64,000 nt of DNA from Acidobacteriota bacterium. GTDB lineage: Bacteria; Acidobacteriota; Vicinamibacteria; Vicinamibacterales; UBA8438. Shown here in pieces: positions 1 to 64,000 of this stretch. The translations under genes were made by a program, and so were the position numbers. The DNA is taken from NCBI GenBank assembly GCA_009861545.1, contig VXME01000160.1:62001-126000 (forward strand), read 5' to 3'. The notes beneath the pieces are model-generated. The model was not told the DNA's origin, ran no database searches, and saw only the letters and a list, made by a program, of their open reading frames with translations. Within the stretch, counting starts at the first letter, position 1, and each line of letters begins with the position of its first letter.

Positions 1-393
1 CTCGTTCCAGTCGAGCACCGACCATTCGAAGCGGCCGCAACCCCGCTCGACCGCAATGTGCGCCAGGTGCGCCAGCAGGCGCCGCCCGATGCCGTGGCCG
101 CGATGCGGCGGCCGGACATACAGATCCTCCAGGTAGAGGCCGGGGCGCCCGACGAAGGTGGAAAAGCTCTGGAAGAACAACGCGAACCCGACCGCCTCGT
201 CACCGATCCGTGCGATCACCGCCTCGGCGCACGGGCGCTCCCCGAAGAGCGCCCGCTCGATGTCCGCCTCGGTCGCCACCACTTGCGCGGACATCCGCTC
301 GTAGTCGGCCAGTTCCCGGATCAACGCCAGGATGAGCGGCACGTCGGCGGGCGAGGCGGCGGAGATCGACAGGGGGGCCGGAGCGGAAGCCAT
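1..393 (-). CDS. GNAT family N-acetyltransferase (C-terminus cut by window edge)
   Basis: The minus-strand frame opens with ATG at 393 and is still open at base 1, giving 131 visible residues. It transfers an acetyl group from acetyl-CoA to an amine, and the pattern is closest to the diamine/spermidine N1-acetyltransferase branch. The acetyl-CoA-binding motif A is visible as DLYVRPPHRGHGIGRRLL (R-x-x-G-x-G/A), preceded by the strand-rich GFALFFQSFSTF segment usual in this branch. The substrate cannot be read from the sequence. The end of the protein lies outside the window. Confidence 0.85.
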   Translation of the reverse strand, partial: MASAPAPLSISAASPADVPLILALIRELADYERMSAQVVATEADIERALFGERPCAEAVIARIGDEAVGFALFFQSFSTFVGRPGLYLEDLYVRPPHRGHGIGRRLLAHLAHIAVERGCGRFEWSVLDWNE

Positions 394-792
394 CGTGCGT
401 TACAGATTACCTCATGGCTCCGTGCGTGCACGTCGGCGGCGGCTCGATCGGGACGTTTGCTCGTCCAGCAGCGATCACAAAAGGATATCCTGCGAAAAAA
501 AGGTGATAAAGTAATGTCCAAGAATCCCACCACCTGACAATGCACTGCAGTTGTCCAGGAGTCTGCGCCGCAGGACGTATACGAAACGAGTTCTGCGACG
601 CCGTGCGTGGTTCGACCGCTCGGTTCGCGCGCGCAACGGCGCGAGCATCCAATCATCGATGGCAAGCGGAGCGGACTGAGCGCGCTAATTTCGCGATTGC
701 GCTGGGAAAGTTCGAGATATTTACGCGATTTTCGTGACCCTGTCCGTCTCGTTCCTGTCGAGCGGGCCGGTTGCGACCGAAAGACTGGACCT
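394..792. other. Non-coding or relic stretch with an AT-rich core
   Basis: No convincing gene is seen here. Around 475-540 the base composition is much more AT-rich than the surroundings. An excellent Shine-Dalgarno match (AGGTGAT, about 501-507) precedes ATG at 514, but that frame stops at TGA 535-537 after MSKNPTT. The same frame then stays open to 1011 and includes the small ORF at 793. It may be a decayed gene start, or chance. Confidence 0.4.
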
Positions 793-1011
793 ATGGCGTT
801 GTTCTCCGTGCACCGGCGCGAACACGTCCCTCTCGTGATTGAGGCGGAGACGGTCGTCGCCGAAGCCGGTTGGTGGGTGTTTCGGACCGTCGACGGCCAA
901 CCGCTGGTGACGATCCCGACCACTGAGGTTCTCGGGATCGAGCCTGCGCCGGCCGGCGCAGGTACCTGGCGAAGCGGAGGGATGAACGAAGCCGGTTCGT
1001 CGAGGCGCTGA
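793..1011 (+). CDS. Small hypothetical protein (72 aa)
   Basis: The ORF begins at ATG 793 and encodes 72 residues with an alternating hydrophobic, beta-rich pattern (VIEAETVVAEAGWWVFRTVD, then PLVTIPTTEVLGIEPAP). That pattern looks like a small beta-barrel or SH3-like fold rather than random translation. No family is recognised and the ribosome site is weak. The stop is followed two bases later by a second small frame at 1014, so the two could be co-translated. The frame remains open upstream to the stop at 535, so the true start is uncertain. Confidence 0.35.
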   Translation: MALFSVHRREHVPLVIEAETVVAEAGWWVFRTVDGQPLVTIPTTEVLGIEPAPAGAGTWRSGGMNEAGSSRR

Positions 1012-1013
1012 CA

Positions 1014-1280
1014 GTGGACTCACCCAAGGAACCCGGAGCCGTGGTGCTCGGGGCACCTGCGCAGCGAGCGGTCGACGCGAGAACTGCGGCGGTGGACTTG
1101 TCCGTGGCGGTGGAGGAAGTCCTGCGGGGGCTCAACCGTCTCGAGGGCGTCGCCAGCGCGCAGGGCGCCGACGTACGCAGTCTTGGCCTGGTCCGTTGCG
1201 CGCGGGATGCGGTCCAGTCCGTGCGTGAGAGACATCGCCGCGGAGCGTTCAAGAACGAAGTCAGGCGGCGACCCCGTTGA
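1014..1280 (+). CDS. Small hypothetical helical protein (88 aa)
   Basis: The ORF starts with GTG at 1014, two bases after the stop of the preceding small ORF. Third codon positions are strongly G/C, as in real genes here. The product is predicted to be mostly helical (VDLSVAVEEVLRGLNRLEG, then RCARDAVQSVRERHRRGAF). No family is recognised. An overlapping minus-strand frame exists at 1020-1352 but has poorer protein character. Treat this as a tentative gene. Confidence 0.3.
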   Translation: MDSPKEPGAVVLGAPAQRAVDARTAAVDLSVAVEEVLRGLNRLEGVASAQGADVRSLGLVRCARDAVQSVRERHRRGAFKNEVRRRPR

Positions 1281-1351
1281 CTCGCGGGGCAACGGTCTTC
1301 GGCGTCGGGTACATCCGCCGGCCGTGCTGAGCGCCTTGCCGTTGCGCAGCA

Positions 1352-2563
1352 CTACGGCTCATCTTCTTCTTCTATCCACTCCGGCAGCGGGTCGTCCAAC
1401 AAAGCCCACCCGGAAGCTTCGGAGGCCATCTCGGCGTCGGTCAGCAGACAGCCGTCCAGCGCGGCCTCGATGGCCTCTTTCGGCATCTCGATTCCGATGA
1501 AGACGAGCTCCTGGCGGCGGTCGCCGTGGTCGGGCTCCCATACCTGGCCGACCCACTCCAGGGTCTCCGGGTCGCCGGCGAGCTCCGCCGGGTCCAGCGC
1601 GGCGAGCCAATGGCCTCCGGGCTCCAGGGTCAGCGAGTCTCCGGCGATCGAAAGCGCGCCGGCCACCTCATGGCGGGTGGCCAGCCAGACGACCCCCTTC
1701 GCCCGCAGCACGCCCTCGAAGCAACCTTCGAAGAGCGCCGCCAGCCGCGCTGGATGGAAGGGCCGTCGCCTCCGATAGACGAAGCTCCCGATGCCGTATT
1801 CCTCGGTCTCCGGCGTGTGACCGCCTTGCAGCTCCTGTTGCCAACCCGCTGTTTGCTCGACGCGTTCGAAATCGAACAGGCCCGTATCGAAAATCAGATC
1901 GAGCGGAATCCGCCCGTAGGTCGCCTGCACGAACGTCGCCGTCTGGTTGAGCTTGCGCAGGATCCCGGTCAACCGTGCGACTTCTTTCCCGCTCATCTTG
2001 TCGGTCTTGTTGAGCACGAGAACGTTGGCAAGCTCGACCTGATCGACGAGGAGCTCGGCGATGGAGCGGTCGTCTTCGACGTCGACCCCCAGCCCGCGAT
2101 CGAGCAGGTCTTCTCCGGACTCGAAGTCGCGAAGAAAGCGCGGGCCGTCGACGACGGTGACCATCGTGTCCAAACGGGCCAGCTCGCCCAGTTGGGCGCC
2201 AAGCTCGTCCGACAAGGCGAAGGTGGCCGCGACGGGAAGCGGCTCGGAGATACCGGTCGATTCGATCAGCAGGTAGTCGAAGCGACGTTCCCGCGCCAGG
2301 CGTGCAACCTCGTCGAGCAGGTCTTCACGCAGCGTGCAGCAGATGCAGCCGTTGGACATCTCGATCAACCGCTCGTCGACGCGGCTGAGCTCGGCGCCGC
2401 CGTTGCGAACGAGCTGGGCATCGACGTTGACCTCACTCATGTCGTTGACGATGACCGCGACACGGCGGCCTTCGCGGTTATGCAGCGCGTGGTTGAGCAA
2501 CGTCGTCTTGCCGGCGCCGAGGAAGCCGGAGAGCACGGTTACGGGAAGGCGTGAGTCGTTCAA
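1352..2563 (-). CDS. CobW/COG0523 family GTP-binding metallochaperone
   Basis: This is a G3E-type P-loop GTPase of the COG0523 family (CobW, ZNG1/YeiR, YjiA), which moves zinc or another metal to client proteins. Visible motifs are Walker [10 protein letters not shown] (residues 13-21), the family metal-binding GCICC (72-76), ESTGISEP (101-108) and NKTD (185-188), followed by a CobW C-terminal domain. Length is 403 aa, normal for the family. The start chosen is TTG 2563, because GGAG lies seven bases upstream and the TTG overlaps the TGA of the upstream gene (TTGA), implying translational coupling. It is the last gene of the operon running from 5900. The metal is not proven; zinc is most often reported for the family. 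Confidence 0.9.
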
Positions 2564-3141
2564 TTCGATTTCTCCACGGGCTCGGAATGCGGTTGGCCGT
2601 CGATGGCGTCGGCGAGCGCACGCCAAGCCTCGGGCACCGCCTGCGGCGGCAGTCCCTTGGAACTCCGTTTCCATTCGCGCAGGACGGCGCGACGATACTC
2701 CAGACCGCAGCGCGCGAGCGTCCACTCCTCGTAGTCCGCGATGCGCCGAATGGCGGCGACGGTCAGGTCGACCGGCACGCGGGGCGACGGAGGCGTCCGT
2801 GCGGCCGGGATTGCGTCGGGCTTCCAGATCGGCTCGCGGACGGTCTCCGACGGCAGCCAAACGGGTCGAAACTGGTAACGGTTGAGGAAGACGCCGCCCT
2901 TCCGCGGCGTTCCGTACAGGAGGCCGAAACCCCACAACATGAGGCTGTCGCCGCCGGGTAGCGCCAGCGTGTAGCAGCTCGATCCTGTCTCTCCTTCGGG
3001 TGGCCGTCGCCTGCAGAAGCCCGCTTCGAGCAGGAGGTTGCCTTGCGGACGCTCGATGTCCCGGCCCCAGTTCCAGCACTGCCGGTCGAGCAGCTCCTGC
3101 CCCTTGCGTCGGCGGGCGCCGGAGATCGGGTTCACAGCCAT
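2560..3141 (-). CDS. Uncharacterised 193-aa protein of the metal operon
   Basis: I do not recognise this family. The product is soluble, with no signal peptide or membrane helix. The N-terminal half carries Cys at [14 protein letters not shown] and SSCYTL; the middle is aromatic-rich ([28 protein letters not shown]); the C-terminal third is helical with basic patches. ATG 3141 lies inside the end of the FeoB-like gene (10-base overlap) and the stop overlaps the TTG of the CobW-like gene, so it is locked between a metal transporter and a metallochaperone. Its role is presumably linked to handling the same metal, but that is inference from position only. Confidence 0.75.
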
Positions 3142-4760
3142 GCTCCCGCCCAGGCCAGCAAAGCGCTGAACCCGATGGCCGCCACAGCCTGCCGACCCAC
3201 CAACCGCAGCGCAAACCCGCGGCCCTGCTCGCGCGCAATCGTCAGGCAGGTGACCAGGCAAGGCAGGAGCACGCCGGCCAGGTAGACGGCCGTCAACAGT
3301 TGGGCGGCGCCGAGGCCTGCGGCGACGCCCGGCTCCGCGAGCAGCAGGATGCCGTCCTTGCGCACGCTCGCCAGGACCACCGCCAGGGCCGCCTCCGAGG
3401 GCAATCGAAAGACGGTCATCGCCGGCTCGACGACAGCCGACGCAGCTTGCAGCGCGCCGAGCCAATGCAACAGCGAAGCGGCGGCCGTGATCAGAAAGAA
3501 GACCGGCAAGGCCCGGCGAAAGAACTCCCGCACGACGCCCTGCGCCTCGAGCCAGACGGCCTTCGGGCGCGGCCAGGTCAAGAAGACCCGGCCCTCCGTC
3601 AACAGCGCATTGAAGGGAGAACGAGCCGCTGGCGGCGCGATGAGCCGGGCGTAGGCGAGGGTGGTGGCGCCCAGATAAAGCAGGTAGGGTACGACCAGAT
3701 CGGGTCGTCCCGCCGCGGCAAAGACTGCCAGCGTGGCCCCCAACTGATACGAACAGGCGGAACCGAAGGCAATGGCCGAGACGCATACGCCCCGCGAGCA
3801 GGCCGACGACGAGCGCGCGCTGATGACGGCGGGCACGTTGCAGCCGAAACCCATCACGACCCGCGCCAACTCCCGGCCCGTCATGCCGAACGGCCGCAGC
3901 CACGGATTCATGGCGGTTGTCAGGCGATCGAGCAGGCCGCTCGCCTTGTACGCACCCATCAGCAGCGCATGGAGCACCACCACCGGCGTTGCCCACACCA
4001 ACAGCAGCGGCCCCATCGTGACAAAGCCGTAGTCGCCGGCCAGGATCTCCGCAAGCGGCTGCGGCCAGCGCGTCAGCAACCCGGCCAGCGGCCCGGTCAG
4101 GGCGCCGACCCAGGGTTCGATTCGATCCGCGAGACGGTTGGCGGCGTCCACCGCGATCCCGGCGGGCGTCAACAACAGCAACAGCGCCCAGAAAGGCCCA
4201 AGGGCGGAGCGCTCCAGGAAGAGAGGACGGGGACGGACGTTCAGATCGCCGAAGTTCAAACCGGTTTCGGCAGGGACCGGGCCGGGCGCTTCCAGCGCCT
4301 GCATCAGCCTTCGACGATCGTCGGCGTTCAGCCGCCGGGCGTCCACGGCGACCACCGGCAAACCCGTCCGGAGCGCCAGCTCTCCCAGCCGCTCCTCCAC
4401 CTCCAGGCGGGCGAGTCGGTCCCGACGGGTCACGACCAGTGCGCCGCGTCGACCGGCGGCGAGCGGCAGCAGGTCGGCCAGGTCGGCGTCCAGTGCGGTC
4501 CCCTGGGCGACCAGCAGGACGGTATCGTCGCCGCGCAGCCGCTCCAGGGCCAGTCGGGTGGTCTCGACGTCGGAGCTGCGCAGCAACCCGGGCGTATCGA
4601 TCAGCTCCCAGTCGTCCACCCGGTAGGAGTCGCAGCCGACGGTGGCGCCCCGGAAGTTCGAGGCAGCGCTGGGCGCACCCGCCAGCGACGCCGCCAGTTG
4701 CGTCTTGCCGACGTTTTCCTTACCCAACAGAACCACGGTTCGAACTGGCGTCGGGAGCAT
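3132..4760 (-). CDS. FeoB-like GTPase-coupled metal transporter (short form)
   Basis: The cytoplasmic N-terminal G domain has G1 GKENVGKT (13-20, versus the usual GNPNVGKT) and G3 DTPG (55-58). G4 is TRRD (111-114) where FeoB normally has NxxD. From about residue 185 a polytopic membrane domain carries the FeoB gate signature GFGCNVPA (304-311) and a Cys-containing segment (C321, C326, C336). At 542 aa it is clearly shorter than typical FeoB (about 700-770 aa). The changed G1/G4 and reduced size suggest a divergent branch that may not carry Fe(II). It starts 12 bases after the flavoprotein stop and overlaps the next gene by 10 bases, so it is in the middle of the operon. Confidence 0.85.
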
Positions 4761-4772
4761 TTCACGGCCCCT

Positions 4773-5900
4773 TCAACAAGCGCATTCGTCGCCGCAGCAC
4801 GATAGATCGTCGAGGTACATTCCGTAGCGGCGGTACTCCTCCAGGGGCTCCACGCTCACCCGCAGGCGGCGAGCGATCTGGTTGGCGACCACGGCGAAGC
4901 GCTGGCGGAACTTGTAGATGAAACAGAAGATGACATCGCCCTGGCGCACCTGCGGCCCGACCAGGAACAGCCCTTTCGTCACGGTGGACTCGTCGTCTTC
5001 CGTCAACAGCGGAAAACCGTCGTCTCGCCAATCGAACAACGAGCGAACGAGGCTTGCCGAACCGACGAATCCGGAGGCCAGGATCGGCTTCTCGGCGCAG
5101 TCGACGACGTGACCGCCCTTGAGCGCCAACTGATAACCGTTGTCCTTGCGGCGAACGCCGATGACCGGACAGCCGCCGCGCAGCGTCACCCGACCCGAGT
5201 CGACAGCCGAATCCAGACGCGCCTTCGTAAAGGGCGACAAGAGTTGGCTGGGGTCCGGGCCTTTTCGCGTCCAGGGCTCCTCGCGGTCGAAGACGATGGC
5301 TCGTCGACCGGCGGCGGCCAGCCCGACGGCGGCGTCGACGCCGCTCTCGGATCCGCCGATGATGTATCTCTCGTCGCCGCCGAGATCGTCCCACGAGGTC
5401 ACCTGGGAGTTGTGCAGGCACAGCTCGGCCCCGCGGAAGCCGTTGGTCCGCGGGTACTGCATTTCGCCGCCCGCCCAGACCACAAACCGCGCGTGGAAGT
5501 CGCCGCGACTCGTCGCCACCCGAAACCGCTTGGGTCGAGCTCCCGTCGCGACCGAGAGAACGTCGACTCCGGTCTCTACCGGCAAGTCGAAATGCTCCGC
5601 GATCTTTCGCAGATAGCCGGCGTACTCCTCCCCCGTGGGGTGCTCGACGCCGATCGAGTAGGCCGGCGAGGTGTGCAGACAGACGGCGTTCAGGTCGAGG
5701 GCGCCGAACTGGGTGCTGTTGAACGACGGCGTAATGAAGCGCATCTGCCGCGGCCAAAGCAGGAACGAGGCGCCGATGGCGGCACGGTCGAGGATCACGA
5801 AGTTCTCGATTCCGAGGTCGCGCAGCGTCGCACCAAAGCCGAGACCGGCGGCCCCGGCGCCGACGACGACAATGTCGAACGAGCGGGCTCCTTTCGTCAT
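4773..5900 (-). CDS. CzcO-like FAD/NAD(P)-binding flavoprotein with Cys-rich C-terminus
   Basis: This is a flavin-dependent oxidoreductase of the CzcO/monooxygenase type (COG2072-like). The FAD dinucleotide motif is GAGAAG (14-19) and a second NADPH-type motif is GGSESG (182-187). The last residues read DDLSCCGDECAC (364-375), four Cys in eight positions, which looks like a metal or redox site not expected in ordinary family members. Start ATG 5900 is chosen because the 72 codons of in-frame extension upstream have no flavoprotein character. It is the first gene of the operon with the FeoB-like, unknown and CobW-like genes. Relatives in COG2072 were named for association with the CzcD cation transporter, which fits the context. 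Confidence 0.85.
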   Translation of the reverse strand: MTKGARSFDIVVVGAGAAGLGFGATLRDLGIENFVILDRAAIGASFLLWPRQMRFITPSFNSTQFGALDLNAVCLHTSPAYSIGVEHPTGEEYAGYLRKIAEHFDLPVETGVDVLSVATGARPKRFRVATSRGDFHARFVVWAGGEMQYPRTNGFRGAELCLHNSQVTSWDDLGGDERYIIGGSESGVDAAVGLAAAGRRAIVFDREEPWTRKGPDPSQLLSPFTKARLDSAVDSGRVTLRGGCPVIGVRRKDNGYQLALKGGHVVDCAEKPILASGFVGSASLVRSLFDWRDDGFPLLTEDDESTVTKGLFLVGPQVRQGDVIFCFIYKFRQRFAVVANQIARRLRVSVEPLEEYRRYGMYLDDLSCCGDECAC

Positions 5901-6120
5901 CGGCTCACCCGAACCGTTTCCTTCACGCCACTTGCAGTCAATCGGTCCATCACCTTCCCCCTCCCGAGGCCCACTCTTCGTGACCCTGTTCCGTTTCCAT
6001 CGTGCAGGACAGCCGCGAACGCGCCAGGAGCCGGCGCCCTGGACGGGCGCGAGGCACGACACCGCGTTACCAGTGTCGGGGAGACGCCATCCTGAACCGC
6101 AATAGGACGCGGACAAGCAC

Positions 6121-6159
6121 CATTGCCGTAGCGCGCACGCTCTTGCGCTTGCGGCAATG
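6121..6159. repeat. Imperfect inverted repeat in the 5901-6203 gap
   Basis: Arms cattgccg and cggcaatg (6121-6128 and 6152-6159) are perfect complements, and inner gcgc/gcgc blocks extend the stem. It lies about 220 bases upstream of the CzcO-like start and 45 bases downstream of the small His/Cys protein's stop. It could be a terminator-like hairpin for that small gene or an operator for the metal operon. There is no T-run. The rest of the 5901-6203 gap shows no gene. Confidence 0.45.
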
Positions 6160-6203
6160 CGCCGTCGACGAACGATGGACGAAAACGCAGCGCGTGACGG
6201 GAA

Positions 6204-6509
6204 CTACGCGGGCGGGCCGCGGGCGGGGAGGCGGCGGGAGTGACCGGACGCGATCCATGCGCCGTCGGCAGCCTGCTCGAGCGCCCCCACAACGTCGGCG
6301 AGTTCGACCTGCAACGAGCCGGAGAGTTCGGCGGCAGGGTGGTGTCGGAGCTGGCAGACCGCGCAACGCTGATCGGCCGCGTGCTCCTCGTGACAGAAGA
6401 CCTCGGCGGCGCCGGCGCCGGCCACCGCCATCACCAGGACGACGATCCATGCGCGCCAGCCACGGCTACGCCGTACGAGCCCCGTGCGCGCGCGTCGTCT
6501 CTGGACCAT
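6204..6509 (-). CDS. Small membrane-anchored His/Cys-rich protein (101 aa)
   Basis: A basic N-terminus is followed by one hydrophobic segment (about 20-36), then a potential metal site with C39, H40, H43, C49, C52, H56 and H57 (the segment reads CHEEHAADQRCAVC). The C-terminus ends in a Pro/Arg-rich tail (GHSRRLPARGPPA). This resembles the small DUF2946-like proteins seen beside copper and other metal genes, although I cannot assign the family firmly. It is transcribed toward the metal operon, about 300 bases upstream. The site probably faces the periplasm, with a metal-binding or sensing role inferred from the residues. Confidence 0.6.
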   Translation of the reverse strand: MVQRRRARTGLVRRSRGWRAWIVVLVMAVAGAGAAEVFCHEEHAADQRCAVCQLRHHPAAELSGSLQVELADVVGALEQAADGAWIASGHSRRLPARGPPA

Positions 6510-6520
6510 CGGCGCTCACG

Positions 6521-6658
6521 CTAGCAGAGATCACCCCAGGGCTGCAAGGGCCGCCACGGATTCGGAACACGCATCTCGATGCCGTGGCCCGAGTAGAAGA
6601 CCAGCGGGACGTCCGCTGCCGCGCGCTGGCGCTGGAATCGACGTAGCACCTCGGTCAT
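6521..6658 (-). pseudogene. Relic of a caspase-like (peptidase C14) domain
   Basis: The frame from ATG 6658 encodes 45 residues. The central part, LRRFQRQRAAADVPLVFYSG followed by HGIEM, matches the strand and catalytic His-Gly motif (FYSGHG) of prokaryotic caspase-like peptidases. The flanks do not: upstream sequence lacks the rest of the p20 fold, and after HGIEM the frame runs into unrelated residues and stops, without the catalytic Cys motif. It is best read as a broken fragment of a metacaspase-type gene. The stretch 6660-6876 beyond it is AT-rich and shows no gene. Confidence 0.55.
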
Positions 6659-6876
6659 CTCCACCGATCCGCGTCCAGCTCCGTAGCGACCTTGAACCCG
6701 AGACGCTGCCGCGGCCGACATGTCGGTCGCATCGTTCGTTGCTGGTGGTACCTTTTCGACTCTTTCCTGTCGATTCTCATGAATAGCGGAGAAGAAACTG
6801 CTTCCTATTGGACAAATGTTGTCTCTTGTGGCTACTTCTATCAACTTTGGCATCATCGAAAGAGCGCAAGACGGTA

Positions 6877-7401
6877 TCACCAGCTGAACGGCTGCGATCC
6901 GCACCACGGCGTCAGACGTGGCCGCCATCGACCCACGTGCAGGCGATAGGTCTCGTACGACTCTCCGAACCTGCAACGGAGCGACGGCTCCTCATGGAGC
7001 AGCACGAACAAGTGGAACGCGACCAGCAGCACCCCTGCGTACGCCAACAGCCGGGCTTGCCCAAAGAGCAGCGCCTGCCCCGAGACGATGAGCAGCACGG
7101 AGATGTACATCGGGTTGCGCACGAACCGATAGAGACCGGACGCCACCAGCACTTCGGTCTGCGCCACTGGGGCCGGGGTGCCACGCCCCTCGAGGGCGAA
7201 GCGGGCGAAGCAGTCCAGCAGGCAGGCCAGACCCGCGGCGACCGCCGCGGCACCCGCCATCCGCCCGCCCGGCAGCCCGAGCAGTGGCGGCTGCATCGTC
7301 CAACCGACCAGGACGAACGGGCCGACGCCAGCAACGAGACCGGGAGCCGCCCAGAAGAAGACTAACGACCCCACGATCGCACGTGTACGAGTTCCCTTCA
7401 T
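6877..7401 (-). CDS. Isoprenylcysteine carboxyl methyltransferase-like membrane protein
   Basis: A 174-aa integral membrane protein with about four hydrophobic segments. The C-terminal signature of the ICMT/PEMT-like methyltransferases is visible: GLYRFVRNPMYISVLLI, then HEEPSLRCRFGESYETYR. These bacterial relatives are assumed to methylate small thiols, lipids or other hydrophobic acceptors with S-adenosylmethionine; the substrate is unknown. ATG 7401 is chosen because GAGGAG lies ten bases upstream; an in-frame ATG at 7437 would add 12 residues. It stands alone, between the caspase relic and the quinoprotein gene. Confidence 0.8.
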   Translation of the reverse strand: MKGTRTRAIVGSLVFFWAAPGLVAGVGPFVLVGWTMQPPLLGLPGGRMAGAAAVAAGLACLLDCFARFALEGRGTPAPVAQTEVLVASGLYRFVRNPMYISVLLIVSGQALLFGQARLLAYAGVLLVAFHLFVLLHEEPSLRCRFGESYETYRLHVGRWRPRLTPWCGSQPFSW

Positions 7402-7446
7402 GAGCCATGCGCTCCTCAGGGTGAAGCTACCACTCATGGCTGCGTG

Positions 7447-9207
7447 TCAAGGCAAACCGAACACGAACAGATTGTTGCCGACGCTCGGGCGCAGCTCCGG
7501 CGTCAGGCGCGTGAAGCCGGAGGCGGTCCCGGAAGCGCCCGTGCTGACCGCCACGTACTGCCGGCCGTCCACCGCGTAGGTGATCGGGAAGCCGCTGACC
7601 GGCGAGCCGAGGTTGATCTCCCACAGCACCTCGCCCGTTTCGTCGTCGTGGGCGCGGAAGCGGCCGTTCGTGTCGCCGCCGAACACCAGTCCTCCGCCGG
7701 TCGCGACGAGAGACATCGTCGCCGCGCGCTGCTCGTAGAGCCACTCCGTCGCGCCGGTCTCGGCCGAGATCGCCTGGATGGTGCCGAGCTGATCGGTGCC
7801 CGGCGCGAGCTGGTGGCGCAGCGCCAGGGCGTAGTGGATGCGCGCCTCGCGCGTAGCCATCATGCGGGCGCAGGTGTTGCGCAGCGGCATGTACATCCGG
7901 TTGGTCCGCGGGCTGTAGGCGCCGGCCTCCCAGTCCTTGCCTCCGAACCAGGTCGGACAGGTCAGCACCTCCTGCCCCTCGGCGGTGAAAATGAGCTCCG
8001 CGTTCTCGGTGACCGCACCGGTCGCGCCGTCGATGGCGCTGATGACGTTCTGCGTCACCGTCGGCCGCGCCCACAGGAACTCGCCCGTCTCGCGGTCGAG
8101 CGTGTAGACCACGCCGGTCTTGCCCGGAATGCCGGTCAGCACCCTGCGCACTTCGCCGCGATTGAGCCGGGGGTTGATCCAGCTCACCGCCGCCGGGTCC
8201 GGCGCCACGGCGGTGTCGACCAGCAGCCGCTCGAAGGGGTGATCGAGGTCCCAGTGATCGTTGAGGTGCTGGTAGTACCACACGATCTCGCCCGTGTCGC
8301 CGTCGAGCGCCAGCGTCGAGTTGTGGTACAGGTAGTTGTTCTCGATCCCGCCGAGCAGGAACTTGGGCGCCGGGGACGTGACCGACGTGCCGACGTAGAC
8401 CAGGTTCAGCTCCGGATCGTAGCTCGGCGCCATCCAGGACCCGACGTGCACGCGCTCCTCGTAGGGAACGCCGCCCCACGTCTCGTCCCCCGGCTCGCCG
8501 GGGGCCGGCACCAGGCGCGTGCGCCAGACCTCCGCGCCGGTCTCCGCGTCGTGGGCGGTGATCACACAGGCTTCCGGCCCGCCGTGGGGCCGGCAGCTCC
8601 GGCCGGAGACCGCCTTGCCGCCGGCGACGATCGGACCCGACGAGTGCCGGGCGGGATTCACGAAGTAGTCGAGGATCTGCGTCTCCCATGCCAGCCGCCC
8701 GGTCTCGGCGTCGAGCGCATAGAGGTAGTTGTCGGCGCTGGTGTCGAGGATGCGGTTCCCGTAGATGGCGATGTTCCGGTTGGTCATCGACCCGTTGACG
8801 TAGTCGTCGATGTCGTCCGGCAGGTCGCGGCGGTACTCCCAGCGGAGGTCGCCCGTCGCCGCGTCGATGGCCTGGATGACGTCGCTCGGATTCGGCATGT
8901 ACAGCACGCCGCCGTAGGCCAGGGGCGTCCCTTCCTGGTTGCCGACGCCCAGGGCCCGCGTCCATACCAGGCGCAGCGTGCCGACGTTCTCGCGGTCGAT
9001 CTGATCGAGCGGGCTGTAGCCCCAGCCGTCCGGCGTGCGGCGCCACGTCAGCCAGTCGCCCGGCGCCGGATCCTCGAGCATCGCGTCGGTAACGGGAACG
9101 AACGGCGCGGAGGTTTCGTCCTGCGCGCCGGCGGGAAGCGGCGCGAGTGCCAGGAACACCGCCGCCGCAAGCAGGGCGTCTCGCCCGGCAAGACCACTCG
9201 GTTGCAT
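7447..9207 (-). CDS. Secreted PQQ-type quinoprotein dehydrogenase (586 aa)
   Basis: An eight-bladed beta-propeller quinoprotein of the PQQ-dependent alcohol/glucose dehydrogenase superfamily, exported by an N-terminal signal peptide (about 1-29, ending AGAQ). Repeated blade motifs such as LDAETGRLAWE and LDGDTGEIVWYY are clear. The C-terminal segment TWFGGKDWEAGAYSP (about 419-433) matches the PQQ-contacting Trp/Asp region. C205 and C214 are present, but the adjacent Cys-Cys pair of methanol dehydrogenases is not, and there is no CxxCH heme. The periplasmic oxidation substrate is unknown. It is paralogous to the protein at 14048-15769. A 30-codon ORF ends one base before its start. Confidence 0.88.
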   Translation of the reverse strand: MQPSGLAGRDALLAAAVFLALAPLPAGAQDETSAPFVPVTDAMLEDPAPGDWLTWRRTPDGWGYSPLDQIDRENVGTLRLVWTRALGVGNQEGTPLAYGGVLYMPNPSDVIQAIDAATGDLRWEYRRDLPDDIDDYVNGSMTNRNIAIYGNRILDTSADNYLYALDAETGRLAWETQILDYFVNPARHSSGPIVAGGKAVSGRSCRPHGGPEACVITAHDAETGAEVWRTRLVPAPGEPGDETWGGVPYEERVHVGSWMAPSYDPELNLVYVGTSVTSPAPKFLLGGIENNYLYHNSTLALDGDTGEIVWYYQHLNDHWDLDHPFERLLVDTAVAPDPAAVSWINPRLNRGEVRRVLTGIPGKTGVVYTLDRETGEFLWARPTVTQNVISAIDGATGAVTENAELIFTAEGQEVLTCPTWFGGKDWEAGAYSPRTNRMYMPLRNTCARMMATREARIHYALALRHQLAPGTDQLGTIQAISAETGATEWLYEQRAATMSLVATGGGLVFGGDTNGRFRAHDDETGEVLWEINLGSPVSGFPITYAVDGRQYVAVSTGASGTASGFTRLTPELRPSVGNNLFVFGLP

Positions 9208-9208
9208 G

Positions 9209-9301
9209 TCAGCCTCCGTTCCGCTGGGCTTCCACCAGCGTGCTCACTTCTTCGGCCAGCTCCACGAACGCCCGGTCGGCCGCCTCGATCACGCAATGCA
9301 T
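9209..9301 (-). CDS. Tiny ORF immediately upstream of the quinoprotein (30 aa)
   Basis: ATG 9301 opens a 30-residue frame (MHCVIEAADRAFVELAEEV and eleven more residues) whose TGA lies one base before the quinoprotein ATG. The peptide is a clean amphipathic helix with good third-position GC. It could be a coupled small protein or the relic tail of a longer gene. It is not PqqA: the conserved Glu and Tyr spacing of that precursor is absent. Confidence 0.35.
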   Translation of the reverse strand: MHCVIEAADRAFVELAEEVSTLVEAQRNGG

Positions 9302-9512
9302 ACCACAGGCTACTGCGCCAAGTCGCCTATCTTCATGTGGACCGTCCCGGCCGGGGCGACCAGGGGCGTACTGTCGGCGCGCGTCTGGAAGGGTCAACCG
9401 GAAACCGGAGGCGCCATGGGGACCTGGCGCCCGACCGGCTCGCCGCTGGCGGCCGCGCCCGCGAGCTCCCCGTCCACGATCGGCCGAGCCGAAGGAAAGG
9501 CCGTCGCGCCGG

Positions 9513-10770
9513 TCACCGCGCCCGAGCCATCCGGCGCGCGACGCGAGTCTCCTGGTGATCGAAGGCCGGCTCGTACGTCCCGATCTCCACACGGGTCATG
9601 CCCGCGGCCAGGCAGCACGCCCGCCACTGTTCGTCGATGATGGACACCATGCTTGACAGCATGACCACGGCGGCCTTGCGTTCGATGTCGAAGAAGGGAG
9701 CGGCGTCTACCGCGGCCTCGATGGAAGCTGCGTTCCCGCTGATCTCGCTGATGCCGGTCTCCAACTGACGCTGACAGTGCGGCTGGGGGTTGATGTCGAA
9801 GGCCGGCGACAGCACCCAGAGCCCCCCGCCGGCATGCAACAGCCCGTGGTTCTTCAAGTGATCGTCGTTGTTCGACACGAGAATCGTGAACAACATCCTT
9901 CGAAAGAGCTCGGTCAGTTGGACCCGCGGGTCCAACGCATGCGCCCGCAGCGCGTCGGCGATGTCCGTGTAGTACGCCCCTGTCCCGGTCTCCGCGCCGA
10001 GGAACGATTGCGCGGAGAGATAGTGGACCCTGTCGCCCGCGACGCGGTCGAACCGGTCGACAAGCGCTACCGGCCGGTCCGTGTCGCCGAGCTCGATGCG
10101 GGCCGACGCCGCGTTCACGCCGGCGGCACGCGCCAGCCCCAGCGCCGCCACCTCGGCCCTTTTCTATCGGCATCGTGTCGTCGTCGGACGTGAACTTCGC
10201 GATCGTCAGGTTGCCGCGCTCGTCGCGGACGCTCGCCTTGGGCCTTGCGCCGCCAAGCGAGCCGGCGCTCCCCAACAGCCGTTCCCACGCGTCCGGATCC
10301 CGGTTCAAGTCGTCGGCGCCCAGGCCGGTCAGGCGCCGCAGCTCGTCCAGCTCGGCCAGGCGCGGAGTCGGCGGATACGTTCGCGCCAGCGGCCGACCCT
10401 CCTCGTCCAGATAGCGGAGGGCGCCCTGTCGGGTCGCATCGTCCGCCGCCAGCAGGTAGTCCAGCTCCGTGAGCACCCCGGACGAGGCCTTGCGGATGAG
10501 ACCACGCCCCCAAGAATCCGGCGCACCGTCGGCGATCGGTCCCGGCAAGGCAGAGCGGGGGCGCTCTCGCGACGCACTGGAGTAGAAGGGCGTTCCGGCC
10601 AGCGGCATCGTCGCCGGGGAGATGGCGAAGGCCCCCCGCTTCTCCAGCCACTCCGGGGCGTAGCGGAACATGCACGCCTCGCGCCGGCCGTCGCACTCGA
10701 ACACGATCTCGCCGACCGGATGCAGCGCTTCACCAAGCGCCACCCGCACGCGCCGCGTCGTCTTGGCCAT
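9513..10770 (-). pseudogene. hipA: HipA-like serine/threonine kinase toxin with a one-base frameshift
   Basis: HipA kinases phosphorylate targets such as glutamyl-tRNA synthetase and cause growth arrest. From ATG 10770 the HipA N-terminal region reads well to NLTIAKFTSDDDTMPIEK. It then loses frame; the remainder continues in the next frame from AALGLARAAGVNAASARIEL. The catalytic loop SNNDDHLKNHG and metal-binding LSPAFDINP are visible in that second frame. Removing one C from the CCC run at 10157-10159 would restore IEKAEVAALGLARAAGV and a protein of about 418 aa. All key residues are intact, so this is either a sequence error or a very recent inactivation. It sits 11 bases downstream of its antitoxin-like partner. 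Confidence 0.8.
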
Positions 10771-10781
10771 GGCGGGTAACG

Positions 10782-11105
10782 CTATCCGAGGGAACGAGGC
10801 CTCGGCCGGCGGATGCGCCGCGGGAGGCTGTCGACGTCGAGCATCAGGCCGGTATCGTCTCGCGAGACGTCCAGGATCTCATCGAGGCGGTGCAATTCAC
10901 CCAGCGCCAATAGCGCCATCGCGAACGCCCCGATCGAGACGCCGGCCTCGCCTTTCTCGAGTCTCATCAGCGTGCCCTGCGACACGCCCATGCGCGTTGC
11001 GAAGTCCGCCACGGGCAGGCGCCGCTTCCGGCGGGCGATGCCGATATCGCGGCCGAGCGCACGGAGCGCGCGCTGGACCGAGGGAGGGTGGACTCTAGGC
11101 CCCAT
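10782..11105 (-). CDS. hipB: HipB-like XRE-family antitoxin/repressor
   Basis: A 107-aa protein with a Cro/C1-type helix-turn-helix in the middle (DFATRMGVSQGTLMRLEKGE). It is expected to bind and neutralise the HipA kinase encoded just downstream and to repress the pair by binding operators at its own promoter. ATG 11105 is preferred over TTG 11114. No Shine-Dalgarno is visible, but the short upstream region is AT-rich and promoter-like, so the transcript may be leaderless or nearly so. Confidence 0.82.
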   Translation of the reverse strand: MGPRVHPPSVQRALRALGRDIGIARRKRRLPVADFATRMGVSQGTLMRLEKGEAGVSIGAFAMALLALGELHRLDEILDVSRDDTGLMLDVDSLPRRIRRPRPRSLG

Positions 11106-11111
11106 AAGAAT

Positions 11112-11121
11112 CAATATATTG
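11112..11121. promoter_or_regulatory. Candidate HipB operator palindrome
   Basis: The perfect palindrome CAATATATTG lies six bases upstream of the antitoxin ATG, inside a roughly 50-base AT-rich block (11106-11160) in otherwise GC-rich DNA. Position and symmetry suit autoregulation by the XRE protein. No binding is shown. Confidence 0.45.
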
Positions 11122-11244
11122 CATTCTAATACTCATAAATCAGCATATACAGTTGCTACAGAAGGCCGCTGACGTCGGCGGTCCTTGCCCCAGACCTGAC
11201 AGGCGAGACCGCCATCGATGAACGGGCGGCACCGCATCGCCCCG

Positions 11245-12213
11245 TCAGTGTCTGGGGCGCACGCGGTTCCCGGCGGTCAGGAGCATCTCATCGGCCGGCT
11301 CCCCGTCAACGAGCAAGCCCGAGAAGCGCACCGGCAGACCCATTCCTTCCCAGAGCTCTCTCGAGTCCTGCAAGTGGAAATGCAGATGCGGCTCGGTGCT
11401 GTGGCCGCTGTGCCCGCAGCGGCCGATCACCTGTCCGCGGGTCACCCGGTCGCCGGGCGCGACGGTGACGCTGCCCCGAATCAGGTGGGCGTACAACGCG
11501 AACTCTCCCTCCGCGTGCTCGATGAGAACGTGATTGCCCACGAAGCTGCGTGCCGTGAAGTCGCAGATGCCCCAGCCGAGGAACGCCTGGCGTACCCGGC
11601 TCTCCAGGCGAACGACGGTGCCGTCGGCCGCCGCCAGGATGTCCTGCCCGTAGCAGAAGTAGTCCGCGGCGCGCGTGCCCCGACCCGTGTGGCGTTCGAA
11701 CGCCTCGTTCGCCTGCACGAAGTCGAGCGCGAAGCGCTGGCCGAGCACGTCCCACGAATGCGAGGTCTCGGGTGTGGCGCCGCCATTGCACAGCAGCCAC
11801 TCACCCTCGAAAGGCAGCGTGTAGACAGCCCTGGTCTCGTAACCCCGGCAGTCGTCCCCGCTGCGCGTCTCCCGCGCGACCAGGGCCGAGTCGCCTTCGG
11901 ACTGGCGAACCATCTCCAGGACCTGGAACGGATTGAGGAGAATCAACCACTGAGTCCACGCCCACACTGTGTCGGGGGCGCGCGGCCCGAAACGTCCGAT
12001 CGGGCCGGAGATCGGCCAGCTCTCACGCAGGTCCGGCGCATCCGCCGACTCCGACCCGCGCGCCGGCCCGCGCAGCCTCCCCACCACCCACCGCGACGTG
12101 ATGTAGATCGCCAGGACCGCCAACAGCGGCGGACGGACATCAAGGACCAACTGCGCGAGACCCGCGATGAGCGCGGTCGCGCCGAGCGCGATGAGCACGT
12201 TGACAAGTCGCAT
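11245..12213 (-). CDS. M23 (LytM-type) metallopeptidase, membrane-anchored
   Basis: A 322-aa protein with two N-terminal hydrophobic segments (about 5-45) and a C-terminal LytM/M23 zinc peptidase domain. Zinc ligands are visible as H and D in HSWDVLGQRFALDF and the HLHFH (HxH) motif near residue 280. The glycine-rich AADGTVV and HAEGEFALYAHL strands are typical. M23 enzymes cut peptidoglycan cross-bridges or act as endopeptidase-fold carriers in the periplasm. Divergent from vapBC, with 67 bases between the start codons. Confidence 0.82.
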   Translation of the reverse strand: MRLVNVLIALGATALIAGLAQLVLDVRPPLLAVLAIYITSRWVVGRLRGPARGSESADAPDLRESWPISGPIGRFGPRAPDTVWAWTQWLILLNPFQVLEMVRQSEGDSALVARETRSGDDCRGYETRAVYTLPFEGEWLLCNGGATPETSHSWDVLGQRFALDFVQANEAFERHTGRGTRAADYFCYGQDILAAADGTVVRLESRVRQAFLGWGICDFTARSFVGNHVLIEHAEGEFALYAHLIRGSVTVAPGDRVTRGQVIGRCGHSGHSTEPHLHFHLQDSRELWEGMGLPVRFSGLLVDGEPADEMLLTAGNRVRPRH

Positions 12214-12246
12214 GGACCGGTGGTCCCCAAATCACACAGCGGGTGA

Positions 12247-12275
12247 TACAATGTAGATTGCCTACTATACATGTA
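12247..12275. promoter_or_regulatory. Twin palindromic operator upstream of vapBC
   Basis: Two related palindromes, TACAaTGTA (12247-12255) and TACATGTA (12268-12275), lie with centres about 20 bases apart, two helical turns, immediately before the vapB ATG at 12281. The second overlaps the expected -10 region (TACTAT, 12263-12268). This arrangement suits cooperative autorepression by a VapB/VapC complex. Confidence 0.5.
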
Positions 12276-12280
12276 ACACA

Positions 12281-12535
12281 ATGGCGCTCAACATCAGGAA
12301 CGCGGAAACCGAACGGTTGGTGGCGGAGCTGGCGCTGCTGAGCGGGCGGACCAAGACCGAGGCGGTGGCCGAGGCTATTCGAGACCGTCTGGAGCGGCTC
12401 AGGCGTGAACGCAGCGGACGCTCGCTGGCCGACGAGCTCGACGAGATCGGGCGGCGCTGCGCGAAGCTCCCCGTACGTGACGGACGCCCCGCGAACGAGA
12501 TCATTGGGTACGACGAGTACGGCGTTCCCCGCTGA
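12281..12535 (+). CDS. vapB: VapB-like antitoxin (PSK/Rv0623 type)
   Basis: An 84-aa antitoxin of the Rv0623-like transcription factor family. The N-terminal ribbon-helix-helix (MALNIRNAETERLVAELA, then SGRTKTEAVAEAIRDRLERL) binds DNA, and the C-terminal tail (LPVRDGRPANEIIGYDEYG) is the usual toxin-wrapping segment. Its TGA overlaps the toxin start (TGATG), so the two proteins are translationally coupled. Likely autoregulated through the twin palindromes just upstream. Confidence 0.92.
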   Translation: MALNIRNAETERLVAELALLSGRTKTEAVAEAIRDRLERLRRERSGRSLADELDEIGRRCAKLPVRDGRPANEIIGYDEYGVPR

Positions 12536-12942
12536 TGGTCATCGATACGTCGGCGTTTCTCGCGATTCTGCAGGACGAGCCCGACCGCCGCTCCTTTACC
12601 GAGGCGATCGGGGCGGCGGCCGTGCGGCGGACTTCGGCCGCCACTTTCGTGGAAGCGTCGATGGTCCTGCAGTCGCGTTACGGAGCGGAAGGCGTCCAAC
12701 GCCTGGACATGCTGCTGGAGACCGCGCGCATCGAGGTGATGACGGTCGATCCGGCTCAGGCCCGGATGGCGCGGCGGGCGTTCGTCGACTTCGGGAAGGG
12801 ACGACACCCGGCCGGACTCAACTACGGCGACTGCTTCACCTACGCGCTCGCCCGCCAGCTCGGCGAGCCGCTCCTCTGCAAGAGCGACGACTTCGCGCAA
12901 ACGGATCTCGACCTGGTCCTGCCACCGGCGCCGACTCCGTAG
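12535..12942 (+). CDS. vapC: VapC PIN-domain ribonuclease toxin
   Basis: A 135-aa PIN-domain protein. The metal-binding acidic residues are visible: D4 (MVIDTSAFL), the Glu in ATFVEASMVL, the Asp in NYGDCFTYALA and the Asp in CKSDDFAQTDLD. VapC enzymes cleave specific RNAs, often tRNA or rRNA; the target here is unknown. Length and motif order are normal and the frame is intact, so the toxin should be active. Coupled to VapB by a one-base overlap of stop and start. Confidence 0.92.
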   Translation: MVIDTSAFLAILQDEPDRRSFTEAIGAAAVRRTSAATFVEASMVLQSRYGAEGVQRLDMLLETARIEVMTVDPAQARMARRAFVDFGKGRHPAGLNYGDCFTYALARQLGEPLLCKSDDFAQTDLDLVLPPAPTP

Positions 12943-12968
12943 GGGCGGGCAGCCACCCGATCGATCGC

Positions 12969-13967
12969 TCAGTCGGGCGAGCGCACCGCGAACTTCTGCA
13001 CGCGCCCGCTGAGCTGCGCGGCGAACACCCCGCCGTCGTGCGAGACGGTCATCCCGTGGCCACCCCCGCCGCCCGTCAGCTCGGCCAGGATCTCGCCGTC
13101 CAGCGTGCGCAGCGCGCCGCCGGCCCAGATGCGCTGCTCCCTTGTCACGAAGAGCGCCTGCACGCCGGTGAGATCCGTCCACTGGTCGAGGAACTTGCCC
13201 TCGGCATCGAAGACCTGAACCCGGCGGTTGTCGCGGTCGACGGTGTAGACGCGGCCGTCGCCGGCCACGGCGACCCCGTGCGGCAGGCCGAACTGGCCCG
13301 GCCCGGCGCCCCGCGAGCCCCAGTCGCCGAGATAGCGCCCCTCCTTCGAGAACCGCACGATGCGGGCGTTGCCGTACCCGTCGCTCACGTAGATGTCGCC
13401 GTTGGGGGCGAAGGCGATGTCCGTGGGCAGATTGAACGTGTCGTGGCCGGCGCCCGGGACCCCGGGCGTGCCGAGGTGCATCAGCACCTCGCCGGTCTCG
13501 CGCAGCTTGTAGACCGCGTGGCCGGGCGCGTCCACGACCCACACGTGGCCTTCCGGATCGACGCGGATGGCGTGCGCGCCGCAGGCTTGACAGCCCGCCG
13601 GGCCGTAGACGGCGGTGTAGCCGGACGCGCCGGGCGCCCGGTCCTCGGGAGCCACCCCCATGACCTTGCCGTTGCTGAACAGCCCCTCGCCCCAACCTCG
13701 CACGAAGGTGCCGTCCGGCTCGAACACCAGGATCGGCTGGGCCCCACGGTGCAGTACGAGAATGTTGCCGTCGGCGCCGGTGGCCACGGCGACCACCTGG
13801 CCGAAGTTCCAGGCCGAAGGCGTGCCGGCGGCGGTCGTGGCCAGCTTCGGCCACACGGAGACCTCGGTGTAGTTCGCGGCCGACTGCCAGGCCGGCACGG
13901 CCGCCACGGCGGCGAAACCGACGACGGCGAAGACGACGGCGAACCGGCGAACATTGTGCTTTCTCAC
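12969..13967 (-). CDS. Secreted NHL-repeat beta-propeller protein
   Basis: A 332-aa protein with an N-terminal signal anchor (about 8-28) followed by NHL repeats, for example HAIRVDPEGHVWVVDAPGH, LPTDIAFAPNGDIYVSDGYG and LPHGVAVAGDGRVYTVDRD. Such propellers are structural or lyase-like. The C-terminal blade (GGGGGHGMTVSHDGGVFAAQ) closes the fold. GTG 13967 is chosen because GGAGGG lies five to six bases upstream. It follows the second quinoprotein gene on the same strand after an 80-base gap, so the two may act together in the periplasm. Confidence 0.82.
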   Translation of the reverse strand: MRKHNVRRFAVVFAVVGFAAVAAVPAWQSAANYTEVSVWPKLATTAAGTPSAWNFGQVVAVATGADGNILVLHRGAQPILVFEPDGTFVRGWGEGLFSNGKVMGVAPEDRAPGASGYTAVYGPAGCQACGAHAIRVDPEGHVWVVDAPGHAVYKLRETGEVLMHLGTPGVPGAGHDTFNLPTDIAFAPNGDIYVSDGYGNARIVRFSKEGRYLGDWGSRGAGPGQFGLPHGVAVAGDGRVYTVDRDNRRVQVFDAEGKFLDQWTDLTGVQALFVTREQRIWAGGALRTLDGEILAELTGGGGGHGMTVSHDGGVFAAQLSGRVQKFAVRSPD

Positions 13968-13987
13968 GGTTGCCCTCCGCGGCAATG

Positions 13988-14008
13988 GGCCCGGCCTGCG
14001 GCCGGGCC
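13988..14008. terminator. GC-rich hairpin between quinoprotein and NHL genes
   Basis: Perfect nine-base arms GGCCCGGCC and GGCCGGGCC around a three-base loop. It lies between the quinoprotein stop (14048) and the NHL start (13967). There is no T-run, so it may be a processing or partial-termination hairpin rather than a full terminator. Confidence 0.4.
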
Positions 14009-14047
14009 GGAACCACTCTCCGAGCGTGCGCTCCCCCGGGGGGGTGC

Positions 14048-15769
14048 TCAATCCTCCTCGGGCAGGGCGAACACGAAGATGCCGTTGCCCTGGCGCGGGT
14101 TGCGCTTCTCCGGAATCAGGTCGGCCGGGATGATGCTGGTCCAGCTCGAGCCGCCCAGCGGGCCGCCCGCGCCGAAGGCGATGTACTGCCTGCCGTCGAC
14201 CGCGTAGGTGATCGGATAGCCGTTGGCCATCGTCGTCAGCCGGCTCTGCCAGAGCTGCTCGCCGCTCGCCGCGTCGTAGGCGAAGACGTGCCGCTCCCAG
14301 TCGCCGACGAAGACCAGACCCCCGCCCGTCGTCAGCGCCGCCGTGTTGTACGGGACGCGGAGCCGGTGCTTCCACAGCGCCTCGCCGGTCCGGATGTCGA
14401 GCGCCTGGAACTCGCCGAGCTGACCCGGCGCGTCCGGATGGAAGTGGTTCAGCCGGCCCCGCACGCCGCCCGTGCCGCCGCCGCCCGGCCGCTGCTCCAC
14501 CGGCCCGAACGCGGCCGTCTCGCACTGCAGGTTCAGCGGCACGTACAGCGCGCCGGTGTCGGGGTGGTAGGCCATCGCCCGCAGTGCCTTGAAGCCGCCG
14601 GTGCTCGGGCAGAAGAAGAGCATCTCGCCCACGCCCGAGACCATGCCCTCGCGATAGGTGAACTCGCCGGTCTCCGGATCGATGTCGGCCAGGTTCTGGT
14701 AGCCGAGATCGACGGCCTTGGTGAACGCCCCGGTCGTGCGGTCGAGCTCCCACAGGATGCCCAGCTTGCCCATGCTGAACACCGACTGCCGGCCGTCGTA
14801 GTCGATCAGGATCCGCTCGAACGTCTCGTCCATGTCGTGGCTGTCGCCGGGGATGTGCTGGAAGAACCAGCGCATCTCGCCGGTTTCCGGATCGAGGGCC
14901 AGTGTGGAGTTGCTGTACAGGGCGTCGCCGTCGGTGCCGCGGGCGTCCCGCGACCACGGCTTGGCCTGCGCCGTGCCGTAGTAGACGAGGCGGGTGACCG
15001 GATCGTAGGCGCCGGGGATCCAGGCGTCGCTGCCGGCGCGGAACAGCAGCGGGAGGTCGCCCCAGGTGTCGCCGCCGCGCTCTCCCGGCCGGGCGATGGT
15101 CGACGTTCGCCACATCAGGCGCCCGGTGCGGCCGTCGACGCCGACGATGTAGCAGGTGTCCTCGCGGAACCGCTCGCAGCCGCGCAACCCAGCCACGACC
15201 GTGCCGTCGGCGATGACCGGCCCGCTCGAGAACCCGTAGCCGTCGTGGTCCGGCGCCACGTCGGTGTCCCAGCGCTCCTCGCCCGTCCGCGCGTCGAGGC
15301 CGACGACATGCGCGTCCCGGGTATTGAGGATGATCAGGTCCTCGTAGATCGCGAGGCTGCGCATCTGCGCGGCGGGCCGCAGCCGCTCGTCCATCTCGCG
15401 CCGGTACTCCCAGATGAAGTCGCCGGTTCCCGCGTCGAGGGCCTGCACCACGTTGCCCGGGTTCGCGATGTACATCACGCCGTCGTGCACGATCGGGGTC
15501 GTCTGCGACACGCCCGGCTCGAGGCCCCAGGACCAGACGAGCCGGAGATCGCCGACGTTGTCCTGGTCCACCTGGTCGAGGGGGCTGTAGCCCCAGCCGT
15601 CCAGGGTGCGCCGCCAGTTGAGCCAGTCGGCGGGATCGGGATCCTGCAGCACGGCATCGGAGACCGGCGTGAAGTCCCGGTCCTGCGCCCCTGCCGGGAA
15701 CGCGGAAGCGGCCAGCAGGACGGCCGCGACGAGGCAGACGAGATATGCGCGAGAGGCCGGAGACGGCAT
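14048..15769 (-). CDS. Secreted PQQ-type quinoprotein dehydrogenase, second paralogue
   Basis: A 573-aa eight-bladed quinoprotein with a signal peptide (about 1-29, AFPAGAQ). The N-terminal mature region closely parallels the 586-aa paralogue (WRRTLDGWGYSPLDQVDQDN against WRRTPDGWGYSPLDQIDREN). Blade motifs (LDARTGEERWDTDV, LDPETGEMRWFFQH) and the C-terminal ITYAVDGRQYIAFGAGG are clear. The Trp region of the first paralogue is replaced by CPSTGGFKALRAMAYHP, so substrate or cofactor geometry may differ. No heme motif is present. A TATAAT box lies 42 bases upstream of the start. Confidence 0.87.
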   Translation of the reverse strand: MPSPASRAYLVCLVAAVLLAASAFPAGAQDRDFTPVSDAVLQDPDPADWLNWRRTLDGWGYSPLDQVDQDNVGDLRLVWSWGLEPGVSQTTPIVHDGVMYIANPGNVVQALDAGTGDFIWEYRREMDERLRPAAQMRSLAIYEDLIILNTRDAHVVGLDARTGEERWDTDVAPDHDGYGFSSGPVIADGTVVAGLRGCERFREDTCYIVGVDGRTGRLMWRTSTIARPGERGGDTWGDLPLLFRAGSDAWIPGAYDPVTRLVYYGTAQAKPWSRDARGTDGDALYSNSTLALDPETGEMRWFFQHIPGDSHDMDETFERILIDYDGRQSVFSMGKLGILWELDRTTGAFTKAVDLGYQNLADIDPETGEFTYREGMVSGVGEMLFFCPSTGGFKALRAMAYHPDTGALYVPLNLQCETAAFGPVEQRPGGGGTGGVRGRLNHFHPDAPGQLGEFQALDIRTGEALWKHRLRVPYNTAALTTGGGLVFVGDWERHVFAYDAASGEQLWQSRLTTMANGYPITYAVDGRQYIAFGAGGPLGGSSWTSIIPADLIPEKRNPRQGNGIFVFALPEED

Positions 15770-15810
15770 GAGGCCCTCCTTGAGCTTCGAAGGATGATTT
15801 CGCGGGCCTG

Positions 15811-15816
15811 ATTATA
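15811..15816 (-). promoter_or_regulatory. -10 promoter element for the second quinoprotein
   Basis: TATAAT on the minus strand in the context CGACTATAATCAGG, about 42 bases upstream of the ATG at 15769. No recognisable -35 is seen in the GC-rich DNA upstream. Confidence 0.5.
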
Positions 15817-15879
15817 GTCGGCGCCCCCGCCGCGGCGGCGCCGGCGAACCTTTTCCGTCCAGGTGCGTTCCTTCTCACG

Positions 15880-16485
15880 ATGACCACGCAGGAGGCCGGC
15901 CCGGACCCGCACGCGGCCCTCGTCGAGCGCTGCCGCCGGGGCGACGACCTCGCGTGGGAACAGCTCGTGAGGGACTGCCAGGGACGCGTCTACGGCCTCG
16001 CCTGGCACTATCTGCGCAGCGTCGAGGACGCACGGGACGTGACGCAGGAGGCCTTCGTGCGCGTCTACCGGCAGCTCGACGCCTTCGAGGGAGGCCGCTT
16101 CCTGGCGTGGCTGCTGCGCATCACGCGCAACCTGTGCATCGATCAGCTCCGGCGCCGGAAGGCGCGCCCGCCGGCGGAGGATCTGCGGGCCGACGAGCAC
16201 GAGAGCGCGCTGCCGCCGGACGCCGCGCCGAATCCGGAGCAGGCCTGGCTGACCGACGACCGGAAACGAACGGTACACACGGCCCTCGCGCGGCTGAGCG
16301 CCGCAAGCCGCGAGATGATCCTGCTCAAGGAGATCCAGGGCCTGCGGCTCGACGAGATCGCGCACCTGCTCGGCCTGCCTCTCGGAACCGTGAAGTCGCG
16401 CTCGACCCGCGCGCGGATCGAGCTGGCGAGACAGGTCGTGGCCGTCGACCCCTCGTACGCGCGGACTTCCCGTCCACGGGGATGA
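15880..16485 (+). CDS. ECF (sigma-70 family, RpoE-like) sigma factor
   Basis: A 201-aa alternative sigma factor. Region 2 is visible as the core-binding and -10 recognition segment (VRDCQGRVYGLAWHYLRSVE, then DVTQEAFVRVYRQL and FLAWLLRITRNLCIDQLRRR). Region 4 contains the -35-binding helix-turn-helix (IQGLRLDEIAHLLGLPLGTV then KSRSTRARIELAR). The next gene, four bases on, encodes a zinc-finger anti-sigma factor, so it is presumably held inactive until an envelope signal. The regulon is unknown. Confidence 0.92.
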   Translation: MTTQEAGPDPHAALVERCRRGDDLAWEQLVRDCQGRVYGLAWHYLRSVEDARDVTQEAFVRVYRQLDAFEGGRFLAWLLRITRNLCIDQLRRRKARPPAEDLRADEHESALPPDAAPNPEQAWLTDDRKRTVHTALARLSAASREMILLKEIQGLRLDEIAHLLGLPLGTVKSRSTRARIELARQVVAVDPSYARTSRPRG

Positions 16486-16489
16486 TGCG

Positions 16490-17449
16490 ATGGACTGCCG
16501 CCTCTTCTGCGACCGAATCGAGGCCCTGGTCGACGGCGCGATGCCGGAGGACGAGCGACTGCGCGCCGCGGCGCACGCCGCCGGCTGCCCCGACTGCCGC
16601 GCGCTCCTGGCGTCGATGCAGGAAGCGTTCGCGCCGGCGATCGCAGCGCCCGGCGACCTGACCGAGGCGATCCTCGCGCAGACGAGCGGCCCTGCATGCG
16701 GGCGGGCACGAGCCCTGCTCGGAGACCTGCTCGACGGCGCGCTCGACGCCGCGGACCAGGACCTGTGCAATGCGCACCTGCGGCACTGCCCCGCCTGCAC
16801 CGCCATCCTGACCGCCCTTGTACGGTTGGCCGAGGACCTTCCGTCGTTTGCGGCGCTGCCGCCGGATCCCCCGCTCGTGGACGACATCCTCGTTCTCACC
16901 CGGCCAGGACGACCGTGGTGGACCGTCTTCCGGGAACGGATGCGGGAAACAGGGTTCCGGCTGCTGGCGCGCCCCCGCGTCGCCTGGGAGGCCGGCTGCG
17001 TCGCCGCACTGCTGGTGTGGCTGATCTGCGGTGCCTCCTGGTCGCCGCTACGCGGCACGGCGGTGGCGGCGCAGGCCCTCGTGGAGCGCAGTGCGGCCGG
17101 CGCCCAGGCGGCGGGCGCCCGGTCGGTCGCCGCGCTCGACCGTACCGTCGCGGCGCTGCGCGAGGAAACCGTGCGCGTCGCGGCGGACGGCGCGAGCGAA
17201 GTGTCCGGTCGGCTCTCGGGCCTGTCCTCGTGGCGCCGCCGGGCGGCGAGCGCGGCGCCGGAGCTCGACCGGCACTGGCGGCAGTTCCTGCAGGCGGTGC
17301 GGGACCGCGACCTGTTCGGCGGGGTCGACGCGCTGCACTCGATCGGCCGTGACGCCGGCGCCATGCTGGCGGAGCTGCTGTTCCCGCCGTTCTCTTCGTC
17401 CACGACCACCGAGGCCGCGCCAATCCCGGCCGGAAGGAGCAGACCATGA
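16490..17449 (+). CDS. Membrane anti-sigma factor with two zinc-finger-like motifs
   Basis: A 319-aa anti-sigma factor. Two HxxxCxxC-like modules are seen: H29-C33-C36 (AHAAGCPDC) and a second near residues 95-105 (AHLRHCPAC). One membrane helix follows (VAALLVWLICGASW, about 170-185), then an Ala/Arg-rich, coiled-coil-prone extracytoplasmic region. The duplicated zinc-finger half is unusual, since most zf-HC2 anti-sigmas have one. It overlaps the next gene by ATGA, placing all three in one operon. Confidence 0.82.
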   Translation: MDCRLFCDRIEALVDGAMPEDERLRAAAHAAGCPDCRALLASMQEAFAPAIAAPGDLTEAILAQTSGPACGRARALLGDLLDGALDAADQDLCNAHLRHCPACTAILTALVRLAEDLPSFAALPPDPPLVDDILVLTRPGRPWWTVFRERMRETGFRLLARPRVAWEAGCVAALLVWLICGASWSPLRGTAVAAQALVERSAAGAQAAGARSVAALDRTVAALREETVRVAADGASEVSGRLSGLSSWRRRAASAAPELDRHWRQFLQAVRDRDLFGGVDALHSIGRDAGAMLAELLFPPFSSSTTTEAAPIPAGRSRP

Positions 17450-18099
17450 ACGGATCCCCGGAGCCTCCGCACACCCCGCCGACCACGGCGCCGGATCGGC
17501 CAGCCTCGTCGCCACTTCCCGCGGCGCCGGAGCCCGCCGCGCGGACGACCCCGGCGCCCTCCCGGCCGGCCGGGGAGCGGACGCGCTACGCGCCCCCCCC
17601 CGGTGCGACGCCGGGCCTGCAACCCAAGTCGCCCATCATCGCCGGGCTGTTGTCGCTGATGCCCGGCGCCGGCCAAATCTACGTCGGCTACTACAAGGTC
17701 GGGTTCATCCACAACGTCGTGTTCGGGACGACGATCGCGTTTCTGGCCGCCGGCGGCGGTCCGTTCCCTGCGCTGCTCCCGGCCATGGCGATCTTCCTGT
17801 CCTTCTTCGTCATCTACAACATCGTCGACGCCAGCCGGCGCGCCACCCTCTACAACCTGGCCCTCGACGGCGGTGAAGGCATCGATCTTCCGAACATGGA
17901 CATGGACATCTCGCTCCCGAGCCTGGGGAGCTCGATAGGCGGCGCCGTGAGCTTGATCGTGCTGGGCGTCGTCCTGCTCTCGAACACGCTGCTGGGCATC
18001 CCGCTCGACTGGCTCGCCGCGTGGTGGCCCGTCATCCCGCTCGGCCTCGGCATCCACCTGCTCGTCAAGGCGCTGAGGGAGCGGCAGGCGGGGAATTGA
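17446..18099 (+). CDS. TM2-like multi-pass membrane protein
   Basis: A 217-aa protein with a Pro-rich, disordered N-terminus (about 1-60) followed by several membrane helices. The segment IIAGLLSLMPGAGQIYVGYY then KVGFIHNVVFG resembles TM2-type domains, and the C-terminus (LSNTLLGIPLDWLAAWWPVI) resembles the DUF5668-like helical hairpin. It is the third gene of the sigma operon, starting at the ATGA overlap. Its function is unknown; a membrane sensor or effector of the sigma system is possible. Confidence 0.7.
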   Translation: MNGSPEPPHTPPTTAPDRPASSPLPAAPEPAARTTPAPSRPAGERTRYAPPPGATPGLQPKSPIIAGLLSLMPGAGQIYVGYYKVGFIHNVVFGTTIAFLAAGGGPFPALLPAMAIFLSFFVIYNIVDASRRATLYNLALDGGEGIDLPNMDMDISLPSLGSSIGGAVSLIVLGVVLLSNTLLGIPLDWLAAWWPVIPLGLGIHLLVKALRERQAGN

Positions 18100-18163
18100 G
18101 CGCCGGGGCGCGAACCCGCGAGCAGCAGTGGTGTCTCAGTCCTGGACAACCGGGACGCTGATG

Positions 18164-19144
18164 CTACCCGACCGGCCGCGTTAGGAGATCCGAATACAGC
18201 GCGTAGAACCGCTCCACGTCGAGGTCCAGCATCACTTCGACGTGCCGGCCGTCATCAACGCCACGGGGACCGACGACGGTTGCGCCGGAGTTCGGACCGA
18301 ACGTCGTGTCGACCGTGATCGACAGCCCCTCGGACGCGGTGACGATGGAGGGCTCGATGAGCCAGGCGGCGGTGATGCAGTCCCAGACGTACGCCGTGGC
18401 AGCGGGGTCGCCGTCGAACCGCGGCCCCATGTCGTACCGCATGAGGCGGGTCAACGGTGTATCGACCGCGACGATGCGGTCGAAGCGGGTCTTGTGCAGC
18501 GGCGCGTGGTTGGTGATGTCGAGGCCGAACATCACGATGCGCGGAATCGGCGCGGCCAGCACCGCGGCCGCCGCCTCCGGATCGAACCAGAAGTTGAACT
18601 CCGCGGCCGGCGTGACGTTGCCGGGCACGCGGGCGTTGCCGCCCATGAAGACCAGGCTGCGGATGCGCGGGGCCAAGTCCGGCCGGCGCCGCAGGGCCAG
18701 CGCCACGTTGGTCATGGGACCGAGCGCCACCAGCGTGACCTCGTCCGGGTGACGCTCTATCGCCTCGATCAGGAACGCCACCGCGTCGCTCGATCGCGGC
18801 CGGGTCGACGCGAGTCGCCCGCCGTGCGGCGGACGCACCCCGGGCTCGGCCGCGAAGGCGCCCTTGAACCCGATGGGTCCCCACTCGGCCTCCCAGCGGG
18901 CCGCCCGCGCCGCGGTGTTGACCAGCGGCGCATGCGCGCCCAGGTGCAAGGGCACGTCCGCGGCCCCGGTCAGCTCCAGCAGGTGGAGCATGTGCTCGGC
19001 GCCCTGCGGCACCGTGTGGTTGCCCGCCACGACGGTGATCCCGAGCAGCTCGAAGAGGTCGCGCCGCCGCACGAGCATCGCCAGCGCGGCGGCGTCGTCG
19101 TTGAAGACGGCCGAGTCGGTGTCTACGAGAAGTCGGCGCTGCAT
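18164..19144 (-). CDS. Nucleoside hydrolase (inosine-uridine-preferring type) with altered N-terminal motif
   Basis: A 326-aa member of the nucleoside hydrolase family, which cleaves the N-glycosidic bond of ribonucleosides in a Ca2+-dependent reaction. Family blocks are visible: VTLVALGPMTNVALAL, SLVFMGGNARVPGNVTPAAE then FNFWFDPEAAAAVL, and the late Asp in ATAYVWDCITAAWLI. The first motif reads DTDSAVFNDDAAAL rather than the usual DTDPGxDDA, so the metal-binding aspartates are two residues further apart. It may still fold around calcium, or the specificity may have shifted. Confidence 0.82.
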   Translation of the reverse strand: MQRRLLVDTDSAVFNDDAAALAMLVRRRDLFELLGITVVAGNHTVPQGAEHMLHLLELTGAADVPLHLGAHAPLVNTAARAARWEAEWGPIGFKGAFAAEPGVRPPHGGRLASTRPRSSDAVAFLIEAIERHPDEVTLVALGPMTNVALALRRRPDLAPRIRSLVFMGGNARVPGNVTPAAEFNFWFDPEAAAAVLAAPIPRIVMFGLDITNHAPLHKTRFDRIVAVDTPLTRLMRYDMGPRFDGDPAATAYVWDCITAAWLIEPSIVTASEGLSITVDTTFGPNSGATVVGPRGVDDGRHVEVMLDLDVERFYALYSDLLTRPVG

Positions 19145-19214
19145 GTGCCGATCATGGTACAGTCCTTCCCCCGGCGGCTGCGGCGGCCGTCGGATTTGCC
19201 GCGGGAGGTGTCAC

Positions 19215-19421
19215 GTGAGCGAGATGGTGACCTTGGCGTTGGCGAACCTGTTCTTCGGGCTGTTCGGCATCGCGGCGGTCGGGATGGCCGGCGCGGCGCT
19301 GGTGGGACTGCTCAACGCACTGAGCCCCGGTGCGAGCGACTTCGGGGCCAAGGCGCTGGTCGCCGGGGTGGCGGTGCTGTTCGTGCTCGGCCTGATCACG
19401 CTGGCGTCGAACCTGTCGTAG
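19215..19421 (+). CDS. Small two-helix membrane protein (68 aa)
   Basis: GTG 19215 is preceded by GGGAGG. The product is almost entirely hydrophobic, with two predicted membrane helices (VTLALANLFFGLFGIAAVGM and ALVAGVAVLFVLGLITLAS) joined by LSPGASDFGAK. No family is recognised. It is divergent from the nucleoside hydrolase. Confidence 0.6.
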   Translation: MSEMVTLALANLFFGLFGIAAVGMAGAALVGLLNALSPGASDFGAKALVAGVAVLFVLGLITLASNLS

Positions 19422-19433
19422 CTTTCGGCGAGC

Positions 19434-19460
19434 CGCCCACCACCCCGCGGGCGGTGGGCG
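19434..19460. terminator. Bidirectional hairpin between convergent genes
   Basis: Arms CGCCCACC and GGTGGGCG are perfect complements around an 11-base loop. It lies between the 68-aa membrane protein (stop 19421) and the VOC gene (stop 19494), which converge. No T-run is present. Confidence 0.45.
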
Positions 19461-19493
19461 CCGACGAGCGCACGCGCGGGACGAGCGCACGCC

Positions 19494-20024
19494 TCACGGG
19501 TAGGTGATGAACTCGAGCAGATTGCCGTCGGGATCCCGAATGTAGCGGCTCGTCCCCGTGTCGACCCCGCCGTTGCGCCCGCCCTGCCGGGGCCCCATCT
19601 CGATGACCACCGCGCCGATCCGCTCGAACGTCCGCTCGAGGTCGGCCGCGCTTCCGCCCCAGACGATGCAGAAGTCGCCGCACGGCGGCACGGCCCGCGG
19701 CGCCCGCAGCGTGAACTCGACGCTCTCCCAGATCTCCGGCCGGTGGAGGTTGATCTTGGCGTCGCCGAAGTGAACCGAGCAGATGCGGTCTCCCTCCATC
19801 ACGTCGAAGCCGAGGTCGCGGTAGAACTGGAGCATGGCCCCGGTGTTGCGCATGGGGAACGAGACGTGGTCGAACCGGACGAACCCGTCGGACGCCTGGG
19901 CGCGACCGACGGCGGCCCCCACGCCGGTTGCCGCCAGCGTGGCGCCCGCACCGACAGCCCGCTTCAGGAAACGGCGACGATCGGAAGCCCGCCCGCGTGT
20001 CGCGTGTGATTTCGTGGCGCTCAC
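19494..20024 (-). CDS. Tat-exported VOC/glyoxalase-fold protein
   Basis: A 176-aa protein. The N-terminus has a twin-arginine signal (SDRRRFLKRAVGAGATLAAT). The remainder is a single vicinal-oxygen-chelate module: FDHVSFPMRNTGAMLQFYRD near the start and GTSRYIRDPDGNLLEFITYP at the end, with the metal-ligand His and Glu in place. VOC proteins include glyoxalases, dioxygenases and resistance proteins; the reaction is unknown. GTG 20024 is chosen because GGAGG lies five bases upstream. Confidence 0.82.
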   Translation of the reverse strand: MSATKSHATRGRASDRRRFLKRAVGAGATLAATGVGAAVGRAQASDGFVRFDHVSFPMRNTGAMLQFYRDLGFDVMEGDRICSVHFGDAKINLHRPEIWESVEFTLRAPRAVPPCGDFCIVWGGSAADLERTFERIGAVVIEMGPRQGGRNGGVDTGTSRYIRDPDGNLLEFITYP

Positions 20025-20060
20025 TGCATCCTCCTGCGCTGATCCACTCTCCAGCCCCTC

Positions 20061-20066
20061 ACTATA
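20061..20066 (-). promoter_or_regulatory. -10 promoter element for the VOC gene
   Basis: TATAGT on the minus strand in the context GGACTATAGTGAGG, 37 bases upstream of the GTG start at 20024. It has the same shape as the elements at 15811 and 36272. Confidence 0.45.
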
Positions 20067-20235
20067 GTCCACGGTCCTGCCGCAGCGCCGTGCGCACGAG
20101 ACGTGGCGGCCCGCGCGGGCCGCACGGCGGGACTCGCGCCGGGACGCGATCGACCGTATCATCGTCTGGCCCCGGCAATCCGTTTCGCAACATTCACGGA
20201 GGCCGAGTCGTCTTCTCGTTCTGGAGGGAACGTCC

Positions 20236-21105
20236 ATGAATCGCAGCATGCTCGTCGGCGTCACGTTCGTAGGCGCGGCCGTGTTCATCGCGGGCCTCGC
20301 CCCCCGCGCCCAGCAGCCCGTCGACTGGGACGCGGTGGAGATTTCCACGCACCACGTGGCCGGCACCGTCCACTACCTGGCGGGACGCGGCGGCAACATC
20401 GGCCTGTCGATCGGCGACGACGGCGTCGTGATGATCGACGATCAGTTCGCGCCGCTGACCGAGCGCATCGTCGAGGCGATCAACGGGATCTCCGACGGCA
20501 ACATCCGCTACCTGATCAACACCCACGTGCACGGCGACCACGTCGGCGGCAACGAGAACATGGGGCGGTTGGGCGTCGAGATCGTGGCCCAGGACCGCGT
20601 GCGCCTGCGTCTGGCCGAACGCCTGCCGGCGATTGCCCTGCCCGTGCTGACCTACAGCGACGCGATCCGGATTCATCTGAACGGCGAGGAGGTCGAGCTG
20701 CTGCCGGTGCCGCCGGCCCACACGGACGGCGACAGCTTCATCCACTTCAAGGGCTCGGACGTGCTGCACCTCGGCGACGTGTTCCGGACGGTCGCCTTCC
20801 CGGTGATCGACCGCGGCAACGGCGGGACGCTCGACGGGACCATCGAGGCGCTCGGCATCGCGGCCGGCATCGCCGGTCCGGACACGAAGATCGTGCCGGG
20901 GCACGGTGTGGTGTCGGGCCGCGAGGACGTCATCGAGTTCCGCGACATGATCATCGACGTCGCGGCACAGGTGACGGCGCTGGTCGAAGGCGGCGCAAGC
21001 TACGACGAGGTGCTGGCCGCGGGCCCGACATCCGACTACGAGGCCAAGTGGGGCGACCCGCAGCGCTTCCTCACCGCGGTCTACGGCGAACTGGCCGGAG
21101 ACTGA
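20236..21105 (+). CDS. Secreted metallo-beta-lactamase-fold hydrolase
   Basis: A 289-aa protein with a signal peptide (about 1-26). The zinc motif HVHGDH is at 97-102 (THVHGDHVGGNENMG). Downstream ligands are in PPAHTDGDSFIHF and HLGDVF, and the last His is in VPGHGVVSG. It resembles the MBL-fold hydrolases often found with quinoproteins in this type of genome. The substrate is unknown. ATG 20236 follows GGAGGGAACGTCC, an adequate ribosome site. Confidence 0.88.
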   Translation: MNRSMLVGVTFVGAAVFIAGLAPRAQQPVDWDAVEISTHHVAGTVHYLAGRGGNIGLSIGDDGVVMIDDQFAPLTERIVEAINGISDGNIRYLINTHVHGDHVGGNENMGRLGVEIVAQDRVRLRLAERLPAIALPVLTYSDAIRIHLNGEEVELLPVPPAHTDGDSFIHFKGSDVLHLGDVFRTVAFPVIDRGNGGTLDGTIEALGIAAGIAGPDTKIVPGHGVVSGREDVIEFRDMIIDVAAQVTALVEGGASYDEVLAAGPTSDYEAKWGDPQRFLTAVYGELAGD

Positions 21106-21120
21106 CAGAGTAGAGTCGAC

Positions 21121-21780
21121 TCAATCCAGGCGGCGCATCTCGAGCGCTGCCCCGGCCTGACGCCAGACCAGGGCCTCGACCGTGCCGCCCTCGACGCGGA
21201 ACGTGATGCGCGCGTCGCGATCGCGGTAGAAGAAGTCCGTCTCCGACTCCGCGAAGATCGCCGCCGGATCCTGGTCGGTCATCCGCGCGAGCAACTGCTG
21301 GCCCTCGCGCGTGATGGCGATGGCGAACCCCGGTTGCTCCTCGTAGCGCCCGACGTAGCGGGCCAGCGTCGCCTCGGGCAACGTCAGCGCGGGACGGGTG
21401 GCGGGGTCGGCGTCGACCTCTGCCGAGATCCGGTCGGCGCGCCGCCCGTACCCTTGCTGCTCGAAGACGAGGTGATCGACCCGGCGGGTGTCGGCACGTA
21501 TGCGGAACGTGATGCGCAGCCCCGACTCCACCTCGACGAACTCCGTCTCCGAGGTAGGCACGAGCAGCCGCGTGCCGCGGTTCGGGGCACGCACGTACAG
21601 CCGGTCGTTGTCCACGAGGATGCTCAGGACATAGTTCGCCGACAGTCGGTACTGCCCGACGTACTGCTCCAGCAGCACCGGGTCGACGCGTACCGGCCGC
21701 TGCGCGGACGAGAAGGCCGGCGCGAACGCCGCCAGCAACATCAGGCCTGCCAGACGGCGCCGCGCGGAATCGAAGAGCAT
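21121..21780 (-). CDS. Secreted protein with two DUF3471-like domains
   Basis: A 219-aa exported protein (signal peptide about 1-26, AFSSAQ) containing two copies of a lipocalin-like, DUF3471-type beta module: LEQYVGQYRLSANYVLSILV and LARYVGRYEEQPGFAIAITR, each followed by a strand ending in an F-x-x-E/D-like turn. Such modules usually follow serine hydrolases; here they stand alone. It lies 67 bases downstream of the DUF5916 gene on the same strand and is probably co-transcribed. Confidence 0.78.
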   Translation of the reverse strand: MLFDSARRRLAGLMLLAAFAPAFSSAQRPVRVDPVLLEQYVGQYRLSANYVLSILVDNDRLYVRAPNRGTRLLVPTSETEFVEVESGLRITFRIRADTRRVDHLVFEQQGYGRRADRISAEVDADPATRPALTLPEATLARYVGRYEEQPGFAIAITREGQQLLARMTDQDPAAIFAESETDFFYRDRDARITFRVEGGTVEALVWRQAGAALEMRRLD

Positions 21781-21847
21781 CGGTACTTGTCCAGACCCGG
21801 TCAGGTGAGCGTCGTCCGCGTCGGCATCGTTTCCAGGACGGGGGCTC

Positions 21848-24800
21848 CTAGTAGCGGAACAGATACGAGAGCTTGCCGAACACGGCGCGGTTCGTCCGCT
21901 GCAGCGCCGCGGTGGGAAACAGGAGCTCGTCGATGCGCCGGCCCTGCCGGTAGCGGTCGTCGTAGCCGAGAAACGCCACGGTCCCGGCGTTGATGCGGTA
22001 GGTCATCAGCAGGTTGTTGCCCAGCGTCTTGCCGAACGTGTTGTGCTCCAGGATGTAGCGCAGGAGCAGCCGGTCGGTGAACTGGTAGGTGGTGCGCGTC
22101 CGGAAGATCTTGACGTCGATCACCTCGAACGCGGCGGTCGGGTCGACGAGCTGGCTGAATATGCCGGTCAGGTCCGACCGCCACCGCGACGACGGCCGGC
22201 CGCTGATCAGGAAGTTGCCGGTCGTCGACTCGCCGAGGATCGCGCGCTGGTAGGGACTGGCGGTCAGCGGGTTCGTGAAGCCGTCGTAGCTGTAGAGAAT
22301 GCCGTCGCCCCGGTTGATGCCGCCGACGATCGAGACGAGGCGCGAGCTGATGACGCCGAAGGCGCCGTACCCGCTCTTCCGGAAGCCGACCTCCTCGAAG
22401 CGCTCGAGGTCGCGGTTGACGTTGGCGGTCACCGAGATGTTGTGGCGGAACTGGAAGCTGGCCATGCCCTGGATCTGCTCGTCCTGCAGCACGCCGGTGT
22501 GGTCGTACAGCCGCAGGTAGTTGACGGTCGGCCCCCAGGTGATGAGCGTGGACTCCGGCCACCAGCGGTACCCCACGTTGGCGGTCGCCTGCCGCAGGTT
22601 CCAGCGGGGCAGGAAGCCGGTCTCGGTCCAGAACTCCGGATCGACGCTGCCGTAGGCGGCGCCGTAGCTCAGGTTCCGCCCCTGGCGCGTGAAGTCGGCC
22701 TCGAACGCCGGCCCGCGGAGAAAGCCGTACTCCTCGCTGCGGGTCTCGGAGCCGACGCCCATGAAGCTGAAGCGGTGCGTGCGTCCCAGCCGGAAGCGCG
22801 CGTCGACGCCGCCCACCCGGTTGTAGTCGTGCCCGAACTCTCGCGCCGTCATGATGGCGCCCACGTACGACTCGGAGTAGAGGTCGTAGCGCGCCCGCCC
22901 GACGAAGGTCTGGGCCGTGGTCCCGAAGCGCGAATCGGCGCTGTCGTCGAAGCGACCGGCCGCCTCGTCGTCCGCGACGATGACGCCGAGCGTGGTCCGG
23001 CCGACCTTGCCGGTCAGCTTGCCGCCGAAGCGCGGGTCGACGATGGTCCGCGTGTGCAGCAGCGTGAGCGGCGTGGCGGTCTGGAAGATCTCCTGTCCTT
23101 CCAGGAAGAACGGACGCTGCTCGGGATAGAAGAGCGCGAAGCGCTGGTTCGTCTCGATCTGCGGCTGGTCCGACTCGATCTGCGAGAAGTCGGGGTTGTA
23201 GGCCATGTCCGCGGTCAGGTTCGGCGTGATGCCGTACTTGACGCTCACCCCGAGGTCGCCGAACGGATCCTGGTTGTCGAACGCCCCGTTGGACGTGTCG
23301 AGCGCGCCGAGCCGCGCGCCGGTCAGCTCCGGCAGGATCTCCAGATTGCGGCTCTGCGACAGGTCCGAGAGCCCCTCCAGGATCCCGAACTGCGTCAACT
23401 GTCCCGCCACCCCGCGCGAGATCGGCGACCAGGACTGCGCCTCGGACTTGCCGCGGATCACGCGGGTGATCTGGAAGCCCCAGCGCCGCCCCCCCTCGCC
23501 CGCCAGCGCGGGATAACGGAGGCTCTTGAACGGGATCGCCATCTCGGCCGTCCAGCCGTCATCGACCATCCGTCCGCGCGTCTCGTAGAGGGCGTCCCAC
23601 GACCGGTCGCCGCGGATGCCGAACTGCCCCGAGTTGCTCAGCCCGCTGCCGCCGCCGCTCGACCGCCCGCCCCGGCCGCCGCCGCTCGACCGCGACTGCT
23701 GCGGCGACCGGCTGCGCGACGCGCCCCGGCTGCCGTCGGCGTTGACCAGCTCGTCGCTCTGAACGCCGTAGCCGTTCACGCTCAACTGGTATGCCCGCTG
23801 CTGGTCGAGGAACGGATCGAACAGCACGGACATGCGGTCGTCGCCGCCGATCTCGTCCCGGTCCGCCCGGTTGGCCCGGATCATCCCCGGATCGGTGTAG
23901 TGGACGTGAAACCCGAAGTAGAGGTGATCACGGTCGTACGCCATCCAGACCTCGGTCTCCTCCGTGCCCGGGGCGCCCTCCACCGGCGCGATCTGGACGA
24001 AGTCGTCGATGTACGTCGCGGTCTCCCAGACCGCGTCGTCGAGCCGGCCGTCGAGGTTCGGCGGCTGCGCGGCACGGCCGATCGTGACGCGCCGCCGCGC
24101 GATCGGCACCGCGGCGAACCCGCCGCCGCGCCGCGGCTCGGACACCGTGGCCGTTCGACGGGGCTGGCTCGCGCCGTCCACGGCGCCGCCGAGTCCGTTG
24201 CCGTTACCGTTGCCGGCGGGAGACAGCGCCGCCCCCGCCTCGCCGAGATCGAGAACACCGGTCACGCCGGTTCCGCCGGCGGCGGCGTTTCCCGGCCGGC
24301 CGCGGCCGCCGGCGAACGGTCCCGCGCCGCCCAGGTCAGGGACCACGTCTTCGCGATCGGCGCCGTTCGCGATGGAATCGACGCGCCCGGCCGCGAGACC
24401 GGGCACCCGCCCGCGATCCGCCGGGTCCGCATCCGGCGAGCGAGTGGGCGCGAACGCATCCGCGAGCGCCGCAACGATCCGGTCCTGTGCGTCGAACAGG
24501 TCCGCGAGATAGCCGTCGACCCTGGTGTGCCGGCGCACCATCCCGGTAGTCGCGTCGACCAGCCGCGCGGTTATCCGCAGCCGGTCTCCGACCCGTTGAT
24601 AACCGCCGGCGACCAGCCACCGCGCACCGAGCATGCGGCCGGCGGCGAGAGCCTGCCCGTCACTCGCGGCACGGCCCGCGCGCGCAGGCCCCGCCGACCC
24701 GTCATCGACGACCACCGGCACGCCCAGGTTCCGCAGATCGCTCGACACGGTCTCGGCGATGCCCGCACCAATCCACTCGTCCGCAGCCTGCCGACTGAGG

Positions 24801-24943
24801 TTGGCGAACGGAACCACCAGGACCACGTCCACGGGCTGCGCGGCCGGCGCCGCCGGAAGCCCGAGACCGAACCAGCCCAGCACGGCCGCGGCGACCAGTG
24901 GGACCCGGCGCACACGCTCACGGTATCGGCAACCACACCTCAT
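21848..24943 (-). CDS. Outer-membrane DUF5916 protein with CBM9-like and N-terminal FlgO/TolB-like domains
   Basis: A 1031-aa secreted protein, ATG 24943. After the signal peptide a region (about 25-160) resembles the FlgO/CsgG-type periplasmic fold (VVLVVPFANLSRQAADEWIG). A low-complexity Gly/Ala linker follows (about 200-260). Next comes a carbohydrate-binding-family-9-like module (PPNLDGRLDDAVWETATYID, then VWMAYDRDHLYFGFHVH). The long remainder is the DUF5916 beta-barrel (FALFYPEQRPFFLEGQEIF; C-terminal KLSYLFRY with terminal aromatic). CBM9-DUF5916 proteins are common in Acidobacteriota and Gemmatimonadota; the fused FlgO-like head is less usual. Probably a surface receptor or porin of unknown ligand. 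Confidence 0.82.
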   Translation of the reverse strand: MRCGCRYRERVRRVPLVAAAVLGWFGLGLPAAPAAQPVDVVLVVPFANLSRQAADEWIGAGIAETVSSDLRNLGVPVVVDDGSAGPARAGRAASDGQALAAGRMLGARWLVAGGYQRVGDRLRITARLVDATTGMVRRHTRVDGYLADLFDAQDRIVAALADAFAPTRSPDADPADRGRVPGLAAGRVDSIANGADREDVVPDLGGAGPFAGGRGRPGNAAAGGTGVTGVLDLGEAGAALSPAGNGNGNGLGGAVDGASQPRRTATVSEPRRGGGFAAVPIARRRVTIGRAAQPPNLDGRLDDAVWETATYIDDFVQIAPVEGAPGTEETEVWMAYDRDHLYFGFHVHYTDPGMIRANRADRDEIGGDDRMSVLFDPFLDQQRAYQLSVNGYGVQSDELVNADGSRGASRSRSPQQSRSSGGGRGGRSSGGGSGLSNSGQFGIRGDRSWDALYETRGRMVDDGWTAEMAIPFKSLRYPALAGEGGRRWGFQITRVIRGKSEAQSWSPISRGVAGQLTQFGILEGLSDLSQSRNLEILPELTGARLGALDTSNGAFDNQDPFGDLGVSVKYGITPNLTADMAYNPDFSQIESDQPQIETNQRFALFYPEQRPFFLEGQEIFQTATPLTLLHTRTIVDPRFGGKLTGKVGRTTLGVIVADDEAAGRFDDSADSRFGTTAQTFVGRARYDLYSESYVGAIMTAREFGHDYNRVGGVDARFRLGRTHRFSFMGVGSETRSEEYGFLRGPAFEADFTRQGRNLSYGAAYGSVDPEFWTETGFLPRWNLRQATANVGYRWWPESTLITWGPTVNYLRLYDHTGVLQDEQIQGMASFQFRHNISVTANVNRDLERFEEVGFRKSGYGAFGVISSRLVSIVGGINRGDGILYSYDGFTNPLTASPYQRAILGESTTGNFLISGRPSSRWRSDLTGIFSQLVDPTAAFEVIDVKIFRTRTTYQFTDRLLLRYILEHNTFGKTLGNNLLMTYRINAGTVAFLGYDDRYRQGRRIDELLFPTAALQRTNRAVFGKLSYLFRY

Positions 24944-25178
24944 GGGACAACGCCTGTGGGGAACAGGCAAGTCTAGTCGGACGCAGCGAAGACGGCAACG
25001 TCGGGGCAGGCGCTCAGCCGACCGGCGCCAGCAGCGGCCTGTCGACGTCGACCGCGCCGATGCGCGTCCAGCGGTCCGCGCCGTGCCGAGCCTCGCGGCC
25101 GCGCCGCGCCGGCCGGGTCGGCAGATGCCGGTGGTTCGCGGTCTCCGCGAACGGTGACGCGGCCTGCGGCGCCCCTGA

Positions 25179-25184
25179 TAGAAT
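25179..25184 (+). promoter_or_regulatory. -10 element placing transcription start at the ATG
   Basis: TAGAAT ends six bases before ATG 25191, so the expected transcription start coincides with the start codon. A leaderless mRNA is likely; no Shine-Dalgarno is seen for that gene. Confidence 0.4.
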
Positions 25185-25190
25185 GGGCGC

Positions 25191-25712
25191 ATGTCTGCCC
25201 ATTGCGCACGGCGTGACCGGCACGTCATCCCCACCATCGGCGGCCGTCTCTTCGCGGCGATCGTGGTTGGAGGGTTGAGCTGCCTGGCACTCGGCTTGCC
25301 CGCCGGCGCGCGGCAGGCGGAGACCTGGGAGCCGCTCGTGACCTCGCGCGGGACCCGCGCTTTCGACGTCGAGTACGAGTTGTGGTACTACGTCAACGTC
25401 GTCTTCGAGTCGGAGGTCGAGCGAACCGCGGACGGCTACGAGTACCGTTACCGGCTCACCAACAAGGGCGACACCTCGGTGCGCGTCGAGTGGCGCGCGC
25501 TCGAGGAGAGCGCATTCGGCGAAGCGGTCGACGACATCGCGGAGCTGCGGATAGGTCCGCTCGACGCGGGTACGGTTTCCGACTGGCTGGTGCTGACGAG
25601 CGGCTCTCCACCGACCGTCAACGAACGGCCCGCCCGCATGCTCGGGAACGCCCCTTCCGGGAACGAGTCCGTCCAGTTCGCCGGACCCGCCCCCGCCTAC
25701 GTGCCCCAGTAG
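25191..25712 (+). CDS. Secreted hypothetical protein (173 aa)
   Basis: The N-terminus carries a hydrophobic export segment (about 18-38, ending LPAGARQAE). The mature part is strand-rich (FDVEYELWYYVNVVFESEVE, then GYEYRYRLTNKGDTSVRVEW), suggesting an Ig-like or beta-sandwich fold. No family is recognised. The gene appears to be monocistronic and may be translated from a leaderless mRNA. Confidence 0.7.
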   Translation: MSAHCARRDRHVIPTIGGRLFAAIVVGGLSCLALGLPAGARQAETWEPLVTSRGTRAFDVEYELWYYVNVVFESEVERTADGYEYRYRLTNKGDTSVRVEWRALEESAFGEAVDDIAELRIGPLDAGTVSDWLVLTSGSPPTVNERPARMLGNAPSGNESVQFAGPAPAYVPQ

Positions 25713-25793
25713 CGGGATTTCCGCCCGCTCGGTGTCCCGCGGTCGGGGATCGGCCGGGCGCCCCCGCGCCGCCTCCGTGGCCAGGCGGCGGAA

Positions 25794-26180
25794 TCATTCT
25801 ATCGAGACCCCTTCTGCCTCCAGCACCTCGCGCGCCAGCCTGAAGGCCTCGACGCCGGCCGGGATGCCGCAGTAGACCGCGACCTGCAGCAGCGTGTCGC
25901 GGATCTCGGCCACGGTGCAGCCGTTGCGCAGCGCGCCCCGGACGTGCGCCTTGAACTCGGCGCTCCGGTTGAGGGCCGAGATCATCGCGAGGTTGATCAG
26001 GCTGCGCTCCCTGTCGGTCAGCGTGGGCCGCCCCCAGACCTTGCCCCAGCAGTACTCCGTCACGAGCTGTTGGAACTCCTCGTTGAACGCATCCGCCCCG
26101 GCCACGGCGCGGTCGACGTAGTCGTCGCCCAGCACGCGCCGCCGGATCGTCATTCCCGCGTCGTACAGATCCCTGCTCAT
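25794..26180 (-). CDS. Carboxymuconolactone decarboxylase family protein
   Basis: A 128-aa all-helical protein of the CMD family. The signature block GRPTLTDRERSLINLAMISA followed by AEFKAHVRGALRNGCTVAEI is present. The AhpD CxxC redox pair is absent, so it groups with gamma-carboxymuconolactone decarboxylases (PcaC-like) rather than peroxidase partners. A role in aromatic ring-cleavage metabolism fits the adjacent tannase/feruloyl-esterase-like gene, but no other protocatechuate-pathway gene is in the window. Confidence 0.85.
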   Translation of the reverse strand: MSRDLYDAGMTIRRRVLGDDYVDRAVAGADAFNEEFQQLVTEYCWGKVWGRPTLTDRERSLINLAMISALNRSAEFKAHVRGALRNGCTVAEIRDTLLQVAVYCGIPAGVEAFRLAREVLEAEGVSIE

Positions 26181-26190
26181 GAGTGCCTTT

Positions 26191-26246
26191 CGCCCCGCTC
26201 GCTCAGCGGCGGTCGAACAGGAACGTCGCCCCGCTCGCTCAGCGGC
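26191..26246. repeat. 20-bp direct repeat pair
   Basis: cgccccgctcgctcagcggc occurs at 26191-26210 and again at 26227-26246, 36 bases apart. The second copy covers the stop region of the tannase-like gene. It is probably a local duplication. Confidence 0.6.
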
Positions 26247-27921
26247 ACGTGAAGTTCCCCGCGACCCAGTTTGCGGGGTCGTCGGCGCCCCCGTCCGGAC
26301 CGGTGTATACGGCGCGCTCGGGGTAGGCGCAGATCGGACGCTCATTGTCGACGACCCCGCCCGTGGCGTGCGTGGCGATGAGCGCATCGGGCGCGGCGCC
26401 GCGCTCGACCCAGTCGACCAGCGGCCTCAGCCGGTCCCAGGTGTCCGGCCCCGCCCCGCCCCGACAGTGGTTCATCCCGGGCGCCATGAACAGACGCGCC
26501 CGCTCGCGGGCCGCCGACACGTCCCCGCCGAAGGTGGTGTCGACGACGTCCTCGTAGTAGGCGGCCGTGGGCTGCGGCACCACCAGGGCATCGGCCCACC
26601 CGTGGTAGAGGATCAGCTTGCCGTCCTGCCCCAGGAGGAACCGCGACAGATCCGGATCCACCGCGTCGGTGATCCCCTTCATCAGATCGCCCCTCCCCGC
26701 GGTCACGTCGGCGATGTCGAACTCCCACCACGCCCATTCGGGCGGCGTGACGTTGCGGTCCAGCTCCACCGTGGTGTCGAGGAGGTCCGCGGGCGGAACG
26801 CCGGGATCGTTCTCGTAGAACAGGTAGTTGAGGTGGTCGCCGCCCAGGCGCACCGCGCCCGGCGCGAACCGGTTGCCGGTATAGGGAATGAACAGGCCTG
26901 CCCATTGGCGCTCGGAACCGAACGGCTTGCCGGCGTAGATCGGTTGGCCGTCCCGATCGCGCGGCCCGGCGTGGAAGTCCTCGATGGTCCGTATCTGCGC
27001 CGCCGTGAAGCAGCCTTCGCCATCCCTGCCCTCCGGACAGCGATGCGCCGCCAGGTCGCGGTCCGGCTCGAAGTCGCAGGCGACCGGGTCGTCGATGACC
27101 CCATCCCGCACCCCGTCGTCAGCGTCGCAGGCCGCGAGCACGGCGTCGGCCAGCAGATCGATCTTGCGGACGCTGTCGAACCGGCCGTCGCCGTCGGTGT
27201 CGAACGCGAGCGCCCCTGCGAAATCGTCGCGGAACATCCGCTGCAGCAGCCAGACACGGACCGCGTTCATCCCCTGGTAGTGGTTCGCCGGCGCCCCGGC
27301 CACGATGCCGTCGAAGTCCGTCGGGTAGCGCTGCGCCTCCATCAGACCCTGCCGGCCGCCAGTGGAGCAACCCTCGAAGTAGGAGTAGGCCGGATCGTCG
27401 CCGTAGTAGCTGCGCACCACCGTCTTCGCCGCGGCCACCGTCAGGTGCACTGCACGGTAGCCGAAGTCGATCTCGGCCTGCCGGTTGTCGTAGGCGAACG
27501 ACGAGCCCGGCTCGGCCCCGTTGTCGTGGCCGGTATTGCTGTTGGCCACCGCGTAGCCCTCGTCGACGCGGTGGTCGGCGTAGTCGAGATCCCCGTCCTT
27601 GCCGCCGTCTCCCCACTTGAGGAACCGGCCGTTCCAGTCGGCCGGCAACGGCAACTGCACGTGGAAATGGATCGCAGGCGGCAGGATGCCGCGCACGTAG
27701 CAGTAGGAGACGCCGCCGGCGGTGGTGGACAACCCTGCGTGGGTGATGGTCAGGTTGCGCAGATGCAAGAGCGCGTCACAGGCGGCGTGGTCCGGGGCCG
27801 CAGCGCCGGCACGAACCTCCTGAACCGAAGCGCCGGCCGGTGCGCCCGCGGCCGCAATCGCGCCGGGATGGCCGATCGCGACGAGAAACGCCGCCAGGAG
27901 CACACGTCTCGTCTGTTGCAT
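26239..27921 (-). CDS. Secreted tannase/feruloyl-esterase family hydrolase
   Basis: A 560-aa exported enzyme (signal peptide about 1-25) of the tannase/feruloyl esterase family, which hydrolyses ester bonds of plant or algal phenolics. The nucleophile motif is GCSTGG (184-189, Ser186). The acid Asp is in YHGWADALVVP and the catalytic His in APGMNHCRGG; the neighbouring Cys residues form the family's linking disulfide. A calcium-site-like stretch (DTDGDGRFDSVRKIDLLAD) sits in the lid. ATG 27921 is supported by GGAGGAG seven bases upstream. Confidence 0.9.
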   Translation of the reverse strand: MQQTRRVLLAAFLVAIGHPGAIAAAGAPAGASVQEVRAGAAAPDHAACDALLHLRNLTITHAGLSTTAGGVSYCYVRGILPPAIHFHVQLPLPADWNGRFLKWGDGGKDGDLDYADHRVDEGYAVANSNTGHDNGAEPGSSFAYDNRQAEIDFGYRAVHLTVAAAKTVVRSYYGDDPAYSYFEGCSTGGRQGLMEAQRYPTDFDGIVAGAPANHYQGMNAVRVWLLQRMFRDDFAGALAFDTDGDGRFDSVRKIDLLADAVLAACDADDGVRDGVIDDPVACDFEPDRDLAAHRCPEGRDGEGCFTAAQIRTIEDFHAGPRDRDGQPIYAGKPFGSERQWAGLFIPYTGNRFAPGAVRLGGDHLNYLFYENDPGVPPADLLDTTVELDRNVTPPEWAWWEFDIADVTAGRGDLMKGITDAVDPDLSRFLLGQDGKLILYHGWADALVVPQPTAAYYEDVVDTTFGGDVSAARERARLFMAPGMNHCRGGAGPDTWDRLRPLVDWVERGAAPDALIATHATGGVVDNERPICAYPERAVYTGPDGGADDPANWVAGNFTCR

Positions 27922-28006
27922 CGGAAGTCTCCTCCCCACCACCGCTTCGAGCTTCGGTTACGTGGTCAAGACCGGAGGCGGCCGCGGAATTCATCGGAAC
28001 GGCAAC

Positions 28007-28041
28007 GAAGGCCTGCCCACGCCGGTCACGGGCAGGCCTTC
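28007..28041. repeat. Long inverted repeat upstream of the tannase-like gene
   Basis: Perfect 12-base arms gaaggcctgccc and gggcaggccttc enclose an 11-base loop. It lies between the NHL gene (28201-29307) and the tannase-like start (27921), both on the minus strand, so it may terminate or attenuate read-through. There is no T-run. Confidence 0.5.
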
Positions 28042-28126
28042 CCGAATTCACGGCCAAGCGGGCGGCGCGCGCGTGGCATGTCGCCGGCCGCGATTGCAGC
28101 CGTGCCCCGAAGCGCCCGGCCCGCCA

Positions 28127-28200
28127 AGCCTCGCCTACGGCTCCGCTTGCCGCCCAACCGGGCCTGACCAGGAATCTGCGCCGCTCTACGGCGCAGACTC
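28127..28200 (-). repeat. Dispersed gene-end repeat, copy A
   Basis: About 73 bases directly abutting the stop codon of the NHL protein gene. It aligns with 33688-33757: shared blocks include CCTCGCCT, CGGCTCC, CCGCCC and GGCGCAGACTCC. It contains a hairpin with perfect arms TCTGCGCC (28175-28182) and GGCGCAGA (28190-28197). A REP/BIME-like role at transcript ends is likely. Confidence 0.6.
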
Positions 28201-29307
28201 CTAGCGCAGCGCCGGGTCCGGCCGTCCCATCAGCTCGGTGAAGCCGGCCCCTTCGCTCGGGACGAGCTTCTGCACCCGGCCCTGGACGCTGTCCGCCCCG
28301 TAGAAGTTGCGCTCGGCGTCGACGGAGAACTGGTGCAGCTCGCCGAACTGCCCCGCTGAGTCGCCGTCGGCTCCGAACTCGTACAGCGGGTTGCCGTTCC
28401 AGTCGAGCTTGACCATCCGCGTCGGCCCGTTGTCGGCAATCCAGACCTCGTAGCCGGTGGCGTAGATGTCGCTGGCGGACTCGAATCCCGGCCAGGTGGC
28501 GACCGGCGAGATGTTCGGGTGGTACCAGGTCGAGCGGGTCGTCTCGTTGAATACCTGCACCCGGTCGTTGTCCCGGTCGGCGACGTAGATCCGGCCGATG
28601 CTGTCGGTGGCCACCGCGTGGACCCCGTTGAACTGACCCCGTTCGTTGCCCTGCACGCCCCACGAGGTAACGAAGTTGCCCGCCGCGTCGAGCTTGACGA
28701 CGCGCGAGTTGCCGGAATCACCGACGAAGATGGAACCGTCCTCGAGGAACGCCATGTCCCGCGGACTGTCGAAGTGGGTCTCGTCGCTGCCCGCGCCACC
28801 CGCGCCGAGCGACATCACGAGCTCCGAACCGTCATTGGAGAAGGCGTGCACCTGGTGGTTCGTCTCGTCGACCACCCACACCTTGCGATCCGGATCGAAG
28901 GGGTTGATCTTGATCTTGTGCGGGCCGGCGCCCCCCTCGAACATCTCGTCCCACTGCGTCCAGGCGTCGATCAGGTTGCCGTCGCCGTCGACCACGAAGA
29001 TGGAGTTGCGCCAGACGCGGTTCTCGCCCGCCTCGAGCGCGTTCAGGCCGATCGAGCCGACATAGCCGGTGAACCCGTCCGGCACCGGGTCCGGCAGGCG
29101 GATCTCGCCGCTCTGGGCGATGAAGATGCGATCCGGCGACTCGGCGAACACGCCCGTGGCCGATCCGAACGCGTACCCCGCCGGCGCGAACGGCTTCAGC
29201 CAGCCGTCGACCGCCTCGTACGGACCGGAGACCTGCGTCAGCAGGGCCGGTCCGGCGAACAGGCCGGACGCGACCACCACGGCAATGACGAGAAGAGACT
29301 TACGCAT
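28201..29307 (-). CDS. Secreted NHL-repeat protein (peptidyl-amidoglycolate-lyase-like)
   Basis: A 368-aa exported six-bladed propeller. NHL blades are clear: GAGPHKIKINPFDPDRKVWV, FDSPRDMAFLEDGSIFVGDS, FNGVHAVATDSIGRIYVADR and FGELHQFSVDAERNFYGAD. The spacing resembles the PAL-like NHL proteins common in Acidobacteriota, but the lyase zinc/calcium ligands cannot be confirmed by eye, so the enzyme activity is uncertain. Its 3' end abuts a dispersed hairpin repeat. Confidence 0.82.
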   Translation of the reverse strand: MRKSLLVIAVVVASGLFAGPALLTQVSGPYEAVDGWLKPFAPAGYAFGSATGVFAESPDRIFIAQSGEIRLPDPVPDGFTGYVGSIGLNALEAGENRVWRNSIFVVDGDGNLIDAWTQWDEMFEGGAGPHKIKINPFDPDRKVWVVDETNHQVHAFSNDGSELVMSLGAGGAGSDETHFDSPRDMAFLEDGSIFVGDSGNSRVVKLDAAGNFVTSWGVQGNERGQFNGVHAVATDSIGRIYVADRDNDRVQVFNETTRSTWYHPNISPVATWPGFESASDIYATGYEVWIADNGPTRMVKLDWNGNPLYEFGADGDSAGQFGELHQFSVDAERNFYGADSVQGRVQKLVPSEGAGFTELMGRPDPALR

Positions 29308-29447
29308 GGTTCACGCTTCCCTTTCCTTCGAGAGTGTTCCTGGCGTCCCAAGCTCCCCGGCGGTCGGATCTTCGTGCGCGCAGCACGTCCGGGCGACGCC
29401 GTGCCGCACCGTACCCCCGGCACCGTGCCCCGCAACCGCGCGGACCA

Positions 29448-29453
29448 TAAAAT
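29448..29453 (+). promoter_or_regulatory. -10 element for the metallo-hydrolase gene
   Basis: TAAAAT in the context ACCATAAAATATAC, ending eight bases before GTG 29462. The implied transcript starts at or next to the start codon. No -35 or Shine-Dalgarno is visible. Confidence 0.4.
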
Positions 29454-29461
29454 ATACAACC

Positions 29462-30115
29462 GTGCAGCTTGTTTTTGAACAGATCCGCACCGGTGGAGAC
29501 CGGAACTTCGGCTACCTCCTCGGCGACCGCGACGCGCGGGCCGCCGTCCTGATCGACCCCTCGTACTCACCGGCGGTGCTGGCCGAGCGGGCCGCCGCGC
29601 AGGGACTCGAGGTAACGCACGTCGTCAACACCCACGGACACCCCGACCACACGGAAGGAAACGCCGAGGCCGTGCGTCTGACCGGGGCGGCGGTGGCCGC
29701 GCATCCCGCCTGTCCGGTCGACCCCGGCGTCCGGCTCGACGACGGGGCGCTGCTGTCGATCGGCGCGCTGGCCCTCGACTGCCTCCACGTGCCGGGGCAC
29801 GCAGCGGACCACCTCGTCCTCTTCGAGCCGACGCACCGGCTGCTCTTCACGGGAGACCTCGTGTTCGTGGGAAAGGTGGGCGGCACCGGGAACGACGAGG
29901 ACGCCGCGACCGAGTGGAACAGTCTTCAGCGTGTCATGGACACCTTTCCGGACGACGCCACCGTCTGGCCGGGCCACGACTACGGCGTGCGGCCAAGTTC
30001 CACCCTGGCGCTGGAGAAGCGGACCAATCCGTTCCTGCTGTGCGCGGATCTCGATGCGTTCCTGGAGCTGAAACGCGACTGGCCCGCGTTCAAGGCCCGG
30101 CACGGCCTGAAGTAG
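29462..30115 (+). CDS. Cytoplasmic MBL-fold hydrolase (glyoxalase II / persulfide dioxygenase-like)
   Basis: A 217-aa metallo-beta-lactamase-fold protein without a signal peptide. The motif THGHPDHTEGN (HxHxDH) is followed by HVPGHAADHLVLF, FTGDLVFVGKVGG and the C-terminal PGHDYG, the layout of glyoxalase-II-like and ETHE1/persulfide dioxygenase enzymes. Which thioester or persulfide it uses is unclear. The gene starts with GTG 29462 and lies 38 bases before a methyltransferase gene on the same strand. Confidence 0.85.
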   Translation: MQLVFEQIRTGGDRNFGYLLGDRDARAAVLIDPSYSPAVLAERAAAQGLEVTHVVNTHGHPDHTEGNAEAVRLTGAAVAAHPACPVDPGVRLDDGALLSIGALALDCLHVPGHAADHLVLFEPTHRLLFTGDLVFVGKVGGTGNDEDAATEWNSLQRVMDTFPDDATVWPGHDYGVRPSSTLALEKRTNPFLLCADLDAFLELKRDWPAFKARHGLK

Positions 30116-30153
30116 GCAACGTCGCTCCGACCCCGCCGTCTCGGAGGGCGGTC

Positions 30154-30909
30154 ATGACGCCGGACCGAATGACGACGCTGTTCTTCGAGCTGTTCAGCGG
30201 ACTGCCCCGGCAGGGACCCGGAGACACCGCGAGCACGCTCCGGGCCCTGGCGCTCGTGCCCGGCGTCGGCCCGCGGACGCGCGTGCTCGACATCGGGTGC
30301 GGCACCGGCTGTCAGACCCTGGTGCTGGCCCGCAACACGGCGGCTGGCATCGTCGCCGTCGACAACCACCCGCCGTTCGTCGACGCCCTGAATCGTGCAG
30401 CGGATCGCCTCGGCGTCGCGGATCGGCTGGAAGCCCGCGTGGCCGACATGCGGAAGCTCGACTTCGCCGACGGCTGCTTCGACCTGATCTGGTCCGAGGG
30501 CGCGATCTACAGCATGGGCTTCGAAGCAGGCCTGCGCGGCTGGCGCCGGCTGCTCGCACCCCGCGGACACATCGCCCTGACCGAGGTGTGCTGGAGAAAG
30601 CCGTACCGGCCCGCCGAATGCGCGGCGTTCTGGCAGCGGGAGTACCCCGCGATCCGCGACGCGCCAGCCCTTCTGGAGGCCATCGATGCGTGCGGGTACG
30701 ACACGGTGGGCCATTTCCCGCTCCCCGCGTCGGCCTGGTGGGACGACTACTACCGACCTCTCCAGGCGAACGTGACCGCCTTCCGCACGCGCTACGCCGA
30801 CGCGCCGGACGCCCGGGATCTGGCGAACCAGTGTCAGCACGAGATAGACGTCTGGCGCGCCTACGCGGATTTCTACGGTTACGAGTTCTTCGTGCTGCGT
30901 GCCCGTTGA
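30154..30909 (+). CDS. Class I SAM-dependent methyltransferase
   Basis: A 251-aa Rossmann methyltransferase. The SAM-binding motif I is VLDIGCGTGCQTLVLA (about 49-64), with the acidic loop in IVAVDNHPPFVDAL and motif III-like FDLIWSEGAIYSMGFEAGLR. C-terminal YYRPLQ and ANQCQHEIDVWRAYADFYGY suit the small-molecule methyltransferases. The substrate is unknown. Co-directional with the preceding MBL gene at a 38-base gap; GGAGGG lies eight bases before the ATG. Confidence 0.88.
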   Translation: MTPDRMTTLFFELFSGLPRQGPGDTASTLRALALVPGVGPRTRVLDIGCGTGCQTLVLARNTAAGIVAVDNHPPFVDALNRAADRLGVADRLEARVADMRKLDFADGCFDLIWSEGAIYSMGFEAGLRGWRRLLAPRGHIALTEVCWRKPYRPAECAAFWQREYPAIRDAPALLEAIDACGYDTVGHFPLPASAWWDDYYRPLQANVTAFRTRYADAPDARDLANQCQHEIDVWRAYADFYGYEFFVLRAR

Positions 30910-30957
30910 AGAGATGCCGCGGCGCCGGGCACGCGCGGTCCGACCGCGGTGGACTGG

Positions 30958-31710
30958 TCAACCCGAACGCGCGGCATACGGCGTGTCGGCCTCGCGCACC
31001 CGCACGCTGGCGCGCTGCCGGCGACGGACGATACGGGCGACGGCGTCGATTCGCTCCTGCGCAGTCATGCTGAACCGCACGCCGTCCACTGCCTCGCAGA
31101 CATCGTCGGACGTGAGACCGCCGAGGAGGTCCGAAGCGGGAACTGGGCGCGGATCCGTTCCGGCTCGAAGCGCGAGCAAGTCGACGCGCAGATCGCGGGT
31201 CCCCTTTCGGCCATGCAGCCGCCATAGCTCACGCACACCCAGCTCCGCGTAACGTCCAATCTTGCCTTCGTCGGCGCTGGTGATCTCCACCTCCACCACC
31301 AGATCGGGTGCTGTCCGTTCCAGGAAGGCATCCGCCGCCGCATCGCCTTCGAGGAGTGCCGCCTGATAGCCCCGGGCGCGCTCGCCGACGTAGAAGGCGC
31401 AGTCCGGCTCCATCCCCGTGCCGGGCGGCTCTGCCGGCCCCCGGAGACGGGTCGAGAGCAGTCCCTTCGAAGCGCCTGTCACGGCCGACGCGGCGGTGTC
31501 GACGACATGCACGAGGATCTCGGCCAGGTTCTCGTGCAGTCGTGAGGGCGTCATCAACGTGATGAAACCCCGAACGGGATCGAGGCAGACCCGCGGAAAC
31601 CAACGGTTCCAGTCAATCGCCGCGAGCGCCGTCACCGTCGCGGCATCGGCGCGGAGAACATGAATGGTGGAACCCAGCGGCCCGGTGTGCATCGTCGCGT
31701 CGTGGTCCAT
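30958..31710 (-). CDS. Uma2 (DUF820) family putative PD-(D/E)XK endonuclease
   Basis: A 250-aa Uma2-type protein. The family core is visible: PDCAFYVGERARGYQ (about 102-116), then PDLVVEVEITSADEGKIGRY and AELGVRELWRL, giving the PD-(D/E)-x-(E/K)-type active site with an additional downstream Lys. These proteins are predicted nucleases of unknown biological role, often in multiple copies in Cyanobacteria and Acidobacteriota. It lies downstream of and convergent with the methyltransferase gene. Confidence 0.85.
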   Translation of the reverse strand: MDHDATMHTGPLGSTIHVLRADAATVTALAAIDWNRWFPRVCLDPVRGFITLMTPSRLHENLAEILVHVVDTAASAVTGASKGLLSTRLRGPAEPPGTGMEPDCAFYVGERARGYQAALLEGDAAADAFLERTAPDLVVEVEITSADEGKIGRYAELGVRELWRLHGRKGTRDLRVDLLALRAGTDPRPVPASDLLGGLTSDDVCEAVDGVRFSMTAQERIDAVARIVRRRQRASVRVREADTPYAARSG

Positions 31711-31791
31711 GATCCGTGAGGTCTGCGCTGAAATACCGGACAGCAGCCTTCGCCGGAAGGGTGCGCGCTAAAGTCGGCCCGCGCGCTGCGG

Positions 31792-32268
31792 CTACGGCTC
31801 CAGCGCCGCTGGCTTCAGGCGGAACCCGCCCTCCGGGTCCGGCTCGCGATAGACCGCGTGACACGCGTTGCAGGTCGCCTGCACCTCGGCGGCGAAGCCC
31901 GAGGCGGCCGCGGCGTCGACGACGTCCGCCGACATCGCCGCGTCGAGGTCGTCCATCGCGCCGACGGCGGTCCGGACGAAGCCTATGCCGTCCGCCCGCT
32001 CGTGCTGGCGCCAGAAGGTGATGGTGGTGGCGAGCTGCTCGCGCGCGCGCGCGAGCCGCTCCTTCGCCGCGGGGTAGTCGGCCGCCTCGAGAGCGCGCAC
32101 CGCCGCGGCGAAGTTCGGGCCGAGCGTCTCCATGGTGCCGGCCAAGTGATCGGCCGTGTAGATCGGGTAGGGTTTCGGACCGTCCTGCGCGCGCAGCCCC
32201 GCACCGGCCGACACCGATACCGCGGCGACCAGACCGAGCGCGAGAACGGGGGCGCTGCAACTCCTCAC
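31792..32268 (-). CDS. Cytochrome c'-like periplasmic cytochrome
   Basis: A 158-aa exported protein (signal about 1-27). The C-terminal heme motif CNACH is within EVQATCNACHAVYREPD. The preceding four-helix pattern (LAGTMETLGPNFAAAVRALE and ERLARAREQLATTITFW) matches the cytochrome c'/c556 fold. GTG 32268 is chosen because AGGAGT lies eight bases upstream. It is 12 bases after the DUF1552 stop, the last gene of that operon. Confidence 0.87.
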   Translation of the reverse strand: MRSCSAPVLALGLVAAVSVSAGAGLRAQDGPKPYPIYTADHLAGTMETLGPNFAAAVRALEAADYPAAKERLARAREQLATTITFWRQHERADGIGFVRTAVGAMDDLDAAMSADVVDAAAASGFAAEVQATCNACHAVYREPDPEGGFRLKPAALEP

Positions 32269-32280
32269 GCCTCGACTCCT

Positions 32281-33630
32281 CTAGACGCCCGTGAGCCGGT
32301 CGACCTTGCCGGTGCTGTCGCCGAGCGCCTCCAGTGACACCCCCAGCTTCTCCAGGATGGTGATGTGCATGTTGGCGAGCGGCGTGTCGTCCGCGTAGCG
32401 GATGTAGCGCCCGCCCTCGATCCCGGCCGCCTTGCCGCCGACCAGCGCAATCGGCAGGTCGTCGTGGAAGTGGGTGTTGCTGTCGCTGATGCCGGTCCCG
32501 TAGAGGAACAGCGTCGAGTCCAGCATAGTGCCGTCACCCTCCGGCAGGCCGGCCAGCTTCTCGACCAGGTAGGCGAACTGCCGGAAGTGGTACTCGTTGA
32601 TCTTGTGCAGCCGCTCCAGCTTGGCCGGCTCGTCCTGATGGTGCGACAGCGGGTGGTGCGAGTCGGACACCCCGATCTCCGGATAGGCGCGCCCGCTCAC
32701 CTCCCGCGCCAGCATGAAGGTGCTGATGCGGGTCAGATCGGTCTGGTAGGCCAATGCCAGCAGATCCATCATCAGCCGCGCGTGCTCCTGGTAGTCGTTG
32801 GGCACCCCGACCGGCTGATCGACGACGGGCAGCTCGCGCGCGCTCTGCTCCTCGGCCATCCGGATGCGGCGCTCGACGTCGCGCAGCGCGTCCAGGTACT
32901 CGTCCAGCTTCACCTGGTCGCCCGGTCCGATGACGCGCCCGAGGTCCTGCAGCTCCGCGCCGACCGCGTCCAGGATGCTGCGGTCGCGCCGCAGCCGCTC
33001 CCGGCGCGCCTCCGGGTCGGTGCTGCCGCTGGTGCCGAACAGCCGCTCGAACACCGCGCGCGGGTCGTTCTCGATCGGCAGCGGCGTGGTCGGTGTCCGC
33101 CAGGCGATGGTGTTGGTGTAGGCGCAACTCGCGCCCCCGTCGCAGTTGCCCACCATCGCGTTCGACTCGATGCCGAGCTCCAGCGACGCGATCTGGGTCT
33201 CCTTCGAGAGCTCGCGCGCCGCCATCTGGTCCATCGACACTGCCGCGTAGACGTCGGCGCCGTTGGTGATCTTGAACGGCACGCCGGTCAGGAACGTCCC
33301 GGCCGACCGGGCGTGGTCGCCGCCCCCCTTGACCAGGTTGGCCGGCTCGTCGTCGAGCCCGCCGCACAGCAGCACGCGGTCCTTCATGTGGTTGAGCGAC
33401 TGCAGCGTCGGCGGCAGGTTCTCCATCGGCCCCGCGGCCCTCGGGAACCAGTAGGGCATCGACATCCCGTTGGGGACGTAGAAGACGCCCAACCGCTTGA
33501 TGGGGGCCGCCGCCGTGCGGCTGGTTGCCGTCAGCGCGGGGACCATGCCGTCGAGCAGCGGCAGCGCGATGGTCGCGCCGAGGCCGCGCAGTACCGTGCG
33601 CCGGGGCAGATGCGTCTTCGTGATGAACAT
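32281..33630 (-). CDS. DUF1552 secreted protein
   Basis: A 449-aa protein of the DUF1552 family, with a Tat-like N-terminus (LPRRTVLRGLGATIALPLLD). Family blocks include RLGVFYVPNGMSMPYWFP, GGLDDEPANLVKGGGDHARS and the C-terminal LFLYGTGISDSNTHFHDDLP, reminiscent of the alkaline phosphatase/sulfatase-like DUF1501 fold. It pairs with a DUF1592-type cytochrome protein and a cytochrome c', an arrangement widespread in Planctomycetes and Acidobacteriota. Biochemical function is unknown. Confidence 0.9.
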   Translation of the reverse strand: MFITKTHLPRRTVLRGLGATIALPLLDGMVPALTATSRTAAAPIKRLGVFYVPNGMSMPYWFPRAAGPMENLPPTLQSLNHMKDRVLLCGGLDDEPANLVKGGGDHARSAGTFLTGVPFKITNGADVYAAVSMDQMAARELSKETQIASLELGIESNAMVGNCDGGASCAYTNTIAWRTPTTPLPIENDPRAVFERLFGTSGSTDPEARRERLRRDRSILDAVGAELQDLGRVIGPGDQVKLDEYLDALRDVERRIRMAEEQSARELPVVDQPVGVPNDYQEHARLMMDLLALAYQTDLTRISTFMLAREVSGRAYPEIGVSDSHHPLSHHQDEPAKLERLHKINEYHFRQFAYLVEKLAGLPEGDGTMLDSTLFLYGTGISDSNTHFHDDLPIALVGGKAAGIEGGRYIRYADDTPLANMHITILEKLGVSLEALGDSTGKVDRLTGV

Positions 33631-33687
33631 GCCGGAACTCCCTTCGGCAAGCGCGTGTGCGATCCGTTCGAATCGCTCGCCCTGAAC

Positions 33688-33757
33688 CCTCGCCTTGCGG
33701 CTCCCGTACCGCCCGACCCTTCCTCCGGGGGTCCGCGCCTTCCAAGGCGCAGACTCC
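33688..33757 (-). repeat. Dispersed gene-end repeat, copy B
   Basis: About 70 bases directly abutting the DUF1592 stop codon. It is homologous to 28127-28200. Its hairpin (33731-33754) has arms GTCCGCGCCTT and AAGGCGCAGAC with one mismatch and a two-base loop. Compared with copy A the loop and stem ends differ but pairing is kept. Confidence 0.6.
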
Positions 33758-36205
33758 CTACTGCTGATTCGCTACTACGCTCTCCTCCGGAAGCTGCGCA
33801 CGCCGCATCCGGAACTGGTCGCTCGCGACGACCTTGCTCACGAGCGACGACCAACGGTAGCCGTCGTCCCCCAGCTCGCGCGTTATCCGCCGCATCGCGG
33901 GCGCGTCGTAGTAGTCGACGCCGCGTCCGAGCGCGTAGATCAGCAGCTTCTCCACCACCGCCTTGATGAACTCGTTGTCGCCCTCGGCCAGCAGCGCCTC
34001 ACGGAAGGCGCGCGGACTGTCGATGGTGCGCCCCGACAGCTCGATGGTCGAGTTGATCTCCGCCCCGCCGTCGTCCTCCCGCCAGCGGCCGATCGCGTCG
34101 AAGTTCTCCATCGCGAATCCGAGCGGATCCATTCGGCGGTGACAACTCGCACAGACCGGACTGCTACGGTGCAGCTCCATCCGCTCGCGCAGCGACCTCG
34201 GATTGCCGCGGTCGCTCTCCTCCAGCGGCGGGACGTTCGCCGGCGGCGGCGGCGGCGGCGAACCCAGCAGGGTCTCCAGCACCCACTTGCCGCGCAGCAC
34301 CACCGAGGTCCGGTTGGCGTACGACGTCACCGTCAGCAGGCTGGCGTGACCCAGCAGCCCGTGCCGGCGGTCGTCGTTCCACGTGTAGCGCCGGAACCGG
34401 CTGCCGTAGATGTCGTCCACACCGTAGTGGCGCGCCAACTGCTCGTTCAGGAACGTGTAGTCCGCTTGCAGCAGCTCGGGAATCGACCGGTCCTCGCGCA
34501 CCTGGCTCTCGAAGAAGAGCTCCGTCTCTCGGACCATAGCGGCGCGTAGCGAGTCGTTGAAGCCCGCGAACAAAGCGCCGTCCGGATCCTGCGAGTGGAT
34601 GTTGCGGACCGCCAGCCACTGGCCCACGAAGTCGTTCATGAACCGGGTGGCGCGGCGGTCGGCGAGCATGCGGCGGACCTGCGCGGCGAGCACGTCCGGA
34701 TCGCTCAACCGGTCGTCTGCCGCCAGATCGAGCAGCTCGTCGTCCGGGATGCTCTTCCAGAGGAAGAAAGAGAGCCGCGAGGCGAGCTCCAGGTCGGTCA
34801 GGCTGTAGATGACGCCGGGCTGCGTGTCCACCGGCTGCCGCTCGACCCGCAGCAGGAAGCTGGGCATCGAGAGCAGCGCTTCGAGGGCGCGCTCGACGCC
34901 CGCCTCGAAATCGCGCGCGGCGCGCCCCTCCCGGTAGACGGACATCAGCGGATCGATGTCGGCGTCGGTCACCGGGCGCCGGTAGGCCCGCCGGGCCAGT
35001 GCGCCGATGATGTCGCGGGCGCAGGATTGCTCCGCCGCCGCGCTGCCGTCGGCCGGCCGGCAGGTGAAGATGCGCCGCCGGCTCGGTGTGTCTTCCGGCA
35101 CCGTTCCGTTGAACGGGCCGGAGATGTAGAGCATGTCGATGCCGGGCAGGTCGGCCGGCACGTTCGGCGAGGGCGCCGAGTCGGTGAAGCCGGCGGACAC
35201 CAGACGCGTGCCCGCGGATACCTGCACCCGGATCTCGAGCGCGTGGTCCGCGGTCATGCGGTACTCGTGCAGCCGCTGACCCTCTACGTCGTCCTCCGGC
35301 ACCGCGATCAGCATCCCGGGATCCGGCCCCGGGAACCTGCCGCCGATGTCGAACCGGCGAACCAGCGCGTGATCGATGCGCAACTCGATCTGGTGCTCGT
35401 CCTCGGCGATGCCGTCGATGGTCTCGATTGTCTCGTTGCGCTTGAGCCGGATCGCGAACAGGTACTCGCCGTCGAGCGGGAACGTGTGGCGCACCGCCAG
35501 CCCGCCGTGGGTGGCGAACGGCATGTCCTCGCTGCGCCGGATGTCCCGGCGCTCGTAGCCCACCTTGTAGACCTGCATGACCGGCCGGTTGTCGGGACTG
35601 CCGACCGCGGTGCGGCTGATCTTGGTGGCCGCGGCGATGTAGCGGCCCATCAGCGCCGGGGTGATCGACAGGACGTCCGCGTTGTTGTCGAACCCGAAGC
35701 CGGCCATGTCGCTCGGCAGCAGCGCCTCGCCGTCGATCTCCAGGTCCAGCAGGTCCCGGACCGCGTTGACGTACTCCAGCCGGTTCAGCCGCCGCGAAGC
35801 GACCCGGCCGGGGTTGGGATCGACGGCCGCGGCGTGGTCGAGCGCCGCTTCGAGGGCGCCGGCGAAGGCGTCGATGGCCTCGGCGTCGGGCCGCGGCCGG
35901 CCTTCCGGCGGCATCTGCCCGCTACGCAACTTGCGGACGACCTTCTCCAGCGTCTCGGCGTTGGCGTGGACCTGGCTCACGTCGAGCCGGTCGAGCATCA
36001 GTCCGGCGGTCTGGAGCCGCTCGTTGTGGCAGGTGACGCAGTAGCGGTCGAACAGCGCCCGCGACGGGGGCTCGGGCGCCTGTGACTGTTCGGCGACCGC
36101 ACCCGCCTGCGGGCTCGGGGAGGCGGCTTGCACCAGCGGCTGGAAGCTCACCGCCACGACCAGTCCTGCCAGACCCGCCAGACGCACAATCAGCATCTTC
36201 GACAT
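33758..36205 (-). CDS. Multi-domain DUF1587/1592/1588/1585 c-type cytochrome protein
   Basis: An 815-aa secreted protein. After the signal peptide a heme motif CVTCH (56-60) sits in a planctomycete-type cytochrome c segment. The DUF1587-like region follows (SRRLNRLEYVNAVRDLLDLE), then a DUF1595-like part (DIIGALARRAYRRPVTDADI), DUF1592 (ELASRLSFFLWKSIPDDELL) and DUF1588, which carries a second CASCH motif (CASCHRRMDPLGFAMENFDA), ending in DUF1585. Domain order is standard for the family. It is first in the operon with DUF1552 and cytochrome c'. A secreted redox function is inferred from the hemes. Confidence 0.92.
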   Translation of the reverse strand: MSKMLIVRLAGLAGLVVAVSFQPLVQAASPSPQAGAVAEQSQAPEPPSRALFDRYCVTCHNERLQTAGLMLDRLDVSQVHANAETLEKVVRKLRSGQMPPEGRPRPDAEAIDAFAGALEAALDHAAAVDPNPGRVASRRLNRLEYVNAVRDLLDLEIDGEALLPSDMAGFGFDNNADVLSITPALMGRYIAAATKISRTAVGSPDNRPVMQVYKVGYERRDIRRSEDMPFATHGGLAVRHTFPLDGEYLFAIRLKRNETIETIDGIAEDEHQIELRIDHALVRRFDIGGRFPGPDPGMLIAVPEDDVEGQRLHEYRMTADHALEIRVQVSAGTRLVSAGFTDSAPSPNVPADLPGIDMLYISGPFNGTVPEDTPSRRRIFTCRPADGSAAAEQSCARDIIGALARRAYRRPVTDADIDPLMSVYREGRAARDFEAGVERALEALLSMPSFLLRVERQPVDTQPGVIYSLTDLELASRLSFFLWKSIPDDELLDLAADDRLSDPDVLAAQVRRMLADRRATRFMNDFVGQWLAVRNIHSQDPDGALFAGFNDSLRAAMVRETELFFESQVREDRSIPELLQADYTFLNEQLARHYGVDDIYGSRFRRYTWNDDRRHGLLGHASLLTVTSYANRTSVVLRGKWVLETLLGSPPPPPPANVPPLEESDRGNPRSLRERMELHRSSPVCASCHRRMDPLGFAMENFDAIGRWREDDGGAEINSTIELSGRTIDSPRAFREALLAEGDNEFIKAVVEKLLIYALGRGVDYYDAPAMRRITRELGDDGYRWSSLVSKVVASDQFRMRRAQLPEESVVANQQ

Positions 36206-36271
36206 GGTCAGTCCCTTCAGACACGCGCCGGGCGATTCGCACCGCACTGGGCGGCACGAGAGGCAACGGGC

Positions 36272-36277
36272 ATTATA
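36272..36277 (-). promoter_or_regulatory. -10 promoter element for the DUF1592 operon
   Basis: TATAAT on the minus strand (GGGCTATAATGCCC), 66 bases upstream of the ATG at 36205. The flanking GGGC/GCCC makes a 14-base near-palindrome around the box. Confidence 0.5.
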
Positions 36278-36450
36278 GCCCGGACGCAACCGCGCGCATC
36301 CCGGAGAAACCTGCGAGAACCGACGGCCGCGGGCGCCGCGTCCGGGATCTCGCGCTGGTCGCGGCCGACCGTCCCGGCGGGGCAGCGCGCCGAGCCTGGA
36401 GCTGGAAGTCGTCGCGGAGTCCTCCGCGGATGCGGCAACGCACGTCTCTG

Positions 36451-36466
36451 TTATACATATACAACA
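36451..36466. promoter_or_regulatory. Candidate operator of the second hipBA pair
   Basis: The near-palindrome GTTATACATATACAAC (12 of 16 positions symmetric) lies 30 bases before the antitoxin ATG in an AT-rich block (36447-36496) that also provides the promoter. No other gene-like content is seen in 36206-36496. Confidence 0.4.
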
Positions 36467-36496
36467 ATAGTCCGTATAAAGTAGATTTAAAATAAC

Positions 36497-36838
36497 ATGT
36501 CGGGCCGCACAAGGATCGCCGAGTCGCCGCCAGCCGCCGTCCAGGACGCGCTGCAACGACTCGGGCGCAACCTGCGCACCGCACGTCTCCGCCGCAGGCT
36601 GCCGCAGGCGGTCCTCGCCGAACGCGTGGGTGTGTCGCGCTTCGTCATCGCCGACATCGAGAAGGGCAAGCCGACGACCGGCATCGCCGCTCACCTCGGC
36701 GTGCTCTGGGCGCTCGGCCTGCTGCCGCATCTGCAGGCAGTGGCCGATCCCGACCGCGACGAGGAAGGCAAGGCGCTCGAACGCTCGCGGAGCCCCAGAA
36801 CGGCGCGGCGCGCCCGGAGCCTCAGCGATGACTTCTGA
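36497..36838 (+). CDS. hipB: HipB-like XRE-family antitoxin, second system
   Basis: A 113-aa protein with a helix-turn-helix (LPQAVLAERVGVSRFVIADI, then EKGKPTTGIAAHLGVLWAL). The C-terminal tail is basic and probably disordered (SRSPRTARRARS), as in many HipB proteins. It overlaps the kinase gene by 11 bases (ATGACTTCTGA), so antitoxin translation leads into the toxin. It is only distantly similar to the HipB at 10782-11105. Confidence 0.85.
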   Translation: MSGRTRIAESPPAAVQDALQRLGRNLRTARLRRRLPQAVLAERVGVSRFVIADIEKGKPTTGIAAHLGVLWALGLLPHLQAVADPDRDEEGKALERSRSPRTARRARSLSDDF

Positions 36839-38105
36839 GCGGGAGTGCTTCGTCTACATCGTTCCGCCGGGCGCCACCGGGTTCCTCACCGCCGGGCGTT
36901 TCCGCGTCACCGCGGGAGCGACCGGTGACCCAGTGGGCGCGTTCGTGTACGGCCGCCGTTACCGCGAGCGGGCGGACGCCGTGGAATTCGATCCGGTCGA
37001 GCTGCGGCTCTCCGCGCGCATCTACGAGACCGCGCGCATGGAGGGCTTCTTCGGCGCCATTCGCGACGCGATGCCCGATGCCTGGGGACGACGGGTGATC
37101 GAGCGCCATGCCGGTCTCACTCGCCTGGAGGAGCTCGACTATCTCCTGCGGGGACCGGACGACCGGGCCGGCGCCCTCGGCTTCGGCCCCGCTACTACCC
37201 CACCCGCGCCCGCGTCCACGTTCGACCGCACATTGGACCTCGACAGACTGCAGAGCACAGCCGATTCCGTGATGTCCGGCGATCCCGCACGTGCCGGCTC
37301 CGCCGGTGCGCGGGTCGAAGAGCTTCTGTGGCCTGGCACGTCCCTGGGCGGTGCACGTCCCAAGGCGGTGGTACAGGACCCCCGGGGCCTCTGGATCGCC
37401 AAGTTCGGACGACAGACCGACCGCTGGAACCACCCGCGCGTCGAGCACGGCATGCTCGCGCTGGCCCGCGGTTGCGGCCTGCATGCGGCCGACAGCCGCG
37501 TCGAGACCGTTGCCGATCGCGATGTGCTGCTCGTCCGCCGCTTCGACCGCGAGCGGCTGGACACCGGCTACCGCCGCCACCGCATGGTCAGCGCCCTGAC
37601 GCTGCTCCGGACCGGCGACAGTCCCGTCGACCGCAGGGACTGGTCCTACCTGCTCCTGGCCGACGAGATCCGTCGCGCCAGCGCCGATCCGCACACCGAC
37701 CTGCGGGAGCTGTTCGGGCGGATGTGCTTCAACGCCGCCGTGTCCAATCTCGACGATCACCCTCGCAATCACGCGGTCATCGCCGGAGACCACGGGTGGC
37801 GCCTGAGTCCGGCGTTCGACCTGACGCCGTCCCCGGTCGTCGCGCTGGACCACCGCGACCTCGCCATGACCTGCGGCCGGTTTGGCCGCCATGCCAATAG
37901 AGCGAACCTGCTGAGCGGCTGCGGCCGGTTCCTGCTGCGGGACGAGGATGCATCGGCCATCTTCGAGCGGATTGTGGAGACGGTGCGTGTGGAGTGGGAA
38001 CCGACCATGCAACGCGCCAGCGTCACCAAGACCGACCGCAATGCGATCCGGAATGCCTTCGTCTACCCCGGCCTGTTCCACGACTTGTCGGGCGAGTCCC
38101 GGTAG
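36828..38105 (+). CDS. hipA: HipA-like serine/threonine kinase toxin, intact
   Basis: A 425-aa HipA-family kinase with an open frame. The N-terminal HipA domain (GDPVGAFVYGRRYRERADAV) is followed by the nucleotide-binding LWIAKFGRQTDRWNHPRVEH, the catalytic loop FNAAVSNLDDHPRNHAV and the metal-binding LSPAFDLTPSP. The expected action is phosphorylation of a translation component, causing dormancy, held in check by the HipB encoded just upstream. ATG 36828 gives the 11-base overlap and the conserved N-terminus. Confidence 0.9.
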   Translation: MTSERECFVYIVPPGATGFLTAGRFRVTAGATGDPVGAFVYGRRYRERADAVEFDPVELRLSARIYETARMEGFFGAIRDAMPDAWGRRVIERHAGLTRLEELDYLLRGPDDRAGALGFGPATTPPAPASTFDRTLDLDRLQSTADSVMSGDPARAGSAGARVEELLWPGTSLGGARPKAVVQDPRGLWIAKFGRQTDRWNHPRVEHGMLALARGCGLHAADSRVETVADRDVLLVRRFDRERLDTGYRRHRMVSALTLLRTGDSPVDRRDWSYLLLADEIRRASADPHTDLRELFGRMCFNAAVSNLDDHPRNHAVIAGDHGWRLSPAFDLTPSPVVALDHRDLAMTCGRFGRHANRANLLSGCGRFLLRDEDASAIFERIVETVRVEWEPTMQRASVTKTDRNAIRNAFVYPGLFHDLSGESR

Positions 38106-38237
38106 TCGTGCCGCAACGAGGCGGCCAAGCAAAGGCGCAAGTGCCAAAGGGAATTGTATCGTTCCACGAAAGTCGTGTGGATGTCCGGTCGTTTCACGAA
38201 GACACGCATTTCTGCGTCCAGGTGAACATCCCTTTCC

Positions 38238-38576
38238 TCAGACGGCCACGCCTGACCACCGCCCGTTGACAACGCGGCCGGTTGCGTCTTCGACTGCCTT
38301 CATAACCTCAAGTACGGCGGACGAGCAGCCCGCCACCGCTACGGCGATAGCCGAAGTTTCGCTCCAGAATTCGTGCCGCAGAACGGGGCCCACGATGTAG
38401 GCAGACCGAACACCGAGCGGCTCCCGAAGCTCCAGCAGGGCCTGACGAACCCGTGGCAACAACGCGGCCTGCTCGGCGACCAGCCGCCGTCGCCGATCTC
38501 GTATGGCCCTATCGAGGACGCTGGTGTCGAAACCGCCACGCGTCGGAAACGCGGCTCCGCTGTCCTCGCCACTCAT
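38238..38576 (-). CDS. Nucleotidyltransferase-fold protein with lost catalytic residues
   Basis: A 112-aa protein whose helical start (LDRAIRDRRRRLVAEQAALL) and core (LGVRSAYIVGPVLRHEF, then WSETSAIAVAVAG) match minimal nucleotidyltransferases (MNT). The GSxxR motif is GPVLR (63-67), and the metal-binding DxD is Ala-Ile-Ala (76-78), so no catalysis is expected. The C-terminus (VMKAVEDATGRVVNG) is short. Its ATG overlaps the stop of the upstream gene (ATGA), making it the third gene of the ATPase operon. It may be a structural or regulatory subunit, or a decayed MNT. Confidence 0.65.
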   Translation of the reverse strand: MSGEDSGAAFPTRGGFDTSVLDRAIRDRRRRLVAEQAALLPRVRQALLELREPLGVRSAYIVGPVLRHEFWSETSAIAVAVAGCSSAVLEVMKAVEDATGRVVNGRWSGVAV

Positions 38577-39104
38577 GGTGCGTTCCCCGTGTTTCGAGGG
38601 CCGGCACCGATACGAGTGACGGGATAGTGCGGCAGTTCACGGTTCCACGATTCGAGGTTGAAGACGCCACACGCACGCACAATCTCGCGAGGCCAGGGCT
38701 GGTCATCGGGTCCATGCTGCGGCAGATTCCGCTCCAGAGCCTCCGTCCGGGTCAACAACTGCGTCTCGTCCAACGTGTCCAGAGCAATCAGAACCAGGTA
38801 GTCGATAGGCTTGCCGGCGCGCCCAGATGCCCATTACATAGAGGAATGAGTCCCGGTACTTGTACTTGAGGTCTTCGTCAAGTTGGCCGGCGTCCAATCT
38901 TCGGATGAACTCGTCGCGGCTCTCCGGAGTTGCGTGCGGGTGCTGAGGATCCTTGAACTCGATAAACAGATACCGATCGGCAAGCTCGACTACGAAGTCC
39001 ACTGCCTTCATGCAACGATTCAGCCCATGGCCGTCGTCGTCGAACTTCCCGCCGTCCACCACGTCCGGGATGTCCATCTCCAGGTCGCCTTCCGCGAACC
39101 TCAT
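38573..39104 (-). pseudogene. PD-(D/E)XK-like nuclease gene with a one-base frameshift
   Basis: From ATG 39104 the frame encodes a protein whose core VDFVVELADRYLFIEFKDP has the D36...E49-x-K51 spacing of PD-(D/E)XK nucleases. Past YVMGIWAR the frame is lost. The adjacent frame continues sensibly as GKPIDYLVLIALDTLDETQL through NLESWNRELPHYPVTRIGAG and stops at 38573. One extra base in the ccggcgcg stretch (about 38813-38822) explains it; the corrected protein would be about 176 aa. Start and stop overlap both neighbours by ATGA, so the gene is a real operon member. I do not recognise the exact family. Confidence 0.65.
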
Positions 39105-40162
39105 CTTGCCGCGCCCTGCAGACTGCGCCTGATCTCGCGGTTGTAGAGGTTGGTGAAGGTATCCGCGATCGCGTTCGGGTGGATGTCCCGGTAGCTGTAC
39201 GTCGTATCGCAATGGACGCCGCGCGCCGGCTCTTTCTGGTATAGGGCGTGATAGGCAACCTTGTCGGCGGCCGTAGCGCGAAGGTCGAGCTCCTTGAGGA
39301 CTACGTAATCATGGGTGGCAAGGAAGACCTGCACGCCCTGGCGCTGCAGCTCCAGGAGTACATCCGTCACGACGCCGAACAGCTTCGGGTTCAGGTTGGT
39401 CTCCGGTTCGTCCCAGAACAGAACGGATTCAGGCTGCAGCGTGCCGTTCCGCATCAAGAGCCAGAGCAGCGCCAGCTTGCGGACCCCCTCGGCCAGCAGA
39501 GAAAACTCAAGATCCCCCTGTTCGCTGCGCAAGAAGAACTCCTCGCCCTCAACTGCGACCTCGCCTCCGATGGCCTCTCGAAGCTTTTCCAGGAGGCACT
39601 CACCATCGTTGCCAATCGGTCCGCGCAGCGCGGGCAGGTACGCCCGATCCAAGATGTCTCTGTAGACCTCCTCGAAGTGTACTTCGCGGTTCGAGTACAG
39701 CGACCGAAAGCCGGGCGCGTTCGAGAGCATTTCCTTCGGGGGAATATAGACACTCTCCATCGACTTGGAAGCCCGTTCTTCCGCATCGTCGTCAGGCTCA
39801 TCGGCCGTGAATGTCGACGGACGCAACGGTACCGGCTTTGAGGCGACGAGATGACTGACGAACGAGGCCTTCAACTGTCGGGCTCCCCGCGCTACCAGTA
39901 TGGTCGCTACGCCTGCGACGCCCTCTTGCCGCCTCACGAGGCGATGCAGGTTCCGGCGCGACGGCAGGAAGACGGCAACCAGTTTGTGACCGAAGTCGTC
40001 GCCACGATTCCGGGACACATTGCACGCCGCGTAGCACACCTTCATCAGGTGCGTCTTGCCGGTGCCGTTGGCGCCGACGAGGACGTTGACGCCCGGGCAC
40101 AGGTCGAGCTTCAGGCTCCTGAAGGCCGTGAAGTTCTCCAGCTCGACGCGCGTCAGCCCCAT
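39101..40162 (-). CDS. AAA15/OLD-like ABC-type ATPase
   Basis: A 353-aa ATPase of the AAA_15/AAA_21, OLD-like group. Walker A is GANGTGKT (30-37). The signature-like LLAEGVRKLALLWLL precedes Walker B VLFWDEPETNLNP, and the switch His is in FLATHDYVVLKEL. The long insertion between the two halves (about 60-200) is typical of defence-associated ATPases such as those of Septu, AbiL and OLD. No TOPRIM domain is fused; a PD-(D/E)XK-like partner follows by ATGA overlap. The likely role is a nucleotide-driven sensor or regulator of that nuclease. Confidence 0.85.
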   Translation of the reverse strand: MGLTRVELENFTAFRSLKLDLCPGVNVLVGANGTGKTHLMKVCYAACNVSRNRGDDFGHKLVAVFLPSRRNLHRLVRRQEGVAGVATILVARGARQLKASFVSHLVASKPVPLRPSTFTADEPDDDAEERASKSMESVYIPPKEMLSNAPGFRSLYSNREVHFEEVYRDILDRAYLPALRGPIGNDGECLLEKLREAIGGEVAVEGEEFFLRSEQGDLEFSLLAEGVRKLALLWLLMRNGTLQPESVLFWDEPETNLNPKLFGVVTDVLLELQRQGVQVFLATHDYVVLKELDLRATAADKVAYHALYQKEPARGVHCDTTYSYRDIHPNAIADTFTNLYNREIRRSLQGAAR

Positions 40163-40197
40163 GGCGTCTCCGTCCCCGTCGGTCGACGACGCCTACG

Positions 40198-43521
<3,324 letters not shown>

Positions 43522-43722
43522 GTTGCCTCCTGGTCGCGGACGGACGCGAACCCCTCGCATCCATCCTGCCAGACGATAAGCCCTCGCGCGGCGTTTCGGT
43601 CACGACGCGAGGCGTCGCCACGGAAGAGTCCCGGCGCCGCGCAACGGACGCAGCACACCATACTGATTATTCGGCACTTGGCCCCGGCGCCGACACCGGA
43701 TGCGCCGAGGACCACCCGCGGG

Positions 43723-44475
43723 CTACTTGCGGAGCGTTCGCTCCACGTACGCGCGGACGGCATCCTGCACCGGGGCGGACATCCACGCCTCCTGCACTTC
43801 CTCGTCCACCGATCGCATGGCGCGCACCACGCGATCCCGGCTGGGCTGGCGGATGATGCGCTTCGTGAGCGAGAACGAGGCGCTCGGCAGCGAACCGAGA
43901 TGCGCGGCGACCTCCACGGCGCGCCCGAGGAGCGCGTCCGGAGCGGACAGCTCGTCCACGAAGCCGTTCGCCACGGCATCGTCCGGCGTGCAGGTGAGCC
44001 CGCGATAGATGACCGCCTGCAGACGGTGCGCAGGCACGACGAGCCGCAGAATCTCCAGCGCCATGCTCGGGAACGGCACGCCGACCGACAGCTCGGGGGT
44101 TCCGATCCGGCCCTTGCCCTCGGCCATCAAGCGGTAGTCGCAGGCGCAGGCCAGGACGCAGCCGCCGGCGATGGCGTGCCCGTTGACCGCGGCGACGAGC
44201 GGCTTCGGGAAGGTGAACGTCTTGAAGAAGGCATCGCCGAGCAACGGCAGGAACGCCTTGACATACTCGCGGCCCCCGTCCGTCAGCCGGCGCAATTCCA
44301 CGCCGGCGGAGAAGACCGTGCCGGTCCCGGTCAGGACCACGGCTCGCGTGTCAGCCTGTTCGAGCCGCGCGAGCTCGGCGATCCAGCGTCTCATCAACTC
44401 GACGTCGAAGGCGTTGACCTTGCCGTGCTCCAACCGGACGACCGTCACGTGATCGCGAGTCTCGGTGGTAATCAT
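43723..44475 (-). CDS. Enoyl-CoA hydratase/isomerase (crotonase) family protein
   Basis: A 250-aa crotonase-fold enzyme. The oxyanion-hole segments are TGTGTVFSAGVELRRL and VAAVNGHAIAGGCVLACACD, and the second catalytic block is GRIGTPELSVGVPFPSMA. The Glu in GTPELSVG is kept; the first hydratase Glu is not obvious, so isomerase or other acyl-CoA chemistry is possible. The C-terminal LTKRIIRQPSRDRVVRAM is typical. It stands alone, with 201 and 153 bases of apparently gene-free DNA on its two sides. Confidence 0.87.
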   Translation of the reverse strand: MITTETRDHVTVVRLEHGKVNAFDVELMRRWIAELARLEQADTRAVVLTGTGTVFSAGVELRRLTDGGREYVKAFLPLLGDAFFKTFTFPKPLVAAVNGHAIAGGCVLACACDYRLMAEGKGRIGTPELSVGVPFPSMALEILRLVVPAHRLQAVIYRGLTCTPDDAVANGFVDELSAPDALLGRAVEVAAHLGSLPSASFSLTKRIIRQPSRDRVVRAMRSVDEEVQEAWMSAPVQDAVRAYVERTLRK

Positions 44476-44628
44476 TCGAGAACTCCGTGTCCTGCTCCGA
44501 GCCCGGCGCTTGCCTGCCGTGGCGCTGCCGCGCGCTGCCGAAACAGGCCGGCGCTGCCTCCAATATACATCGCACGCTATACATCCGACGTCGGACGCGG
44601 CCTCGACCCGTCACGCCGGACCGCAACG

Positions 44629-47600
44629 CTACTCGGCGCGCAGCGATCCGAGAAGTGGCGACCGCACCGCCGCGACCGTAGCGGCCAGCGACGCGGCCAG
44701 GCCGGTGGCGACGACGATGAAGAGCAGGCCGCCGAGGGAGAGCAGCGGAACCCCGCCCCCCCGTTCCAGCCACGCCGGCGCGATGGCGACGATGGCGCAT
44801 CCGGCGCCGATGGCCAGCCCGGCGAAGAGCAGGAAGGCGTTCTCCGCCAGCACCATCGCCGACAGGTGGCCGGCGTTGTAGCCCACCGCCCGCATCAGGG
44901 CGAGCTCGCGGCGCCGTTCCAGCACGTTACGCAGCAGGACCGCGCCGAGCCCGAACGTGCCGAGGACGAGGCCGAGGCCGCCCAGGGTCTGAAACGTCGC
45001 CAGATAGGTGTTCTCGACGCGATGAAACGCCGCCAGGCGTTCCGCGGCGGAGACGACGTCGAAACCGAAGTCGACCAGCCGGTCCTCGAGGGCCGCGCTC
45101 ACCTCCCCCGCGCGCTCGGGCGGCGCGTCGATGAGAAAGAAACGATAGCCGTCGTAGTCCGGGAACACGCGCTCGAAGTGACGCTCGCCGATCAGCAGCT
45201 CACGCTGGAAGATGCTGTCCGAGAGCGCCCCGACGATGCGCAGGGTGACCGGGCGATCGGTGTCGCGGTTCAGCACGAAGTCGTCGCCGATCGACAGATG
45301 CAGCGCGTAGGCCAGCGACGTGGCATCGGCGAGGGCGGGGATGGCGCCGTCGTCGAACTCGCGGTCGAGCAGCAGCCACGGGTTGGCCTTTTCTTCCGGG
45401 GTCTCGGCGGCGGTGGCGCCGAAGCCGAAGCGGCCCTCGGCCACGAACGCCGCGGACGGGGCCAGCACGCGCGGGTCCTTCGCCTGGTACAGGTTCAGGC
45501 AACTGGCGTCCTCGCCGGGGCGCAGGCGGAAACGCGCCAAGGTCACCCCGGCGAGCGGCTCGCCCTCCGCGAACAGGTCGTCCAGAAAGAGCTCGCTCCG
45601 TCCCTCCGGCGTCGTGGGATCGTGCACCACCGGCAGGAGCGTGTCCGCGAGAAGGGTATAGCCCCCGGTGCCCGAGGACCGGTCGAGCGCGTCGCCCGCG
45701 CCCTCGCGGCGGAATGCATCGACCGCCACGATGATGAACGCCGCGAACGCGATCAGGGCGATGCAGAGCACGCTGCGGCCCGGGCGGTACGACGCGTTGC
45801 GGAACCCGACCTGCGACACCGACCAGGAGCCGTCCGAGGAGCGGCCCGGACGCTGGTTCAGGCACGCCCACGCCAGCACGAGCAGGGCGGCCAGCAGCGT
45901 CAGGCCGCCGCCGAAGAACCCGCCCGTGGCGCCGATCGACCCGGCCGCCGCCAGCGCGATCAGGACGAACCCGACGCCCGTCAGCGCGGCGCCGACCCGC
46001 CAGGCCCGCGATCCGGAAGGCGATTCCGGGGCGACGACCTCCGCGACCCCGGTCACCTCCGCGACCGCACCGGTCAGCAGGCTGCGCGGCGAGGCCGGGG
46101 CCAGAGCGCGCAGCGTCCAGGCGATGGATCCCAGGGCGGCCAGCACGCCGCCGGCAGCGCCGGCGCCCAGCATCGCCGGCGAGGCGTCGAGGGTGAGCCG
46201 CGTCGTCCCCACCGCATCGACCCACCAGGTCCGCAGGCCGAGCATGATGAGCTCCGCGTACAGCACCGCGCCGACGACGCCGAGCGCGCTCCCGGCTACC
46301 GACAGAATGCCCGCCTCGGCCAGGAACACGCGCCGAATGGCACCTGCGGGGAACCCGGTGGCGCGCAGCAGCCCCAGCTCGCGCAGGCGCTGCTCCACGC
46401 CGAGGCGGAAGAAGAGGCTCGCCAGGAGCAGCGCCGACACCACGAGGAAGAAGCTGAAGTAGATGAAGTAGAGCCCGAAGTCGGTCACCCCCGCGGACGC
46501 CTCGAGCGCCAGGGAGCGCGCCGGGTAGACGACGAAACCCAGAGCCAGCGGGTCGAGCGCCTCGCGCAGGGCGGCAGCCAGCCGGTCGCGGGTCGCCGCG
46601 AGGTCCTCGCCCGGCGCCGGATACAGTCGGACCGACGTCACCTGTCCCCACCGCGACGCCCACATCCGCTGCCCGGCGGCCAGGGGAATGAACGCCTTGG
46701 GCGTCGTCCGGTAGTCGTCCCAATACGTCTCGTCGACCGGGCGGATCAACTCGAGGTCGACCGGAAACGGCGGGTCCCAGTCGATGACGTTGGTTGCCTC
46801 CGTGATCCCGGGATAGTCCGGCGTGAGATCGGGATCGGCGGCCGCGCCGGCGATCGGCACGACGCCGGCCACGCGCAATTCGGCCTCGTGCGTAGTCAGG
46901 CGTCCCTCGTCCGCCCAGAGGTAGTACTCGATCGTCAGCGGATCACCCGGCCCGACATCCAGATCGTCCGCCGTCCACTGATTCAGGATGACCGGCGCAG
47001 CCGCCTCGGAAGGGGCGGTCAGGTCCGCGTCGCCCACTGCCGCGAGGTCCCGCGCCGCGATCACCGAGTACGGCGTGACCCGCTCCCCGCTGCGGATCTG
47101 GTTCGCCAGGTACGAGAGCACCGGCTCGGCCCGCACGCCCAGCCCGGACGCCACGCTCTCCACCGCGGCTACCGTGGCGTCGGTCAACAGCCCCGCTTCC
47201 GACTCGACGGCCACCGCGCCATGGTCGGCGATTGCGCGAACCCGGAGGCCGAGATCCTCGAGGGTCGCTTCGTCACGCACTGCGGCTTCGGCCGCTGCCT
47301 GCCGCGCCGCGTCCTCGACGGCTCCGAATCCGCCGTCGTCGCTCCCCGTTGCCGGGCCATGACCGAGCAGCAGCGTATTGACCCGCCCCTCCTGCTCCAG
47401 CTCGCCCTGCAGCCGCTCCAGCGACACGAACACCGAGCGCGCCAGACCCTGCTGCGGCCGGAACGAGAACTCGCCCAACTCGGCAGCGTCGAGGACCCGC
47501 TCGATACCCAGGCGCAACGTGCGGCCGACGTCGTCGCGCCGGCCGTGCAGCGAGCTCAGCGGCACCGCCGACGGCTTCTCCACGCGCACCAGCAGCGCAT

Positions 47601-48057
47601 CCTCCGGCGCGGCCTCCAGCTCACCGGCCAGCCCGCTGCTCACCAACGCCGCGTTGCGCCCCAGCGCGAACGCTGCCGGATCCAGACCGTGAAAGGCCCA
47701 GAAGCGCTCGTCGACCCCGTAGACCTGGACCGCCGACGCCCGCCGGCCGCTCGACTGGTGCGTCACGAAGCCTTCGACCGCGACCACCGGCGCAGCGGTC
47801 TCGAACCGCCCTTCCAGCCGGTCGGCCGCCAGCATGTCCGCGCCGATCGACGCCGGCACGAAGCGTGCGCTGGTGACTACGCGGTCGATGGCGCCCAGGC
47901 GCTCGAGCGCCAGCGCGCGCAGGCTCGACCGTACCGACGCGCCCACGAGCAGCGCGCCGGCGAGCACCGCCACCGCCACCGCGACGCCGGCCACGACCGC
48001 GAGATTGGTCCGCCAGTAATGCAGGACGTTCCGTCGGATGAGTGCGAGCAGGCTCAT
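44629..48057 (-). CDS. FtsX-like ABC transporter permease (large, two-module)
   Basis: A 1142-aa permease. A first membrane helix (about 12-40), a large extracytoplasmic part, three helices near 570-680 (VTDFGLYFIYFSFFLVVSAL, then LRELGLLRATGFPAGAIRRV) and a second module ending in the C-terminal FtsX domain (RRRELALMRAVGYNAGHLSA) are visible. This is the MacB/LolCE-type architecture duplicated in one chain. It works with the ATPase encoded 23 bases upstream. Such pairs act as mechanotransmission machines or lipoprotein/antibiotic exporters; the cargo is unknown. Confidence 0.9.
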   Translation of the reverse strand: MSLLALIRRNVLHYWRTNLAVVAGVAVAVAVLAGALLVGASVRSSLRALALERLGAIDRVVTSARFVPASIGADMLAADRLEGRFETAAPVVAVEGFVTHQSSGRRASAVQVYGVDERFWAFHGLDPAAFALGRNAALVSSGLAGELEAAPEDALLVRVEKPSAVPLSSLHGRRDDVGRTLRLGIERVLDAAELGEFSFRPQQGLARSVFVSLERLQGELEQEGRVNTLLLGHGPATGSDDGGFGAVEDAARQAAAEAAVRDEATLEDLGLRVRAIADHGAVAVESEAGLLTDATVAAVESVASGLGVRAEPVLSYLANQIRSGERVTPYSVIAARDLAAVGDADLTAPSEAAAPVILNQWTADDLDVGPGDPLTIEYYLWADEGRLTTHEAELRVAGVVPIAGAAADPDLTPDYPGITEATNVIDWDPPFPVDLELIRPVDETYWDDYRTTPKAFIPLAAGQRMWASRWGQVTSVRLYPAPGEDLAATRDRLAAALREALDPLALGFVVYPARSLALEASAGVTDFGLYFIYFSFFLVVSALLLASLFFRLGVEQRLRELGLLRATGFPAGAIRRVFLAEAGILSVAGSALGVVGAVLYAELIMLGLRTWWVDAVGTTRLTLDASPAMLGAGAAGGVLAALGSIAWTLRALAPASPRSLLTGAVAEVTGVAEVVAPESPSGSRAWRVGAALTGVGFVLIALAAAGSIGATGGFFGGGLTLLAALLVLAWACLNQRPGRSSDGSWSVSQVGFRNASYRPGRSVLCIALIAFAAFIIVAVDAFRREGAGDALDRSSGTGGYTLLADTLLPVVHDPTTPEGRSELFLDDLFAEGEPLAGVTLARFRLRPGEDASCLNLYQAKDPRVLAPSAAFVAEGRFGFGATAAETPEEKANPWLLLDREFDDGAIPALADATSLAYALHLSIGDDFVLNRDTDRPVTLRIVGALSDSIFQRELLIGERHFERVFPDYDGYRFFLIDAPPERAGEVSAALEDRLVDFGFDVVSAAERLAAFHRVENTYLATFQTLGGLGLVLGTFGLGAVLLRNVLERRRELALMRAVGYNAGHLSAMVLAENAFLLFAGLAIGAGCAIVAIAPAWLERGGGVPLLSLGGLLFIVVATGLAASLAATVAAVRSPLLGSLRAE

Positions 48058-48080
48058 GCGCGCCTCCTCCCCGGCCGCGC

Positions 48081-48752
48081 CTAGGCGGGCGCGGGGGCGA
48101 GCTTCTGGTTGTCGAGGCGGTAGCGGATGGGGCAGCGGCCAGCCAGCTCCGGATTGTGCGTCACGACCAGCAGCACGTTGTTCTGCCGCTCGTGCAGCTC
48201 GAAGAGCAGCGACGTGATGGTGTCCGCCGACCGGCGATCGAGGTTCCCGGTCGGCTCGTCGCAGACGACGAGCGGCGGCTTCCGGATGAGCGCCCGTGCG
48301 AGGGCGACCCGCTGGCGTTCGCCGCCCGACAGCTCGGCCGGCCGATGGTCCAGGCGGTCCTGCAACCCGACGTGCTCCAGCAACGATCGCGCGCGGTCGG
48401 TGACCGCCGCATCGGGCGCATTGACCAGCGTCGGCACCAGCACGTTCTCCAGCACCGTGCACTGCGGCAACAGGAGATGGTCCTGAAAGACGAAACCGAC
48501 CTGCGAGTTCCGAAAGGCGGCCTGCTGCCGCTCGTCGAGCGCGAACGGGTCGGCGCCGTCGAGGGTCACCTTCCCGCTCGTCGGCGGCTCGAGTCCGCCC
48601 ACGATGTAGAGGAGCGTGCTCTTGCCGCTTCCCGAAGGACCCATGATCGACGCCGCGTCCCCGCGCGAGAGCGAGAACGAAACGTCGGTCAGGATCGGCA
48701 ACGGCCCGCGGACCGTCGGGTATGTCTTGCTGAGCTGGCTGACTTCGAGCAA
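48081..48752 (-). CDS. LolD/MacB-type ABC transporter ATP-binding protein
   Basis: A 223-aa ABC ATPase: Walker A GPSGSGKSTLLYIVGG, Q-loop VFQDHLLL, signature LSGGERQRVALARAL, Walker B LVVCDEPTGNLD and switch VVTHNPELA. The LDRRSADTITSLLFELH segment is characteristic of the LolD/MacB/FtsE group. It energises the large FtsX-type permease that follows after 23 bases. It follows the aldehyde-dehydrogenase-like gene by 25 bases, suggesting one transcript from further upstream. Confidence 0.93.
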   Translation of the reverse strand: MLEVSQLSKTYPTVRGPLPILTDVSFSLSRGDAASIMGPSGSGKSTLLYIVGGLEPPTSGKVTLDGADPFALDERQQAAFRNSQVGFVFQDHLLLPQCTVLENVLVPTLVNAPDAAVTDRARSLLEHVGLQDRLDHRPAELSGGERQRVALARALIRKPPLVVCDEPTGNLDRRSADTITSLLFELHERQNNVLLVVTHNPELAGRCPIRYRLDNQKLAPAPA

Positions 48753-48777
48753 GGCAGCCCCCCGTTCCCTGCCGTGC

Positions 48778-50199
48778 CTACGACGCGCGCTGGAATGCGC
48801 GCGGCCGGAAGAGAAAGTCGACGATGTTGCCCTCGTGCGGCTGCAGCCAGTTGAGCTTGATCGTCGGAATCGGACCGAGGTTCAGACGGTCGATGTTCCG
48901 CGCGTCGAGCAGCTCCTGCTCGAACCGCGCATCGCTGGTCAGCCCCGTCGCGACCAGCGTCTGGCCGATCGCGCCGATCATCTTCCGCTGCTCGCACTCG
49001 ACCACGGTGACGAAGGGGAACATGTACTCCTTCTTCGCCATCGCCACGTCGGGGGACGGGCAGTAGACGACCGTCGGGCGCAGGTAGTCGCACCGCTCGC
49101 GCGACACCAGACGCCCGTCGGGATGGTGCGCCGCCGTCACTTCGTCCACGCCTCCCTCGTCGAGCGCGGCGTCGATGTCGGCCGAGATGGCCGGCGCCTG
49201 CCCCGGCACCGTGAACGCCGCGAGGGCCGCGTTCGGATCCTCGGGCGGCAACGGCGCGATCGGCCCGAGCCTCTCGGCCAGCGCCGCGGCGATCGCCCGG
49301 CCGTTGCGCGGGGTCCAGATGCCGGAACAGTTGATGCAGCTCCGTCCGCTGTTGATCAGCACGCTGTCGACCATCAGGTCAAGGTGCTGCTCCCAGTTGT
49401 CCGCCTCGTCGTCGCCGAGCAGGATCTTGCTGAAGCCGGGTCCGTGCACCTGGACGCCCGGGTTGCCGGCGTACTGCTCCACCGTGGCGGTCCCGCCGAA
49501 GATCAGGCTGCGCGGGCAGTTGTTGAGCACGGCGGCGCCCACCTCGCCCTGGCCCGGGTAGAGCGCCACCGCCTCGCGCGGCACGCCCGCCTCGAAGAAC
49601 GCCTGCGTCATGCGCCAGGGCGTCCACGGCTCCTGCGGTCCGGGCTTGAGCACCAGACCGATCTGCAGCGGGATGATCGGCAGCCACAGGCTGTGCACGC
49701 CCGGCGAGTTCGACGGCAGCACCATCCCGAGCACGGACGTGGTGGCCTGATAGCTGCGCATCACGCCGGCCTCTTCTCCGTAACCCCGCGCGAGGATGCC
49801 GGGGTCGAGATGGCGCGTCAGCGAGGCGAGGATCTCATCGATGTGTTCGAGCACGTACCGGAGCTTCTCCATGTTCATCCGGCACATGTGCTCGGGAAGC
49901 CCGGTGGTGGCGGACTGCTGCCGGACGAACTCGTCCGGCGTCTGCGTGCCGTCGCCGAGCGGCAGCTCGGCGGTGGAGAAGAGCTCGGCCGCCTTCTTCA
50001 CCATCTGCAGGAGATCGGCCGGGTGCGCCTGGCGAAGCACCTGCCGGGCGCGTGCCGCCTTGCGCAGATCGCGCGCGACGATGCCGGGATTGGCCTGGCT
50101 GACCTCGGCCACCGGCTCGCCGGTGTCGAAGTGGACGACCTTGTCGATGTCGAGGCTCCGGTAGGGCGTGCCCCACCGGAGTGCTGGAAAATGAATCAC
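48778..50199 (-). CDS. Aldehyde dehydrogenase superfamily protein, possibly acyl-reductase-like
   Basis: A 473-aa ALDH-fold protein. The cofactor/catalytic core includes VLGMVLPSNSPGVHSLWLPI, LIFGGTATVEQYAGNPGVQV and the catalytic Cys in VLINSGRSCINCSGIWTP. A second domain (AAHHPDGRLVSRERCDYLRP, then YMFPFVTVVECEQ) completes the fold. Divergence from typical ALDHs and the nearby acyl-protein-synthetase-like gene suggest a LuxC-type acyl reductase, but this is inference. GTG 50199 is preceded by GGAGAG. Confidence 0.8.
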   Translation of the reverse strand: MIHFPALRWGTPYRSLDIDKVVHFDTGEPVAEVSQANPGIVARDLRKAARARQVLRQAHPADLLQMVKKAAELFSTAELPLGDGTQTPDEFVRQQSATTGLPEHMCRMNMEKLRYVLEHIDEILASLTRHLDPGILARGYGEEAGVMRSYQATTSVLGMVLPSNSPGVHSLWLPIIPLQIGLVLKPGPQEPWTPWRMTQAFFEAGVPREAVALYPGQGEVGAAVLNNCPRSLIFGGTATVEQYAGNPGVQVHGPGFSKILLGDDEADNWEQHLDLMVDSVLINSGRSCINCSGIWTPRNGRAIAAALAERLGPIAPLPPEDPNAALAAFTVPGQAPAISADIDAALDEGGVDEVTAAHHPDGRLVSRERCDYLRPTVVYCPSPDVAMAKKEYMFPFVTVVECEQRKMIGAIGQTLVATGLTSDARFEQELLDARNIDRLNLGPIPTIKLNWLQPHEGNIVDFLFRPRAFQRAS

Positions 50200-50242
50200 G
50201 GTGCTCTCCGCTCCCGGCAGTCCGTCGGCCGGCCGCCGGCTC

Positions 50243-50695
50243 CTAGTCGGTCACCTCGATGCTGATGGTCGCGCAGAGGCCTTCCTGCGTCCGGTGCTGA
50301 TCGTCGCCAATCTGCACGGTCAGCTCGTAGGTGCCGGCCGGCGCGTTCTCCAGGGTCGTCGTGCTCGAGCCGTCACCGAAGTGCTGCCAGCCCTCGCCCT
50401 GCGGGATGATCTTGCCCACCGGCAGGCAACCCGTGTTGTAGCCCAGGTGGTAGTGACCCACACCGTCGCGCGGCGTGCCCGTCTCCTGATCGAAGCCCTC
50501 CGGAATGGCGGAGATCGGATAGTTCTCGGCCCCGAACTCGATGCTGACAACGTCGTCCGCATGCTGTGATCCGTCGGCCGGCGACACGAAGAAGACCCGC
50601 GCCTCCTCCCGGGCCGCCGCGCCGGCAGCGCCCGCCGCCAACATCACGATCGCCAGACCGGTCGCCGCAATCGTTCTCAAACTGTCGAATCGCAT
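50243..50695 (-). CDS. Secreted DUF4399 protein
   Basis: A 150-aa exported protein with a DUF4399 domain. Family residues are clear: RVFFVSPADGSQHADDVVSI then EFGAENYPISAIPEG, DGVGHYHLGYNTGC, and GWQHFGDGSSTTTLENAPAG then TYELTVQIGDDQHRTQEGLC. The GHYHL histidines could bind metal. It is the second of two tandem paralogues; the other is a lipoprotein. It lies 43 bases before the ALDH-like gene. Confidence 0.9.
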   Translation of the reverse strand: MRFDSLRTIAATGLAIVMLAAGAAGAAAREEARVFFVSPADGSQHADDVVSIEFGAENYPISAIPEGFDQETGTPRDGVGHYHLGYNTGCLPVGKIIPQGEGWQHFGDGSSTTTLENAPAGTYELTVQIGDDQHRTQEGLCATISIEVTD

Positions 50696-50781
50696 TACGC
50701 TCTCGCTCCTTCAAAGGCCCGGCGAGACGGCTTCCCACCGCCTCGCCGGACGCATCCCGAATCGTCCGGGACGGGATCCGG

Positions 50782-51312
50782 TCAGATCCCGTCGGCTACC
50801 TCGATGCTGATCGTCTCGCAGAGCCCCTCCTGCGTGCGGTGCAGATCGTCGCCGATCTGCAGGGTGAGCTCGTAGGCCGCCGGCTCGACCTGCAGCGTGA
50901 ACACGTTCGAGCCGTCGCCGAAGTGCACCCATCCCTGGCCCTCCGGGATGATCTCCCCGGCCGGCAGGCAACCGGTATCGACGCCCAGGTGATAGTGGCC
51001 CACGTCGGCCCGCGGCGCGTCGGCCTCGGGGTCGAACCCCTCGGGAATGGCCGCGATCATGAAGTTCTCGGCGCCGAACTCGACCTCCACGTCGTGGTCG
51101 CTCGAGATCTGATCGCCGTCCAGCGGCGCGACGAAGAAGACCCGCGGCGGTCCGCTCGGCGCGGGCGCCTCCTCCTCCATCGGCTCTTCGGCCACCTCGG
51201 GCTCAGCCTCCATGCCGCCGCCACCGCCGCCGCAGCCGAAGACCGCGAGCGCCGGCACGAGGACCAGGCAGGCCATGACTTTCCAGTTGACGCGTAGTAG
51301 ATCGGTTCGCAT
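50782..51312 (-). CDS. DUF4399 lipoprotein
   Basis: A 176-aa lipoprotein: the N-terminal LVPALAVFGC has a lipobox-like Cys, followed by a Gly-rich and acidic linker (GGGGGGMEAEPEVAEEPMEE). The DUF4399 core is intact: RVFFVAPLDGDQISSDHDVE, DVGHYHLGVDTGCLPAGEI and GDDLHRTQEGLCETISIEVA. It is a tandem paralogue of the 150-aa protein downstream. ATG 51312 fixes the lipoprotein signal. Confidence 0.88.
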   Translation of the reverse strand: MRTDLLRVNWKVMACLVLVPALAVFGCGGGGGGMEAEPEVAEEPMEEEAPAPSGPPRVFFVAPLDGDQISSDHDVEVEFGAENFMIAAIPEGFDPEADAPRADVGHYHLGVDTGCLPAGEIIPEGQGWVHFGDGSNVFTLQVEPAAYELTLQIGDDLHRTQEGLCETISIEVADGI

Positions 51313-51436
51313 CGTTACACCCGCTCCTTGCATGGGATGCTCGTCCGCTGGTTGCTCGCAGGAACCCGCCGCGCCGGTGTTTCGACACCGTGACCGCGCG
51401 GCGGACTTCATCGCGATTTCCCGGCCGGCGCCCCGA

Positions 51437-52540
51437 CTAGTAGACCCCGACGGTAGTGGAGGACGCCAGCGCGCTGAACGGCCGCACGCCGCTGACTCCG
51501 TCCCACGGATACTGTTCACAGGGCGGCTCCCGCTCGCCCTCGTCGCGCTCGAGGAAGCGCGGGACGAAGAACTCCTTCGTCAGCGTGGTCAGCATCACGC
51601 GCCCGGTGCCGCCGTGGTCGACGACCCGATCGGCGTCGTCGGGATCGACCACCTGCAGCACGGCCCGCGGCTGCGGCGCATGATACGTGATCTTGTAGCC
51701 CTCGGCCGCTCCGCTCGGCGGACTCGCCGCCAGCCCCATCAGCGTGTTGCCGTAGGTGGGCGTCATGTAGACGCCGTCGAGCAGCTCCTCGTTCGCGAAC
51801 CGGTTCCACTGCGGCGTGAACTCGGTGCCGCCGGCGAAGATGCCGGTGATGCCGGTCTCGCGGATGCTCGAGCCCTCTTCCTCCAGGCGGTTCGCCAGCG
51901 CCTCGATCAGCTTCGGCGTCGAGAACAGGCACTTGATGTCGTGGCCGGCCGACAGCACGGTGATCGCCTGATCGATCACGTGGGCCTGGTAGGCTTTCAG
52001 GTGGTCCATCCAGCCTTTCCTGATCAGCTTGATCACCCAGCGTGGATCGAGGTCGACGCAAAAGCAGATGCCGCCGCGGTGCTGCGCCAGATGCTCCACC
52101 GCCAGACGCAGCCGCCGCGGCCCGCTCGGGCCGAGCATCAACCAGTTGGCTCCCTTCGGAAAGCACTCGTCGGGCAGCGTGTCGGAGAACAGCTCGTAGT
52201 CGGTTCGGAAGTCGTCTATGGCGATGCGGCTCTTGGGGATGCCGGTCGTGCCGCCCGTCTCGAAGACGAAGATCGGCTTGTCGGCGTAGGCCCGCGGCAC
52301 CCAGCGGCGCACCGGGCCGCCCCGCAGCCATTCATCCTCGAAGTGGCCGAACTTGCGGAGATCGTCGAAGCGCTCGACCTCCTTGCGGGGATCCCAACCG
52401 GCCTTCTCGGCCCATTCCAGCCAGAACGGACAGCCGGTCGCCGGGTCGAAATGCCACGCGACCACCTCGCGCACCCAGGCGTCGAGCGACGCGCGCGCCG
52501 CGTCGGCCCTGCCCTGTAAATCGGTCGTCAGCGTACTCAT
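51437..52540 (-). CDS. AMP-forming acyl synthetase (LuxE / phenylacetate-CoA-ligase-like)
   Basis: A 367-aa ANL-superfamily-like enzyme. The nucleotide motif FVFETGGTTGIPKSR (about 92-106) corresponds to the AMP-binding P-loop, and later blocks GIFAGGTEFTPQWNRFANEE and VYMTPTYGNTLMGLAASPPS fit the LuxE/PaaK branch. It lacks the full C-terminal cap of typical PaaK. With the ALDH-like protein downstream it could activate and then reduce an acyl group, as LuxE and LuxC do, without luxAB. ATG 52540 is used rather than TTG 52543. Confidence 0.75.
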   Translation of the reverse strand: MSTLTTDLQGRADAARASLDAWVREVVAWHFDPATGCPFWLEWAEKAGWDPRKEVERFDDLRKFGHFEDEWLRGGPVRRWVPRAYADKPIFVFETGGTTGIPKSRIAIDDFRTDYELFSDTLPDECFPKGANWLMLGPSGPRRLRLAVEHLAQHRGGICFCVDLDPRWVIKLIRKGWMDHLKAYQAHVIDQAITVLSAGHDIKCLFSTPKLIEALANRLEEEGSSIRETGITGIFAGGTEFTPQWNRFANEELLDGVYMTPTYGNTLMGLAASPPSGAAEGYKITYHAPQPRAVLQVVDPDDADRVVDHGGTGRVMLTTLTKEFFVPRFLERDEGEREPPCEQYPWDGVSGVRPFSALASSTTVGVY

Positions 52541-52566
52541 CAACCGGTGATCTTACACTAGCGGGC

Positions 52567-53025
52567 ATGACTGCACGACTCGAACGCCTGTGGATCAAGC
52601 GGTTTCACCGGGGACCCATGGACGCGGTCGAGCGCGCCACGCTGCGCGCCGGGCGCGGCCTGGTGGGCAACGCCGACCAGGGCGGGAAGCGCCAGGTCAC
52701 GATCATCTCCCGCCGGCGGTGGGACGGCGTGAACGAGGCGCTGACCGACGACATCGATCCGGCCCTGCGCCGCGCCAACATGCTCATCGAGGGTATCGAC
52801 CTCGACGACACGCGCGGCCGGACCCTGCGCGTCGGATCGTGCCGCCTGCGGATATGGGGCGAGACCCGTCCCTGCGAGCACATGGACGCGGCCCGCCCCG
52901 GCCTGCGCGGTGCGCTGGATCCGGCGTGGGCCGGCGGCGCGTTCGCCGAAGTGCTCGACGACGGAGAGATTACCGTGGGCGATGCGGTGACGTGGGAGGA
53001 CTCCGACACCGCCGCCCAGCCCTGA
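52567..53025 (+). CDS. MOSC domain protein
   Basis: A 152-aa single MOSC domain, the C-terminal sulfur-carrier module of molybdenum cofactor sulfurases. The characteristic conserved Cys is in WGETRPCEHMDAARPGLRGA, with KRQVTIISRRRWDGVNEAL upstream. It probably handles Moco-linked sulfur or metal-sulfur transfer. The start codon is 26 bases from the divergent LuxE-like start. Confidence 0.87.
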   Translation: MTARLERLWIKRFHRGPMDAVERATLRAGRGLVGNADQGGKRQVTIISRRRWDGVNEALTDDIDPALRRANMLIEGIDLDDTRGRTLRVGSCRLRIWGETRPCEHMDAARPGLRGALDPAWAGGAFAEVLDDGEITVGDAVTWEDSDTAAQP

Positions 53026-53077
53026 GCGTCTGCGCCGGACACCCACGAGCCTCGACGCCGGAGCCGCCGTCCGCGGC

Positions 53078-54400
53078 TCAACGCCGGATCACGCCGTGGC
53101 GTTCGAGCACCTCCATCACGGCCTCGATGGGCAACGCCTCGCGCGTCCCCCGTCGGCTGCTCACCGTGACCGCCTTGAACAGCGAGTTGTAGATCGCCTC
53201 CTCGGTCGCTTCCACCGTCGCCTGAAAGAGGGCCGACATGTTGCCGTTCGACAGGTCCTCCACGGTCCGTACCCGGTCGTCCGGCCGCCGCCGCACGCCC
53301 GCCGCGGTCGAGAAGGCGATCGCGTAGTCGCCCGATCCGTTACCGGCGAACGACCCGGTCCGGGCCAACCCCATCACGGTGCGGCGCGCCACCCGCTCCA
53401 GGTTGCGCTCCGACAGCGGCGCGTCGGTGGCCACGACCATCATGATCGATCCCTGCGACTGGTTCTCGCTCTCGTCCCGTCCGGGATCCGGGGGAGCGCC
53501 GTCGCCGTTCCCGCCGACCTCGGCGCTGAACGCGTAGCGGCCCAGCTCCCGCCCCACCGGCGCACCCAGAATCTGCAGGATGCCGCCGAAGTTGGACTGC
53601 ACCAGCACGCCCACGGTGTAGCCGCCCAGCGACGCGGGGAGCACCCGCGAGCTCGTGCCGATCCCGCCTTTCCAGCCGAACGCCGACGTGCCGGTCCCGG
53701 CCCCGACCGCGCCCTCCTCGACCGGCCCCGCCGCCGCGCCCTCGAGCGCCGCCCGCACGTCGCCGGCGGTCACCGGCCGGCTGCGAATGTCATTGAGGCC
53801 GCCGTCGTTGGTCTCGCCGACGACGGGGTTGATGGACCGCACGCCCTGCATGTCCGGTGCGCCGAGCGCCCATCCGACCAGGGCGTCGGCCGCCTGCCAG
53901 ACGCACAACGTACAGGTCAGGAGAACGGGAGTCTCCAGCTCGCCCAGCTCGCGGACCTGGGTGACGCCGAGCAGCTTGCCGAACCCGTTGCCGGTGTGGA
54001 TCGCGGCCGGTACGCGGTCGAAGAAGACGTTGCCGCCGTGCGGACGAATCGCGGTGACGCCGGTGCGGACGCTGTCGCCCCGGACGATGGTGGCGTGGCC
54101 GACCAGGACCCCCTCCACGTCGGTGATCGCGTTGAACTCACCCGGCGGGAAGACGCCGACCTCGATGCCCAGGTCGCGCACCCGCGGGCGCGGCGGCTCC
54201 TGTCGCGCGGTCGGCTGCGCGTTCGGGGTCGACGCCGGCGCACCCGCCGGTCGTGGCATGGCCGCCTCCCGGCCCGCCGCGGCGCGCGCGACGGGAGCGG
54301 CCGCGGAGGCCGCCCCGACCGGCACGAGCGCGGCCGCAATCGGGCTGCCGGCGAGGAGCAACGCCAACGGTATCGTCGTCAACGAGAACGGCGCCGTCAT
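53078..54400 (-). CDS. Secreted P1 family (DmpA/BapA-like) aminopeptidase
   Basis: A 440-aa exported N-terminal-nucleophile peptidase. The core signature NPVVGETNDGGLNDIRSRPV and GAGTGTSAFGWKGGIGTSSR is present. The autocleavage and catalytic Ser is S318 in QGSIMMVVATDAPL, as in DmpA/BapA. These enzymes process themselves into two chains and remove N-terminal D-, L- or beta-amino acids. ATG 54400 overlaps the upstream pterin dehydratase stop (ATGA). Confidence 0.9.
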   Translation of the reverse strand: MTAPFSLTTIPLALLLAGSPIAAALVPVGAASAAAPVARAAAGREAAMPRPAGAPASTPNAQPTARQEPPRPRVRDLGIEVGVFPPGEFNAITDVEGVLVGHATIVRGDSVRTGVTAIRPHGGNVFFDRVPAAIHTGNGFGKLLGVTQVRELGELETPVLLTCTLCVWQAADALVGWALGAPDMQGVRSINPVVGETNDGGLNDIRSRPVTAGDVRAALEGAAAGPVEEGAVGAGTGTSAFGWKGGIGTSSRVLPASLGGYTVGVLVQSNFGGILQILGAPVGRELGRYAFSAEVGGNGDGAPPDPGRDESENQSQGSIMMVVATDAPLSERNLERVARRTVMGLARTGSFAGNGSGDYAIAFSTAAGVRRRPDDRVRTVEDLSNGNMSALFQATVEATEEAIYNSLFKAVTVSSRRGTREALPIEAVMEVLERHGVIRR

Positions 54401-54726
54401 CGCAACGCGTCCGCCTTCGCCGCGAAGACGAAATCGCTCTCCGTCAGGCCGTCGATCTTGTGGGTCCAGATCGTGACCTTGACCCGCCCCCAGGTCAGGT
54501 AGATGTCGGGGTGGTGGTCCTGCTCCTCCGCCATCTCGCCGACCTTGACCGTGAAGTCGAGCGCCTGCCGGAAGTCGTCGAACTTGTAGACGTTCTCCAG
54601 GTGGTGTTGCTCGACGACGTTCCAGTCGCCGCCCAGCTTCGTCCGGAACGCCTCCAACTCCGCGCCGGTCAACGGGGGCACGCCGCCCCGGCATGGGACG
54701 CACTGCTGCTTCGCGAGTTCACTCAT
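54397..54726 (-). CDS. Pterin-4a-carbinolamine dehydratase
   Basis: A 109-aa PCD/DCoH protein with the complete active site EEQDHHPDIYLTWGRVKVTI followed by WTHKIDGLTESDF. It dehydrates 4a-hydroxytetrahydropterin to recycle pterin cofactors. No aromatic amino acid hydroxylase is in the window, so its partner is elsewhere, or it has a Moco-related or other role. The ATGA overlap couples it to the P1 peptidase gene. Confidence 0.92.
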   Translation of the reverse strand: MSELAKQQCVPCRGGVPPLTGAELEAFRTKLGGDWNVVEQHHLENVYKFDDFRQALDFTVKVGEMAEEQDHHPDIYLTWGRVKVTIWTHKIDGLTESDFVFAAKADALR

Positions 54727-54802
54727 CGCTCCTCCTCGGCCGCCCGCGCCGCGTCTTGTTCCGGTCCGCGGCGAGCGCCCGCGGGCACGGCGGCCGGCCG
54801 GA

Positions 54803-54808
54803 TATAGT
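54803..54808 (+). promoter_or_regulatory. -10 promoter element for the DUF6526 gene
   Basis: TATAGT in the context GGATATAGTGGATGG, about 65 bases upstream of ATG 54874. The same -10-centred form as other promoters in the window. Confidence 0.4.
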
Positions 54809-54873
54809 GGATGGTGGGAGCCCGTCCGACTCGTCCCCCGACGATCGACCCACACGCTCCCGGGAGATCAATC

Positions 54874-55311
54874 ATGTCCGAAAAGCGCCCCCAGAACTAC
54901 GCGAACCACGTGAAGTGGGTACCGCTGTTCCACTACGTGGCCATGCCCCTGCTGGGGATCAACCTCGTCCTGGCCCTGGTCGGGCTGCTGGACGGAATCA
55001 CGGTCGAGACCTTGAATCGCGCCGGCGTGGCTGTCGGCCTGATGTTGGCGTTGTTCTTCGCCCGCGTCAACGCGCTCAAGGCCCAGGACCGCGTCATCCG
55101 CCTCGAGGAGCGCATGCGCATGGCGCGCCTGCTGCCGGACGACCTGAAGCCGCGCATCGAGGAGGTAACGACCGCGCAGTGCGTCGCGCTGCGCTTCGCC
55201 GACGACGACGAGCTGCCGGCCCTGGTCCGCCGGGCGCTCGACGAGAAGGCCGATCAGAAGACGATCAAGCAGGCGATCGAGAACTGGAGGCCGGACTACC
55301 AGCGCGTCTGA
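54874..55311 (+). CDS. DUF6526 family membrane protein
   Basis: A 145-aa protein with two membrane helices (FHYVAMPLLGINLVLALVGL and VAVGLMLALFFARVNALKA) and a C-terminal cytoplasmic helical tail (AQDRVIRLEERMRMARLLPD, then LDEKADQKTIKQAIENW). It matches the DUF6526 pattern. Function unknown. The ribosome site GGGAGA is eight to ten bases before the ATG. Confidence 0.8.
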   Translation: MSEKRPQNYANHVKWVPLFHYVAMPLLGINLVLALVGLLDGITVETLNRAGVAVGLMLALFFARVNALKAQDRVIRLEERMRMARLLPDDLKPRIEEVTTAQCVALRFADDDELPALVRRALDEKADQKTIKQAIENWRPDYQRV

Positions 55312-55384
55312 CCGGCGTTGCCGTCCGCGACCCGCCCCCGGGGGCCGTGCGCGCTCCCCGGGGCACATCGTCGAGCGCCGTCCA

Positions 55385-56203
55385 TCACGACCGGTCCTTC
55401 GCAGCCGCGACGGCGGCATCCCATGCCTCCGCCATCCGGCTCGACGTCAGCCAGAGCCCACCGTCCACCACCAGGGTGACGCCGCTGACGAACGACGCGA
55501 GGTCCGAGCAGAGGTAGAGCGCCGCCTTCGAGACGTCGTCGATGGCGCCGAGGCGGCGTAGCGGGGTCATCTCGACGACGCGGTCCTTCGCCGGCCCGAC
55601 GAGCAGTCTGCGCACTCCCTCGGTGTCGGCGATCGGCCCCGGCGCGATGCCGTTCACCCGGATACCGTACTCGCCCCACTCAACGGCGAGCACGCGGGTC
55701 AGGGCGTCGACGCCCGCCTTGGCCGCCGACACGTGCAACTGCGCCGCCGTCCCGAAGTAGTGCAGCGTGGCGCTGATGTTCAGCACGACCCCGCCCTGCT
55801 TCTTCAGGTGCGGCAGCGCCGCCCGGCACACGTGGAACGTCCCCTTGAGGTCGATGTCCACCACCGCCCCGAACGCGTTGGGCGACAGGTCCTCGGCCCG
55901 GCAGAGGAAGTTGCCGGCGGCGCCGTTGACCAGGATGTCGAGCCGCCCGAACGCGTCGACCGTCTGCGCGACCGCGGCGTCGACCGCGGCCGGATCCCGG
56001 ACGTCGCCCGCGACCGCCAGCGCCCGGACCCCGAGCGCCTCGAGCTCGCGGCGGGTGGGCTCCAGGTGCTCCGCCCGGCGGCTGGTGATCGCCACGTCGC
56101 AGCCGTGCGCGGCCAGCGCCAGCGACAGGCCGCGGCAGATGCCGGTGCCGCCGCCGGTCACCAGCGCCGCCTTGCCTTGCAACAGATCCGGTTGAAAGCT
56201 CAT
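55385..56203 (-). CDS. SDR oxidoreductase, 2,4-dienoyl-CoA-reductase-like
   Basis: A 272-aa short-chain dehydrogenase with the cofactor motif TGGGTGICRGLSLAL (about 16-30). The core VVLNISATLHYFGTAAQLHV then SAAKAGVDALTRVLAVEWGE resembles peroxisomal 2,4-dienoyl-CoA reductases, in which the usual catalytic Tyr is replaced. IRVNGIAPGPIADTEGVRRL is highly conserved in that group. It probably uses NADPH to reduce dienoyl-CoA during unsaturated fatty acid breakdown. ATG 56203 fits the family start. Confidence 0.87.
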   Translation of the reverse strand: MSFQPDLLQGKAALVTGGGTGICRGLSLALAAHGCDVAITSRRAEHLEPTRRELEALGVRALAVAGDVRDPAAVDAAVAQTVDAFGRLDILVNGAAGNFLCRAEDLSPNAFGAVVDIDLKGTFHVCRAALPHLKKQGGVVLNISATLHYFGTAAQLHVSAAKAGVDALTRVLAVEWGEYGIRVNGIAPGPIADTEGVRRLLVGPAKDRVVEMTPLRRLGAIDDVSKAALYLCSDLASFVSGVTLVVDGGLWLTSSRMAEAWDAAVAAAKDRS

Positions 56204-56217
56204 CGAGAAACCATACA

Positions 56218-57165
56218 ATGCGCGGATTGTCGGTACTGACCGTCCTCACCAACGCCTTTCCCCTCTGGCTGCTCCTCGCCAGCGGCATCGCCCTGGTCCG
56301 GCCCGAGCTGTTCACCTGGTTCAGCGGGCCGTTCATCACCGTCGGCCTGGGCGTCATCATGCTGAGCATGGGCATGACGGTCGGTTTCGAGGACTTCCGG
56401 CACATCGCCCGCGAACGCACCAGCGTCCTGCCCGGTGTCGCGCTGCAATACACGGTGATGCCGCTGCTCGGTTGGAGCATCGGCTGGCTGCTCGACCTGC
56501 CGACGCCGTTCGCCGTCGGCCTCATCCTGGTCTCGTGCTGCCCCGGAGGCACCGCCTCGAACGTCATTGCGTTCCTGGCCCGCGCCGACGTCGCTCTTTC
56601 GGTAACCATGACGACCGCCTCGACGCTGCTGGCGGTGCTGATGACCCCGACGCTGACCGCGCTGCTCGCCGGCAGCCGGATCGACGTACCGGCGGGGGGC
56701 CTGCTGCTGGACACCGTGCAGGTGGTCGTCCTGCCGGTCGTGGCCGGCGCCGTGCTCAAGGCGCGCTTTCCCGTCGCCTGCCGCCGCGTGCTGCCGGTGG
56801 CGCCGCTGGTGGCGGTGGTCGCCATCGTGCTGATTGCCGCCTCGGTCATCGGCGGCGGGCGTGAGCAGGTCATCGAGGCGGGCGCCCGCCTGCTGCTCGC
56901 CGTGCTCTTCCTGCACGCCGGCGGGTTCGTGCTCGGCTACGGCGCCGCCCGCCTGTGGACGGGCCGCGAGCAGGCGGCGCGCACCGCGGCGATCGAAGTG
57001 GGGATGCAGAACTCCGGGCTCGGTGTCGTCCTGGCGCGGCAGAATTTCGCGAATCCGCTGGTGGCCATCCCGAGTGCGATGTCCGCGGTGATGCACTCGG
57101 TCGTCGGCAGCATCGCCGCCGCGATCTGGCGGATGACGACGACGGAGCGTGCACCCCGGGAATGA
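56218..57165 (+). CDS. Bile acid:sodium symporter (BASS) family transporter
   Basis: A 315-aa ten-helix transporter. Signatures are GLGVIMLSMGMTVGFEDFRH, GLILVSCCPGGTASNVIAFL then ARADVALSVTMTTASTLLAV, and the late AAIEVGMQNSGLGVVLA, which include the residues that form the sodium sites. The substrate could be a keto acid, pantoate-like or steroid-like anion; bile acids are unlikely. Its ATG lies only 14 bases from the divergent SDR ATG, so the two promoters must overlap the opposite genes. Confidence 0.9.
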   Translation: MRGLSVLTVLTNAFPLWLLLASGIALVRPELFTWFSGPFITVGLGVIMLSMGMTVGFEDFRHIARERTSVLPGVALQYTVMPLLGWSIGWLLDLPTPFAVGLILVSCCPGGTASNVIAFLARADVALSVTMTTASTLLAVLMTPTLTALLAGSRIDVPAGGLLLDTVQVVVLPVVAGAVLKARFPVACRRVLPVAPLVAVVAIVLIAASVIGGGREQVIEAGARLLLAVLFLHAGGFVLGYGAARLWTGREQAARTAAIEVGMQNSGLGVVLARQNFANPLVAIPSAMSAVMHSVVGSIAAAIWRMTTTERAPRE

Positions 57166-57215
57166 GATTCCGCGCGACGGCCGGACAAGACGATCCCCAA
57201 GGAGGGATGACGGCG

Positions 57216-57632
57216 ATGAAGAGGATCCTCATGGTTGCGGCGTGCGTTCTCGTCCTGCTGTCCACGGCATCGCCCGCGGCGGCGCAGTCGCGCAAGACGA
57301 CCGGAATCGTGTCCCTCCTGGCGGGGGCGGGTCTCGTGATCGCGGCGTTCGACTACGAGACCGACATCTGCCCGGAGGGCTACAGCAAACACACGTATCA
57401 GCACCAGCCGACGCAATGCGTCTTCGTCAGCCCGGACTGGCCGTTCGACACGGACGTCCGCGATGCGACGACCGACGCCACGTTCACGCGCCCCAAGCTG
57501 GCCTGGGCCGGCATCGGCGCGGTCGGCCTCGGGGCGGTGCTCCTGACGCTGCCGGACAACCGCGTGACGCGGGATCTCGACGTGCAGGTGTCGCCGGAGC
57601 GCGTGGCGGTGCGGCGGAAGTTCGGGTGGTAG
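57216..57632 (+). CDS. Secreted hypothetical protein with a membrane helix (138 aa)
   Basis: Signal peptide (MKRILMVAACVLVLLSTASP), then SLLAGAGLVIAAFDYETDIC and a second hydrophobic segment LAWAGIGAVGLGAVLLTL. Two Cys (C-PEGYSKH...C-VFVSPDW) may form a disulfide. The C-terminus (LDVQVSPERVAVRRKFGW) ends in an aromatic. The family is unrecognised. ATG 57216 is preferred over 57207, since GGAGGG is nine bases upstream of the former. Confidence 0.65.
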   Translation: MKRILMVAACVLVLLSTASPAAAQSRKTTGIVSLLAGAGLVIAAFDYETDICPEGYSKHTYQHQPTQCVFVSPDWPFDTDVRDATTDATFTRPKLAWAGIGAVGLGAVLLTLPDNRVTRDLDVQVSPERVAVRRKFGW

Positions 57633-57660
57633 GCGAGCGCCGGACGACGCCGCTCTCCGG

Positions 57661-58260
57661 TCAACCGACGGCGCGGGTCACCAGGGCCCGCAGCTCCGGC
57701 GCGAGGTCGAGGTCGAGCGCGGCCGCCCGTCCCCGTTCCGACATCTTCCGCCACGTCTTCCGCAGAATCCCGACGACCTTCTCGTCCTCGTGCTGCGCCG
57801 CGAAGGGCGCGAGGTAGTGGCGTAGGAAGACGAGACAGACGACGTCCTCGAGGAGCTGCACCTCGGGATCGGCCTTCAGCCGCTCCTTGCGGAGCAGCGC
57901 CCGAACGCGCCCGACGGCGGCCTCCTCGTAGCCGATCTCGCGCAGGATGCCGCCCGCGGTCTCGGCGTGGAAACCACCCAGATCGGTCCGCCAGCGGCGG
58001 TAGCCGTCGCGCCCCTGCGGGTAGCTGTCGCGGGAAACGGTCCAGCGCCTGATGTGCTGGCAGCGCGCCGCCAGGCGGACGACCTCGGAAGCGTCCGGCG
58101 CGAAGCGCTCCAGCGCATCGGACATCCGCTGCGCGTAGAGCAGCTCCTTCGGATGGGAAACGCCGTCCACCGTTTCGACGTTGGGATCCTCGGCGTTCGC
58201 GCGGTCGAAGCACGCAACGGCTTCGCGGAAGCGCTCCGACGGCTCGAATACCCGGCTCAT
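57661..58260 (-). CDS. DUF4202 protein
   Basis: A 199-aa helical DUF4202 protein. The blocks VRLAARCQHIRRWTVSRDSY and DPEVQLLEDVVCLVFLRHYL are conserved, with His/Asp/Glu positions resembling an HD-like fold. DUF4202 is repeatedly found beside ATP sulfurylase genes; here it follows the SAT/APS kinase gene by 22 bases. The role in sulfur assimilation is inferred from that context. Confidence 0.87.
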   Translation of the reverse strand: MSRVFEPSERFREAVACFDRANAEDPNVETVDGVSHPKELLYAQRMSDALERFAPDASEVVRLAARCQHIRRWTVSRDSYPQGRDGYRRWRTDLGGFHAETAGGILREIGYEEAAVGRVRALLRKERLKADPEVQLLEDVVCLVFLRHYLAPFAAQHEDEKVVGILRKTWRKMSERGRAAALDLDLAPELRALVTRAVG

Positions 58261-58282
58261 CGCACGTGGCTCCTCGCCGGCT

Positions 58283-60007
58283 TCAATCCGCCGCGCCGAC
58301 GTAACCCGCCTTCTCCAGGTGCAGGATGATCCGCTGCGCCGCCTCGTCGGGCGTCAGCGCGGTGGTGTCGATCGCCAGCTCGGCGTCCGCCGGCGCCTCG
58401 TAGGGATCGGATATCCCGGTGAACTCCTTGATGATGCCGGCCCGCGCCTTGGCGTACAGGCCCTTGCGGTCGCGCTGCTCGCACACGTCGAGCGGCGTGT
58501 CGACGTGCACCAGCACGAAGCCGCCGGCCGGCTCGATCATCGCGCGCACATCCTTGCGCACCGCGTCGTACGGCGCGATGGGAGCGCAGACGGCAATGCC
58601 GCCGTTCCTGGTGATCTCCGACGCCACGTAGCCGATGCGCCGGATGTTGATGTCGCGGTGCTCTTTCGAGAAGCCCAGCTCGCTCGACAGGTTCTTCCGC
58701 ACCAGATCGCCGTCGAGCAGCGTCACCGGCCGCCCGCCGAACTCCAGGAACTTGACCAGGAGCGCATTGGCGATGGTCGATTTCCCCGATCCCGACAACC
58801 CGGTGAAGAAGACCGTGAACCCCTGCCGCTCCCGCGGCGGGTGGCTGCGCCGCAACTCCTGGGCGACCTCGGGGAAGGTGAACCAGGACGGGATGTCCTT
58901 CCCGCCGGCGAGACGCTGCCGCAGCTCGGTGCCCGAGAGGTTCAGGGTGCGCGTCCCCTCCGGAACCTCGTCGACCGGCATGTACGAATCGCGGTCCTCG
59001 ACGTAGACCATCATCCTGAACGGGACCATCGTCACCCCGAGCTCGGCCTCGTGCTCTCGCAGCAGTTCCTGTGCGTCGTACGGGCCGTAGAACGGATTGC
59101 CCGCCGAGTCGCTGCCCGGGCCGGCGTGGTCGCGCCCGACGATGAGGTGGGAACAGCCGTGGTTCTTGCGGATGATCGCGTGCCAGACCGCCTCGCGCGG
59201 ACCGCCCATGCGCATCGCCAGCGGCAGCAACGACAGCAGCGCCGTCCTGGACGGATAGCGCTGCAGCAACGCCTGGTAGCACCGCACGCGCGTGTAGTGA
59301 TCCACGTCACCGGGCTTGGTCAGGCCGACCACCGGGTGGATCAGCAGGCTCGCCTCGACCTCCTTGGCCGCCCGCAGGGTCAGCTCCTGGTGCGCCCGGT
59401 GCATCGGGTTGCGCGTCTGGAAGGCGACCACCCTGGTCCAGCCCAGCTTGGCGAACTCCGCGCGCAGCTCGGCCGGGGTATGGCGCAGCAGGCGGTAGTC
59501 GTAGTGGGTGACCGGCTGCACGGCGGTCACCCGGCCGCCGAGGCAGCAGGGCTGCGTCCGGTCGAGCAGGTGGGCCACGCCCGGATGTTCGGCGTTGGTC
59601 GTGCCGAAGACCGCCGCCGCCTCCGCGGGCCGATCCGGCTGCCAGATGTCCTCGACGTCGAGGACGGCCAGCATGACGCCCTCTTCGTCGCGCAACGCCA
59701 GGCGCGCTCCGGGCGACAGCGACGACGCCAGCGATTCCGGAACGTCGAGCGTGATCGGTACCGGCCACAGGGTCCCGTCGTCGAGGCGCATCTGCGCGCA
59801 CACGCGGTCGTAGTCGCGCTGCCGCAGAAACCCGTGGAGCGGGGAGAACCCGCCGCTGACGAGCAGCTCCAGGTCGCACAGTTGGCGCGGGGAGAGATCG
59901 AGAGACGGCCAGTCGCGTGATTCCGCCTTCAGCTCGGCGCACCGATCCTCGCTGGCGAAGAGGTTGACGAGTGCCCCGCCGTGCGGGGCGATCAGATGGT
60001 CGGACAA
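58283..60007 (-). CDS. Bifunctional sulfate adenylyltransferase / APS kinase
   Basis: A 574-aa fusion enzyme that converts sulfate plus ATP to APS and then to PAPS. The ATP-sulfurylase part has QTRNPMHRAH (197-206) and IVGRDHAGPG (289-298). The C-terminal APS kinase has P-loop GLSGSGKST (403-411), LLDGDLVRKNLSSELGFSKE and ISDPYEAP. The start TTG 60007 is chosen because homologues begin at the equivalent of SDHLIAPHGG; an in-frame ATG at 60094 would add 29 residues of unlike composition. It is divergent from the cys operon and co-transcribed with DUF4202. Confidence 0.92.
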   Translation of the reverse strand: MSDHLIAPHGGALVNLFASEDRCAELKAESRDWPSLDLSPRQLCDLELLVSGGFSPLHGFLRQRDYDRVCAQMRLDDGTLWPVPITLDVPESLASSLSPGARLALRDEEGVMLAVLDVEDIWQPDRPAEAAAVFGTTNAEHPGVAHLLDRTQPCCLGGRVTAVQPVTHYDYRLLRHTPAELRAEFAKLGWTRVVAFQTRNPMHRAHQELTLRAAKEVEASLLIHPVVGLTKPGDVDHYTRVRCYQALLQRYPSRTALLSLLPLAMRMGGPREAVWHAIIRKNHGCSHLIVGRDHAGPGSDSAGNPFYGPYDAQELLREHEAELGVTMVPFRMMVYVEDRDSYMPVDEVPEGTRTLNLSGTELRQRLAGGKDIPSWFTFPEVAQELRRSHPPRERQGFTVFFTGLSGSGKSTIANALLVKFLEFGGRPVTLLDGDLVRKNLSSELGFSKEHRDINIRRIGYVASEITRNGGIAVCAPIAPYDAVRKDVRAMIEPAGGFVLVHVDTPLDVCEQRDRKGLYAKARAGIIKEFTGISDPYEAPADAELAIDTTALTPDEAAQRIILHLEKAGYVGAAD

Positions 60008-60109
60008 GACGAGTGCTTCCTCTCTACTGGCAGGTTTGCGAACGTAGCGAACCTCGTACCCTAGCACGCGACTGCGGTCCTCTCCCGCGCGCATGGTATC
60101 GAGCGTCGC

Positions 60110-60132
60110 CCCGCGATCACCCCGATCGCGGG
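60110..60132. promoter_or_regulatory. Perfect inverted repeat in the divergent sulfur-gene spacer
   Basis: Arms CCCGCGATC and GATCGCGGG (nine bases, five-base loop). It lies between the SAT/APS-kinase gene and the rightward promoter (TTGACG at 60162, TAAAAT at 60187). It could be an operator controlling both directions or a hairpin in the leftward 5' leader. Confidence 0.45.
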
Positions 60133-60161
60133 AGCCTGGGCGAACCTTGTCCGCCACTCCC

Positions 60162-60192
60162 TTGACGGTCGACCACCCCGGCAGGCTAAAAT
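60162..60192 (+). promoter_or_regulatory. Promoter of the cys operon
   Basis: A -35-like TTGACG (60162-60167) and a -10-like TAAAAT (60187-60192) with a 19-base spacer. The expected start near 60199 lies just upstream of the leader-peptide ATG at 60212. Confidence 0.5.
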
Positions 60193-60211
60193 GGCGAGCG
60201 TACGCACCGCG

Positions 60212-60316
60212 ATGACGATCCCGACGAACGTCTGCGCCTGTTGTTGCTGTTGTACGGGGACCCGAGGGCTCCCCCGCGCCGACGGTCGTACCGCGTTGCA
60301 CGCCTACGTAGACTGA
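60212..60316 (+). CDS. Cysteine-rich leader peptide of a transcription attenuator (34 aa)
   Basis: A short ORF in the 5' leader of the cys operon: residues 1-14 are MTIPTNVCACCCCC and the peptide ends ALHAYVD. The Cys codons lie at 60233-60253: TGC, an Ala codon, then TGT TGT TGC TGT TGT, five in a row. A GGGG...CCCC hairpin (60256-60275) immediately follows, and a strong intrinsic terminator at 60344-60376 lies downstream, all before tauE and cysH. Ribosome stalling at Cys codons when Cys-tRNA is scarce should prevent termination. Polycysteine leader ORFs with this role are known from mycobacteria; no sequence homology is claimed. No clear Shine-Dalgarno is seen, consistent with a short or leaderless start. 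Confidence 0.8.
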   Translation: MTIPTNVCACCCCCTGTRGLPRADGRTALHAYVD

Positions 60317-60343
60317 GACTAGAGCACGACGCACGACACCGAG

Positions 60344-60376
60344 GCCCGGGGGGCAAGCGCCCTCCGGGCTTTTTTT
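60344..60376 (+). terminator. Intrinsic terminator of the cysteine attenuator
   Basis: An 11-base stem (GCCCGGGGGGC with GCCCTCCGGGC, one G-U pair) with loop AAGC, followed by seven T residues (60370-60376). It lies 27 bases after the leader stop and 29 bases before the tauE start. Its 5' arm contains GGGGGG (60348-60353), which could instead pair with CTCCCCC (60269-60275) as an antiterminator. Confidence 0.85.
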
Positions 60377-60405
60377 GTGCCCTTGAATCGTGAGTGGAAC
60401 CCGAC

Positions 60406-61164
60406 GTGACCGACTTCGCCCCGACCGCCATTGGATTCGCTGCCGGCCTGCTCGTCGGCGCCACCTCGACCGGCGGCGGCGCCCTGCTGACGCCGGCGCT
60501 GATTCTGTTCGCCCGTGTGCCCCCTTCGATCGCCATCGGTTCGGATGTGTTGGTCGCCAGTGGCATGAAGCTGTTCGGCGGCGGATTCTACGCCTTGCGT
60601 CGCGAGGTGCATTGGTCGACCGTCGGACGCCTGGCCGCCGGATCGATTCCGGGTGCGCTGGTCGGGATGATGATCCTCAACCGCATGCCGCTCGACCGGT
60701 TGGAGACCTGGCTGACCCACGCGCTGGGCGTCGTGCTCGCGGCCGCCGGCGCGGCGCTCCTGCTGCGTCTGACCCTGGCCGGCCGACCACGGCCGACCGG
60801 GACGCCGGCGACGGCGGTGACGGCGGGCCTCGGCTTCGTGACCGGCGTCCTGGTGAGCATGACCAGCGTCGGCAGCGGCTCGCTGCTTCTCTGCGTGCTG
60901 GCGCTCGGGTACCCGCTGCGGGCGCGAGAGACCGTGGGAACCGATCTGGTCCATGCCCTCGCGCTCTCGGCCGTGGCGACGCTGGGCCACGCGAGCGCGG
61001 GGCGGGTAGACGTAGCGCTGGCCGGGACGGTGCTTGCCGGCGCGATACCGGGCGTGCTGACCGGGGCGCGGCTGGCGACCGGAGTCGAGGAGCGGTCGTT
61101 GCGCGCCGCCCTGGCCGTCGTGCTCGTCGCCATCGGCGTGCCGCTGGCCGTGTTTGGAATGTAG
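60406..61164 (+). CDS. tauE: TauE/SafE family sulfite/anion exporter
   Basis: A 252-aa, eight-helix TauE/SafE protein with the duplicated family motif: IGFAAGLLVGATSTGGGALL near the start and TAGLGFVTGVLVSMTSVGSG in the second half. It exports sulfite or organosulfonate-derived anions across the inner membrane, or imports sulfate-like anions in some members. GTG 60406 is preferred (GGAA about seven bases upstream); GTG 60394 would add four residues. First structural gene after the attenuator. Confidence 0.88.
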   Translation: MTDFAPTAIGFAAGLLVGATSTGGGALLTPALILFARVPPSIAIGSDVLVASGMKLFGGGFYALRREVHWSTVGRLAAGSIPGALVGMMILNRMPLDRLETWLTHALGVVLAAAGAALLLRLTLAGRPRPTGTPATAVTAGLGFVTGVLVSMTSVGSGSLLLCVLALGYPLRARETVGTDLVHALALSAVATLGHASAGRVDVALAGTVLAGAIPGVLTGARLATGVEERSLRAALAVVLVAIGVPLAVFGM

Positions 61165-61201
61165 CCGGGCTTCGCATCGCCCAAGAAGAAGGAGACGCCT
61201 C

Positions 61202-61939
61202 GTGACCGTCGACGTCAGCCTGGACCGGACTCCGGATCGGTTGGAAGCAGAATTCGCAGGCTGCGCTGCGGAGCTCGAGAGCCGGCCCGCCGGCGACGTG
61301 CTGCGCTGGGCGGTGGAACGCTACGCCGACCGGCTGACGTTCGCCACCGGGTTCGGACCCGAGGGTTGCGTCCTGATCGATCTGATCGGGCGCCAGCGGC
61401 TGCCCATCGATCTGTTCACCCTCGACACCGGCCTGTTCTTCGAGGAGACCTACGCCCTGTGGCGCGGCCTGGAGAAGCGGTACGATATCGAGATCCGCCG
61501 TATCTCACCGGAGCTGGCCCTGGAGGAGCAGGCGCTCGCGCACGGCGAACGCCTGTGGGAACGGGATCCCGACCGTTGCTGCGCGATCCGCAAGGTGGCG
61601 CCGCTCGCGGCCGAGCTGGCCCGCGTCGACGCCTGGATCACCGCCATCCGGCGCGACCAGACGCCGCAGCGCGCCGACGCGCGCGCCATCGAGTGGGATC
61701 CGAAGTTCGGAATAGCGAAGATCAATCCGCTGGTCGGCTGGACGAAGCACGACGTCTGGCGCCACATCCTGGAACACGACGTGCCGTACAATCCGCTGCA
61801 TGATCTGGGCTACCCGAGCATCGGCTGCCTCCCCTGCACGAGCCCGGTACGGCCTGGAGAGGACGACCGCGCGGGCCGCTGGCGGCACAGTGTGAAGACG
61901 GAGTGCGGGCTGCACGGCCCGGCTGTGGCCGCGCGCTGA
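61202..61939 (+). CDS. cysH: Assimilatory APS (adenylylsulfate) reductase, CysH family
   Basis: A 245-aa CysH-type reductase. C126-C127 and C209-C212 are the four [4Fe-4S] ligands seen in APS reductases, and the catalytic Cys is C235 in KTECGLH. Substrate motifs LTFATGFGPEGCVLIDLI and ITAIRRDQTPQRADARAIEW are clear. The iron-sulfur Cys pattern predicts use of APS rather than PAPS as the main donor, with thioredoxin as reductant. GTG 61202 is supported by AGGAG eight bases upstream. Confidence 0.93.
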   Translation: MTVDVSLDRTPDRLEAEFAGCAAELESRPAGDVLRWAVERYADRLTFATGFGPEGCVLIDLIGRQRLPIDLFTLDTGLFFEETYALWRGLEKRYDIEIRRISPELALEEQALAHGERLWERDPDRCCAIRKVAPLAAELARVDAWITAIRRDQTPQRADARAIEWDPKFGIAKINPLVGWTKHDVWRHILEHDVPYNPLHDLGYPSIGCLPCTSPVRPGEDDRAGRWRHSVKTECGLHGPAVAAR

Positions 61940-61971
61940 GCAACGGCCCGCGCAACAGGAGCGATGGCAGG

Positions 61972-62592
61972 ATGCACCTCTACCCCGCCTTTCTGAAGCT
62001 CGACGGCCGGCGGGTGGTGGTGGTCGGGGCCGGCCCCGTCGCGGCGTCGAAGCTGCGCGGACTGCTCGACGCGGGGGCCGACGTTACCGTCGTCGCGCCG
62101 GCGTGGGTCGCCGAGGCTGAAGCGGAAGCAGAGAACGTGACGCCGGTCGAGCGCGAGTTCCGGCCGTCCGACCTCGACGGCGCGTGGCTGGTGGTGGCGG
62201 CGGCGACGCCGGCGGTCAACCGCGAGGTGGCGCTGGCGGCCGAGGCGCGGCGCGTGTTCGTCAACGCGGTCGACGATCCGCCGAACGCCAGCCTCTACCT
62301 GGGCGGCGTCGTGCGGCGTGCGGGCGTGACCTTCGCCATCTCGACCGACGGGCGCGCCCCGGCCCTGGCCGGGCTGCTGCGCGAAGGGATCGACGCGGTC
62401 CTCCCCGAGGAGGAGATCGAGCGCTGGCTGCCCGAGGCCGTGCGAATGCGCGAGCGGTGGCGAGCCGGGCAGGTACCCATGGAAGCGCGGCGACCGGAAC
62501 TGCTGGAGGCGCTCGTCAGGCTCTATTCCCGCGACAGCGACGACGATTGCAGGGCGTCCGATACCGTGACGCCGGGAACCTCGACGTCATGA
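61972..62592 (+). CDS. Precorrin-2 dehydrogenase / sirohydrochlorin ferrochelatase
   Basis: A 206-aa Met8/CysG-N-type protein with the NAD-binding [20 protein letters not shown] and the conserved [20 protein letters not shown], then [20 protein letters not shown]. It oxidises precorrin-2 and may insert iron to make siroheme, the cofactor of sulfite reductase. It overlaps cobA by ATGA, so the two siroheme activities are translated together. Confidence 0.92.
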
Positions 62593-63422
62593 CGACCGGC
62601 AAGAACGCACCGGCGCCGCACGGCGGCAGGCTCGGATTCGTGTCGCTCGTCGGGGCCGGTCCCGGAGACCCGGAGCTGCTGACGCTGAAGGCGGCGCGGC
62701 GCCTCGCCGAGGCGGACCTGCTGCTGTACGACGGGCTGGTTCCGGCGGACGTCACGGCCCTGGCGACGCGGGCGCAGCACTTTTCCGTCAGCAAGCGGGC
62801 CGGACGGCCCTCGGTGGACCAGGACACGATCCACCAGGTGATGATCCGCGGCGCACGGCGCGGCAAGCGTGTGGTGCGGCTGAAGAACGGCGACCCGTTT
62901 CTGCTCGGGCGGGGTGGCGAGGAAGCGCTGGCGCTTCGGGCGGCCGGCATTCCCTTCGAGGTGGTTCCCGGCGTCACGGCCGCGGTCGCGGCGCCTGCAT
63001 TGGCGGGCATTCCGGTGACGCACCGGGGACTCGCCGCCGGGTTCACGGTGGTCTCCGGCCATGCGGCTGGAGCATTCGAGCCCATCCTGGGCGCGATGGC
63101 CCCCGGATCGATGACGGTGATCGTCCTCATGGGCCTGCGGAATCGAGCGCGCATCGCCGCGACGCTGCTCGACCACGGCTGGAACGCGCATACGCCGGCA
63201 GCCGTCGCGCTGGCCGCTTCGACACCGCGGATGCACCTCTGGACCGGAAGCCTCGGCGAGCTCGGAACCGCCCGGTTCGAAGCCCCGGCAGACGCACCCG
63301 GCACCATCGTGGTCGGCGAGGTGGCGAACCTGAGCGCGCTCATCGGCGGGACACGGACGCCGGCGCGAACCGACGCGCCGCGGACTCTCGACGGCCCACG
63401 CGTGCAGGCAAGGAATGTGTGA
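62589..63422 (+). CDS. cobA: Uroporphyrinogen-III C-methyltransferase
   Basis: A 277-aa SUMT. Motifs include [60 protein letters not shown] and [14 protein letters not shown]. It methylates uroporphyrinogen III at C2 and C7 to precorrin-2, which the preceding enzyme then uses. In CysG these domains are fused; here they are separate, overlapping genes. The next gene starts one base after its stop. Confidence 0.93.
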
Positions 63423-63423
63423 C

Positions 63424-64000
63424 ATGACCTGGAAGGAAGCACTCGCCGACCGTATTCCGGCCGCGCTGGCGGCCGAGATAGACACGTTCGAGCGCCAGAT
63501 CGCTCTCCGGCGGCAGGACAAGATCGACGAGAAGGTGTTCGCCGAGACGCGCCTGCGCCGCGGCGTCTACGGGCAGCGCTACGACAACGGACAGCGCAAC
63601 GACGGCACCGGCCCGAAGACGCTGCCGTATCCGTCGGACGGCCTCACCAAGGGACCGGAGACGGTCTGGGACGCGCCCGGGATGCAGCGGATCAAGATCC
63701 CGATGGGCCGGCTGACGCCCGACCAGATGGACACGCTGGCGGACCTCGCCGCGGAGTACAGCGACGGCGTCTGCCACGTGACGACGCGCCAGGACATCCA
63801 GCTCCACTTCGTCCATCTCGACGACACGCCGGACCTGATGCGCCGCCTCGCGGCGGTCGGCATCACGACCCGCGAGGCGTGCGGCAACACCGTCCGCAAC
63901 GTCACCGCCTGCCCGCTGGCCGGGGTCTGCCGCGACGAGACCTTCGACGTCACCCCGCACGCGGAGGCGTGCATGCGCTTCCTGCTCGGGCACCCGGACG
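63424..64000 (+). CDS. Nitrite/sulfite reductase, N-terminal part (cut by window edge)
   Basis: The frame opens at ATG 63424 and is still open at base 64000, giving 192 visible residues. The ferredoxin-like half is present: [20 protein letters not shown] and [20 protein letters not shown]. The siroheme and [4Fe-4S] ligands lie beyond the window. Its position after cysH and the siroheme genes makes assimilatory sulfite reductase the likely role, although nitrite reductase cannot be excluded. Confidence 0.88.

Follow-up and report, generated by a model that had tools for sequence, protein, structure and literature searches.

A cysteine-codon leader with competing antiterminator and terminator helices as a probable attenuator of sulfate-assimilation genes in Acidobacteria

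Ribosome-mediated attenuators of the trp and his type, known from proteobacteria, combine a leader ORF rich in codons for the end product with protector, antiterminator and terminator helices. For the cys operons of mycobacteria, leaders carrying a run of Cys codons but no terminator were predicted in 2005 (Seliverstov et al.; PMC1262725). That polycysteine leaders act in M. smegmatis was demonstrated by experiment, as stated in papers that cite Canestrari et al. (2020), among them PMC9031893 and PMC13236596. In Rhodobacterales, the uORFC-8-2 motif, located before cysS, comprises two Cys codons and an intrinsic terminator (PMC8632094). Regarding Acidobacteria, attenuators have been predicted in bulk, with almost none being assigned a function (PMC2965389). 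Here, we analysed a window of 64,000 nucleotides (the whole stretch of DNA under study), in which a short ORF with Cys codons and an intrinsic terminator precede genes for sulfate assimilation. With high confidence, we interpret this element as a cysteine-responsive, ribosome-mediated transcription attenuator of the trp type, sensing the charging of Cys-tRNA.

Anatomy of the leader region and its downstream genes

All elements of the leader lie on the plus strand. A promoter-like element occupies 60162-60192, with TTGACG at 60162-60167 as the -35 hexamer, a spacer of 19 nt and TAAAAT at 60187-60192 as the -10 hexamer, and the start of transcription is predicted near 60199. A simple promoter scan did not list this element, the spacer of which falls outside the spacing range of the scan. 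The leader ORF at 60212-60316 (ATG at 60212, TAG at 60314-60316), read directly, encodes a peptide of 34 aa, MTIPTNVCACCCCCTGTRGLPRADGRTALHAYVD, and ORFs with Cys codons occur at the equivalent place in the 90 best hits of the covariance model described below. Its start codon is located 19 nt after the -10 element and lacks a Shine-Dalgarno sequence; the regulatory Cys codons TGC GCC TGT TGT TGC TGT TGT (Cys-Ala-Cys5) fill 60233-60253, and the stop codon lies about 20 codons beyond this run. The pattern TGY-NNN-(TGY)5 occurs only twice in the genome of 6.35 Mb, the second occurrence being within a run of TGC codons.

Directly 3' of the Cys codons, a hairpin at 60256-60274 (arm A, 60256-60262; arm B, 60267-60274) folds with -11.6 kcal/mol. 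The antiterminator B:C, identified by folding and covariation, extends over 60268-60354, with its 5' strand at about 60268-60300 and its 3' strand at about 60327-60354, and has as its core the pairing of CUCCCCC (60269-60275) with GGGGGG (60348-60353). The intrinsic terminator C:D, recognised by scan, fold and covariation, spans 60341-60376 and consists of 14 pairs at 60341-60372 and seven T's at 60370-60376; its stability (-28.8 kcal/mol for 60341-60372, z -5.0) was equalled in none of 200 shuffles. An earlier sequence-only reading of this region had proposed the promoter-like element, a 34-codon ORF with five consecutive Cys codons, a GGGG/CCCC hairpin right after them and a placement before tauE-cysH-siroheme-sulfite reductase, all of which were recovered in our analysis. 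The same reading had placed CTCCCCC and GGGGGG correctly, their pairing now appearing as the core of a longer helix, and the seven T's of its terminator also stood, while the stem, given there as 11 bases, has 14 pairs by scan and fold.

Downstream, the gene order assigned with Pfam and NCBIfam is tauE-cysH-cysG(N)-cobA-sulfite reductase, on the plus strand throughout. The first gene, encoding a TauE-like sulfite exporter (60394-61164; PF01925, 2.3e-40), is predicted to be the first controlled by the leader. It is followed by cysH, for a (P)APS reductase (61154-61939, exact start uncertain; PF01507; NF002537, 7.4e-75), a precorrin-2 dehydrogenase of the cysG N-terminal type for siroheme synthesis (61903-62592, exact start uncertain; TIGR01470, 1.1e-37), a uroporphyrinogen-III methyltransferase of the cobA/cysG C-terminal type (62625-63422, start approximate; TIGR01469, 4.5e-73) and a nitrite/sulfite reductase cut by the end of the window (63415-64000; PF03460, 1.1e-20). 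A sat-cysC fusion gene (58283-60093, minus strand) departs divergently from the same intergenic region, and no Cys leader was seen for it.

Conservation in related genomes

TauE homologues were gathered without reference to the leader, and their loci were read on the correct strand. A short ORF with a Cys run was present upstream of 13 out of 13 homologues adjoining cysH or cysD, against 0 out of 16 other TauE homologues, a split that by our own arithmetic would arise by random assignment about once in 7e7. In one genome, a second tauE homologue (75% identical), located apart from cys genes, has no leader and represents a natural control.

An independent search for the codon pattern Cys-Ala-Cys4 was conducted in 162 genomes of the same order, and among the 54 places examined 18 precede sulfur genes. 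A T-run of at least five was found 121-151 nt downstream at 15 of these 18 places, compared with 1 of the 36 others (Fisher p 1.4e-9). The Cys pattern alone was rejected as evidence, since most matches were chance TGC repeats in long frames, with neither a terminator nor a sulfur gene.

A covariance model was further built from 21 leaders and searched against genomes of Acidobacteria. About 100 of the 162 genomes of the order were matched at E<=1e-5, and 148 at E<=0.1 when bare terminators are included; beyond this order, matches were obtained in further orders of the class, which is probably Vicinamibacteria, and in a sparse scatter of genomes from the rest of the phylum, the two full-length matches outside the class both lying before cysH. 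Close reading of the 90 best hits showed that every one has an open frame with two or more Cys codons and that 84 have three or more in a row, a feature partly selected for by a model trained on Cys-run leaders; by contrast, the model includes neither the reading frame nor the start codon nor the downstream sulfur genes. In these hits the start codon usually stands 5-8 codons before the Cys run, the number of Cys codons ranges from 2 to 7, Cys-Ala-Cys-Cys is common at the beginning of the run, and four loci have no more than two or three Cys codons, which are not adjacent. The distance from the Cys run to the terminator is conserved (mostly 75-94 nt), and the peptide around the run is poorly conserved between subfamilies.

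By direct match, 82 of the 90 best hits precede tauE-cysH, cysH-cysG, cysG-cobA, cysD or PF03601 transporter genes, and cysteine synthase lies downstream in two more, bringing the sulfur-gene total to 84; of the remaining six, five lie upstream of genes of other kinds (RimK-like ATP-grasp, Porin_O_P, TlpA-like) and the sixth is located at the end of a contig. Downstream genes for sulfate/sulfite assimilation and cysteine synthase are those expected of a trp-type attenuator with cysteine as its end product. Aligning the relatives, as the sequence-only reading had proposed, revealed conserved Cys-codon runs together with terminator/antiterminator pairs that covary, and both the Cys codons and the terminator persist, with loss of either not being seen. 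These comparisons support the cysteine-attenuator interpretation of that reading, in which stalling and the response to cysteine are inferred steps.

The promoter-like element also recurs upstream of the leaders of relatives, most of which carry TTGACN-16..19-TANNNT at the equivalent position (mean hexamer match of 7.98 out of 12, against 5.5 in shuffles). This conservation argues against a start of transcription downstream of 60376. Moreover, since the start codon follows the -10 element by only 7-10 nt, the leader mRNA is probably leaderless in most relatives.

Some further observations concern codon usage and the genes found behind the leaders. Cys codons in leaders are mostly TGT (287 of 420; TGT:TGC 287:133), in contrast to the GC-rich genes of the window, where TGC prevails (52 of 64; 12:52); this preference could strengthen stalling or avoid pairing. 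At three loci (L166, L167 and L174) a Cys leader precedes a RimK-like ATP-grasp gene, followed in L174 by a luciferase-like monooxygenase, which suggests an unrecognised role of the RimK-like gene in sulfur metabolism. Two additional Cys leaders (L175 and L177) lie upstream of genes for an outer-membrane protein of the Porin_O_P type and for a protein resembling TlpA/AhpC-TSA. Finally, a leader subfamily of seven loci, with its own bulged antiterminator core, precedes transporters of PF03601 (YeiH-like) and points to a role of these proteins in sulfur transport.

Competing helices, proposed mechanism and alternatives

The leader holds three mutually exclusive helices with shared strands, namely the post-Cys hairpin A:B, the antiterminator B:C and the terminator C:D, and all three covary. 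Native A:B arms paired at -10.9 kcal/mol, compared with -9.3 kcal/mol when arms were swapped (z about -7). For B:C, the duplex energy was -34.3 kcal/mol in native leaders and -29.4 kcal/mol with partners taken from different leaders (z -11.7; 0 of 20000 permutations), and treating 13 groups of related leaders as the units gave -34.6 and -28.4 kcal/mol (0 of 200000 permutations), bearing in mind that permutations and shuffles remove shared ancestry only in part.

In the 90-row covariance-model alignment, fitted to the terminator alone, the antiterminator showed 82 cells of two-sided change, against 49 in shuffles and at most 35 when slid, and a covariation of 0.195 compared with 0.142 after shuffling. 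The column pair 67:157 is C-G in 47 sequences and U-A in 30, and changes in column 157 are matched within the terminator as well, by its partner column 188 (A-U in 41, G-C in 37). The terminator helix itself is paired at 98% and shows 81 two-sided changes across the 90 sequences, and in the slid controls the signal dropped for antiterminator and terminator helices alike. Outer antiterminator pairs (columns 54-56 with 166-168) keep one fixed register in about half of the sequences, because register and bulges differ among subfamilies. RNAalifold returned no consensus structure for the B-to-C segment, where the variable middle was misaligned by MAFFT.

When the leader of the window was folded with arm A hidden and D withheld, the antiterminator was the predicted minimum-energy fold (-41.6 kcal/mol, z -2.5), and the terminator returned once D was added; in this modelled fold, the behaviour is the switching geometry of classical attenuation. 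As in trp-type attenuators, the locus presents a leader ORF with codons for the end product, a terminator between the leader and the first gene, an antiterminator with a protector hairpin, and genes of the pathway downstream.

The anatomy, the conservation, the association with sulfur genes and the covariation of the three helices carry the attenuator reading. For its operation, we infer that transcription would begin near 60199 and that a ribosome would translate the leader ORF. If Cys-tRNA were scarce, the ribosome would stall in the Cys run at 60233-60253, and arm A (60256-60262) would be hidden, since, on the model of trp-type attenuators, the footprint of a ribosome paused at the later Cys codons reaches about a dozen bases past its A-site codon. 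Arm B (from 60268) and the 5' arm of the terminator (to 60354) would then join as the antiterminator, allowing the polymerase to proceed into tauE-cysH-cysG-cobA-sir. With plentiful cysteine, or with the leader untranslated, A would pair with B, the terminator C:D would form and transcription would stop at the T-run (60370-60376).

The same helices bear on an alternative that we consider improbable, by which the position of the ribosome governs access to the tauE start or keeps the mRNA translated, termination being secondary. In favour of such a switch, polycysteine leaders of M. smegmatis are described as regulators of downstream-gene translation (PMC9031893; also PMC13236596), and the leader is predicted to be leaderless in most relatives, as in mycobacteria. 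Against it, nearly all members have a strong covarying terminator with a T-run separating the leader from the gene, and the covarying antiterminator competes with this terminator, whereas mycobacterial leaders have no conserved terminator (PMC1262725).

Marginally less probable again is that the Cys-rich peptide senses another signal, such as a metal, sulfide or the oxidative state, through nascent-peptide arrest. Clusters of Cys are able to bind metals, and the frequent Cys-Ala-Cys-Cys at the start of the run would suit this role; nevertheless, nearly all recognised downstream genes belong to sulfate/sulfite assimilation, sulfur transport or cysteine synthesis, and a peptide poorly conserved between subfamilies, with 2 to 7 Cys, is what would be expected if charged tRNA were being read, and not of a peptide causing arrest. 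A chance Cys run before a terminator serving something else, with no regulation, is hardly credible. In its favour, the complete window leader taken by itself is no more stable than shuffled sequences (z -1.4). The comparative sequence data, however, already contradict it: the element is conserved and covaries across about 100 genomes and is strictly tied to cys genes. In addition, no plus-strand gene ends at the leader, sat-cysC being divergent.

Returning to cysteine-responsive attenuation, we regard it as likely, with less confidence than for the locus itself, that Cys-codon leaders with competing antiterminator and terminator, mostly leaderless, are the general means by which cysteine feeds back on the sulfur-assimilation regulon in an entire, mostly uncultured class of Acidobacteria, with several leaders per genome in some. 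If so, the regulon would embrace cysH, cysD, siroheme and sulfite reductase genes, transporters and cysteine synthase.

Relation to known attenuators

No match at the gathering threshold of Rfam was obtained in the whole window, with only chance-level matches for 60100-60450, and NCBIfam gave no match for the leader. A cysteine attenuator in Acidobacteria was likewise not found in the searched literature, of incomplete coverage, so that the earlier remark on the lack of a described example in this type of bacterium was borne out within the searchable papers; a family that combines an intrinsic terminator with a covarying antiterminator ahead of sulfate-assimilation operons in this phylum seems not to have been described. 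The element would offer an Acidobacteria attenuator whose signal, mechanism and controlled genes are readable from sequence, and would extend Cys-codon sensing to sulfate-assimilation operons, in another phylum and with a complete terminator/antiterminator pair. Furthermore, the covariance model can serve as a search tool that flags sulfur genes in the genomes of uncultured bacteria, including some whose role is unknown.

Mycobacterial polycysteine leaders share with this element a short ORF with a Cys run before sulfur or cysteine operons, and they are often leaderless, as is predicted for most relatives here. They have no conserved terminator, are described as acting on translation and carry the Cys run near the stop codon, whereas the leader of Acidobacteria, in a different phylum, has an early Cys run, an intrinsic terminator and a covarying antiterminator; because of its terminator, it is not of the mycobacterial type. 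The uORFC-8-2 motif is similar in that an intrinsic terminator follows a uORF containing Cys codons, and attenuation sensing Cys-tRNA has been proposed for it (PMC8632094). According to its published description, this motif has two tandem Cys codons at 14-15 and occurs only before cysS and only in Rhodobacterales (PMC8632094), in contrast to the 2-7 Cys codons near the start, the sulfate-assimilation operons and the other lineage of the element reported here, which by genes, lineage and Cys-codon position is not a uORFC-8-2 member. With the trp/his-type attenuators of proteobacteria it has in common a leader ORF rich in end-product codons and three mutually exclusive helices, differing from them in the sensing of cysteine, in lineage, in sequence and in the probably leaderless translation of most of its members.
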